A DNA stretch of 47,190 bases from Nanoarchaeum sp. GTDB lineage: Archaea > Nanobdellota > Nanobdellia > SCGC-AAA011-G17 > PNOQ01. This document shows positions 1 through 47,190 of this stretch, one piece after another (within the stretch, counting starts at the first letter, position 1; every line of letters begins with the position of its first letter). The notes under the pieces were generated by a model. The model worked only from the letters and a program-made list of their open reading frames with translations. It had not been told where the DNA came from and made no database searches. The stretch lies in the NCBI GenBank assembly GCA_013824915.1, contig PNOQ01000009.1, positions 1-47,190 on the forward strand. Direction: 5' to 3'. Made by a program: the position numbers and the translations under genes.

Positions 1-1060
1 GGTTCAATATCTTGTTATAATAATAGTGACTCTTCGTGGAAATCTTTCGCAACTTGGGGATCAAATGATGGACCAGTAAGAGTTAATTCGTCTAATATAT
101 ACGGAGATTGTTTGAACGGAAATACATTACAATTACAAGTTGCTTTCCAATGCTTTAATCTTGGTGGATATAATAGGTTTAGTGAAGAAAAAGTTTGGTG
201 GAATAGTCCAACTTCCGCTTTAACATATTTGCCTGGATTAGAAGTAAATGTAAATAATTTAAGTAATACATTAACAACTAAGAATGATAATTGGACGTTT
301 GAATGTAAGGCAAATGATAATATTTTGAATTCTACAGCTATGAATACTAGTGTTCTAATTGGAAACGCTATACCTTACATGCAAGTGGCTAGAATTAGTC
401 CAACGCCAACTACATACACTAATCAAGATTTATTGGGTTATTGTAATGCTAGTGATTATGATGGTACAGATCAATTAACTTATTATTACAGTTGGTACAG
501 AAATGGAAGTTTGAATAATAGTGGTAAAACAAGTACTTACTATTACAGTGAAGATGATAGTGAAGATGCGTTTGCTTCTAGTGGTGTTGTTTCTGATGCT
601 TCTAATGCAGTTGATGAACTTTGGAATACTTATGCATACACAAACAGTGATATGGAAGAGTATGGATTAATATTAATTAATTATACAATCCCTGCAAGTA
701 TAGATGGAGCAAAATTAGAATATAGTATTCGTTCTTCTGCATGTGAAGCTGGTGATGGAGGTTCAATATCTTGTTATAATAATAGTGACTCTTCGTGGAA
801 ATCTTTCGCAACTTGGGGATCAAATGACGGACCAGTAAGAGTTAACTCTTCTAATATTTATGGAGATTGTTTGAACGGAAATACATTACAATTACAAGTT
901 GCTTTCCAATGCTTTAATCTTGGAGGATACAATAGGTTTAGTGAAGAAAAGGTTTGGTGGACTTTTGAAAATAAAACTTGGTATCCTCTTGGATTAGAAG
1001 TAAATGTAAATAATTTAAGTAATACATTAACAACTAAAAATGATAACTGGACATTAAGAT
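1..1060 (+). repeat. In-frame coding repeat, about 756-759 nt offset (1-201 vs 760-960, continuing at about 235 vs 991)
   Basis: 67-aa segment GSISCYNNSD...FSEEKVWW is identical in both copies; 8 third-position differences found by eye. GLEVNVNNLSNTLTTKNDNWT follows in both. Confidence 0.9.
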
Positions 1061-1839
1061 GTACTGCAAATGATAATAGTACAAATTCTACTTGGTTAAA
1101 CAGTAGCAATACTATGATACTAAATAGTGCGCCAAATTCATTTACTTTATCTGCTCCAGCTACAGGAACTAGTACTTATAATAGAACAATTAATTTTGAA
1201 TGGAATACAGGTAGTGATAATGATAGCGATGGCTTAACATACAATTTGTTGGTTGATGATGATATTAATTTTGGAGCCCCGGAAGTTAATCAAACTGGAT
1301 TGAGTGCTATAAATTATAATCTTGTTTCTGACTTAGCTTTAGATAAAACATATTACTGGAAGGTTAGATCTTATGATGGTACTAGCTATAGTGCTTATAC
1401 AAGTATATGGGATCTAACTGTTGATAGTTATTTAGATATTAGAGCAGTAAATGATACCATCGATTTTGGAACGCTTGGGCCTAGTATATCAGATAATACA
1501 TCAGACAATATACCTTTGCCTTTCTTGATAGAGAATAATGGTAATACATTAATGAATGTAAGTCTTGATTCTACTGAACTATTTGTTCAAGCACCTTTGC
1601 CTTCAAGTAATTATAGATTTAAGATAGACAATAGCTCAGAAGTTATTTCATTTAATTGGTTGACTTCACTATTTGATTGGACTGATATACCTAGTGGTAT
1701 GATTTCAGCTATCGATTCATTAAAATATCAAAATGCGACGGACACAGCTGAAGTGGATATTTTGGTTATAATACCTAACGATGAACTTGCAGGAGCTAAA
1801 CAGGCGAATATAACGTTTACAGCAAGCTTAGCAGAATGA
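1..1839 (+). CDS. Large secreted/surface repeat protein, 5'-truncated by the window edge
   Basis: Frame 1 is open from base 1 (GSISCYNNSDSSWKSFATWGSNDGPVRVNSSNIYGDCLNGN...), so the ATG at 112 is probably internal. Ig/fibronectin-like segments, many N-x-S/T sites, and a repeated 67-aa segment. Confidence 0.8.
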   Translation, partial: GSISCYNNSDSSWKSFATWGSNDGPVRVNSSNIYGDCLNGNTLQLQVAFQCFNLGGYNRFSEEKVWWNSPTSALTYLPGLEVNVNNLSNTLTTKNDNWTFECKANDNILNSTAMNTSVLIGNAIPYMQVARISPTPTTYTNQDLLGYCNASDYDGTDQLTYYYSWYRNGSLNNSGKTSTYYYSEDDSEDAFASSGVVSDASNAVDELWNTYAYTNSDMEEYGLILINYTIPASIDGAKLEYSIRSSACEAGDGGSISCYNNSDSSWKSFATWGSNDGPVRVNSSNIYGDCLNGNTLQLQVAFQCFNLGGYNRFSEEKVWWTFENKTWYPLGLEVNVNNLSNTLTTKNDNWTLRCTANDNSTNSTWLNSSNTMILNSAPNSFTLSAPATGTSTYNRTINFEWNTGSDNDSDGLTYNLLVDDDINFGAPEVNQTGLSAINYNLVSDLALDKTYYWKVRSYDGTSYSAYTSIWDLTVDSYLDIRAVNDTIDFGTLGPSISDNTSDNIPLPFLIENNGNTLMNVSLDSTELFVQAPLPSSNYRFKIDNSSEVISFNWLTSLFDWTDIPSGMISAIDSLKYQNATDTAEVDILVIIPNDELAGAKQANITFTASLAE

Positions 1840-3035
1840 AATTAAATAAAAAAATTGGAATAATGTACTTTTTAATAATTATAGTTTTGTTAATTTCTAG
1901 TGATGTTCTTGCATTAGGTATCTCTCCTGCGCAAACAATTGTGGATTTTAAAGTTAGTTTAAATGAGACTGCTGAATTCAAAGTTATTAATAGTGAGCAC
2001 AAATCTATGAAAGTTCTTGTTTATATGGATGGTACTCAAGATGAAGAAATAGATTTAACAATAAATACTCCTGAATTAATATTTACATCTGATGATGAAG
2101 AAAAAACTGCAAGTTATAGTTATAGTTTACCACAAAAGTTTAAAGAACCCGGATTACATGAAATATCTATAATTGCTAGAGAAGTACCTATTGATTCTGA
2201 AACTGCGGGTACACTTATTGGAGCTAGTGTTGCGGTTGAACATGTTTTTAAAATAAATGTTCCTTATCCAGGTAAATATGCTACGACTGAATTAAAAGTT
2301 TCTGAAACAAATAATAATGCAGTTAATTTTATCGTAGTCATAAATAATCTTGGATCTGAGCAAATTACAAATGCAAAAGGATTGATAGATATATTTGATT
2401 CAAAAGGAGTAAAATTAACAAGTTTAGAAACATCTATTGTAAGTGTTGATTCTGGTTTAAGAAAAGAAGTTATGGTTGCTTGGAGCGGTGTTATAGAACC
2501 TGGAGAATACAGAGCGAATTTGAATTTAGTTTATGACAATATGATTAGTGAATATGTTAAAAATTTCCAAATTGGTGAGGCTAAAGTAAATATACTTCAC
2601 ATATATTCCAATAATTTCAAACTTGGGCAAATTGCAAAGTTTAATATTCTAATTGAAAATAAATGGTCTGAAAAAATAAAAGATGTTTATACTGATTTGT
2701 TAATATCTGATGAAGGAAAAGAGATAGGTAGATTTAAGAGTGCTACAGAAGACATAGATCCTTCTTCTAATAAAGAATTAACTGCTTATTGGGATAGTGA
2801 AGGTGTTGAAGTTGGTGAATATGATGCTAAGTTTATGTTACATTATAATGATAAAGTTATTGAAAAAGATATGAAAACAAAAATAGACAAAAATTCAATT
2901 TCATTTAGTGGATTTAGTGGTGCGGTCGTTAGCGATAGTCCTATCAATACGAATAATATTATTGCATTTGTAGTAATAATTGTAGTAGTAAGTGCAATTT
3001 GGATTGTATACTTCAAATTTAAGAAGAAGAAATAA
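1836..3035 (+). CDS. Secreted, C-terminally membrane-anchored beta-sandwich protein
   Basis: N-terminal signal peptide (MYFLIIIVLLISSDVLA), C-terminal TM helix followed by KFKKKK; overlaps upstream stop (ATGA). Confidence 0.75.
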   Translation: MKLNKKIGIMYFLIIIVLLISSDVLALGISPAQTIVDFKVSLNETAEFKVINSEHKSMKVLVYMDGTQDEEIDLTINTPELIFTSDDEEKTASYSYSLPQKFKEPGLHEISIIAREVPIDSETAGTLIGASVAVEHVFKINVPYPGKYATTELKVSETNNNAVNFIVVINNLGSEQITNAKGLIDIFDSKGVKLTSLETSIVSVDSGLRKEVMVAWSGVIEPGEYRANLNLVYDNMISEYVKNFQIGEAKVNILHIYSNNFKLGQIAKFNILIENKWSEKIKDVYTDLLISDEGKEIGRFKSATEDIDPSSNKELTAYWDSEGVEVGEYDAKFMLHYNDKVIEKDMKTKIDKNSISFSGFSGAVVSDSPINTNNIIAFVVIIVVVSAIWIVYFKFKKKK

Positions 3036-3600
3036 TTTTTAGTATTTCTTTAAAATTTTTATTATTCTGGTCTTTTTTATATTTTATTAATATTTCTTTA
3101 AACTTTTCATTTTTTAAGTTAAAAATATCAGAGTTAATCAAAAATTGACAGAATTGGGTTACGTTTTTTGGATTATTTGTTTTGTAACATCTTTCAAAGT
3201 CTATAATTGTTATTTTATTTTTTTCTATGAATATATGTTTTATTGGATGAGTAAATTCTAATTTGTTTATTTTTAGTTTATCTAGTGTTCTGCATTGTTC
3301 AAGAATTTTTTTTATTATTTCAAAATCTTTATTTCTTTTGATATAATCTATAAATAATTCGCCTTGTACAAATTTGTAAATTATGTAATCTTTTCCAGAA
3401 GTTATTAGTTTTGGACCTATTTTATGCTTGTTTAATAATCTTAAATAGTTGGCTTCATTAGCTAATCTATCTACTGCTTTACTTTCTGGGCTTTTTGTTT
3501 TTATAGCTACTTTTGTTTTATTATATTCTCCAGTATACACTATTGAACGCTTACCTTTTGCAAAATATTGAACATTTTTGAGTTTTTCTGGAAATTCCAT
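3019..3600 (-). CDS. Predicted small protein kinase (COG2112-like)
   Basis: KGKRSIVYTGEYNKTKVAIKTK nucleotide-binding region, ITIIDFERC catalytic-like motif. Confidence 0.7.
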   Translation of the reverse strand: MEFPEKLKNVQYFAKGKRSIVYTGEYNKTKVAIKTKSPESKAVDRLANEANYLRLLNKHKIGPKLITSGKDYIIYKFVQGELFIDYIKRNKDFEIIKKILEQCRTLDKLKINKLEFTHPIKHIFIEKNKITIIDFERCYKTNNPKNVTQFCQFLINSDIFNLKNEKFKEILIKYKKDQNNKNFKEILKIISSS

Positions 3601-3649
3601 GTTAATTTATAATGGAAACTTTTTTAAATAATTTACTCCTAATCTATAT

Positions 3650-5380
3650 TTGAAAAAGATGGTGAAAAAATACGTAATATTGATATTCTTGCTGATTTTT
3701 GTTAATTCTCTTATTGTTTATGCCGCTGACAATCAAACTACTAGTAAGGCTGTAAACAAAGAAAAAGCTTTTTCTTGGTTGTATAATGAGTCTAAAAGCG
3801 AAAATTGGGGTGGAGATGCTAATATTGTTTCTTGGGTTATTTTGGCATTAAAAAACAGTAAGAATTATGGTGATTATGATTATAACAAAGCTGTAGACAA
3901 GTTAGAAGACATGGAAGATGATTCTAACTGGGATGATGATGTTTATGAAACTTCTATGGCTATACTTGCTTTAAAGAAAACTGGTAATAATGTAGAAAAT
4001 GAAGTTGAATGGTTAAATGATCAACAAGAAGAAGTTTTAGAGTCCGGAAATTGGCTTGTTCAATTTTTGACTGAAAGCGAAGATGCAAAATGTAACATTA
4101 ATTATGATGGCGATAGTTATGAATTTAGTATTAATAAAACTGAAATTGTAGATAGTTCTGAAAGTTGTGGGGCTGTTGGTGGTAGCTGGGTTGATTTCGA
4201 AGAATGTGTAAAAGATGGTGATAATGTAGATATGTATGAAACCTTTGATGTAAACTGTTTATCTAATTCTAGAGTTCAAACATCAGTTTTATTCAAAAAT
4301 GATAATACTTATTATATAACAGATCAAAATGAACCATTAGAAATAGAAAACTCATGTTTTTATGGGGATGGTAATGATTGTAGTTGTATAAATACACAAT
4401 ATGCTTCTTGGGTTTTATCTGTGGTTAATGACCCAGATTATAGATCATACACTTTACCTTATTTAAGATCTAATTGTAATGAAGATGTTTTAGATACTAT
4501 ATTTTTGTATATGTTAACTTCTTCCAATGAATATTATAGTTATTTAACTTCTGATGATGGTCAACTTGAAGATGGAAGTTTTAGTGGAGATGAATATCAG
4601 ACTGCGTTAGCATTAATTGCAATGAAAGGAAAAACTTCTCCCGAAATTACTAAAGCCATATCTTGGTTAGCATTTAGACAAAAACAAGATGGAAGTTGGA
4701 GTGGCAATATAAAAACAACAGCAGCTGTTCTGTATGCTCTAACTGCAGATGTTACAGTTGGTCCTGGACCTAATAATACTACTGGATGTGGAGATGGTGT
4801 TGTTAATAATGGTACAGAACAATGTGAATATACTTCTCAGTGTAATAATTCAAGTATGACTTGTACTGCATGTCAATGTGTTGCTGTTCCTAGTTGTACT
4901 CGTGATGAAGAATGTAATTCTGGTTATAGTTGCCAAGGTGGAAAATGTTTACTTGTTGCTGAATGTAAATTAAGTTCTGATTGTGACCTTGGTGAAATTT
5001 GTGTTGATGGAAATTGTAAAGTTAAACAAACTGGATGTACTAGTAGCTCGGGTTGTGGTCTTGATGAAGTTTGTGAAGATGGTGTTTGTGTTGCAGAAGA
5101 GGGAAATGGTTGGGTAACTTGGTTGATTGTAATATTAATAGTACTTGTTGGATTAGCTGGTGCTTATTTTGGATATAAAAAATTCTTTAGAAAAAAAGGT
5201 GGAATTAAACCTAGTGGATTTAAACCAAATAATCAGTTTGCACCAAGAGCAACAACATATGCACAAACAAAGCAAAGTGTTCCAATTTCTAGTCCACCAG
5301 TTAGTAATAATGTAGATAGAATGGAGGAACAGCTAGATCAGTCCCTAAAGAAGGCTAGAGATTTATTGAGGGGAAAGTGA
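3650..5380 (+). CDS. Secreted alpha/alpha-toroid (prenyltransferase/squalene-cyclase repeat-like) protein with Cys-rich repeats and C-terminal TM anchor
   Basis: WLYNESKSENWGGDANIVSWVILAL and AISWLAFRQKQDGSWSGNIKTTAAVLYAL (QW-type repeats); repeated CxxxxxCxxGxxCxxGxC units; TM WVTWLIVILIVLVGLAGAYFGY. The start could be ATG 3659. Confidence 0.75.
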   Translation: MKKMVKKYVILIFLLIFVNSLIVYAADNQTTSKAVNKEKAFSWLYNESKSENWGGDANIVSWVILALKNSKNYGDYDYNKAVDKLEDMEDDSNWDDDVYETSMAILALKKTGNNVENEVEWLNDQQEEVLESGNWLVQFLTESEDAKCNINYDGDSYEFSINKTEIVDSSESCGAVGGSWVDFEECVKDGDNVDMYETFDVNCLSNSRVQTSVLFKNDNTYYITDQNEPLEIENSCFYGDGNDCSCINTQYASWVLSVVNDPDYRSYTLPYLRSNCNEDVLDTIFLYMLTSSNEYYSYLTSDDGQLEDGSFSGDEYQTALALIAMKGKTSPEITKAISWLAFRQKQDGSWSGNIKTTAAVLYALTADVTVGPGPNNTTGCGDGVVNNGTEQCEYTSQCNNSSMTCTACQCVAVPSCTRDEECNSGYSCQGGKCLLVAECKLSSDCDLGEICVDGNCKVKQTGCTSSSGCGLDEVCEDGVCVAEEGNGWVTWLIVILIVLVGLAGAYFGYKKFFRKKGGIKPSGFKPNNQFAPRATTYAQTKQSVPISSPPVSNNVDRMEEQLDQSLKKARDLLRGK

Positions 5381-6576
5381 AAAAGTTTATTTTAATTTTA
5401 GTTCTTTTTTTAGTATTAAATTTTGTTTCGGGTTTTTCTTTAAATGTTAATTTTGAAAAAGAGAGTTATAATCCAGGTGATACATTACAAGCAGACATAT
5501 TATTTGATGATGATATTCAAGGTGAGATTTTAACTGAAGATATAGAACTAAATTGTAATGGAAAAATAAATGTTGCTCCCTTCTTATTAAGATTAGAAGA
5601 TAATCATTATTATTCTTATTTTAATATTCCTAGCTCTTTAAGTGATCAGAATTGTAGTTTTATTTTAAAAGATGTAATATATACTAATAACGGTTTTTTA
5701 GAACAAAAAGATTTTATTACAAATTTTAGTTTAAATAATACTAATGATAGTGTTTATGTTAGTCCTGCTGCAGTCAGAATAACAAACGTTGAAACTACAA
5801 ATACTTTTATTGTGCAAGTAATAAATAATGGGTTAAATACTACTAATTATTCTATCTCAACAATACAAACGTTTTTTGATATTTCTAAAAAAAGCTTGTT
5901 ATTAAATCCGGGCCAACTTGGTGAATTTTATGTATATACCAGTGACGTTTTGTATAACAATGTTGGTAAAGCTGAAATAAAATTAGATTATAATTCTAAT
6001 TCATTTTCTATTCCTATATTCTTTTTAGTTGATGATGAAATTTTAATTGATAATACTAGTGAATCTAAATTAGAATTTGTTAATGATTTTGATAATTTTA
6101 ATATAACAATAAATAAAAATAATAATAGTTATGGGTTTTTAAAATTTAAAAATTATGGTGATGATGTTAGTGATATAAATTTTGAGCTAACTGGTAATCT
6201 TGATGAAGTAGTTTATTTACAATTTTATAATTTAGAAGAAATAAAAAAAGATGAAACTTTAAAACAATATGTGTATATTAATCAGAATAAAAGCGCAAGT
6301 TCTGGTAATTATAGTGGTAACTTAAAAATAGATTATGATTCAAAATCGATTGAATTCCCTATATATGTTGAAATAACTGATGTTAATATTAATGTGAATA
6401 ATACGGTAATTAATAATAGTGTTAAGAATACTAGTGTTAAACCTGATGATAAAAAATCTTCGATTAGTGTATGGTGGTTTGTAGGATTATTCTTTGTTGT
6501 GATTATAGTAGTATTCTTTTTATTATATAAGAAAAAATCGAAGAAACCTAAATCTTTTTTGAAGCTCTTTCTCTAG
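5377..6576 (+). CDS. Secreted membrane-anchored protein, GTG start
   Basis: Signal peptide, C-terminal TM with KKKSKK; 4-nt overlap with upstream stop. Confidence 0.7.
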   Translation: MKKFILILVLFLVLNFVSGFSLNVNFEKESYNPGDTLQADILFDDDIQGEILTEDIELNCNGKINVAPFLLRLEDNHYYSYFNIPSSLSDQNCSFILKDVIYTNNGFLEQKDFITNFSLNNTNDSVYVSPAAVRITNVETTNTFIVQVINNGLNTTNYSISTIQTFFDISKKSLLLNPGQLGEFYVYTSDVLYNNVGKAEIKLDYNSNSFSIPIFFLVDDEILIDNTSESKLEFVNDFDNFNITINKNNNSYGFLKFKNYGDDVSDINFELTGNLDEVVYLQFYNLEEIKKDETLKQYVYINQNKSASSGNYSGNLKIDYDSKSIEFPIYVEITDVNINVNNTVINNSVKNTSVKPDDKKSSISVWWFVGLFFVVIIVVFFLLYKKKSKKPKSFLKLFL

Positions 6577-6991
6577 CCGTTTCTATTTGTTTTTTTAAGG
6601 CAGAATATTCCATAATTATCTTTGATTGATGATGTAGTCTTCCTAAAATGTCGTTTAAAGTTAAATTAATCTCTTCTGCGCCTATTTTTAATTGAACTGG
6701 TTCTATGATGTCTATTGAAGAAGGCATAAACTCAAAACAGAAGTTTGTTAGTGTATCAAAATTTTTGAATTCTATTTCAAATTCTGTGAATGTAGACCAT
6801 ACTTTTATCTTTTCGCCTTTTTTAGTTGGATGGTCAAATTCATTTTCTTTTGGTTCACCAGTTTCACTTTTTATTAGTTTTAAGTTCTTATCTTGGCTAA
6901 CTAATTCTATAACTTTGTCCATAGTTTTTTTTACATGTTCTACTGGTGCGCCAGCGATTTCAATCATTGTGTTAGCTATTATTTTTTCCAT
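6548..6991 (-). CDS. Conserved hypothetical protein
   Basis: 147-aa ORF in a tightly packed minus-strand pair; no family recognised with certainty. Confidence 0.6.
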   Translation of the reverse strand: MEKIIANTMIEIAGAPVEHVKKTMDKVIELVSQDKNLKLIKSETGEPKENEFDHPTKKGEKIKVWSTFTEFEIEFKNFDTLTNFCFEFMPSSIDIIEPVQLKIGAEEINLTLNDILGRLHHQSKIIMEYSALKKQIETARERASKKI

Positions 6992-8412
6992 TTTTCAGTT
7001 ATTAGATGAATTAGTAACATTATTAGTATGAAAGAAAAGAAATAAATTCCAGTTCTTTCTGTTTTTTTGCCCTTTGATTCATATAATATTGAATCAGTGG
7101 TAGACTGTGTATTTATAATGTTTTCGGAGTAGCTTTCTAGGCTAGTTACTAAGTTTTCTTCTGTACATTCTATTTTTTCCTTTTCACATAAATTATCTGT
7201 TATGCCTTTTAATTCTATATTCTTTTCATCTGAAACTTCTAATCCTTCAACTCTTATTGTATAATCTCCTTCTGAATATTTTAAATTACAATTAGGTATT
7301 ATTTGTAATGGAATTGTTATTTTTGTTTCTGAATATTTACCTGGAATATTAAATGAGGTTGTTTTACTAAGTTTCTCATCATCTTTTTGTAGAAATACGG
7401 TTACACTTTCTTTAGTTTCGTCGCCTTTGTAAATGTTTAACTTTATTCTTATTGTGTCTCCAAATTTTGCAGTTTTGTCTTGGCCTAAATATATTTCTTC
7501 TATTTCTATTTTTGATTCTTTATCTTGTTCTGAATTTATTGGGTTTTCTTCATTTGGAGTTGGTTTTGTTAGATACCAAACATTTTTTATTTTAGACCAT
7601 GAATTTCCTTCACGGGTTGAAGAATAAGTTACTTTGTCAACTTCTATTCCTTCTGGAGTGGATAGTGTAAACTTTTCGATTCCTTCATTGTTTAGAAAAC
7701 CATTATACTGGCCGTTTAAATATACAACTAGATAATTATCTTTTTTTATTACTTGTTGATATGTATTTGTGGAAGATATTATTATTTCTCTATTCGCATT
7801 GTCTTTTATTTTGTATCCTAATAAATCGTAATCTCTATCTTCGTTGTTATATATTTCTATCCATTCGCCTTCTGGCATTGATGCTGAATCGTTTCCGGTT
7901 GGATCTGGTAAGAATTCAGTTATTTCTAGTTCTGGAACATCTGTTGTTATTTCGTTATTGTTGTCATAACCTGGAGTTGGATTACATTCTAGCCATATAT
8001 GATTTAGTTTACATAATGATTTTTGATTATTACTTGCGCCCCATTGAGAAAAATAATGTAATGAGTCTAGGATTGTTTCGTTATTCAAAATAGTTATTAA
8101 ATCTTCGTCATTGTTTAAACCGTTACCTATTGTTGCACCAATAGAATAAATATTTGCGTCAATTTCTGTGTAATTAAATCCTTCTTCTACTATTAACGAA
8201 TAATTTGAACTGGAATTCTTTATTTTTTCTAGTATATCTTCTGAAGCTAAATCTCTTACAATGTAATCTGATAGGTCTAAGTCAGTGTATAATTCAATAT
8301 ATTCTTGGTTGTTATCATTTCCTTCTGGATCGTACATTACTTCATTTATGTATAAATATGAATAAACTTCTGGTAAAATTAACAATATCCCTATGAAAAT
8401 CAACCATTTCAA
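6979..8412 (-). CDS. Membrane-anchored protein with two lamin-tail (LTD) domains
   Basis: YLYINEVMYDPEGNDNNQEYIELY and LEITEFLPDPTGNDSASMPEGEWIEIYN are typical LTD starts; signal peptide and C-terminal TM. Confidence 0.8.
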   Translation of the reverse strand: MKWLIFIGILLILPEVYSYLYINEVMYDPEGNDNNQEYIELYTDLDLSDYIVRDLASEDILEKIKNSSSNYSLIVEEGFNYTEIDANIYSIGATIGNGLNNDEDLITILNNETILDSLHYFSQWGASNNQKSLCKLNHIWLECNPTPGYDNNNEITTDVPELEITEFLPDPTGNDSASMPEGEWIEIYNNEDRDYDLLGYKIKDNANREIIISSTNTYQQVIKKDNYLVVYLNGQYNGFLNNEGIEKFTLSTPEGIEVDKVTYSSTREGNSWSKIKNVWYLTKPTPNEENPINSEQDKESKIEIEEIYLGQDKTAKFGDTIRIKLNIYKGDETKESVTVFLQKDDEKLSKTTSFNIPGKYSETKITIPLQIIPNCNLKYSEGDYTIRVEGLEVSDEKNIELKGITDNLCEKEKIECTEENLVTSLESYSENIINTQSTTDSILYESKGKKTERTGIYFFSFILIMLLIHLITEKWKK

Positions 8413-8446
8413 AGTGATTTGAGAGAGTTGAGTAAATTTATAAAAC

Positions 8447-8851
8447 TTATAGTTTTAGTTGTTTGTATTGTTTTATTAATTCTTCAAATTTTATTCCTTT
8501 TAATTGTGAAGACTTTAGTGTTACGGTGTAATTTCCGTTTTTGTTTTTTGGTAATTCTTTAGCGTTTAGAAAATACCAACCAAGATTATCAAAACGCATT
8601 GCTATTATTGGAGTAGCGTTTAATATGTCAGAGAAAGTAACTAGTTGATCTATTTCTTCTTTTTGGAAGTTTTTTGAATTACTTCTTATTGATTTACATT
8701 CTATTGCTAGAAGATTTTCTTTGTTGCCCGCTATTAAGTCTGGTGATGGCATTGGAGTTGAACCTGAACCCGCTGCTCGCATACATGCCCAGCTATTATC
8801 CCAAAACATATGTAAAAGTTCACGCTCTGCTCTGCTTCCTTTAGCTTTCAT
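8447..8851 (-). CDS. hjc: Holliday junction resolvase Hjc
   Basis: KGSRAERELLHMFW, SPDLIAG and LLAIECKS match the Hjc nuclease core (E...PD...ExK). Confidence 0.9.
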   Translation of the reverse strand: MKAKGSRAERELLHMFWDNSWACMRAAGSGSTPMPSPDLIAGNKENLLAIECKSIRSNSKNFQKEEIDQLVTFSDILNATPIIAMRFDNLGWYFLNAKELPKNKNGNYTVTLKSSQLKGIKFEELIKQYKQLKL

Positions 8852-8920
8852 GTAATTATAAATATTTTTAGATTAATAAAACTATCTTGTTTAATAAAAT
8901 AAAAAAGAAAAAATTAATAA

Positions 8921-9082
8921 TTATAAGTCTCTACTTTGAACTGTTCTTCTTCCATTTGCTTTGCATCTTTCACAAGCGTCATGGATTAAGTGTTCTACTT
9001 TCTTTTCTAATGCTTCGGCAAAGTCTCCAGAAACGTTCAAATCATTTACAATTTCTTTAATTTTTGATTTAACTACTAACAT
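8921..9082 (-). CDS. Small histone-fold-like (DUF1931-type) protein, 53 aa, not in the ORF track
   Basis: Translated by hand: MLVVKSKIKEIVNDLNVSGDFAEALEKKVEHLIHDACERCKANGRRTVQSRDL*. Preceded by SD GGGAGGTG; ANGRRTV.xRDL is typical of these small histone-fold proteins. Confidence 0.8.
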   Translation of the reverse strand: MLVVKSKIKEIVNDLNVSGDFAEALEKKVEHLIHDACERCKANGRRTVQSRDL

Positions 9083-9166
9083 TCTTCGCACCTCCCATTG
9101 TTTTGAAGAAAAATATGCATTTATAAGGTTTTTGCCGTTAGTTTAGGATTATTGAGTGATAAATTG

Positions 9167-10627
9167 TTATAATGGTTTCATGGTTGGGAAGGCTATAACT
9201 TCTCTAACTGTTGTAGAATTAGTTAATAACATGACTAGTCTGTCTACGCCTATGCCTAAGCCACCTGCGGGAGGCATACCGTGTTCTAAAGCAAGTATGA
9301 AGTCTTTGTCCATAGGATTTGCTTCTTGGTCTCCTTTTAATCTCTCTTTCTCTTGTTTTTCTAAAAGTTCTTTTTGGATTATGGGATTATTTAGTTCTGA
9401 ATAAGCATTTCCGAATTCGTGACCATTTATGAAAAATTCAAATCTTTCTATTAATTCAGGGTTACCACGTTTTTCTTTACACAATGGACTAGTTTCTTTT
9501 GGATAGTCTGTTATGAAAGTTGGTTGAATTAATTGTGATTCTACTAGTTCTTCAAATAAATAATTAATTGCCCATCCACGATTATATTCTGGTAATTCTA
9601 TTTTATGTTCTTTTATTAATTTTTTAATTTCATTGTCTGATAATTTTTCAACATCTATCTTTGCATATTTTTTTAATGATTCATACATGGTTAGCTTTTG
9701 CCATGGTTTTTTCAAACTTATTTTTTTGTTGTCATATTCTATTTCTGTAGTACCATTTATTTTTTTTGATAAATGTACAAACAAATCTTCTACATAATTC
9801 ATAATATCATTATAATCTTTGTATGCCCAGTATAGTTCAAACATAGTAAATTCCGGATTATGAGTACGGTCTACACCTTCGTTTCTGAAATTCTTTGTGA
9901 TTGTATAAACTTTTTCGAAACCGCCAACTAATAATCTTTTTAGATATAATTCTGGGGAGATACTTAAGAATAAGTCCATGTTCCATGCGTTAATGTGTGT
10001 TTTGAAAGGTTTAGCTTTTGCTCCACCATAAACTGTTTGTAATACAGGAGTTTCTACTTCTATGAAACCTAACTTATTTGTATAATCTCTTATTTCTTGT
10101 ACTATTTTGTGACGTTTTATGAATATTTCTTTTTGTTCTGGGTTTGCTATGAAATCTAAATATCTTTGTCTGTATCTTATTTCAGGATCTTTTAGGCCTT
10201 TGTATTTATCTGGCAAAGGTAGAAGACTTTTTGTTAAAAGTTCGAATTTTTCTGCATGGATTGTTATTTCTCCAACTTTAGTTTTGAAAACTTTTCCTTG
10301 TATACCTATAATATCTCCATGGTCTAACTTTTTGAATAGTTCGTAATTCTTTAATGATTCTGAACTTCCGAAAATTTGTATTTTATCTGTTTCATCTAAA
10401 ATTGTTATGAACGAAGCTTTACCCATTACTCTTGTTGTAATAACTCTGCCAGCGATACTAGCATTTGTTTTTGTGTTTTCTCCATCTTTCAGTTTCTTAA
10501 ATTTACTTAGAATTTCTGAAGCATTATCTTTCTTATCAAAAGTATACGGAAATGGATTTACTCCTTGTTGAATAATCCAATTTAGTTTTTCTTTCCTTTT
10601 TTGATAAATATCTAATTCTTCTGTCAT
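9167..10627 (-). CDS. lysS: Lysyl-tRNA synthetase, class II
   Basis: N-terminal OB-fold, YRQRYLDFIANPE, FRNEGVDRTHNPEFTMFELYWAY, GGLGIGVDRLVMLL. Confidence 0.95.
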   Translation of the reverse strand: MTEELDIYQKRKEKLNWIIQQGVNPFPYTFDKKDNASEILSKFKKLKDGENTKTNASIAGRVITTRVMGKASFITILDETDKIQIFGSSESLKNYELFKKLDHGDIIGIQGKVFKTKVGEITIHAEKFELLTKSLLPLPDKYKGLKDPEIRYRQRYLDFIANPEQKEIFIKRHKIVQEIRDYTNKLGFIEVETPVLQTVYGGAKAKPFKTHINAWNMDLFLSISPELYLKRLLVGGFEKVYTITKNFRNEGVDRTHNPEFTMFELYWAYKDYNDIMNYVEDLFVHLSKKINGTTEIEYDNKKISLKKPWQKLTMYESLKKYAKIDVEKLSDNEIKKLIKEHKIELPEYNRGWAINYLFEELVESQLIQPTFITDYPKETSPLCKEKRGNPELIERFEFFINGHEFGNAYSELNNPIIQKELLEKQEKERLKGDQEANPMDKDFILALEHGMPPAGGLGIGVDRLVMLLTNSTTVREVIAFPTMKPL

Positions 10628-10665
10628 GGTTTTTGATTTAAATCTGAAGTATTAAAAGTTTTCTC

Positions 10666-11010
10666 TTATTTTAAGATTGAGTATGCTTTTCTTAGTGCGA
10701 GTAATAATGATGCAGATCCTAAGAAATAAACAAAGTATCCAATAATATTTTTGAATAATGGTCCTAAATAAGGTATGATTGTTAAACTTGAACTTCCTAC
10801 GATTACTAATGTTATAGTGATTAATAATAAAGTTGATACTTCTTTTAATTCATATAAGACTCCTACTATCAAACCCAAAATTACTAGTAAGAAGGCCCAT
10901 ATAGGGAGAACTACAAAGTTTCCGCCTATTAAAGAACTGACTGAAAGTAATATTGCTAAAATTATTGCAGCATTTAATGCTATTGTGACAAACGGAGATT
11001 TGTTTTTCAT
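10666..11010 (-). CDS. Small integral membrane protein
   Basis: 114 aa, four hydrophobic segments. Confidence 0.65.
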   Translation of the reverse strand: MKNKSPFVTIALNAAIILAILLSVSSLIGGNFVVLPIWAFLLVILGLIVGVLYELKEVSTLLLITITLVIVGSSSLTIIPYLGPLFKNIIGYFVYFLGSASLLLALRKAYSILK

Positions 11011-11035
11011 TGACTAGAATATGATTTTTGTTTTT

Positions 11036-12019
11036 TTAAACGTTTCGTTTATATTTAGGGTATGTGTTTCTATTCATGTAAACTTTTGAAGGTTTCAAAG
11101 CAATTCCTTTTTTGTCTTTCATAATATCTTCTGAAGATTTAGATGAGTTTCCTGTGCATACTAATTCATTTTTTAGAGTTAATACTGCTACCAAATCATT
11201 TTCTTTTATTCCAGATTCTAATTTTGAAATTCCGGGTATTGCAAGGACCGAACCATGGCAGACTGAGTCTACAGCTTCATCATAAATCCATATTTTGGGT
11301 AAATGTTTAACTGCGCTTTCCATCGGTTGGATTATTTTTCTTAATTTTTTTTCATCTTTTGCTTCAAATGCATCTTTTAATTCGTATAGTGTGCACATTG
11401 TAGATTCATCAAATGGACCAACTCTTGTTCTTATCAATTGAGTCATACTAGCTCCTATTTTTAATTTTTCTCCAATGTCATAACAAAGTTTTCTAATGTA
11501 AGTTCCTGCTTCACAACCAACTTTAAATAAAACATCGTGTTCTTTGATTTCTAAAATTGTAATATAATATATTTCTCTTTGTCTTAATTGTCTTTTAACT
11601 GCGGACCTTCTTGGAGGTAATTGGTCAATTTTTGTTACAAATGAATTTATTGTTTGTTTTAATTTAAACTCATCTACATTATTATGTAAATGCATTAAGC
11701 AAACATATTCTTTTCCCGCTTTTAGTAAATTTTGGACTACTCTAGTTGCGTCTTCTAATGCAATTATTAATGAGCCAGTTACGTTAGGGTCTAAAGTACC
11801 AGAATGACCTGCATGTTTTAAATTTAGAATTTTTTTAACATAATCTGTTACTTGATGTGAGGTCGGGCCTTGTGTTTTGTTTATGTTTACAATACCGTAC
11901 GTTATTAATTCATTCAAAGGCCTTTTATTTGGGTCGCAACCATATTTTTTATCTGTTTCTACTTCCGATTTTACTAAAACTTTTCTTTGTATCCTTTCGA
12001 AGGGAAATTTTTCTTCCAT
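11036..12019 (-). CDS. cbf5: tRNA/rRNA pseudouridine synthase Cbf5 (TruB family) with PUA domain
   Basis: GIVNINKTQGPTSHQVTDYVKKIL, GHSGTLDPNVTGSLIIAL, C-terminal PUA. Confidence 0.93.
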   Translation of the reverse strand: MEEKFPFERIQRKVLVKSEVETDKKYGCDPNKRPLNELITYGIVNINKTQGPTSHQVTDYVKKILNLKHAGHSGTLDPNVTGSLIIALEDATRVVQNLLKAGKEYVCLMHLHNNVDEFKLKQTINSFVTKIDQLPPRRSAVKRQLRQREIYYITILEIKEHDVLFKVGCEAGTYIRKLCYDIGEKLKIGASMTQLIRTRVGPFDESTMCTLYELKDAFEAKDEKKLRKIIQPMESAVKHLPKIWIYDEAVDSVCHGSVLAIPGISKLESGIKENDLVAVLTLKNELVCTGNSSKSSEDIMKDKKGIALKPSKVYMNRNTYPKYKRNV

Positions 12020-12020
12020 T

Positions 12021-12584
12021 TTAAATTATTTTATTTTCTCTTAATTTTCTTATTATTTCGTTTTGAACTTCTTCTCTTGTTTGATTGCCATTTATTTCTA
12101 TTATTCGTGAAGAATATTTTTCTAAAATAGGATGTGTTAATTCTTGATAAATTTTTAATCTTTTTTTAACTACTCCTTCACCGTCATCTACTCTTCCTCT
12201 TTTTAATGATCTTTGTATTAATTCTTGTTCTGGAACTTGTATATAAATCAATGCTATAACATCGACTATTTTATTTAATGGATTTACTTGAGCCAATGTT
12301 CTTGGAATCCCATCTAACAATAATTTTTGTTCAATTGGAAGTTCATATACTCTTTGTTTGAACAATGCTAAAGTTTGTTTATCACTAACATAATTTCCTT
12401 GATCTATTGTCATTGTGTCAAGAATTTCTTGTTCGAGTTTGTTTAATCGTTTTTTCTCTTTTAATGACCTAAACATTTCACCTGTTGAAAAATGATAAAA
12501 TCCTAAATTAGAAGCTAGTAATTGGGCTTGTGATCCTTTTCCACTTGCAGGAGGCCCAAACATTAATATTCCGGAATATTTCAT
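12021..12584 (-). CDS. adk: Adenylate kinase
   Basis: P-loop GPPASGKGSQA, FSTGEMFR, LDGIPRTLAQ, KRGRVDD. Confidence 0.9.
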   Translation of the reverse strand: MKYSGILMFGPPASGKGSQAQLLASNLGFYHFSTGEMFRSLKEKKRLNKLEQEILDTMTIDQGNYVSDKQTLALFKQRVYELPIEQKLLLDGIPRTLAQVNPLNKIVDVIALIYIQVPEQELIQRSLKRGRVDDGEGVVKKRLKIYQELTHPILEKYSSRIIEINGNQTREEVQNEIIRKLRENKII

Positions 12585-12616
12585 AGGAATAGATTTAAAT
12601 GAAAATTTATAAACAT

Positions 12617-13081
12617 TTAGTTTTCTTTTTTAGAAATCTTTTTTCTTGGTTTTTTCTCTGGAATGTCTTTTGTTATTTCTTTTTCTGATTCTTCAACAAC
12701 TTCTTTTGCTACTTTCTTTGCAGTTTTTTTATCCATAGTAGTTTCAAGTTCTTCTTCTACTTCTTTTTCAACTTCTGTTTTTACTTCTTCTTTTATTTTT
12801 GTTTTTTCTGTTGTTTTCTTTTCTACAACTGGAGCATCAATAAGTTCTACTGTAGCAATATCACCTTCTTTTGTGATTTTTACTTTAACTCTTGCTGGAG
12901 GATATCTAATTCCGTTAGCCCAGATTGCTTCGTTTAAATATCTGCCAACTTTGACTTCTTTTGCTTTAGCATGTTTTAATGTGAATTCTTTTACTGCAGT
13001 TACTGCTTTCTTAGCTTTCTTGAATCTAGTTGTTTTCTGAAATTCTCTTCTAAGCGGGATTGTATAAATTCTTTCTTCCAT
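12617..13081 (-). CDS. rpl31e: Ribosomal protein eL31 with long charged C-terminal extension
   Basis: ERIYTIPLRREFQKTTRFKKAKKAVTAVKEF..; low-complexity K/E tail of about 70 aa. Confidence 0.92.
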   Translation of the reverse strand: MEERIYTIPLRREFQKTTRFKKAKKAVTAVKEFTLKHAKAKEVKVGRYLNEAIWANGIRYPPARVKVKITKEGDIATVELIDAPVVEKKTTEKTKIKEEVKTEVEKEVEEELETTMDKKTAKKVAKEVVEESEKEITKDIPEKKPRKKISKKEN

Positions 13082-13082
13082 T

Positions 13083-13256
13083 TTACGCGTTTATTTTAGT
13101 TCTTCTCCAGTTTCTTTTTGTCTTTGTGAATCTAGATGGATGTATTTTTTTACCTACGCCTGCTGCTTTTGGTACTATCCAGAAAGGTGCCCATTTGGTT
13201 TGCCTTCCTTTTTTAGCTAATCTTCCTTTTTTAGCGGGTGTTTTGTATCTTGCCAT
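13083..13256 (-). CDS. rpl39e: Ribosomal protein eL39, 57 aa, not in the ORF track
   Basis: Translated by hand: MARYKTPAKKGRLAKKGRQTKWAPFWIVPKAAGVGKKIHPSRFTKTKRNWRRTKINA*. Classic eL39 composition and the W-P-x-W.. / NWRR C-terminus. Confidence 0.92.
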   Translation of the reverse strand: MARYKTPAKKGRLAKKGRQTKWAPFWIVPKAAGVGKKIHPSRFTKTKRNWRRTKINA

Positions 13257-13657
13257 TTTTTATTTAATAATGAACTACCTTTAGGTGTTAATATTCTACC
13301 GTGATGAGTTCCTTTTTTAGTCTTTTCTATCAAACCTGCTGCTTCTAATTGTTGTAAAATTGTTCTTATTATCTTACCAGATGCAGGATAGAATCTTTCT
13401 GGTTTGTGGCCCATATTTTTATTACCACCATATTTAACTTTTAATTTATTGGTTCCTATTGGACCTAGAATGTAAATCTTTCTTAATATTGATGCTGATC
13501 TAATATACCACCAATCTTGGCTAACTGGGGGTCTTTCTCTTCCTGCGCCAGTTTTTACGAATTTACTCCATTCGGGAGCCTGTACTTCGTTTATTTCTTT
13601 CAATTGTTTTGCAACATTATCCAACAACTCTGATGTTTTTACTTCTTGCATTTTCAT
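13217..13657 (-). CDS. rps19e: Ribosomal protein eS19
   Basis: RPPVSQDWWYIRSASILRKIYILGPIG, GSGKIIRTILQQLEAAGLIEK-like core, RILTPKGSSLLNK. Confidence 0.95.
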   Translation of the reverse strand: MKMQEVKTSELLDNVAKQLKEINEVQAPEWSKFVKTGAGRERPPVSQDWWYIRSASILRKIYILGPIGTNKLKVKYGGNKNMGHKPERFYPASGKIIRTILQQLEAAGLIEKTKKGTHHGRILTPKGSSLLNKKWQDTKHPLKKED

Positions 13658-13721
13658 TTTAGATTACCTTTGTTTAAATATGTAGAATGAGCAGAAGTAT
13701 TTCTTTTAAAAAGGTTTCTAT

Positions 13722-15071
13722 TTATTCCTTTTTTATTTTTTGACCGTCTTTTGAGTCTTCTACTACAAATCCTAGTTCTTTTATTGTATCTCTTAGTTTA
13801 TCTGCCTTTGCCCAGTCTTTGTCATTTCTGGCTTTTTCTCTTTGTTTTACTAGTTCTTTTACTTTTTCAGGTATTTTGTCTTTTTTTAGTTTGTCTAAGT
13901 TTAATCCAAATATCTTGTCTATGTCAATCATTAAATCATAAGCTTCTTTTCCGTTACCTTGTTTGTTTACTTCTCTGATAAAGTTGAATATTGTGGCTAG
14001 TGCTTTTGGAGTGTCAAAATCATTATCTAAACTTATTAGAACTTCTTTTTTTGTGAAATCTAATAATTCTTTATCTATCTTGTTTTTTGATTCTTTTGCA
14101 TTTAAAATGAATTCTCTTATCCTGTCTAATGCATTCTTTGCTTGTTCTAAGTTATCATTTGAAAAGTCAATTGGAGCCCGGTAATGGGCTGAGATTATCA
14201 TATAACGTATTACCATTGGATCATATTGTTCAAATATATTTCTCATTGTTTTGAAGTTTCCTAAAGATTTAGACATTTTTTCTTTATTTACTTCTACGAA
14301 ACCATTATGCAACCAATAGTTTGCAAATTGTTTTTTATTTGCAGATTCTGATTGTGCTATCTCATTCTCATGATGTGGGAAAACTAGGTCTTGACCGCCA
14401 CCATGAATATCAAATGGTTGCCCCAAATATTTGGAAGACATTGCAGAACACTCAATATGCCAACCCGGTCTACCTGGGCCCCATGGGCTTGGCCAGGATG
14501 GTTCGTCAGCTTTAGATAATTTCCATAAAGCAAAATCTTGGAAATTCTTTTTATTTTCATCTGCCTTGATTCTTATTCCTGCTTGCAATTCATTTATTTT
14601 TTGATGGGATAATTTACCATAACTCTTGAATTTGGAAACATCGAAGTATAAACCATCTCCTAACATGTAAGTGCAACCTTGTTTTTCTATACTTTTTATT
14701 AAATCTATTATTTCGTTTATTTCTTCTGTTGGTTTTGGTTTGTGTGTTGGAGGAAGAACGTTTAATGCTTTGTAGTCTTCGTCATAAATCTTTTCAAACT
14801 TTTTTGTTAGTTGTTTTGTTGTAATTTTTTCTTTTTTTGCTCGGTCTATTATTTTGTCATCTATGTCTGTATAATTAAAAACAAAATTTACTTTGAAACC
14901 TTTGTACAAAAAATATCTTCTAATTATATCGAAATTAACTGCTGACCTTCCATGGCCTATGTGACCATAATCATAAATTGTTGGACCACAAACATAAATA
15001 GTTACTTGGTCTTTCTTTATAGGTTGGAATTCTTCCTGTTTCTTTGTTAGTGTATTATAGAGTTTCATCAA
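13722..15071 (-). CDS. cysS: Cysteinyl-tRNA synthetase
   Basis: YVCGPTIYDYGHIGHGRSAVNFDIIRRY, GWHIECSAMSSKYLG, GGQDLVFPHHENEIAQ, KMSKSLGNF. Confidence 0.96.
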   Translation of the reverse strand: MMKLYNTLTKKQEEFQPIKKDQVTIYVCGPTIYDYGHIGHGRSAVNFDIIRRYFLYKGFKVNFVFNYTDIDDKIIDRAKKEKITTKQLTKKFEKIYDEDYKALNVLPPTHKPKPTEEINEIIDLIKSIEKQGCTYMLGDGLYFDVSKFKSYGKLSHQKINELQAGIRIKADENKKNFQDFALWKLSKADEPSWPSPWGPGRPGWHIECSAMSSKYLGQPFDIHGGGQDLVFPHHENEIAQSESANKKQFANYWLHNGFVEVNKEKMSKSLGNFKTMRNIFEQYDPMVIRYMIISAHYRAPIDFSNDNLEQAKNALDRIREFILNAKESKNKIDKELLDFTKKEVLISLDNDFDTPKALATIFNFIREVNKQGNGKEAYDLMIDIDKIFGLNLDKLKKDKIPEKVKELVKQREKARNDKDWAKADKLRDTIKELGFVVEDSKDGQKIKKE

Positions 15072-15102
15072 ATAAAAATAAAAAGAAAGAGATTAATAAA
15101 GC

Positions 15103-15636
15103 TTATCCTATTACTTCAACAGACAAAGTTTTAGATAATTGATAATTTGTCTCAGTGCTTGTTATACTTGTTATGTCTACATTACATCCACCATAACCTA
15201 ATGGGGTATTTTTTAATGTAGTTGCTCTTATAGCTATCTTTGCATTTGCACCAGAGTTTAATTCGTATAACCTAGATGTATCCGTTCCTGTTTCTACAAA
15301 TACGCAATTTAATGGGACTCCTGCTTCTACAGGTGTTGTTTTTGCTTGAAATGGAAATGCAGTATCTTCTAAATTATAAAACACTACAGCTACTTCTACA
15401 CCTTTACCTTTTTTAATCTCTTGTTTGTCTGGAACTATTTTTAATAAGTCTGAAGAATCAGAAAACATTTCTGTTATCGCCTGGTCTGACATTTTAAATG
15501 CTTCGTCAGTGGATTTGGTTATTTTATCAAAACTACTTCTCACCCAAGCTAATCCTAATGTTAATAATGTTATACCAATTACAATGACTATAATTGTTGT
15601 CATAGAAAGTTCTATTGCACCTTTTTTTGATTTCAT
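15103..15636 (-). CDS. Archaellin/pilin-like protein with class III signal peptide
   Basis: MKSKKG|AIELSMTTIIVIVIGITLLTLGLAW; SD GAGGTGA at 15641-15647 just upstream. The ORF track uses TTG at 15639, but ATG 15636 is more plausible. Confidence 0.75.
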   Translation of the reverse strand: MKSKKGAIELSMTTIIVIVIGITLLTLGLAWVRSSFDKITKSTDEAFKMSDQAITEMFSDSSDLLKIVPDKQEIKKGKGVEVAVVFYNLEDTAFPFQAKTTPVEAGVPLNCVFVETGTDTSRLYELNSGANAKIAIRATTLKNTPLGYGGCNVDITSITSTETNYQLSKTLSVEVIG

Positions 15637-15705
15637 CAAATCACCTCTTAATAATAATTAGCTATTTGATTTATAAAATTTATTATTTTTAGGTTATTAA
15701 AAAAA

Positions 15706-15779
15706 TGGGGCAAGGGGGATTTGGACCCCCAACCCCTAGAGCTTCAGTCTAGTGCTCTCCCAGATTGAGCTATTGCCCC
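15706..15779 (-). tRNA. tRNA-Phe (GAA)
   Basis: Minus strand GGGGCAATAGCTCAATCTGGGAGAGCACTAGACTGAAGCTCTAGGGGTTGGGGGTCCAAATCCCCCTTGCCCCA folds as a cloverleaf; anticodon loop CTGAAGC; 74 nt, no encoded CCA. Confidence 0.97.
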
Positions 15780-15869
15780 ATAACAAATAACGTTATTAGG
15801 CCTTCTTTTTAAAGTTTTTTGTTTAGAAAGTTTTAAATAATTCTTTCTAGCTTTTGAATTTCTAAGGAT

Positions 15870-18254
15870 ATGGCCAATAATTACGATTTTAAGGAATCTG
15901 AGAAAAAATGGAGTAAATACTGGGAAGAAGAAGGAATTTATGACTTTGATGGTCAGTCAGATAAAGAAACTTATTCTATTGATACACCCCCGCCAACAGT
16001 TTCTGGGGCTATGCATTTAGGACATGCTTTTTCATATTCACATGAGGATTTTGTAGCTAGATATCAAAGAATGAAACAAAAGAATGTATTTTATCCGTTT
16101 GGTACAGATGATAATGGATTGCCTACTGAAAGATTGATTGAAAAATTAAAAAATGTTAGATCTACTGAAGTTGATAGAACTGAATTTGTAAAATTATGTC
16201 AAGATACTGTAGCGGGAATAAGGCCTAACTTCATTCAAGATTGGAAAAATATCGGAATGAGTTGTGATTTTAATAAATCATATTCGACTATTGATAATCA
16301 TTGTATAAGAACTTCTCAATTATTGTTTATGGATTTACATAAAAAAGGATTAGCATATCAAAAATCTGCTCCAACAATGTGGTGTGTTAAATGCCAGACT
16401 GCTATTGCCCAAGCGGAATTAGAAGATGAAGAACTTAATTCTACTTTCAATGATATTATTTTTAAAGTTGGAACTGAAAACTTAATTATTGCAACAACAA
16501 GACCAGAATTAATTCCTGCGTGTGTTTGTATTTATGTTCATCCAGATGATTTTAGGTATAAACAAATAGTTGGAAAGAAAGCCAAAATACCTTTGTTCCA
16601 TTATGAAGTTCCTATTTTTGCTGATGAATCAGTAGAAAAAGAAAAGGGTAGTGGTGCCATGATGATTTGTAGTTATGGTGATAAATATGATGTTGAAGCT
16701 ATAACTAAAAGAAGTTTAGAACCACGAGTTGTTATTGAAAAAAATGGAGTTTTAAATCATTTTGCTGCTAAGTATAAAGGAATGAATATTAAAGATGCTA
16801 GAAGAGCAATACTTGACGATTTAGAAAAGGAAAAATTACTAGTTAATAAAAAACCAATACAACATGTTGTTAATGTACATGATAAATGTGGAACTGAAAT
16901 AGAATTTTTATCTTCCAAACAATGGTTTGTTAAAATATTAGAAAATAAAAAGAAATTAATCAAATCTGCAGATAAAATTAAATGGCATCCAGAGTTTATG
17001 AAAACAAGATATGTTAACTGGGTTGAAGCTTTAGAATGGGATTGGTGTATTTCAAGACAGAGGGCTTATGGAGTTCCTTTCCCAATATGGTATTGTAAAA
17101 AATGTGGAAAAGAAATGTTAGCTGATATTAAACAATTACCTGTGTTCCCATTAGAAAATGAACCTACAAAAAAATGTAGTTGTGGTTCTGATAAATTTAT
17201 TGCTGAACAAGATGTTATGGATACTTGGGCAACTTCTTCTTTATCGCCACAAATAGTTTGTAATTTTATTGAAGATGAAGAATACAATATTAATTTTGGA
17301 AAAACTTATCCTATGTCTTTGAGACCACAAGCGCATGATATTATAAGAACTTGGGCATTTTATACTATAGCTAGAGGATTATATCATCATAATAAAGAGC
17401 CTTGGAGTAATATTATGATTTCTGGTCATGTCTTAGATCCTAAAGGTAAAAAGATGAGTAAATCTAAAGGTAATGTAGTTGAACCTCAAAAAGTTATACA
17501 AACGTATGGTGCAGATGCTTTAAGATTTTGGGCAGCTAACGCTAGCTTAGGGAAAGACTTGTCTTACAAAGAAGAAGATATTAAAACTGCGCTAAGAACA
17601 ATAACTAAATTATGGAATGCAAGTAACTTTGCGTTTTTACATTTAACTGATTTTAAAAATAAAAAAATGGAATTAGAATTAATTGACAAAGGAATATTAT
17701 CTAAATTTAATGATATAATAAAAGAATGTACTGACGCTTTCGATAATTATGAATATTCTAAATCTAAAATGTTGACTGAAATATTTTTCTGGAGTCAACT
17801 TTGTGATAATTATTTAGAAATCACAAAAGATAGATTATATAATCCAGATAAAAGGGGAGTTGAGTCTAGAAAGAGTGCTCAATATGTTTTATACCAATTA
17901 TTGTTAGGAGTTACTAAATTATTTGCTCCAATAATGCCTTACATTAGTGAAGAAATTTATCAAACTCATTTTGTTAAATCAGAAAAAGAAAAAAGTATAC
18001 ATATTTCAAAATGGCCAAAATACGATAAAAAGTTAAAGGATGAGATTGCTGAAAAAACTTGGGATAAGTTTGTTGAAATTTTATCTTTTGTTAGACAGGA
18101 AAAAGCTAAAAATAAACTATCTTTAACCGCAGAGGTAAAACTTATAATAACAGAAGAAGATAACTTATTATTATCAGAGTGTTTACAAGATTTGAAAGCG
18201 GTTTGTAAAGCTAAAGATATAGATGTTGGTGAAAAGATGAAGGTGGAGTTTTGA
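15870..18254 (+). CDS. valS: Valyl-tRNA synthetase
   Basis: PPPTVSGAMHLGHAFSYSHEDFVARYQRM, KKMSKSKGNVVEP, WCISRQRAYGVPFP. Confidence 0.95.
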   Translation: MANNYDFKESEKKWSKYWEEEGIYDFDGQSDKETYSIDTPPPTVSGAMHLGHAFSYSHEDFVARYQRMKQKNVFYPFGTDDNGLPTERLIEKLKNVRSTEVDRTEFVKLCQDTVAGIRPNFIQDWKNIGMSCDFNKSYSTIDNHCIRTSQLLFMDLHKKGLAYQKSAPTMWCVKCQTAIAQAELEDEELNSTFNDIIFKVGTENLIIATTRPELIPACVCIYVHPDDFRYKQIVGKKAKIPLFHYEVPIFADESVEKEKGSGAMMICSYGDKYDVEAITKRSLEPRVVIEKNGVLNHFAAKYKGMNIKDARRAILDDLEKEKLLVNKKPIQHVVNVHDKCGTEIEFLSSKQWFVKILENKKKLIKSADKIKWHPEFMKTRYVNWVEALEWDWCISRQRAYGVPFPIWYCKKCGKEMLADIKQLPVFPLENEPTKKCSCGSDKFIAEQDVMDTWATSSLSPQIVCNFIEDEEYNINFGKTYPMSLRPQAHDIIRTWAFYTIARGLYHHNKEPWSNIMISGHVLDPKGKKMSKSKGNVVEPQKVIQTYGADALRFWAANASLGKDLSYKEEDIKTALRTITKLWNASNFAFLHLTDFKNKKMELELIDKGILSKFNDIIKECTDAFDNYEYSKSKMLTEIFFWSQLCDNYLEITKDRLYNPDKRGVESRKSAQYVLYQLLLGVTKLFAPIMPYISEEIYQTHFVKSEKEKSIHISKWPKYDKKLKDEIAEKTWDKFVEILSFVRQEKAKNKLSLTAEVKLIITEEDNLLLSECLQDLKAVCKAKDIDVGEKMKVEF

Positions 18255-18255
18255 A

Positions 18256-19353
18256 ATGATAATTGATATGAAGAAGAAAAGAGAAATGAAGAAGATAATA
18301 GATACTCTGAAAGCAATTAAAGGTAGACATACAGAATTAGTTAGTGTTTATGTCCCTGCAGATTATAATCTAATTAAAATTATTGGTCATTTAGCTGAAG
18401 AACAAGGTACTGCTGGTAATATTAAAGATAAAAGGACTAGACAAAATGTTATTGATTCTTTAGAAAGAATTATTAGACATTTGAGATTGTTCAAAAAAAC
18501 TCCAATTAATGGGCTTGCTATTTTTGCAGGTAATATTAGTGATAATGAAAGTCAAATAAATATACAAGTTTATAGTGTTGAACCTCCATCCCCTTTGAAT
18601 ATTAGGATGTATAGGTGTGATCAGATTTTTGTAACAGATGTTTTAGAAGAAATGTTGCAAGATAAAATGACTTATGGTTTAATCGTTATTGATAGGAGAG
18701 ATGGTACTCTTGGATTATTAAACGGAAAATCTATTACTGAACTTGCTAGTTTTAGTTCTAATGTTCCTGGAAAAACAACTAAAGGTGGACAAAGTCAGAC
18801 AAGATATGCAAGATTAAGAGATGAAGCAGCACACAATTTCTTTAAAAAAGTTGGTGAAGCAGCAAATGATGTTTTTTCTCAAATTGCCGAATTAAAAGGA
18901 ATTTTGGTTGGTGGTCCCGGGAATACTAAAGATGATTTTGTTAATGGAGATTATTTACAAACTAGAGTTAAAGAAAAAATAGTTGGTATGAAAGATCTTA
19001 GTTATACTGAACACTTTGGATTAGTAGAATTAGTTGATAAAAGTCAAGATATATTTGCTCAAGAAGGTTTAGTTGATGAAAAGAAAATAATGGAGAAATT
19101 CTTTAATGCGCTTTCTGCTAAAGGCGGAAATAAAGCGATATACAAAGAAGACGAAGTTAGAAAAGCTTTAGACATGGGTGCGGTTGATACCTTACTACTA
19201 TCTGAAGATTTGGAAGACGCAAAGATTGAGGAGCTTGAACAAAAAGCTGAGTTAATCGGCGCGGAAGTAAAAATAATATCTTTAGACACAAATGAAGGGC
19301 AACAATTGAAATTTTTTGGTGGTGTAGCTGCAATCTTGAGGTTTAATATTTAA
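18256..19353 (+). CDS. prf1: Peptide chain release factor aRF1
   Basis: KTTKGGQSQTRYARLRDEAAHNFFKKVGE (GGQ motif), YRCDQIF (YxCxxxF), TAGNIKD in the NIKS position. Confidence 0.95.
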   Translation: MIIDMKKKREMKKIIDTLKAIKGRHTELVSVYVPADYNLIKIIGHLAEEQGTAGNIKDKRTRQNVIDSLERIIRHLRLFKKTPINGLAIFAGNISDNESQINIQVYSVEPPSPLNIRMYRCDQIFVTDVLEEMLQDKMTYGLIVIDRRDGTLGLLNGKSITELASFSSNVPGKTTKGGQSQTRYARLRDEAAHNFFKKVGEAANDVFSQIAELKGILVGGPGNTKDDFVNGDYLQTRVKEKIVGMKDLSYTEHFGLVELVDKSQDIFAQEGLVDEKKIMEKFFNALSAKGGNKAIYKEDEVRKALDMGAVDTLLLSEDLEDAKIEELEQKAELIGAEVKIISLDTNEGQQLKFFGGVAAILRFNI

Positions 19354-19354
19354 T

Positions 19355-19873
19355 ATGGAACAGGACAGAAATAAAATAGAGGCAATATTATTCACAACTG
19401 GAACTTTCTTAACAGTTGAAGAAATTAGTAAGCTTTGTGGGATTGGTAGTATTGGTTATATTAAAGGAATTTTAAATGAGTTAAAAGATGAATATAATAA
19501 AAAAGAATCTGCTTTGGAAATAGTTAATGATAAAGAGAAATGGAGATTAAATATAAGAAAAGATTATATGTATTTAACTGAAAAACTATTGACAGATGCC
19601 GAGTTAGATATGCCTACTCAAGAAACTTTAGCTGTTATTGCTTACAAACAACCTGCCATTCAATCTGTTGTAATTAAAACTAGGGGAAATAAGGCTTATG
19701 ATCATATTAAACTATTAAAGGATGAAGGTTTTATTTTATCTGAAAAATTTGGTAGAACTAAGATATTGAAATTAACTCAGAAGTTCTATGATTACTTTGA
19801 TGTCATGGAAGAACAATTAAAAGAAAAATTGGTTGAAAAAATGCAAGCTAGTGATGAAACCAAACCTTTATAA
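19355..19873 (+). CDS. scpB: Segregation and condensation protein ScpB-like
   Basis: IEAILFTTGTFLTVEEISKLCG, TLAVIAYKQPAIQSVVIKTRGNKAYDHIKLLKDEGFI. Confidence 0.88.
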   Translation: MEQDRNKIEAILFTTGTFLTVEEISKLCGIGSIGYIKGILNELKDEYNKKESALEIVNDKEKWRLNIRKDYMYLTEKLLTDAELDMPTQETLAVIAYKQPAIQSVVIKTRGNKAYDHIKLLKDEGFILSEKFGRTKILKLTQKFYDYFDVMEEQLKEKLVEKMQASDETKPL

Positions 19874-19895
19874 TAATTCTTAGATTTCCCAAGCT

Positions 19896-21110
19896 ATGGA
19901 CTGGTTAACTGCTGTATATTTATTTTATATACTGACTTCGTTGTATGTAACTTTTTTCTCTCTAATTATATATTATTCTATAAAACATAAATTTTTTGAA
20001 GAAGACTTAGAAGAGTATACTCCTAATTTAACTGTGCTAATTCCTGCTTATAATGAAGAAGAAACTATTGCTAGTACAATTGAAGCGGTTCAAGCAAATG
20101 ATTATCCTAAAGATAAATTGCAAATCATTGTTATTGATGATGGTAGTAAAGATAAAACTGCTGAAATTGTAAAAAAGTATAAAGATGTTATTTTGTTTTC
20201 TAAGAAAAATTCTGGAAAAGCAGATTCAGTTAATCAAGCTATTAAACAAGTTAAAAGTGAATTTTTTTGTATCATAGATGCGGATTCTTATCCTGAACAA
20301 GATGCTTTGAGACTGTTAATGAGGAAGTTTAAAGATGAGCAAGTTGGCGCAGTTACTGGAACTATCTTAGTTAAGAATAAAAGAAATATGATTGAGAAAT
20401 GCCAGGCAATGGAATATGTTTTAATTGCTTGGACTAGAAGATTATTAGATGCAGTAGAAAGTGTTTTTGTAACTCCGGGAGCTTTGAGTGCTTATAGAAA
20501 ATCTGCTGTTGAAAAAGTTGGTGGATTTGATAAAAATATTATGACAGAAGATATTGAGATTGCTTGGAACTTATTAAAACATAATTATAAGATAAGAATG
20601 GATCCACAAGCGCATGCATTTACTAGTGTGCCTACTACAGTAAAAGCGTGGTGGAGGCAAAGAGTAAGATGGGATATTGGTGGTTTCCAAACGTTTGAAA
20701 AGCATAAAAAAGCATTATTTAAAACAGATTATAATATGTTTGGTGTGTTTGTAATACCTTTCTTTTTATCACATTTAGTATTATCATTTACAGGATTCTT
20801 TGTATTTTTATACGTATTATTAAAACAGTTTTATAACTGGGCAATATTTACTTTCTTCTCCATAGAGACTCAATCTCAAGTTTTTGATCTATCTGAAATA
20901 TACTTAATCCCAAGCGTTTTTACTTATTTTGCGGTGCTTTTATTGTTATTATTTGGGTATAGTATTTACCTTTCTTTGAAGACTTTGAAGAAAGCCAAAA
21001 TAAGGATAGATTTAAGTTTCTTTGTATATTCCCTATTTTACTTAGCGACGTTCCCGATATTGCTAATAATTTCAATATATAAGTGGAAAAAGGGGTATTC
21101 AAAATGGTAG
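19896..21110 (+). CDS. Membrane family 2 glycosyltransferase
   Basis: LIPAYNEEETIASTIEAVQANDYPKDKLQIIVIDDGSKDKT, DADS, ED, RQRVRWDIGG; C-terminal TM helices. Confidence 0.88.
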   Translation: MDWLTAVYLFYILTSLYVTFFSLIIYYSIKHKFFEEDLEEYTPNLTVLIPAYNEEETIASTIEAVQANDYPKDKLQIIVIDDGSKDKTAEIVKKYKDVILFSKKNSGKADSVNQAIKQVKSEFFCIIDADSYPEQDALRLLMRKFKDEQVGAVTGTILVKNKRNMIEKCQAMEYVLIAWTRRLLDAVESVFVTPGALSAYRKSAVEKVGGFDKNIMTEDIEIAWNLLKHNYKIRMDPQAHAFTSVPTTVKAWWRQRVRWDIGGFQTFEKHKKALFKTDYNMFGVFVIPFFLSHLVLSFTGFFVFLYVLLKQFYNWAIFTFFSIETQSQVFDLSEIYLIPSVFTYFAVLLLLLFGYSIYLSLKTLKKAKIRIDLSFFVYSLFYLATFPILLIISIYKWKKGYSKW

Positions 21111-21763
21111 AAAAAAATCCAAAAAGTGCGTTCTGGAAGTCTTTAGTAGTGACAATGATATTGTTTTTAATAGGGGTTTCTTTGGGTATTTTATTTGAAT
21201 CTATGAGGGCTAATCATGTTAAAGATAAGTATGAAGAAATTGAATTTCAATTATTGGACTCGCAGTTAAGAGCAAATTTTTACCAAAAAATAGATAGTGA
21301 TTTTTGTGATTATGCTATACAAGAAAATTTAGAGTTTTCAGATAGGATTTATGAAGAAGGTAAGAAGTTAGAAACTTATGAAAAGTTTAGCAAATTAGGA
21401 AATGCATTAGAAAAAGAGAAAAAGAAATATGCATTATTAAAAACTGAGTTTTGGATGAATTCGAAAATTTTAAAAGAACAATGTAATGCTAGTTACACAA
21501 ATATAATTTATTTTTATAGAGACCAACCTTTGAATGATAATGAAAAACAAGAGCAAAATGTTCAGTCTAAAGTTTTGACTGATTTGAAAGAAAAATATGG
21601 TGCGGATATAATGTTAATACCTATACCAATTGATTTCAATATTAGTGTTATAAGTGTTTATACTAGATCTTTTGATGTTGAAACTGTGCCTGCCATATTA
21701 ATAAATGAAAACATAAAACTAGAAGGACTGCATAGTTTGGAAGAGATAGAAAAGTTAATATAA
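21104..21763 (+). CDS. Membrane-anchored protein with C-terminal thioredoxin-like segment
   Basis: N-terminal TM; C-terminal ...VSVYTRSFDVETVPAILINENIKLEGLHSLEEIEKLI. ATG 21104 overlaps the upstream stop (ATGGTAG). Confidence 0.6.
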   Translation: MVEKNPKSAFWKSLVVTMILFLIGVSLGILFESMRANHVKDKYEEIEFQLLDSQLRANFYQKIDSDFCDYAIQENLEFSDRIYEEGKKLETYEKFSKLGNALEKEKKKYALLKTEFWMNSKILKEQCNASYTNIIYFYRDQPLNDNEKQEQNVQSKVLTDLKEKYGADIMLIPIPIDFNISVISVYTRSFDVETVPAILINENIKLEGLHSLEEIEKLI

Positions 21764-21783
21764 TTTTTTAACCTTATCTTTTT

Positions 21784-22227
21784 ATGGGCGTTTGCGAAAT
21801 TTGTGGCAAAGTTAGTGAAGTTTTTGATGCTATTGTAGAAGGTGCAATGGTAAAGGTTTGCGGTAGATGTTCTAAACATGGAAATGTTGTTTCAGTTCAA
21901 AAAAAGGCAATTAGTACTAAAATTGAAAAAGATCCTTTTGAATATGTTGATGTAATTGTTGATAATTATGCGGAATTAATTAAAGAAGGAAGAGAAAAAA
22001 AAGAATTAAATCATGAGGAATTAGCTAAGGCTATTGCCGAAAAAGAATCAACTATAGCTCAAGTTGAGGCAGGCAACATGAAGCCTAATTTTAAACTGGC
22101 TAAGAAATTGGCTGTTTTTTTAAATATTGAATTAATTGAACATGTTGAGTCTTCTAAGGAAAGCTACAAATCCATAGATTTTAAGAGTTCTAGCCTAACT
22201 ATTGGCGACTTGCTTAAAAAGGGATAA
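21784..22227 (+). CDS. Multiprotein bridging factor aMBF1 (Zn ribbon + HTH)
   Basis: CEICG..CGRC zinc ribbon and HTH ELNHEELAKAIAEKESTIAQVEAGNMKPNFKLAKKL. Confidence 0.92.
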   Translation: MGVCEICGKVSEVFDAIVEGAMVKVCGRCSKHGNVVSVQKKAISTKIEKDPFEYVDVIVDNYAELIKEGREKKELNHEELAKAIAEKESTIAQVEAGNMKPNFKLAKKLAVFLNIELIEHVESSKESYKSIDFKSSSLTIGDLLKKG

Positions 22228-22267
22228 AACGAAAGGTTTAAAAGAGGTTGTTTAATCTATTCTGGAC

Positions 22268-22540
22268 ATGGAAATAAATGTAATAGCTGTGGATAAGAAT
22301 TCTATGAAAATTGAGCTTATTGGTGAAGATAATACTTTTGCTAATGCTTTAAGAAAAGAATTGTGGGAAAATAAAGCTGTGCAAATAGCTGGTTATAATA
22401 TTGAACATCCTTTAGTTGCTAATCCTATATTAGTAATTAACACAGATGGTAAAGAAGATCCAAAAAAAGTGTTGTTAAAAACGGCTGAATCATTAAAAGA
22501 AAAGAATAATGAACTAATAGCCAAATTCAAAAAACTTTAA
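22268..22540 (+). CDS. rpoL: DNA-directed RNA polymerase subunit L
   Basis: MKIELIGEDNTFANALRKELWENKAVQIAGYNIEHPLVANPILVINTDGKEDPKKVL. Confidence 0.93.
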   Translation: MEINVIAVDKNSMKIELIGEDNTFANALRKELWENKAVQIAGYNIEHPLVANPILVINTDGKEDPKKVLLKTAESLKEKNNELIAKFKKL

Positions 22541-22545
22541 TTATT

Positions 22546-23118
22546 ATGAGTACTACTTTAAGAAAAATATGGGATTTTTTATGGCACAGTAATTCTTTAG
22601 CTAGCTGGGTTGTGTCATTTATTGTTGCTTTTATACTTGTTAAATTTGTTATTTATGCTGGAATAGGGCTGATATTAGGGACTAGTTATCCTATTGTTGC
22701 AGTTGTTTCTGGGAGTATGGAACATAATGGTGTTGGTTTTGATCAATGGTGGGATGAAAACAAAGAATGGTATGAAGATAATAATATAGACCAAGAAGAA
22801 TTTAGAGAGTACATTTTTAAGAATGGTTTTAACAAAGGGGATATAATGATATTAGTTGGTGAAGAAGCGAAAGATATAAATAAAGGTGATGTAATTGTGT
22901 TTCAAGCAAACACGAATAACCCAATTATTCATAGGGTAGTTAAAGTTTCGGAAGATAAAGTTTATTATTTCCAAACAAAAGGAGATAATAATCCTGAAAG
23001 TTACGAACAACTTGGCGAAACTAAAATCAGTGAAGATAGAGTCATAGGAAAAGCAGTTGTTAAAATTCCTTTGCTTGGTTGGGTAAAAATAATTTTTGCG
23101 GAGATAATACAATGGTAG
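22546..23118 (+). CDS. Signal peptidase I (archaeal/SEC11-like)
   Basis: VVSGSMEHNG catalytic Ser region, GDVIVFQANTNNPIIHRVVKV, TKGDNNPESYEQ. Confidence 0.9.
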   Translation: MSTTLRKIWDFLWHSNSLASWVVSFIVAFILVKFVIYAGIGLILGTSYPIVAVVSGSMEHNGVGFDQWWDENKEWYEDNNIDQEEFREYIFKNGFNKGDIMILVGEEAKDINKGDVIVFQANTNNPIIHRVVKVSEDKVYYFQTKGDNNPESYEQLGETKISEDRVIGKAVVKIPLLGWVKIIFAEIIQW

Positions 23119-23432
23119 CCAATCTATTTTGTCCGAAATGTGGAACGATAATGTTGCCAGAAGGAAAGAAGTTGAAATGTTCTGGATGTAGTTATTCGCC
23201 CCGTAATAAACCGGAAAATGTGATTCTAAAAGAAAAAATTGAAGTTTCAAAAGAACAACAAATTGAAATTCAAGAGAAAAGAATAGAGACTTTACCAAAG
23301 ATAAAAGAAGATTGCCCAAAATGTGGTGGCAAGTTTGCTTATTATTGGACATTGCAGACAAGAGCTAGTGATGAATCTGAAACTAGGTTCTTTGAATGTG
23401 TCAAATGTAAGAATAGGTGGAGATCCTATTAA
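23112..23432 (+). CDS. Transcription factor S (TFS/RpoM-like)
   Basis: FCPKCGTIMLPEG...CSGC, CPKCGGKFAYYWTLQTRASDESETRFFECVKCKNRW. Start is ATG 23112, not 23079. Confidence 0.92.
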   Translation: MVANLFCPKCGTIMLPEGKKLKCSGCSYSPRNKPENVILKEKIEVSKEQQIEIQEKRIETLPKIKEDCPKCGGKFAYYWTLQTRASDESETRFFECVKCKNRWRSY

Positions 23433-23487
23433 TTATATCTTTTAGAATAGCAAAGATTAAAAAGCGCATTGAACTTGCATATTTAAA

Positions 23488-24237
23488 ATGAGGTTTGTAT
23501 TAGCTGAGCCGAAATTGCTCAAGGACAGCATAGGAGTTATTTCTGATTTAGTTAGTGATGTAAAGATGAAATTTGATTCCGATAAAATGGAAATCATTGC
23601 TATGGATCCGGCTAATGTTGCAATGGTCATTTATAGATTATTAAGTAGCTCTTTTGTTGAATATAATGTTAAAAGTTTAGAAACTATTGTTGTTAGTTTA
23701 GATAACTTGAAACAAATATTGAATAGATCTAAATCTTCTGATAATATAATATTTGAATTAGATGAGAAAAAAAATAAATTAAAGATTGAATTCAAAGGAG
23801 AAACTAATAAACATTTTAATTTATCTTTGTTAGATTCTCATGAAAAAGATCAAAAAGTTCCAGAATTAAAATTTACTGGTGTAATAGAATTGAATACTTT
23901 ATTGTTTAACGAAGCAATAGATGATATGGATATAATATCTGACTCTATAGTTTTTAGTCTAAATGAAGATGGATTGTTAATTGAATCTTCTGGAAATACT
24001 AGTGACGCAAGAGCGCATTTAGTTTCTTTGGATGGTGCTAAGATTATATGTGAAAGTGGTAGTATGATTAAATCAAAATACTCAATTGAATATCTAAAAA
24101 AGATTGCAAAGGGTGGAAAATTAGCAAATAAAGTTTTAGTAAAGTTTGGTGATGATTATCCTTTACAAGTTGAATATAAAATAAAAGATAAATTACATTT
24201 AACAACAATTCTTGCGCCAAGAGTAAGTAACGATTAG
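23488..24237 (+). CDS. pcn: DNA polymerase sliding clamp (PCNA)
   Basis: MRFVLAEPKLLKDSIGVISDLVSDVKMKFDSDKMEIIAMDPANVAMV; C-terminal LAPRVSND. Confidence 0.93.
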   Translation: MRFVLAEPKLLKDSIGVISDLVSDVKMKFDSDKMEIIAMDPANVAMVIYRLLSSSFVEYNVKSLETIVVSLDNLKQILNRSKSSDNIIFELDEKKNKLKIEFKGETNKHFNLSLLDSHEKDQKVPELKFTGVIELNTLLFNEAIDDMDIISDSIVFSLNEDGLLIESSGNTSDARAHLVSLDGAKIICESGSMIKSKYSIEYLKKIAKGGKLANKVLVKFGDDYPLQVEYKIKDKLHLTTILAPRVSND

Positions 24238-24275
24238 CGAAACATTTATAAGTTTGGTTTTGTTTTTTTAAAAAT

Positions 24276-25109
24276 ATGAAAAAGAGAGGGCAGGCTACAG
24301 TTTTTATAATTCTGGGTATAGTGGTTTTAACTCTATTTGGATTGCTGTTAGCTTTGAGAGGAGATTTACTTTCTGGAATTTTTAATACTGGGCAGAGTGA
24401 TCAAAGCAGGGCTGCAAATATTGAACCTGTTAAAGAAGTTATTGCTAATTGTGTTGAAATAACTTTACTTGATGGTGTTGAATGGGTTTCTAATCGTGGT
24501 GGTTATTTTGAACCTGTTGATTCTGAACAATATAGTTATGATAGTGGAGATATCTTAGTTGCTTATGCTTGGGGTTCTGAGATTGGAACTAGATTGCCTA
24601 CTTTGGATGGATTAGGCATACAAATTAACCTTTACATGGCTGAACATCGTGCTGAAATTGAAGATTGTATTGATAAAAATTTAGAACAATATCAAAGAAT
24701 TTGGTCAATTAGAAATGAAAAAGATTTTTCTTTAGGTATCCCACAAATAACTGATAATACTATAACTCAAAGAATACTTTTTAATAATCCTTTGTCTGTA
24801 AGTAAAGGAGATTATGTTGGAACTTCTAATGAAATATTAGCTGAATTAGATCTTGCATTAGGACAAGCACATAAAATGGCTGTTGAAATAAGTTCTTGTT
24901 TCAATGGTGATTCTTTACCTGCTGATTTTAATACATATTGTAATAATGGTGGTGTTCCATTTAGAGCCGAACTTTACAATATGAAATATCCGAACAATGT
25001 AGTGAGAATGTTACACCAAGCGTGTGCACAATGTAGTGATTGTTATCATTTATACATACCTGCTGAAGGAGGAGATATAATATTTAATACTGACTTAGCA
25101 ACATGTTAA
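24276..25109 (+). CDS. Pilin-like/secreted protein with N-terminal TM, 277 aa
   Basis: MKKRGQATVFIILGIVVLTLFGLLLALRG; start of a same-strand cluster. Confidence 0.7.
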   Translation: MKKRGQATVFIILGIVVLTLFGLLLALRGDLLSGIFNTGQSDQSRAANIEPVKEVIANCVEITLLDGVEWVSNRGGYFEPVDSEQYSYDSGDILVAYAWGSEIGTRLPTLDGLGIQINLYMAEHRAEIEDCIDKNLEQYQRIWSIRNEKDFSLGIPQITDNTITQRILFNNPLSVSKGDYVGTSNEILAELDLALGQAHKMAVEISSCFNGDSLPADFNTYCNNGGVPFRAELYNMKYPNNVVRMLHQACAQCSDCYHLYIPAEGGDIIFNTDLATC

Positions 25110-28100
25110 ACAAAAATAAATTTGCATTGTTATTTGGACTTGTGTTAGTCCTAGTTATGTTTTCTAATGTTAGTGCTTTACCTACATGTTGTATAACTGG
25201 ACCAAACAATCAATTTTGTATAGATAATTTAATAACAGGTTGTTCTGAAAGTGTTTCTGGTTCTTGTAGTGATGCACAAATAGACAGATGTAATAAAGGA
25301 ACTTGTGTTCCAAATAATGGAGTTTGTTTATCTGATTATAGTAAAGAACAATGTAATTTTGAAGGCGGAGAATGGTTTGATCAACCAAAAGAAGAGGTTG
25401 CTAAATGTCAGATGGGTTGCTGTAAAGAAACTAGTGTTTGTGGTGTAGTTCAAAAAAATCAATGTAGTGGTGAATTTGATACTGGAGTAACGAATTCTGC
25501 AACTTGTGATTCTCAGTGTGCAGTTAATGAATTAGGTTGTTGTGTTTCGGCTACTGATTGTGTATTTGGAGAAAGGGGAGATTGTACTGAAACATTTGAA
25601 GCTACGAAACAATGTAATCAAATTCAATCCTGTAATGGAAAATATGAAAGTCATAAATATACTGCTTGTGGAGATAATGAATTAATTGGTAATTCTGAAC
25701 TAGATGTTTATTGGTATGATTCTAATGGAAATATGGAAGAGAAAGTTGGAACTCGTGATTCTAGTGGAAGAGTAAGACAAGTTAATGGTGAAGATATGAA
25801 TGGTACATGTAATTATCCTGATGAGAAATGTTATGATCCTGATGAAAAAGGTGGAAGAGAAAATGCTTATTGTAAATCTACTGCATGTATAGTTGAAGGA
25901 GATTGTCCTGAATGTGTTCCTGAAACTTTTTTACATGGAGAATCTATTTGTTTAAAAATTTTTAAGGGTCAATTTACTAATGACCAAAGAAGTAAATATT
26001 TGAGAGAATATGTTTTATCTTGTGATAGCGGTGAAGTTGTTGAGGATAGAGAATTAAATAGAGCTGAAGAAATCTGTGTTGATAATACTATCACTGTAGA
26101 TGGTGTACAAAGAAGAAAAGCAAATGTAATCCCAAACGAATGGAGTAGTTGTTTAGGATGTGGATCTGGCGGTGGAGTTTTTGATTATGGTGGATATGTC
26201 CCTGTATTCGGTGCGGTTCCTATGTCTGTTTTTGGTAGTTGGTGTGGTAGTGGTGCTATAACCAATAGTGTTCCTGGTGGATTTGGAGCTCAAACTTGTG
26301 ATGATATAACTGGTCAAGATGGAGCTGCTATGTGTTATTATGATAATGATTTCTGGGCACCACTTGGATCTTGTAATCCAATTTATACTCCTTCGATTTC
26401 TACGGATGAACAATGTGGCAAATGTGGAAGAGGAGGAGATAGTTCAACAAATGTTTGTACAGAACAAGAATGTAATGCTTTAGGCGATTGTCAATTTTAT
26501 CCTGATGGTGGATTGGATGTTGGTGGCTTAGCTCAGACTGGTGCTTTAGCTTTAGGTGGGGCAACTGCAGCTATGGCAGCTTCTCAATTTGCATGCAATA
26601 TTCCTTTTGTTCCAACTGAAGCATGTTTCCAACTTGCGTTAGGAACTGTAGGAAATGTATTTGGTAGCTCTTTATTCTGGGGAGTTTATAGTTTGACACT
26701 TGGATTAACTGTAGGAAATAGCCAAGGTTATGATGAAAGTTATAATGATTTTTCTTTTAACAAAGGATCGTACTATGATTTAGCACAGTACATTATTGCT
26801 GCTAAAGCGGTTTCTACATCCTTGGATGGAGATCTGAATGGCAATTATTGGGTAAGTTCTGGAGCAGGGGTGTTACAGGGAATGAACTTACTTTCTTTGT
26901 TTACTAATCTTGAAACTGATTTATTATTCTCTCTTGAGAATAATGTAGTTGGGATAGGTATGCAATCTTCTGAAGAATTCGGAAGACAAGTCATTTATCA
27001 AGAGTCTTTTAATGAAGCACTAAATGGTGTGGATATACTTGGTGAGACTGAAGCGACTTATTTACAAGCACATAATACTGCAACTGAAGCTGCAGCTAGT
27101 GCATCAACAGATGAAGCAATTCAAGCTGGATCTAAACTTGCTAGAGCGTTAAAGGTAGCAGGTATTGCTTATAGTGTTTATAGTGCAAGTGAGTCATGGA
27201 GAACCGGAGATTGTAAACCTGAAACTGCTTATACTGATAGTGATCGTTGTGAACAATGTGGTCCTGGAGAAGGACAGTTCTTCTGCACTAAACAGAGATG
27301 TGAAATATTAGGTGAAGATACAAATCATTGTTTATGGATACCAAAAGAAGATGGAACTGATGATGGAATATGCACAACTGATGACCCTGGTAATGTTGCT
27401 TTGCCTAATTTAAATAGAATATATTTAGAATTATACGATATAAATGATAGTTTTGTTGTTGATCAAGAAATAAATGATAATGTTTTAGAAATGGAAAGTG
27501 CTGTTGATTGGAATAAAGCACATACTGTAAAATTAAATATAACTACTGATATAAGAGCGATATGTAAAGCAGATTTTGCTGTTGAATCAGAATTTAGTGC
27601 TATGGAATATACTTTTGATGGTGTATTTACTACAGATCATACATTGTCTTTCAATTTAACTGAAGAAATAAAATCAAGTGGAGAAGCTACTTTATTTGTT
27701 AAATGTAATAATACTAATGGTGTTGCTCATAATGCTAATGAAGATATGAATCAAATAATATTAAAATTTGGTACAAGACCAGATGTTATTCCTCCTGTGT
27801 TCAAGAGTGTCGATCCATATAATGCATTTAATTTACCTGAAGGAACAGATAACGTTACTGTAACGTTGAAAGTTTATGATAATAACGGAGTTAGAGGATG
27901 TAAATATTCTGAAGAAAAAGTAAATTATGGTGAAATGGAATACACATTTACAAAAGGAGCAAGAGCGCAATGCCCAGGTTCAAGTGTGAGAGATTGTGAT
28001 ACTTTCACAGCTAGATTTGATTTAGGAGATGCAGGTCAAGAAATTGATTTAACAAGTATGGATTATGATGAAAATGGTACATTGTATAGTTATGTTTTTG

Positions 28101-28705
28101 GCTGTGTTGATGAATTAAACAATCTTATAGTACAAAATTATTCATTTACTGTTTATCCTTCATTTGGATTAAACTTAACTGCTCCTGAAAGTGGTGAAGA
28201 AATTTACACTACAAGACCAACCATAAAATTAGAAACTGATGTAATTAGTCAATGTTTGTATAAGTTTGATAATGAAATAAATTGGACTAAGATGAATGAA
28301 ATAGTTGATACTAAAATTTATGATTATAAAATAAAGAGAGATATAACTTCTTCTCCTGAAGGAACACAACATACACTATATGTAAAATGTATGGATATAG
28401 GTCATAATATAGCGGAAGAATCAGTTAACTTCTATGCTGTATCTGATGTTCAACCTTCTTATCCTGTAAGAATTTATACATCTGGAACTTACGGTAGCGG
28501 TAAACTACATGTTTTACTAAATGAACGAGCTTCATGTAAGTTTGAAACTGACAGCGCAGATTATGAATACGAAGATGAAGGAACACCAATGTCTGCTGTG
28601 CCTCCAGAAAATGAAGAGCAGCAAACTACTTGGAATAGTAATGTTTTCTATATTAAATGTAAAGACGAGTTTGGTAATATTGGAGGATTTACAGTTTACC
28701 CATAA
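25103..28705 (+). CDS. 1200-aa Cys-rich secreted protein
   Basis: Signal peptide (LLFGLVLVLVMFSNVSA), many Cys pairs, internal hydrophobic Ala/Gly-rich region, C-terminal Ig-like repeats. Confidence 0.8.
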   Translation: MLNKNKFALLFGLVLVLVMFSNVSALPTCCITGPNNQFCIDNLITGCSESVSGSCSDAQIDRCNKGTCVPNNGVCLSDYSKEQCNFEGGEWFDQPKEEVAKCQMGCCKETSVCGVVQKNQCSGEFDTGVTNSATCDSQCAVNELGCCVSATDCVFGERGDCTETFEATKQCNQIQSCNGKYESHKYTACGDNELIGNSELDVYWYDSNGNMEEKVGTRDSSGRVRQVNGEDMNGTCNYPDEKCYDPDEKGGRENAYCKSTACIVEGDCPECVPETFLHGESICLKIFKGQFTNDQRSKYLREYVLSCDSGEVVEDRELNRAEEICVDNTITVDGVQRRKANVIPNEWSSCLGCGSGGGVFDYGGYVPVFGAVPMSVFGSWCGSGAITNSVPGGFGAQTCDDITGQDGAAMCYYDNDFWAPLGSCNPIYTPSISTDEQCGKCGRGGDSSTNVCTEQECNALGDCQFYPDGGLDVGGLAQTGALALGGATAAMAASQFACNIPFVPTEACFQLALGTVGNVFGSSLFWGVYSLTLGLTVGNSQGYDESYNDFSFNKGSYYDLAQYIIAAKAVSTSLDGDLNGNYWVSSGAGVLQGMNLLSLFTNLETDLLFSLENNVVGIGMQSSEEFGRQVIYQESFNEALNGVDILGETEATYLQAHNTATEAAASASTDEAIQAGSKLARALKVAGIAYSVYSASESWRTGDCKPETAYTDSDRCEQCGPGEGQFFCTKQRCEILGEDTNHCLWIPKEDGTDDGICTTDDPGNVALPNLNRIYLELYDINDSFVVDQEINDNVLEMESAVDWNKAHTVKLNITTDIRAICKADFAVESEFSAMEYTFDGVFTTDHTLSFNLTEEIKSSGEATLFVKCNNTNGVAHNANEDMNQIILKFGTRPDVIPPVFKSVDPYNAFNLPEGTDNVTVTLKVYDNNGVRGCKYSEEKVNYGEMEYTFTKGARAQCPGSSVRDCDTFTARFDLGDAGQEIDLTSMDYDENGTLYSYVFGCVDELNNLIVQNYSFTVYPSFGLNLTAPESGEEIYTTRPTIKLETDVISQCLYKFDNEINWTKMNEIVDTKIYDYKIKRDITSSPEGTQHTLYVKCMDIGHNIAEESVNFYAVSDVQPSYPVRIYTSGTYGSGKLHVLLNERASCKFETDSADYEYEDEGTPMSAVPPENEEQQTTWNSNVFYIKCKDEFGNIGGFTVYP

Positions 28706-28736
28706 ACCTTAGGAAGGTTTATCATCCCAAATAAAA

Positions 28737-29210
28737 ATGAAAAAAGGTCAGTTGATGGCTCAGCCATTAATTTATATTTTTTATCTTGTTGTTGCAGCTT
28801 TGATTATATTTTTTGGCGTAAAAGTTATTGGAAATCTTAATGATAATGGAGATAAAGTACAATATATTACATTTGTAAATGATATTAAACAAAAAATTGA
28901 TAGTACATATAATGATAATTTAGGTAGTAGTGCTTCTTTAGATGAAATAACTGTGCCTCAATTTGTTACAGAGGTTTGTTTTGTTAGTGAGAAAGATTTA
29001 ACTAAAGTTACAGATGTTAAACTAAAACAACTAATTAATATTTCGGACTTAAGTGAAAGTAATGTTTTTTTCGCAGGTGTTGAAATAACTGATGGTCCTA
29101 CTAAATATTTAGAACATTTAACTATTAGTGGAACTGTTTGTGATGTTACAAGAGATAGAAAAATAAATTTAATTTTAGAAAATGTTGGAAACAGTGTTGA
29201 AGTGAGATAG
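28737..29210 (+). CDS. Pilin-like protein with N-terminal TM
   Basis: MKKGQLMAQPLIYIFYLVVAALIIFFGVKVIG. Confidence 0.65.
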   Translation: MKKGQLMAQPLIYIFYLVVAALIIFFGVKVIGNLNDNGDKVQYITFVNDIKQKIDSTYNDNLGSSASLDEITVPQFVTEVCFVSEKDLTKVTDVKLKQLINISDLSESNVFFAGVEITDGPTKYLEHLTISGTVCDVTRDRKINLILENVGNSVEVR

Positions 29211-29247
29211 AAAAGTTATTTAAACTTTAATTCTGTGCATATTTAAC

Positions 29248-29886
29248 ATGACAAAGCAGAATTACAATTACTCTTTGAACAGGGGTGAAGAACAAGAAAG
29301 CTGGTTAAAAATAAAAATCAAAAGAAGAGCTTCTTATTATCAACCTATAATATCTAAGATAAATAAAAATGATATAGTTTTAGATTATGGTAGTGGAGAC
29401 CAAAAATTAAAAGATTTCATAAAAAACAAAAATGCTGATTATTTTTCTTTAGATACAGACAGTTCAGTTAATAGTGATTTTAAAACTTTGGAAGAAATAC
29501 CTAAATCATTACTCTTTGATAAAATTATTTTTTGTGAAGTTATAGAACATATCAACTATAATGAATTTATAAATATATTAGAAAAATTAAAAAAACATAT
29601 GAATAAAGGAACTGAGTTGTTGATTACAACTCCAAATATTTATTACTTAAAAATATTTGAAATAACTCATCTACAATTCTATAAACCTAAGAATATAAAA
29701 ATGTTATTGGATAATTTAGGATTTGAAACAAAAATATACAGATTATGGATCAAGAGTAAAAACCCTTTAGTTGAGTTGATTAGGATTATAAGATTTCCAT
29801 TTACTTACTTTTTTGAAATAGATTTCAATTGTCAAAAGTTTTTAATATATGCTAAACGAAGAGACGAGACCAAATCTAATAGTTAA
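29248..29886 (+). CDS. Class I SAM-dependent methyltransferase
   Basis: IVLDYGSGDQKLKDFIK, FDKIIFCEVIEHI, ELLITTPN. Confidence 0.82.
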   Translation: MTKQNYNYSLNRGEEQESWLKIKIKRRASYYQPIISKINKNDIVLDYGSGDQKLKDFIKNKNADYFSLDTDSSVNSDFKTLEEIPKSLLFDKIIFCEVIEHINYNEFINILEKLKKHMNKGTELLITTPNIYYLKIFEITHLQFYKPKNIKMLLDNLGFETKIYRLWIKSKNPLVELIRIIRFPFTYFFEIDFNCQKFLIYAKRRDETKSNS

Positions 29887-29917
29887 TTATTTAAACTTTA
29901 AGTCTTAAATTTAATTT

Positions 29918-30724
29918 ATGAAAAAAGGGGAGATACAGTTTAATTTAATTTTTGTAATTATTGCGGGTGTTATGATTTTAGTGTTCTTCTTGTTCTTTAC
30001 AACTAAATATATAGATTTGAAAGAGAAACAAGAAGCTGCAAAAATAGCTGGTGAAATTGATAATTTAGTTCTAGGATTAAAATCAAGTACACAGTATAAA
30101 GAATTGAATGTGCCTAGTTTTAATTTGAATGTTGGTTGTGATAATATAACTATTAATGATAAATATACTAGAGAGCTAGATTATGTATTTTTTGCAACTA
30201 ATGGAAATAGTAAAAAATTAACTTTTTGGGTAAAAGAAGTTGAGAAAGGATTTAGAATTGATAATGTTGTTTTTGTTATAGACAATAGTAAAAGATATTA
30301 TTCTGATAATGTAAACTTTTTCCCAGAGTTTGTGACTAATGGTACTAGTGATAATTATGATGTTGGTGTATTTTTTGATTATTGTCCAAATAATAATAAA
30401 AAAATAGTTTGTGTAGCGGATAATAAAATTAATGGTGAATATTATGTTTTTGATGAAGCATTGATATATGGTGCTGCTTTTGGTGAAATTGATAATTTTA
30501 AATGTAGTTATTCTAAACTTGTTGATAAATGGATTAGTCTTTATGATATTTATATTAGTAAGAATAATGCTTTAACTGATGGCCAAGAAGTAAGAAGCCA
30601 GTTGAATACATTACTTTTGGAAAGTAAAGATAAAGTTAGTTCTGGAGATTATAATGTTAATGTTGATGAGTTAAATAGTTTGAATACAAGATTGAGTAAT
30701 TTTGAGTTAGAGGTGTTGTATTAA
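29918..30724 (+). CDS. Pilin-like protein with N-terminal TM
   Basis: MKKGEIQFNLIFVIIAGVMILVFFLFFTTKYI. Confidence 0.65.
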   Translation: MKKGEIQFNLIFVIIAGVMILVFFLFFTTKYIDLKEKQEAAKIAGEIDNLVLGLKSSTQYKELNVPSFNLNVGCDNITINDKYTRELDYVFFATNGNSKKLTFWVKEVEKGFRIDNVVFVIDNSKRYYSDNVNFFPEFVTNGTSDNYDVGVFFDYCPNNNKKIVCVADNKINGEYYVFDEALIYGAAFGEIDNFKCSYSKLVDKWISLYDIYISKNNALTDGQEVRSQLNTLLLESKDKVSSGDYNVNVDELNSLNTRLSNFELEVLY

Positions 30725-31149
30725 TGAATAAGAAAGCGCAAATAGGAATACAAGAAACAATACTTGTAATATTTATTTTTATTATAGTACTAATGATAGG
30801 GATGATTTTCTTTTTCCAGTTCAATATGAAATCTATAGAGAATGATATTGATAAGTATAATGAGTTTAGATTTAAACAATTAATAGATGTTATTCCTAAT
30901 ATGGCTGAGCTAAGATATTCTAAACTTGGAATTGAAGATGTTTATTGCATTGATTTGTTAAAAGCAAGAGCGTTTAGCGAATTGAATAGTTATGATTTTG
31001 GTAGAAAAGAAATTAAATTGGATGAAATTGTTTTGTATTCTAATCCTGGAAGAGGAGAAATTAGAAAAGTAAGTAGTCCTGTGTGTGTTTATGATCCTCG
31101 AAACAGTAAGTTTTATCTAACTGATTTGGAAATTGGGTGGTGGGCATGA
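30724..31149 (+). CDS. Pilin-like protein with N-terminal TM
   Basis: MNKKAQIGIQETILVIFIFIIVLMIGMIFFF; overlaps upstream stop (TAATG). Confidence 0.65.
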   Translation: MNKKAQIGIQETILVIFIFIIVLMIGMIFFFQFNMKSIENDIDKYNEFRFKQLIDVIPNMAELRYSKLGIEDVYCIDLLKARAFSELNSYDFGRKEIKLDEIVLYSNPGRGEIRKVSSPVCVYDPRNSKFYLTDLEIGWWA

Positions 31150-31562
31150 AGAAAGCCCAAGTTGAGACGATGGGATTAGTTATTATCGTTGTGTTATTGA
31201 TAATGATAGCGTTGTTTTTTTTAATTTTTAGCGGAAGAAATAAAATAGATTCTACTCAAGAACTATTTTTGACGATGAAAGCAAATAATTTAGCAAATTC
31301 ATTACGTTATGTTAATGTTGGTTCGAGTAATTTTGAACAGAAAGTTATTGACTGTTGTGCAGGTTTAGATGGGTTAGCTTGCACAAATGTTGAAGAAACT
31401 GCTGAGTCTGGAATGGCCTTAATTGATGAAAATACGGGTTTTTCGGTTAAATGCTTTAATGAGGAATCATATACCTATGGAGATTGTACTATTGGCGTGA
31501 ATTCGGTGTCGATTACAGTGTCGTCGAGTGACGTTTATTACGTTACTATTTGTAGGAAATAA
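31146..31562 (+). CDS. Pilin-like protein with class III signal peptide-like N-terminus
   Basis: MKKA|QVETMGLVIIVVLLIMIALFFLIF. ATG 31146 overlaps the upstream TGA (ATGA). Confidence 0.7.
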   Translation: MKKAQVETMGLVIIVVLLIMIALFFLIFSGRNKIDSTQELFLTMKANNLANSLRYVNVGSSNFEQKVIDCCAGLDGLACTNVEETAESGMALIDENTGFSVKCFNEESYTYGDCTIGVNSVSITVSSSDVYYVTICRK

Positions 31563-31631
31563 GGAGTTGAGGCTTGTAGTGCCTGAATTTTGATGTTTTA
31601 GGGGTATATTATCTACTGTAGTCTATAAATG

Positions 31632-31640
31632 TTTATAAAT
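31632..31640 (+). promoter_or_regulatory. TATA box of the S-layer gene
   Basis: TTTATAAAT about 105 nt upstream of ATG 31742, implying a leader of about 75-80 nt. Confidence 0.55.
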
Positions 31641-31702
31641 GAAAATTTTACCAGTAAATCTATTGGATTAGTTTGGTATAAGCAGATTAGTCTCGATAAA
31701 AG

Positions 31703-31743
31703 TCCCTACGGGGAATATCTGAACGGAGGTGTAGATTTCAGAT
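31703..31743 (+). promoter_or_regulatory. Structured S-layer 5' UTR: UNCG-type hairpin plus SD-looping inverted repeat
   Basis: TCCC-TACG-GGGA (31703-31714), then ATCTGAA (31717-31723) / TTCAGAT (31737-31743) with SD GGAGGTG (31725-31731) in the loop. Confidence 0.55.
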
Positions 31744-33835
31744 GAAAAATTTTGTAAGAAAGATCGCAGCTGTAAGTGCTGGTGTAGTAATGTTAGGAAC
31801 AACACTTGGTGCTGCTGTTGCTGCAGATTTAGAGGACTTACCAGGACCTATGATAGATAGTGGTTCATATGTTAATACCGCAATGGTTATTGGAAGTACT
31901 GAAGATAGTGCAGCTAGGACGACATTGAAGACTTATTTTGACGGACTTGTAACAGAAACTGATATTTCTGGTGGTGAAGGTGTTAGTGAGGATGAAGTAG
32001 GCCTTGATAATGATATTGTAACAGGGTCAATCACTGTAGGATTATCAGATAATAAGATACCTGGTTTAATGGATGATACAATAACTTGGGATAATGGAAG
32101 TGGATCCGATTCTTATAATGTCCATGAGGAAATTAATATAACTGATGGCGAGATGAGATTAAAGACTACTTATACAGATAACAAGTTGAATGAGGAATTA
32201 GGTTCTAATGCAGTTATTATCAACGGTCCAGGTGACTTAGCATACTATTATGTATTCGAAGAAACATTTGGTGATTGTGCTGCTGTTGCTGATTCTGATT
32301 CAGACACATTGAGCTTGACTATATTAGGAAAAGATTATGAAGTCTCTTCTTGTGATGATGACTCTATAACTGTTACATTGGCTGCTAAAAGATCAATGAG
32401 CATTGGTGAAGCTTACACAGATCCAGAAACTGGAAAAGTTGTAACTTTAAACGATGTATTTGAGGACTCTATTGAAATTGATGTAGCTGGTGAAGTTGAA
32501 GTTGTGGATGATAATGCTACAGAAAAGATTAATGGTGTAAGAATCAAAGTTGAATCTGTTGGTTACCATAGTACAACACCTGAAACAAGTAAAGCTGTTT
32601 TAAGAATTGGTGAAGATATCACTAAGACTTATGACGATGGTGATGAATTTGTTGGTGAAGACGAAGATGATCCACAATGGACATGGGCTATATCTCATCC
32701 ATTAGAAGCTAGTGGTTATGTTGGTGTAGAATATGCATGGTCTAGTAGTGGAGCAACATCAGATCATCCTCCAATTGGTGAGGGAGAATCTTATGTATTC
32801 CCAAATAGCTTTGCAGCTGTTAAATTCGATAAGTTAAGTGATGTAACATATGAAGATATAACATTTGACTTTGTGGATTTAGACTTATACCCTGCAACTG
32901 ATACAAGTACGCCTAGTACTAGCAGTGCTAAAGTCTTAAGAATAGTTGCTGAGAATGATGAATCGTTAGTTACTATAAACGGAAGTAGAGAATCTGATAC
33001 GGCTTATTTGTACTACGATTACAGCCCAACAACACCATGGACAACACAATTAGGTGTTTATTACAAAGACTTAGATGAAGACTACACACCTGCTAATAAA
33101 GCTAGACTTGCTGGTAACTTTAGTTTCAACTCGAGTGGTACCGGTGGCGGATCTGTACATAAGATTATGACTTTCGATATTGGTGACACTGATATACAAG
33201 TTGACTATGAATCTGGTTTTGCAAGCTATGGTTTCTTGTTGTTGAATGATACCAAGAATGTTACAAGAATTGCTTTAGGTGGTTCTACTACTCCAAGTGG
33301 TACTGCTGGTGCTTTCGAGTACTTTGGTACTACAACAGATGCGGATGATACTACTGATTTATCAGTAAGTAACAGCGCAGGAACAGGAAATAGTTCCATC
33401 GCAGGTAACGACTACGATACTTTGTTACCTTGGGGTGTAATTGTAAACCAACCTGAAGATGGATTGGATTCAGATTATGTAACAATATCCATACCTGATG
33501 ACCAAGTTTACGCTGAAGTTAGTGTTTTAGCTGAAGTAAGTGGTGGAATGGCAGAAGCTGATTTAATCACAGCTAGCGAAGATACTGCTGACTATGACAA
33601 CTTAGTACTGGTAGGTGGACCATGTGTAAACAGCGTAACTGCTGAATTTATGGGATTAACATTCCCAGCATGTGAAGCTGCATCCGGTATTGCACAAGAC
33701 AAAGCAATTATCCAAATGGTAGAATTAGATGGACAAACTGCTTTAATTGTTGCAGGTTGGGAAAAGGCTGATACACAAAGAGCAGCAACAGAAGTAGCTG
33801 CAGGCGACTTAACTGGCGAAGATATGATTGTTTAA
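31742..33835 (+). CDS. S-layer protein
   Basis: Signal peptide MKNFVRKIAAVSAGVVMLGTTLGAAVAADL, acidic composition, strong SD, T-rich terminator. Confidence 0.85.
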   Translation: MKNFVRKIAAVSAGVVMLGTTLGAAVAADLEDLPGPMIDSGSYVNTAMVIGSTEDSAARTTLKTYFDGLVTETDISGGEGVSEDEVGLDNDIVTGSITVGLSDNKIPGLMDDTITWDNGSGSDSYNVHEEINITDGEMRLKTTYTDNKLNEELGSNAVIINGPGDLAYYYVFEETFGDCAAVADSDSDTLSLTILGKDYEVSSCDDDSITVTLAAKRSMSIGEAYTDPETGKVVTLNDVFEDSIEIDVAGEVEVVDDNATEKINGVRIKVESVGYHSTTPETSKAVLRIGEDITKTYDDGDEFVGEDEDDPQWTWAISHPLEASGYVGVEYAWSSSGATSDHPPIGEGESYVFPNSFAAVKFDKLSDVTYEDITFDFVDLDLYPATDTSTPSTSSAKVLRIVAENDESLVTINGSRESDTAYLYYDYSPTTPWTTQLGVYYKDLDEDYTPANKARLAGNFSFNSSGTGGGSVHKIMTFDIGDTDIQVDYESGFASYGFLLLNDTKNVTRIALGGSTTPSGTAGAFEYFGTTTDADDTTDLSVSNSAGTGNSSIAGNDYDTLLPWGVIVNQPEDGLDSDYVTISIPDDQVYAEVSVLAEVSGGMAEADLITASEDTADYDNLVLVGGPCVNSVTAEFMGLTFPACEAASGIAQDKAIIQMVELDGQTALIVAGWEKADTQRAATEVAAGDLTGEDMIV

Positions 33836-33840
33836 AAACA

Positions 33841-33872
33841 ATCTTTTTTTTCTTTTTTTTCTTAATTTTTTT
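33841..33872 (+). terminator. T-rich archaeal terminator after the S-layer gene
   Basis: atcttttttttctttttttttcttaattttttt immediately after the stop. Confidence 0.6.
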
Positions 33873-33916
33873 AAACTTATAGAAAACTTTTTAATATAGT
33901 AGTTGTTTTTAAAGTT

Positions 33917-34408
33917 ATGAAAAATAGAGATAGAACTAATAAAATTTGGTTTGGAATTATAATAATTTTTTTAATGGTTAGTAGTACGATTGGATTTATT
34001 TATGGTGGTGATTCAGAAGTAAAGAAAGTCAATGGTCAAAAATTCTATAAAGATGGTGGGATGTGGAAAACTTATATTGATAGTGTTGAATCTTATTGGG
34101 ATTTTACATATTTACCTAATGAATTAGGTTATGATACTAGCATATTTGATATAAATAGTAATAAAATTTATTTATACAGCGAAGATAATAAAACTACAGA
34201 CAAATTTAAGTTTATTTTATTGTATAAAAACATAAAAGGAGAAGTAGCGCTAGAAGAAAATTGTAATCTTGATAGTACAATGTTTGTTATAAACAGTGAG
34301 TTAACTAACGAAGCAACAGTAACTAAGAAAGATAATTGTATTTATTTAAATGGAAACCTTAATAAATTCGTTGATGGTCTCACATACAAGGTATTCGGGG
34401 TGTTATAA
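33917..34408 (+). CDS. Small secreted/membrane-anchored protein
   Basis: N-terminal hydrophobic segment; ends CIYLNGNLNKFVDGLTYKVFGVL. Confidence 0.65.
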   Translation: MKNRDRTNKIWFGIIIIFLMVSSTIGFIYGGDSEVKKVNGQKFYKDGGMWKTYIDSVESYWDFTYLPNELGYDTSIFDINSNKIYLYSEDNKTTDKFKFILLYKNIKGEVALEENCNLDSTMFVINSELTNEATVTKKDNCIYLNGNLNKFVDGLTYKVFGVL

Positions 34409-35068
34409 TTGAAAAAAAGAATAATAATTTTGATGGTTGTATTGTTTTTGATAGCCTTCTCGCTACCTTTTATTAATAATCAATTAACAGGTAAATCTGT
34501 TTTAGAAGTAGGAATGTATAATTACACAAATTCAGATAATAAAACATTCAGTTTTGAGAAAGGATTTGTTGGTGAGAATGAACGACATATATTATACTAT
34601 GATAAATCGATTTGGATTAGTAAATCTTTGAAAAGTAAAGAAATTATAAAAATACCTTTTAGGTATAGTCCATTTGATTTAGAAAATATACATATGGATA
34701 ATGTAAAAGATGATATTCTAAACGCGGAAGTAATTTATGTTACAAGAGACTACAAACTAGACGAGTTAACTGAACAAAAAGATGGAGTGGCTATGCTAAC
34801 TTTGACTAGAGTTTTAGATGACTCAACTTCTCCGGATATTTATAAAATACCTACTAGTATGGCTATTACTGGGCCAGTTGAAGGTGTAGATTCACCTGTT
34901 ATAGGATGTGCTCAATCTAGCGTTGAAAGAAGAGTAATTGAATTAAGACAAGGTGACGAGAATAGAATTTACAAAGAAGGTGAGTGTATAGTCATGGAAT
35001 TTGTTACAGCTGATGATTCTATAAAAGTCGCTACAAAATTAACTTATCATATTTTAGGTATAATGTAG
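34409..35068 (+). CDS. Small secreted/membrane-anchored protein, TTG start
   Basis: Starts directly after the previous stop; signal peptide; ends CIVMEFVTADDSIKVATKLTYHILGIM. Confidence 0.62.
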   Translation: MKKRIIILMVVLFLIAFSLPFINNQLTGKSVLEVGMYNYTNSDNKTFSFEKGFVGENERHILYYDKSIWISKSLKSKEIIKIPFRYSPFDLENIHMDNVKDDILNAEVIYVTRDYKLDELTEQKDGVAMLTLTRVLDDSTSPDIYKIPTSMAITGPVEGVDSPVIGCAQSSVERRVIELRQGDENRIYKEGECIVMEFVTADDSIKVATKLTYHILGIM

Positions 35069-35107
35069 TTAAGTTTAAATATAGTTATAATTCTTGGTTT
35101 TATATGC

Positions 35108-35222
35108 GCCGCGATCGCCTAATCTGGTATGGCACTGTTTCAGATGAAGTAATTGTCTCTGGAGTGTAAGCCTTGAAAGCCAGGCCCGAAAGGGCATCTG
35201 GGTTCAAATCCCAGCCGCGGCG
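35108..35222 (+). tRNA. tRNA-Ser (TGA) with a predicted 32-nt intron (35138-35169) at position 29/30
   Basis: Removing 35138-35169 gives an 83-nt type II cloverleaf: acceptor GCCGCGA/CCGCGGC (one A-C mismatch), D-arm GCC/GGC, anticodon arm CTGGC-CTTGAAA-GCCAG, variable arm GCCC-GAAA-GGGC, T-arm CTGGG-TTCAAAT-CCCAG, discriminator G. Confidence 0.85.
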
Positions 35223-35225
35223 TAT

Positions 35226-35507
35226 TTATAATCCAAATGATTCTTCGAAGCTTTTCATTTCAATTATTTTTTGTGCTAGGCTACAACCCTTTTCAGTTAT
35301 TACAAAATATGTAGAATTTTTTTCTTCAACTTTTGTTATCATACCTTTTTCTATTAATTCTTCTAAATATGAATTCATCTGATTATACGAAAGATTAGCT
35401 TTATACATCAAATGAGTAGGCTTTATTTTACCGCCTTTTTTTTGAATTGAAATAATCATGTCATGAATTATATCAATTCTAGTTCTTTTTCTTTCCATAA
35501 TTAACAA
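35226..35507 (-). CDS. Winged-helix transcriptional regulator (HTH_45-like)
   Basis: RIDIIHDMIISIQKKGGKIKPTHLMYKANLSYNQMNSYLEELIEKGMI...YFVITEKG. Confidence 0.82.
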   Translation of the reverse strand: MLIMERKRTRIDIIHDMIISIQKKGGKIKPTHLMYKANLSYNQMNSYLEELIEKGMITKVEEKNSTYFVITEKGCSLAQKIIEMKSFEESFGL

Positions 35508-36198
35508 CTCTTCTTAATATTAAGAATAATAATAAATAACCTAATAATTGTACTATCTCGGCTAGTATGAAAAATACATTGTCGAGAGAAACAAACATAA
35601 ATAATATTTGACTTATAGCGATGCTACTGAATGCAAAACCTAAAACTTTTGTATGTGGATTACCATTTTCTGCGTATCTATCGAAATATAATATTGATAT
35701 TATAGTTAATAGCAAAAATGAAGTAATATGAAAAACATAATAGTTTAAATTACTAAAGTAAGTTGAAATTATTACAAAATAGGTTATTAAAAACATCATA
35801 GATTTTGCTTGTTTTTCTTGGTAAATACTATATAAGAAGTATAACCCCATTAGGTTTAGGAATACAAATAAAGTAAATGTTAAATCTGTAAACATATTAT
35901 AAGATCTTATTGTTTCTAATGTACTTGTAATTATTGTAGGCTTGCTCGTTCTTACAAACTCATGATAATATAAAGCTAGATTAGTTATTAATTTAAAAAA
36001 GAATGATGCACAAATCAATAAAAACGCGAATGAAATGTATTTATACTTCTTATTTCTGCCGCTTAAATTATAATATTTTAAACTCATCAAACTAATTGAA
36101 AATAGTACTAAGAAACTGAAAAAGTCTATAAATATAGATGGAAAATTAAACCACCCCGGACTATACTTTAAAGGTATCATTAAGTTTGGAGATATCAA
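35479..36198 (-). CDS. Multi-TM membrane protein, overlapping the downstream HTH gene
   Basis: About seven hydrophobic segments; 29-nt overlap with the HTH gene. Confidence 0.7.
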   Translation of the reverse strand: MISPNLMIPLKYSPGWFNFPSIFIDFFSFLVLFSISLMSLKYYNLSGRNKKYKYISFAFLLICASFFFKLITNLALYYHEFVRTSKPTIITSTLETIRSYNMFTDLTFTLFVFLNLMGLYFLYSIYQEKQAKSMMFLITYFVIISTYFSNLNYYVFHITSFLLLTIISILYFDRYAENGNPHTKVLGFAFSSIAISQILFMFVSLDNVFFILAEIVQLLGYLLLFLILRRVVNYGKKKN

Positions 36199-36226
36199 TA
36201 AACCTTAAAAAGCTTGTGAAAATCGA

Positions 36227-37702
36227 TTATTTAACAATAATAGCACTATCTATTGCGCCTTTTGCTAATTCTAATTTTTCTCTGTTTTCAGAGTATATAG
36301 TGAATAGTTTTTCTCCTCTTTTTACTTGTTCACTTACTTTTTTGTAGATATACAGACCTGCGCCTTTGTTAGATGGTGCACCAGCTAACCTAGCTATTTT
36401 AGCTATTCTTAGGTTATCTATATGTTCTATACTACCAGTTTTTTTACTTTTGTAGTCATATTTAAGTTTACCAATAACTATTTGTTCGGGTAAAATATTT
36501 GGATTGCCTTGTTGAGCTTTTATTATTTCTTTCATTTTTTTATATGCTTGGCCAGACTCTAATATTTCTCTTGCTGATGCTTTTGTGTTTGTTAATCTGA
36601 ATAATCTATCTGCCATCATAATCGCTTTTTCTTCTAAATCTTTTGGAGCTCCAGGTTCTCTTCTTAAAATGTATAAAACATCTCTTGCTTCTAAAGCTGG
36701 GCCTATACCGTTGCCTATTGGTTGCGAGCCATTTGTAAATATCACTCTTGTTTTTATTCCTAAAGCTCTTGCTATTTTTTCGAATTTTTTCTTAAGTTTT
36801 TTTCCATCTTTTTTGTTTGTTATTTTTGCGCCATGACCCACAGGAATATCTATTAATAAATGGGTTGAACCAACTGCAGCTTTCTTTGCAAGAATTGAAG
36901 CTATCATCAAACCAGAAGGATCTAATCTTAATGGATGTCTTACTTTTATTAATTTACTATCTGCGCTTGCAAGTTCCATTGCGCCTGCCCAGACCATACA
37001 ACCATTTGTTTTTTTGAGTATATTTTTTATTTCATCTACTGTGAAATCTACTTTAGCTAATACTTCCATCGTATCAGATGTTCCCGAAGGACTAGTTATA
37101 GATCTAGAACTAGTTTTTATCATTGTTAAACCAGCAGATGCAATTATAGGAGTAACAATCATAGTTGTTCTATTATTTGGGATTCCGCCAACACAATGTT
37201 TATCTGCAACTATTTTATTTTTTAACTTTATAGTTTTGCCTTCATTTGCAATTGCTTTTGTTAAGTATACTGTTTCTTTGTAAGTTAATCCTTTTTTGTA
37301 GCAACCTGCAACAAAATATGCTATTTCTATATCAGATAAACCATTAGATACTAAATCTTTAACTATGAACTCTATCTCTTTTTTTGATAATTCTTTTCCA
37401 TCTAATTTTTTTCTTATTGCTTCTACAGAAAATGGATTTTCAGAAGGATAAATACTAACTATTTTATGTTTTTTCGAATCTATGATTTTAGCTGTTTCTT
37501 CGAATAAACCTAAATAACCTGGTCTTACTTTAGTATTATCTTTTGTTATATCTAAAATTACATTTACAGTATTTACAGAATTATATTTTATTTTAATTCT
37601 ATCTAATGCATTTAAATCTAGTTTAGTAGCATCCTTTTCATTTATAACTGCAACTAGCGGACCACCAGTTGAAAATTTTACCTCTTTTGTTTTAAGCTGC
37701 AT
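36227..37702 (-). CDS. deoA: AMP phosphorylase (archaeal thymidine-phosphorylase family)
   Basis: N-terminal MQLKTKEVKFSTGGPLVAVIN, KHCVGGIPNNRTTMIVTPIIASAGLTMIKTSSRSITSPSGTSDTMEVL. Start likely ATG 37702 rather than 37732. Confidence 0.92.
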   Translation of the reverse strand: MQLKTKEVKFSTGGPLVAVINEKDATKLDLNALDRIKIKYNSVNTVNVILDITKDNTKVRPGYLGLFEETAKIIDSKKHKIVSIYPSENPFSVEAIRKKLDGKELSKKEIEFIVKDLVSNGLSDIEIAYFVAGCYKKGLTYKETVYLTKAIANEGKTIKLKNKIVADKHCVGGIPNNRTTMIVTPIIASAGLTMIKTSSRSITSPSGTSDTMEVLAKVDFTVDEIKNILKKTNGCMVWAGAMELASADSKLIKVRHPLRLDPSGLMIASILAKKAAVGSTHLLIDIPVGHGAKITNKKDGKKLKKKFEKIARALGIKTRVIFTNGSQPIGNGIGPALEARDVLYILRREPGAPKDLEEKAIMMADRLFRLTNTKASAREILESGQAYKKMKEIIKAQQGNPNILPEQIVIGKLKYDYKSKKTGSIEHIDNLRIAKIARLAGAPSNKGAGLYIYKKVSEQVKRGEKLFTIYSENREKLELAKGAIDSAIIVK

Positions 37703-38702
37703 TTTCTTCTTGATACAATCTATAAACTGCAAATAATATCGATAAGACTAAAGGACCAACAACTATTCCTGCTATTCCGAATAAACTTAAACCCCCTAAT
37801 GTACCAATCAAAACTACAATAGGATTAATATTGGAGTTTTTTTTCATTATTTGGAATTTTACTATATTATCTAAGTATGATGTGATTATTACTAGGAAAT
37901 ATATCAACAAGAAAATTCCTTCTGTTGTTTTTCCTATTAAACCTAAATATATCGCTGCTGGAACGTATATTAATGGTGGGGATAATATAGGTAAATATAC
38001 TGATAATGCTATTAAGAAAGACCATAAAACTGGGTTTGGAATTCCGAATAAATAAAATCCTATAAATGCTATAACTCCTTCTAATACAGCTATTATGAAT
38101 AGTACACTAATTATTGTTTTAATAACTCGTTTAATTTCTAAAAATAATTTATCTTCTACATCTTGTTTTAATGGAACTACTTTTTTTAAATTTCTAGATA
38201 TTTCTTTTCCATCTTTTAAGAAGAAAAACAACGAAAAGAAGAATATGAATAGTTGTAAAACTCCTTGCATTATTTGTTCTACTAAATCGGCACTATTTAG
38301 AACAAACTTCTCGGCTAGTACTTTGATTACTTCCCTTATATGCCTCTCAAAATTAATATTTAAACCAGTTATTTTTTGTAAATTATCTGAGAATTGTGTT
38401 AACTCTAATGAACTTGCTGAATTGTAAAGAGTTACTGTTTCTTGAAATAATTGATTAGCAAAATAGATTAAAGGAATAACGATAAGAATTAATATCAAAA
38501 ATATTAATATTAAACTAGTAATAATTGGTTGTTTTATCTTTTTATTTAATTTTTCATACAGTGGAAATGCTGCAACTGCTACGACTCCTGCTGCTAACAA
38601 AGGGGCTAGAAATGGTGCAGCTATTTTGTATGATACGTAAACTAGAATTAATACTGATACTATAACGATAAGCATAGAATATTTCTTTAGATTTTCGGCC
38701 AT
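37692..38702 (-). CDS. AI-2E (PerM/UPF0118) family transporter
   Basis: Multi-TM; APFLAPLLAAGVVAVAAFPLYEKLNKK and ...NPIVVLIGTLGGLSLFGIAGIVVGPLVLSILFAVY signatures. Confidence 0.87.
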   Translation of the reverse strand: MAENLKKYSMLIVIVSVLILVYVSYKIAAPFLAPLLAAGVVAVAAFPLYEKLNKKIKQPIITSLILIFLILILIVIPLIYFANQLFQETVTLYNSASSLELTQFSDNLQKITGLNINFERHIREVIKVLAEKFVLNSADLVEQIMQGVLQLFIFFFSLFFFLKDGKEISRNLKKVVPLKQDVEDKLFLEIKRVIKTIISVLFIIAVLEGVIAFIGFYLFGIPNPVLWSFLIALSVYLPILSPPLIYVPAAIYLGLIGKTTEGIFLLIYFLVIITSYLDNIVKFQIMKKNSNINPIVVLIGTLGGLSLFGIAGIVVGPLVLSILFAVYRLYQEENAA

Positions 38703-38745
38703 AATTTAAATACTGGTTGATATGTTTATAAATATTATTATTTGT

Positions 38746-40035
38746 TTAAACTGGTTTAGAAGTTCCCCATTTAGAAAGTGCTAGTTTTAGTTCTGGGTTA
38801 GTTTGTGAATATTTTTCTAAAGAGATACTTTTTAGCTTTGCATCTATTGCTTGTCTTAGTGCAATTGCACCATATTTTGAACCTTGTGGATGGCCGTGAA
38901 TTCCTCCTCCAAGTTGAATAACAATGTCTTTTCCTAAAGTATCAATTATATAAGGCACCAAACCCGGATGTAAACCTCCCGAGGATACTGGGATAAGATC
39001 TTTTGTATTATACCAATTTTGTTCAAGAACATTTGATTTTGGCAAAGCTTTTATTTTTTGATCAACTATTTCTTTTCGGATATTTATTACTTCATCTTTT
39101 GTTCCGACTAACTTACCTATAACTGTGCCAATATGAATATTGTCTACGCCTATTAACCTTGATAGCTTTGCTAATGTTAACATCGACATACCGTGCCTTG
39201 GATTTCTGTCGAATGCTGCATGAAAAGCACGATGAGCATGAATTGCTTGTTTTAAATCTTGAGTTTCTTCTCTTAATGTTTGTAATCCAGACCAACCTAC
39301 AGTTAGGATATCACACATAACATATTTGAAATCATATTCTTTGCATATCTTTGCACGTTTTAACATCTCTTTTGTTTCTGCGCTAACATTAATGAAATAA
39401 TCTTTTTTTTCTCCAGTAATTTTTTCTGCTTGGTCTCTTGCCTTTGCAGCTGCTTTTACCCTATCCCCAAACTTATTGAAATTTTGGGAAGTTAAATTTT
39501 CATCATCTTTAGCAAAATCAACGCCACCAACCCAAGAATCAAATATTACTTTTGTGTGTTCTTTTGTTGTTAAGCCGACTTTTGGTTTGGGTACTGTGGC
39601 AATCATGGGCCTTTCTTTTACTCTCATATATTTTCTTATGCCTTCAATACCATATTGTGGCCCTCTAAACGATTTTATATATTCTTTTGAGAATTGAATA
39701 TCTTCTAATCTTAAATTGTTTAATGCTTTCATGCCAAAAATATTACCTGCTACAGAACTCATTAATTGTGGAACACTTCCAAGTTCAAATAATTCTATAG
39801 GATATGCGACTTTAACATAATTGCCATCAAATTCAAATGCTCTAGCTCTTATTTTTCTTATGTGTGATTTTAATGTACTTAATGTAGTCCAAGTACCATT
39901 TGAAGATTCAGCTGCTACTCTTCCAATAGCTTCTTTTTTAGAAATTCCTTTTGCTGGTTCTAATCTAAATAAAACTATAATGTCTGAACTATTTGGTTTG
40001 TATTTCAAATCCACAAAATCTAAATATTGACTCAT
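38746..40035 (-). CDS. rbcL: Ribulose-bisphosphate carboxylase, archaeal form III large subunit
   Basis: KPKVGLT, GGVDFAKDDEN, HAHRAFHAAFDR, NIHIGTVIGKLVG, SSGGLHPG, QLGGGIHGHPQG: active-site motifs retained. Confidence 0.95.
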   Translation of the reverse strand: MSQYLDFVDLKYKPNSSDIIVLFRLEPAKGISKKEAIGRVAAESSNGTWTTLSTLKSHIRKIRARAFEFDGNYVKVAYPIELFELGSVPQLMSSVAGNIFGMKALNNLRLEDIQFSKEYIKSFRGPQYGIEGIRKYMRVKERPMIATVPKPKVGLTTKEHTKVIFDSWVGGVDFAKDDENLTSQNFNKFGDRVKAAAKARDQAEKITGEKKDYFINVSAETKEMLKRAKICKEYDFKYVMCDILTVGWSGLQTLREETQDLKQAIHAHRAFHAAFDRNPRHGMSMLTLAKLSRLIGVDNIHIGTVIGKLVGTKDEVINIRKEIVDQKIKALPKSNVLEQNWYNTKDLIPVSSGGLHPGLVPYIIDTLGKDIVIQLGGGIHGHPQGSKYGAIALRQAIDAKLKSISLEKYSQTNPELKLALSKWGTSKPV

Positions 40036-40661
40036 AATAACCTCTTTATTTGACTGATTTCTTTAATTATGAAATCTGCCTTTTTTAAATCTTTCTTAGA
40101 AATCTTTGGTCCGGTTAAAACTATTATTGATTTTGTTTTTGCAGCTTTTGCTGTTTTTATGTCTTGAAGAGTGTCCCCCACTAAAAAGTTTACCTTTGAT
40201 TTTAATTTATGTTCAATTTTATGCACTCCAGTTGGGAACGGTTTTGGTTTGCTTACATCATTGTAACCCAAAATTATCTTAAAATATTTTTTATCTATTT
40301 TTGTTTGTTTTAAAATTTTATTTATCTTTTTATGTTGATTATTACTTAGCAAAGTTAATGTATGTTTTTTTGAAAGTTCTTTTAATAGTTTATTTGTATT
40401 TTTGAATGGTTTTATTTGATAAAATGTTTTTGAACGGATTTCTTCAAAATCTTTAATTATTTTTTTAATTTGACTATCTGTTAGTTTAGAATTAGTTTTT
40501 TTTACTATTTCTCTTGCCATTAAACCCCAATGTTTTTTTAATTCTTTGTTTGATATTTTTACTTTATTTTTTTTAAAAGATTCTTGAAAAGAATTTAATA
40601 TCCATGACTCTGTGTTAACTAAAGTTCCATCTAGATCAAAACATATTATCATTTTATCCAA
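40032..40661 (-). CDS. HAD superfamily (subfamily IA) phosphatase
   Basis: ICFDLDGTLVNTE, LLSNNQHKK, GYNDVSKPKPFP, FLVGDTLQDIKTAKAAK. Confidence 0.87.
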   Translation of the reverse strand: MDKMIICFDLDGTLVNTESWILNSFQESFKKNKVKISNKELKKHWGLMAREIVKKTNSKLTDSQIKKIIKDFEEIRSKTFYQIKPFKNTNKLLKELSKKHTLTLLSNNQHKKINKILKQTKIDKKYFKIILGYNDVSKPKPFPTGVHKIEHKLKSKVNFLVGDTLQDIKTAKAAKTKSIIVLTGPKISKKDLKKADFIIKEISQIKRLL

Positions 40662-41449
40662 GGATATTCTTTTTTAACTGTCTTAATAAATCTCTTTGGA
40701 GATAAAATTCCTAATTCTGAACAAATCGCCTTTATATTTTCCTTAGGTATTTTTTCGAATGCGGGATTTTTAATTTCTATACGTCTATTACTAATATTCC
40801 AGACTTCTTTTGGATCTCTTTGTTCTACTTCTAATTGTTTTGGATAATATTTCCAAGAATTTGAGATTATGTATAATTTCTTTTTATGTTTTTTTGCTAA
40901 TTCTGATATCCCATAGCTTCCTATCTTGTTGTATACATCTCCATTATGGTTGATTAAATCTGAACCTAAAAATATTATGTCTGATTTTTTTATTGCTTGA
41001 TCGGCTGCAGAATCTACAAAGTGAGTAACTTTTATTTTATACTTTGCAAGTTCTTTTGCTGTTCTTCTACCTTGATATAACGGTCGAGTCTCTGTATTAT
41101 GTACTTGAAAATTTGTGTGCTTCTTTGCTAGTTTTAGTGATTTTGTTACAGAATTTGAATGGCAATGGGTGAATACAATGTAATCTCTTTTTATTAATTT
41201 GGAAGAATTTATTTCTGTTTTTTGATTTATGTTAACAAAATAATTGTGTGCGATTTGTGGTGAAGTTTTTTGTGCAAATTTTATTATATTTCTTAAGCAT
41301 GGTTCTGTTGGTCTTGCATTGATTAATTGTTTTACTGAATCTGAATCATTTTTTATAGAATATGCTTTTAATCCCGCAAAAGCTATATCTCGTGCGCCTT
41401 GAATTTTTAAATTCTTTATATCCCTTACAATCTTATCAAAATCACCCAT
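40649..41449 (-). CDS. Ribose-1,5-bisphosphate isomerase (eIF2B-like family), compact
   Basis: LKIQGARDIA, INARPTEPCLRN, VFTHCHSNSV, TETRPLYQGRRTAKELA, FLGSDLI, RDPKEVW.., NPAFEKIP. Confidence 0.87.
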   Translation of the reverse strand: MGDFDKIVRDIKNLKIQGARDIAFAGLKAYSIKNDSDSVKQLINARPTEPCLRNIIKFAQKTSPQIAHNYFVNINQKTEINSSKLIKRDYIVFTHCHSNSVTKSLKLAKKHTNFQVHNTETRPLYQGRRTAKELAKYKIKVTHFVDSAADQAIKKSDIIFLGSDLINHNGDVYNKIGSYGISELAKKHKKKLYIISNSWKYYPKQLEVEQRDPKEVWNISNRRIEIKNPAFEKIPKENIKAICSELGILSPKRFIKTVKKEYPWIK

Positions 41450-41527
41450 TTAGTTAAAATTTTGATTTTGTATTATTTAAAGTTTACCAATTTTTTGTAA
41501 TATTTAATCAAAAATATCCTTCGTGAT

Positions 41528-42412
41528 TTAGGCAAACAAAATTATTATCGCCCCGATTGTCATGAATGCAGATGCAAGCAGTCTTTGTTTTATACTCTTT
41601 TCTTTAAATAATACAAGACCATATAATACTACAAATATGGCACTAGTTCGTTTTATTGCAGTTACATAGGGGACTATTTGATAAGTTAATGCTAAATTCA
41701 TAGTTATTGCAACTAAAGATAATACTAAAGATACAAGAATTAGTATAGGTAATTTGATATTGGTGAGACTTAAATTTGAATTTTTGTTATGCTTGGATAA
41801 TAAGTATGTTACAAAAAATAAAATACTCAAGATTGCATATTCAATGGATACTCCAAAATATGTATCAGAATTTTGAATAAGAAGCTTATCATAATTTAAA
41901 GATATACTAAATAAAAAAGCTACAATTATCATGAAAAATATACTTCTATTTTTAAATAATTGTTTAAACGGAGCAAGTAAATTTTTATTCTTATCAAAAA
42001 CAATAAAATAAGACCCTGAGACGATAAACAATATCCCTAAAAAACCCAAAAAAGAAGTAGATTCATTTAAAATGAAATATGATGTGAGAATTAAAAATAA
42101 TGGGGTCAAAGATTTAAATGGAATTACGAGTGAGATATCTCCTTTGTCCAATGACTTATAAATTAAGACCGTCGCAAAATAATTTATACAAGTTGTCAGT
42201 ATTAAAACATAATAAAAACTAGGCCCAATTGCGGGAAATCCATTGTAAACAGAAATGGTAAACAAGATTATTGATGAACAGAAAAATATTATTGTTCCCA
42301 TTAAATATTTATTAAAACGAGATAAATTTATTTTGATTAAAGTATAGTAAGTAGCATCGAAAAATGCAGATAATAAAGCAAATACAAACCAAATCATACA
42401 TTTATGACTCAT
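41528..42412 (-). CDS. EamA/DMT-family transporter
   Basis: About ten TM helices; LVIPFKSLTPLFLILTSYFILNESTSFLGFLGILFIVSGSYFIVF. Confidence 0.82.
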   Translation of the reverse strand: MSHKCMIWFVFALLSAFFDATYYTLIKINLSRFNKYLMGTIIFFCSSIILFTISVYNGFPAIGPSFYYVLILTTCINYFATVLIYKSLDKGDISLVIPFKSLTPLFLILTSYFILNESTSFLGFLGILFIVSGSYFIVFDKNKNLLAPFKQLFKNRSIFFMIIVAFLFSISLNYDKLLIQNSDTYFGVSIEYAILSILFFVTYLLSKHNKNSNLSLTNIKLPILILVSLVLSLVAITMNLALTYQIVPYVTAIKRTSAIFVVLYGLVLFKEKSIKQRLLASAFMTIGAIIILFA

Positions 42413-42471
42413 CTTTTATTTATATACCCTCCGTTCATAAGTTTTATAAACTGTCCTTTGTTCCGCGTTCT

Positions 42472-43695
42472 ATGAAAGTATTAGCTATTTCTGAACATAC
42501 TGGGCCCGGTAAGGCAATAAGAGAAGTTGTAAAAGAATTGAGAAATCATCCTGAGTTTAATACGGTTGTTTTTCCTACAGTTCTTACTGAAAATTTATAT
42601 ACTGATTTTCCTGAAAGAAGAGAACTTCCCGCATACAGTGTAAGTGAACTTCGAGGGGAGAATATGGATGTTCCTAGTTTGGAAGGATTTATAGACGATT
42701 TATTAACAACTGAAAAACCAGATATTATTTTAACTGGAAGTGCGAATCCTTCTCAAATAATTGATAGAACTTTAGTAGCTAAAGCTAATTTATATGGAAT
42801 GCATTCTGTAGTCGTTACTGATTTTTGGTGTTGGCCAGATATATACAAAAAAAGATTTCCTTCTGAAGAGACAATTCCTGATGTTGTTTGTTGTATTGAT
42901 GAGATTGATAAAAATAATCTTTTGGCAGCAGGGATCCCTGAAGGTAAGATAGTAATTACTGGGCAACCAGCATTTGATGGCTTAAAAGAACAAAGAGCAA
43001 AATATACTATTGATAAAATTAGACTGATGGAAGAACTAGGTTTTGCAAATGTTAATCCTGAAATTAATCAACTATTATTAACTTATTGCCCTGACCCTTT
43101 GTATAGTGATGTATTTAGTTTAGATACAAGATATCCTTTTAGTTATAATTCGTTAGATTCTATGGTGCGTGCATTTTCATCGTCAAGTGTGAGCGCCCCA
43201 ACAAAGCTTAATGTAAATATATTACCTCATCCAAAAGATATTCTTACTAAAAAGAAAGACGGATTAATTCACTGGGGAATGTTAATTGGTGAAGTCTTAG
43301 GCAAGCAAGGAGATTACTCTGCTTATGGTTCTGATATTGAATTAAGAATAGGTAGAAAAGATATGCAATCTGATGTGTTTAATCCCTCTTTATTGTCATC
43401 TGATTTAGTTGTTATAAATACTAGCACAACTGGAGCTGAGTGTTTGTACATGGGCGCGCTTCCTGTAGCTATAATACAACCTGGTTTGTCTTATGATCAA
43501 AGTGGTCTTAAACATTTTATTGACGCAGGTATAATCCCGGCAGCAAATACAAAAGATGCATCGTCTTCTTTAATACACAATCTTTTATTTAATCCGGAGT
43601 TTAGATCAGATTATGTTTCAAGACAAAAAGTTTACGGAGATAAACCTTCATCTGCTCCGGCTGTTGTAGAACAAATGAAAAAACTATTTATTTAA
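42472..43695 (+). CDS. GT-B-fold glycosyltransferase/epimerase-like protein
   Basis: ISEHTGPGKAIREVVKEL, KIVITGQPAFDG, ILPHPKDIL, VVINTSTTGAECLYMGALPVAI. Start ATG 42472 lies 26 nt after TATA TTTTATAAA (42442-42450). Confidence 0.68.
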   Translation: MKVLAISEHTGPGKAIREVVKELRNHPEFNTVVFPTVLTENLYTDFPERRELPAYSVSELRGENMDVPSLEGFIDDLLTTEKPDIILTGSANPSQIIDRTLVAKANLYGMHSVVVTDFWCWPDIYKKRFPSEETIPDVVCCIDEIDKNNLLAAGIPEGKIVITGQPAFDGLKEQRAKYTIDKIRLMEELGFANVNPEINQLLLTYCPDPLYSDVFSLDTRYPFSYNSLDSMVRAFSSSSVSAPTKLNVNILPHPKDILTKKKDGLIHWGMLIGEVLGKQGDYSAYGSDIELRIGRKDMQSDVFNPSLLSSDLVVINTSTTGAECLYMGALPVAIIQPGLSYDQSGLKHFIDAGIIPAANTKDASSSLIHNLLFNPEFRSDYVSRQKVYGDKPSSAPAVVEQMKKLFI

Positions 43696-43739
43696 AGTTT
43701 ACCAAAACTTATATAAACCTATAATCTGCTTTTTTATTT

Positions 43740-44564
43740 ATGACATTAGAATCAATTGTTAATCCATTTACCGCTGTTGAGAAGCCAGGTCATATGTTTT
43801 ATGTTGGTTTATTATATGCTAGTGTTGCTGTTTTTTTGAGTTTATGGATTTTTAAGGATTCTTCTAGTCTTATAATGGTATTTTTGACTGTTCTTGCTTC
43901 TGTGTCTATAGTATTTTCTACAATGACTCTTGAAGAGCAAGTTGATGTAAAATTTAAGGATGAGATTTCTATTCTAAAACGACATGCGAGTGTTATAAAA
44001 TATTTGATGTATTTGTTTTTAGGATTTGTTGTTGCTTACACTGCCTGGTATTTAATATTACCAGATAGTTTAGTAAACATATTGTTCAAAACACAAATGG
44101 ATACAATAATGGCTATAAATTCTAATATAACTGGTGGCGCATACGATTCTGGTTCTGTATTTTTACAAATATTCATGAATAATTTTAAAGTTATGTTATT
44201 CTGTCTGTTCTTTTCATTTTTCTATGGTGCAGGTGCAATATTTATATTGACTTGGAATGCTTCTGTTATAGCGGCTGCTGCTGGGGCATTTATTGAATCT
44301 ACTGTTGCTTCAGGAATACATATAGTTGGTGCCGTGCCTTTAACTTTACTTAGATATGGTATACATGGGGTGCCGGAGATAATAGCTTACTTTGTTGCAG
44401 CTTTAGCAGGCGGTATATTATCTGTAGCAATGATGAACAGGGACTTAGAAAGCAGTAAATTTAAGAAAATCATATTGGATATAGTTGACTTATGTTTGAT
44501 TTCATTTGTGATATTATTAATTGGTGCTTTATTGGAAGTTTATGTAACTCCTATTTTCTTTTAA
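43740..44564 (+). CDS. SpoIIM/DUF95-like membrane protein
   Basis: FLQIFMNNFKVMLFCLFFSFFYGAGAIFILTWNASVIAAAAG, HGVPEIIAYFVAALAGGILS. Confidence 0.82.
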   Translation: MTLESIVNPFTAVEKPGHMFYVGLLYASVAVFLSLWIFKDSSSLIMVFLTVLASVSIVFSTMTLEEQVDVKFKDEISILKRHASVIKYLMYLFLGFVVAYTAWYLILPDSLVNILFKTQMDTIMAINSNITGGAYDSGSVFLQIFMNNFKVMLFCLFFSFFYGAGAIFILTWNASVIAAAAGAFIESTVASGIHIVGAVPLTLLRYGIHGVPEIIAYFVAALAGGILSVAMMNRDLESSKFKKIILDIVDLCLISFVILLIGALLEVYVTPIFF

Positions 44565-44603
44565 TTTCACAATCATTATAAACTAATATTTTTCAGTAGT
44601 TTT

Positions 44604-45854
44604 ATGTTTTATAAGAAATATCTTAAAAAATTACAAAAACATACAGATGTAGATAATGTGTATATTTTTGAAAGTGGTTTCTGGTTGATATTAAATAAGG
44701 TCTTTGCAATATTTTTTGGAATATTAATCTCTGTTGCTTTTGCTCGTTTAGCTACTAAAGAGGTTTATGGTACTTATCAGTTTTTCTTATCTGTTTTAGG
44801 TTTATTAGCTATATTTGCATTGCCTGGGCTAAATGTTGCTTTATCTCAGTCAGTTGCTAAAGGATATAATTATTCTTTTGTTCATTCTTTCAAAACTAAA
44901 TTAAGATGGAGTTTTATAGGCTCTGGTTTATTGTTATTATTTTCTTTATACTTAAAGTTCTATAGAGATAGTGATATTTGGTCTTATTTTATCTTTGGTG
45001 CAATTGCATTTCCATTATTACAAATAGCTGAATTAATAAATGAATATTATATCGGTAAGAAAAATTTTAAAAAAATGTTTTTTTATAACATTTTTATAAC
45101 TGTATTTTCTACTGTATTAATTGTTTTTGCTTTATATTTCAAATTAAATCTATTAATAATAATATTAATCTATTTATTTTCATTTTCAGTACTGCCTTTA
45201 ATTTATTATTTTAAGGTAAAATCTAGAATAAAAGATAAAAGAAAGGATCCTGATCTAATTAAGTATGGAAAAAATCTAACTTTAATAAAAGCTATGAAAC
45301 TTTTTTTGGAAAACATAGATAAAATTTTAGTAACTTACTTTTTAGGTTTTGCCGCCGGTGCAGTTTATTCTGTTGCTTTGTCTATACCTGGCGGATTAAG
45401 AAGTATATTGAACTTAGCAAATCCTATGATTATGCCTAAAGCAACAATGGCCAATGAAGAAGTTATGTTCAAAAAGTTAAAATCAAAAATGATATGGCTT
45501 TTTATTTTGCCCTTATTAATAATCGGTCTATTCTGGTTTTTGAATCCTTATATAATGAATTGGTTTTTCTCACATAAATATGATGATGCTATATTTTTCT
45601 CTCAATTAATGTTATTCTCTTTATTATTTACTTTGTTTGATGCAGTAGTCAGTACTATAATACTTGCAAAAAAAATGAGAAAGGAGCTTTATATTAGCAA
45701 TTGGTTGCATTTTGCGGTTAGATTACTAACTTTGATAGTATTAATACCTTTATTTGGGATAGTTGGGGCTATTATCAGTAGAATAGTCTCTTTATTGTTT
45801 TTATGTATATATTATGTAATAATAGTATCTAATTACAGAAGGCTTAAAAACTGA
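44604..45854 (+). CDS. Polysaccharide flippase (Wzx/MOP-like)
   Basis: Multi-TM; FWLILNKVFAIFFGILISVAFARLATKEVYGTYQFFLSVLGLLAIFALPGLNVALSQSVAKGY. Confidence 0.85.
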   Translation: MFYKKYLKKLQKHTDVDNVYIFESGFWLILNKVFAIFFGILISVAFARLATKEVYGTYQFFLSVLGLLAIFALPGLNVALSQSVAKGYNYSFVHSFKTKLRWSFIGSGLLLLFSLYLKFYRDSDIWSYFIFGAIAFPLLQIAELINEYYIGKKNFKKMFFYNIFITVFSTVLIVFALYFKLNLLIIILIYLFSFSVLPLIYYFKVKSRIKDKRKDPDLIKYGKNLTLIKAMKLFLENIDKILVTYFLGFAAGAVYSVALSIPGGLRSILNLANPMIMPKATMANEEVMFKKLKSKMIWLFILPLLIIGLFWFLNPYIMNWFFSHKYDDAIFFSQLMLFSLLFTLFDAVVSTIILAKKMRKELYISNWLHFAVRLLTLIVLIPLFGIVGAIISRIVSLLFLCIYYVIIVSNYRRLKN

Positions 45855-45871
45855 GTTTTTCTTCCAAATTT

Positions 45872-47190
45872 ATGTTTAAAAAGACGGTGTTTATAAGTGT
45901 TCCCGGAGGATTTGCAACTAGAAATATCCTTAGGGGCGGTACATTTGATTATTTAAAGAAAAATAAAGATTTAAAGATAGTTATCCTTTCCCCGTTGTAT
46001 AATAATCCTGAATTTGTGAAAGAATTTGGTGCCGAAAATGTTTTTTTTGAAAAACTTATATTATTTGAAAGGCCTAGTTCTATACAACGTGCGATTATAG
46101 ATACAAAATCTGTTTTAGCCTTGGACAAAATTGCTACAGACACAACAAAAATAAAATATACCAAAATAGTAAGTGGAAAAAATCCTAAATATAAACTTTT
46201 TAAATTATTCTTTCCTTTATTAAGAACTAAACTTTTTTGGAAATTTTTAAGTTTTATTGAAGATATGTTCTTTAATGTTTCAGAGTATAATAAAATAATT
46301 AAGAAACACAATCCCGATTTAGTTTTTACTACCTCTCTTGTTATTTATGAAGAAAAATTATTTTTAAAAAAAGTAGTTAGAAAAAAAATTCCTTCAATAT
46401 CTATGATTATTAGTTGGGATAATCTAAGCAGTAAGGGGTTAATAAATCCTAAACCGGATAATATCTTGGTTTGGAATGATATCATGAAACAAGAAGCAGT
46501 CGAATTTCATAATTTTAAGGAAAATCAAATTTTTGTTACTGGTGCACCTCAGTTCGATATCTACACTTCTAAAGATGTTTCAACGAAGAAAGAATTTTTT
46601 AAATTTTATGGATTGGATGAAACTAAAAAACTAATAACTTATGCAACAGTCACACCAAGAATTTTTGATAAAGACTATGAAATCATAGAAATAATCAACA
46701 AGGCTATAAATGATGGTAGAATAAAACATCCTTGTCAAATTTTAATTAGGCCTCATCCGAAAGATGATTTTGATTTGTATAAAAAATTTGAAAATGATAA
46801 TAATATCAAAATACAATTACCTGGTAAAAAAATGAATTTCTTGGCAGACAAATGCGATTTTAGTAAATTAGATATGCTGAACTTAGCAAGTACTCTCAAA
46901 AATAGTGATATTTTAATCAATGTTAACTCCACTATAACTATAGATGCAGCAATATTTAACACACCAGTTATAAATATTTGTTTTGATGGTTATAATAAAA
47001 GAGATTACTTAGAAAGTGTGGTTAGGTATTTTGACTACCCATATTTCAAAAAATTGCTGTCTTTTAATGGAACAAAGATTGTAATTAACGAAGAAAGTTT
47101 AATAAAATCTATAAATGACTACTTGTCTAATCCTAAATTAGATGCAGATGGAAGAAAAGAAATGGTTAAAAATGAATGTTATTTGACTGA
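45872..47190 (+). CDS. GT-B-like (CDP-glycerol glycerophosphotransferase/surface glycan) protein, 3'-truncated at the window edge, not in the ORF track
   Basis: Hand translation from ATG 45872 is open to 47190: MFKKTVFISVPGGFATRNILRGGTFDYLKKNKDLKIVILSPLYNNPEF...; motifs FVTGAPQFDIY, LIRPHPKDD, ILINVNSTITIDAAIFNTPVINI. TATA-like CTTAAAAAC lies about 25 nt upstream. Confidence 0.8.
   Translation, partial: MFKKTVFISVPGGFATRNILRGGTFDYLKKNKDLKIVILSPLYNNPEFVKEFGAENVFFEKLILFERPSSIQRAIIDTKSVLALDKIATDTTKIKYTKIVSGKNPKYKLFKLFFPLLRTKLFWKFLSFIEDMFFNVSEYNKIIKKHNPDLVFTTSLVIYEEKLFLKKVVRKKIPSISMIISWDNLSSKGLINPKPDNILVWNDIMKQEAVEFHNFKENQIFVTGAPQFDIYTSKDVSTKKEFFKFYGLDETKKLITYATVTPRIFDKDYEIIEIINKAINDGRIKHPCQILIRPHPKDDFDLYKKFENDNNIKIQLPGKKMNFLADKCDFSKLDMLNLASTLKNSDILINVNSTITIDAAIFNTPVINICFDGYNKRDYLESVVRYFDYPYFKKLLSFNGTKIVINEESLIKSINDYLSNPKLDADGRKEMVKNECYLT

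Follow-up and report, generated by a model that had tools for sequence, protein, structure and literature searches.

Gene organization of the locus

Five minus-strand genes in the window (the whole stretch of 47,190 nucleotides that was analysed) place three enzymes of nucleotide salvage beside a HAD phosphatase and an AI-2E-family membrane protein, which raises the question of whether the two additional proteins are dedicated partners of the pathway. An earlier note on this DNA had described the genes as a single "full salvage-plus-transport module". The five open reading frames that it listed were confirmed at the coordinates given below, each with a matching domain in a profile search (IF-2B/ribulose_e2b2, HAD_2, RuBisCO_large, rubisco_III, AI-2E_transport and thymidine/AMP phosphorylase). 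The host archaeon has a tiny genome.

40649..41449, minus strand: R15P isomerase (R15Pi), short form, 266 aa; TIGR00511 133.5 bits, IF-2B Pfam 147 bits
40032..40652, minus strand: HAD-superfamily C1-cap phosphatase, 206 aa; HAD_2 117 bits
38746..40035, minus strand: form III RuBisCO large subunit (RbcL), 429 aa; TIGR03326 rubisco_III 593.7 bits
37692..38702, minus strand: AI-2E/PerM family membrane protein, 336 aa; PF01594 165.8 bits
36227..37702, minus strand: AMP/NMP phosphorylase (AMPpase), DeoA-type, 491 aa; TIGR03327 523.7 bits, NF003338 552.4 bits
43740..44564, plus strand: SpoIIM-family membrane protein (PF01944), divergent to the R15Pi-HAD unit and kept across the order
41474..41481, minus strand: TATA-like box TTTAAATA, beginning 32 nt upstream of the R15Pi ATG
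38725..38732, minus strand: TATA-like box TTTATAAA in the RbcL/AI-2E gap, beginning 30 nt upstream of the AI-2E ATG

The reported 4-nt overlap of the HAD and RbcL genes was found as described, as was the 11-nt overlap of the AI-2E and AMPpase genes when AMPpase starts at ATG 37702; an alternative AMPpase start, TTG 37732, is also open, and the spacings of these two genes in relatives are mostly -4, -11 and -17. The 13-nt overlap proposed for R15Pi and HAD requires an upstream TTG at 40661 (209 aa). We preferred the ATG at 40652 (206 aa): with it the two genes overlap by the canonical 4 nt (ATGA), the spacing that occurs most often in relatives. The RbcL and AI-2E genes are separated by 43 nt. 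The SpoIIM gene was a neighbor of the R15Pi-HAD unit in 42 surveyed loci.

Enzymes of the AMP pathway

The route from AMP to 3-phosphoglycerate named in the earlier note is encoded in full, as judged from profile and PDB sequence matches; enzyme identities rest on sequence and the pathway steps are taken from published work. AMPpase would convert NMP and phosphate into the base and ribose-1,5-bisphosphate, R15Pi would isomerize the latter to ribulose-1,5-bisphosphate, and RuBisCO would convert this into two 3-phosphoglycerate. The best PDB matches of R15Pi were to the R15P isomerase of Thermococcus kodakarensis, and its Cys96 and Asp164 aligned with Cys133 and Asp202 of that enzyme, which we take to be catalytic. 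The score of R15Pi was far under the NCBIfam equivalog cut-off (133.5 vs 314, TIGR00511), and given this score the subfamily is divergent. AMPpase was slightly under the AMP_phos equivalog cut-off (523.7 vs 535, TIGR03327), passed that of NF003338 and matched the archaeal phosphorylase 4ga5 over its full length. RbcL, the sole RuBisCO of the genome, passed the rubisco_III cut-off (593.7 vs 497 bits, TIGR03326), and its aligned active-site stretches were conserved with 6hun.

The set therefore resembles the archaeal AMP (carboxylating pentose bisphosphate) pathway of T. kodakarensis in having all three enzymes, a form III RuBisCO and the key catalytic positions that were checked, but here HAD phosphatase and AI-2E genes are clustered with those of the enzymes, and R15Pi is shortened. 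The same pathway has already been reported in Woesearchaeota (PMC8421398).

Two predicted transcription units

TATA-like boxes were scored from -40 to -16 upstream of each start, with shuffled sequences as the control; they are consensus matches in an AT-rich genome, and the promoters are predicted from them. Such a box preceded R15Pi in 34 of 47 genes (shuffled mean 9.9, maximum 18) and AI-2E in 42 of 54 (shuffled mean 15.2, maximum 22), and the counts before rbcL (13/54) and AMPpase (9/32) were not above those of the shuffles. A single operon would have no internal start before AI-2E; the conserved box 30 nt before the AI-2E ATG is a predicted one. Because the 43-nt gap between the RbcL and AI-2E genes holds this box, the designation of the locus as one operon is not established. 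We propose that the genes probably form two units, R15Pi-HAD-RbcL (unit 1) and AI-2E-AMPpase (unit 2), each with its own conserved TATA-like box, and transcripts of unit 1 may run on into unit 2.

A dedicated five-gene salvage-plus-transport operon, with the HAD and AI-2E proteins as obligate pathway partners, appears quite unlikely. The gene pairings recur, and the same-strand spacing is tight in the window and in three further genomes (G085, G086 and G089), as such an operon would have it; but the predicted promoters are separate, RbcL lay directly before AI-2E in only 5 of 54 cases, co-occurrence of AI-2E with RbcL was absent (p=0.46), and some genomes that lack the pathway retain HAD and AI-2E. 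With two TATA-like boxes and so rare an RbcL-AI-2E adjacency, the single operon is not the best reading.

Gene neighborhoods in related genomes

We surveyed over 150 related gene neighborhoods, comprising order-level loci and class-wide AMPpase-centred loci; a scan of named genomes revealed few archaeal relatives beyond the order. R15Pi was directly followed by HAD in 27 loci of the order, usually at -4 nt, and HAD by RbcL in 17, with the 4-nt overlap in family f1. Beyond the order, R15Pi and HAD were adjacent in three families as well (loci L181, L185 and L190). Dozens of genomes share these pairings, which is more than chance would give. The earlier note's expectation that HAD and AI-2E would co-localize with the pathway genes in relatives was thus borne out, HAD following R15Pi and AI-2E preceding AMPpase.

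The module that the note envisaged is, however, split in the sister genomes G083 and G084, where RimK, a protease and Dph6 on the opposite strand separate rbcL from AI-2E. In the compact genomes (G000, which is that of the window, G085, G086 and G089), RimK is absent and Dph6 lies elsewhere. RbcL and AI-2E may have become neighbors through loss or relocation of this block, and as part of the two-unit explanation, which as a whole we consider probable, the contiguity of the five genes in the window's genome would be secondary.

These neighborhoods also bear on a different reading, in which a SpoIIM-HAD-Dph6-RimK-protease-AI-2E neighborhood is conserved throughout the order and has either acquired the pathway genes by insertion or lost them; HAD and AI-2E would then belong to its housekeeping set, and their functions would be unrelated to the pathway. 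HAD and AI-2E genes without the pathway often lay in the same neighborhood (L120, L125, L126, L134 and L135), and there and at L131 the block occurs without R15Pi, RbcL and AMPpase. In addition, AI-2E was single-copy in 84 of 103 genomes, including that of the window, pathway-minus copies were scattered over the HAD and AI-2E trees (8 changes each), and the conserved HAD residues were the same with or without the pathway. We nevertheless consider this reading doubtful: the AI-2E-AMPpase adjacency survives in many families of the class without that block, the AI-2E/AMPpase overlaps are typical of translational coupling, and the R15Pi-HAD adjacency extends to the three families outside the order. 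HAD was also much commoner in R15Pi-positive genomes (47/52, vs 17/51 R15Pi-negative; Fisher p=1e-9), an association that was non-significant under phylogenetic pairing, where 2-3 of 4 informative pairs agreed and about 0 disagreed. HAD was intact in 16 cases without R15Pi, RbcL and AMPpase, and AI-2E was retained in 29 genomes without AMPpase. Since both genes persist in genomes without the pathway, neither is exclusive to it. The suggestion that the two proteins are pathway partners therefore stands in part, with the recurrent adjacencies in its favor and this persistence against it.

The HAD phosphatase

The HAD protein has the four catalytic motifs and the C1 cap fold of C1-cap phosphatases, and D6, D8, T10, K137, D160 and D164 were invariant in 58 orthologues. 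Its AF2 model (pLDDT 95.8) showed a TM of about 0.8-0.9 to C1 HADs and was near phosphoglycolate-phosphatase-like structures in a structure comparison. Orthologues with and without the pathway had the same conserved residues, and no pathway-specific HAD signature was found among them. The HAD of the core of the window's family diverges at several positions (I or N at 18 rather than H, Q163 rather than Y, W42 and T14). As part of the two-unit explanation, we infer that it acts as a C1-cap sugar-phosphate phosphatase at the pentose-bisphosphate/RuBisCO node, where it may remove overflow or side products, and that it would have been recruited to the pathway.

Alternatively, the HAD could clear side products of RuBisCO, either as a classical 2-phosphoglycolate phosphatase or as a xylulose-bisphosphate phosphatase of the CbbY kind. 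Phosphoglycolate phosphatases and CbbY (4uar/4uau) are among the best matches to it by profile and by structure, and in f1 its gene shares 4 nt with that of RbcL. As in the CbbY/CbbZ phosphatases of bacterial Calvin-cycle operons, a C1-cap HAD fold occurs within a RuBisCO gene cluster; however, the sequence identity is about 16-18%, and the HAD here is linked to R15Pi no less than to RbcL and is also kept where neither is present. This assignment is unlikely, as every equivalog cut-off was missed by a wide margin (TIGR01449 53.4 vs 180; NF009695 77 vs 225), by relatives of the protein as well, the HAD persists in genomes without RuBisCO, and these archaea are presumed to be anaerobic, a setting in which the oxygenase product of RuBisCO is improbable.

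Haloarchaea have a non-carboxylating pentose bisphosphate pathway whose RuBP phosphatase (Halxa_2271) is a HAD hydrolase encoded beside R15P isomerase (PMC9700705). The HAD gene directly following R15Pi here might, by analogy, serve the same branch (RuBP to ribulose-1-phosphate to DHAP and glycolaldehyde), which we consider very unlikely. The haloarchaeal route occurs in species without RuBisCO, whereas RuBisCO is kept here and the HAD goes with it. The class II aldolase family PF00596, to which the Ru1P aldolase belongs, was not found in the window's genome or in eight other genomes of its family, which disfavors the branch. A search of plasmid records returned no haloarchaeal R15Pi-HAD locus, the matches being mostly mtnA.

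The AI-2E protein and AMP phosphorylase

The AI-2E protein matched PF01594 over its full length (residues 11-329 vs profile 2-325/327), and its sequence relatives with solved structures were YdiK (7ot9) and TqsA (7nb6). The AI-2E/PerM/UPF0118 family takes in the AI-2 exporter TqsA, YdiK and a UPF0118 Na+(Li+)/H+ antiporter (PMC7221264, PMC9134010), and the family name does not predict function. What sets the protein here apart is the coupling of its gene to that of AMP phosphorylase throughout an archaeal class: AI-2E was directly followed by AMPpase in 29 of 32 loci of the order (L144 is a 30th, with a split AMPpase ORF) and in 16 of 20 AMPpase-centred loci sampled across the class, usually with no RuBisCO nearby. 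AI-2E is associated with AMPpase and not with RuBisCO. We infer that it is a core membrane carrier whose expression would be coupled to AMPpase, and it may export the released base.

Apparent replacement of RuBisCO in a fixed slot

The seven core members of family f1 formed one clade in the R15Pi tree, and those available did so for HAD, AMPpase and AI-2E, whereas monophyly was rejected for RbcL (p-AU 3e-6). G086 and G084 were 88% identical in RbcL, 63% in R15Pi and 37% in AI-2E; for the window and G088, the values were 84% (RbcL) and 61% (R15Pi). Judging from these trees and identities, rbcL was apparently exchanged in the same slot within the window's family, the flanking genes keeping the family ancestry, and other form III lineages would have replaced rbcL of unit 1 in relatives. 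The conflict of the rbcL trees with those of the immediate operon neighbors indicates replacement of RuBisCO inside a conserved slot.

Implications

The pathway itself is already known; the AI-2E-AMPpase pairing and the apparent replacement of rbcL in its slot are the points that merit specialist attention. In the literature searched, we found no report of this pairing, nor of a linkage of HAD or AI-2E to the pathway; Jaffe 2019, reportedly a paper on RuBisCO lateral transfer, was outside its scope and may hold an earlier mention. Extended to the class, the single-copy AI-2E would be a dedicated AMPpase carrier, for nucleobase export or nucleotide/nucleoside import, and RuBisCO would be a cartridge that can be swapped while the R15Pi-HAD-rbcL slot itself stays fixed, an extension that we put forward tentatively and with some doubt. 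If it were true, this carrier function would be one not assigned before to the AI-2E family. The known lateral movement of RuBisCO becomes visible at the resolution of a gene slot. The position of AI-2E directly upstream of AMPpase, usually overlapping it, in most sampled families of the class makes for a definite hypothesis on the substrate of a transporter family that is still poorly understood, and the pairing bears on nucleotide handling by symbiotic archaea.

Gene content of the locus

All five minus-strand genes listed in the earlier note were found in the window, and their names agreed with family scans: ribose-1,5-bisphosphate isomerase (R15Pi), a HAD phosphatase, form III RuBisCO (RbcL), an AI-2E-family membrane protein and AMP phosphorylase (AMPpase). 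The window is one entire contig (47,190 bases) of an 829-kb genome that is 90% complete and has a single RuBisCO. R15Pi is a short form scoring under its equivalog cut-off in the family scan, but in alignment with the T. kodakarensis enzyme its two catalytic residues match. The 13-nt overlap previously given for HAD and R15Pi was revised to a 4-nt ATGA overlap with ATG 40652 as the preferred HAD start, because -4 is the commonest spacing in relatives.

36227-41449, minus strand: five-gene locus
40032-40652, minus strand: HAD
35226-36198: 239-aa membrane protein and Sso10a/winged-helix protein downstream of AMPpase, in the same position only in G086 (L071)
43740-44564: gene of a SpoIIM-family membrane protein, oriented divergently to the R15Pi unit; SpoIIM is next to R15Pi in class families f60, f86 and f95 as well (L178, L180, L183, L190)
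112-3035 and 3650-6576: consecutive gene pairs of near-equal lengths (575/399 and 576/399 aa), with no sequence similarity detected and no Pfam match
25103-28705: ORF of 1200 aa, no Pfam match

Two recurrent gene units

Each of the five proteins was used as a query against 103 genomes of the order, and about 115 neighbourhoods were fetched from the order, with 60 more from class families outside it. RbcL and R15Pi co-occurred almost perfectly (50 genomes with both, 2 and 2 with one, 49 with neither). HAD directly followed R15Pi at 27 order loci, and AI-2E was immediately upstream of AMPpase at 29 of 32 order loci and at 16 of 20 AMPpase-centred loci in other families (18/29 when R15Pi-centred loci are added), while RbcL immediately preceded AI-2E at only 5 of 54. 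The earlier note had proposed one salvage-plus-transport operon, to be abandoned if co-localisation did not recur in relatives; since both adjacencies recur, the proposal survives on this point.

A TATA-like box 29-31 nt before the start codon was conserved upstream of R15Pi (34/47; shuffled mean 9.9, max 18) and AI-2E (42/54; shuffled mean 15.2, max 22). The same shuffle comparison showed no such conservation upstream of rbcL or AMPpase and gave an intermediate value for HAD (20/64; shuffled mean 8.4, max 15), in a set that includes copies without an upstream R15Pi. The second box of the window falls within the 43-nt RbcL/AI-2E gap. In the sister genomes G083 and G084, opposite-strand RimK, retropepsin-like protease and Dph6 genes part R15Pi-HAD-rbcL from AI-2E-AMPpase; in the compact genomes (G000, the source of the window, G085, G086 and G089), RimK was not found and Dph6 lies on a different contig. 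The most plausible reading, therefore, is that the five genes are contiguous as a by-product of the loss or relocation of this block, the direction of change being unproven.

AI-2E was present in 84 of 103 genomes, 29 of them without AMPpase; it did not co-occur with RbcL (p=0.46), and p was 0.004 for AMPpase. HAD occurred in 47 of 52 genomes with R15Pi versus 17 of 51 without it (p=1e-9; one of the 17 is a fragmentary case, in G081, which has RbcL), an association for which phylogenetically independent comparisons were too few for confirmation. Copies from genomes lacking the pathway were scattered in both the HAD and AI-2E trees, such HADs had the same catalytic and conserved residues as other HADs, and several of these genomes kept the same SpoIIM-HAD-(Dph6, RimK, protease)-AI-2E neighbourhood with no pathway gene in it. 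The embedded-module claim holds in part: the neighbours recur, but they form two units and are not exclusive partners of the pathway.

Apparent RuBisCO exchange within the slot

In the R15Pi tree, one clade (support 90) united the seven core members of the family to which the window belongs, and the members available in the HAD, AMPpase and AI-2E trees likewise formed one clade each time. Forcing the seven together in the RbcL tree cost 114 log-likelihood units (p-AU 3e-6). Pairwise identities show the conflict directly: G086 and G084 share 88% in RbcL, 63% in R15Pi and 37% in AI-2E; for the window and G088 the values are 84% in RbcL (partial sequence) and 61% in R15Pi; and G086 and G088, of one genus, share only 57% in RbcL. 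The R15Pi-HAD-rbcL slot and its 4-nt HAD/rbcL overlap were retained with both rbcL types. Elsewhere in the order, the slot holds a distant long RuBisCO of 499 aa (L049) or one nearest Methanolinea/Thaumarchaeota rows (L065). From these sequences, rbcL was apparently replaced in place; alternatively, ancient RuBisCO paralogues may have been differentially lost. At 8689-9270 of L041 (G088), near a contig end, HAD appears as two ORFs between R15Pi and rbcL, reflecting a frameshift, a pseudogene or an assembly error.

Putative functions of HAD and AI-2E

The HAD structure model was confident (pLDDT 95.8). Its nearest matches were phosphoglycolate-phosphatase-like C1 HADs, CbbY standing lower in the match list; no equivalog cut-off was passed in profile scans. 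In haloarchaea, the HAD whose gene adjoins that of R15P isomerase is an RuBP phosphatase (PMC9700705), and this shared position is suggestive of the same role here by analogy; however, the downstream aldolase family required by the haloarchaeal route was absent from the genomes of the window's family searched. When HAD was compared with those of L103, L120 and others, six core genomes of the family differed at near-invariant positions (H18 to I/N, Y163 to Q, F/L42 to W, S14 to T), and this group sits on a long stem branch; together, these suggest an altered specificity where the HAD/rbcL overlap is 4 nt.

As the AI-2E family spans an AI-2 exporter and an Na+(Li+)/H+ antiporter (PMC9134010, PMC7221264), the substrate cannot be read from the family name. 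T. kodakarensis cultures accumulate bases (PMC12628685), and a guess that fits by analogy is that AI-2E might export bases released by AMPpase.

The salvage pathway itself is already known and was correctly recognised earlier; the AI-2E-AMPpase coupling and the in-slot exchange of RuBisCO are worth following up.
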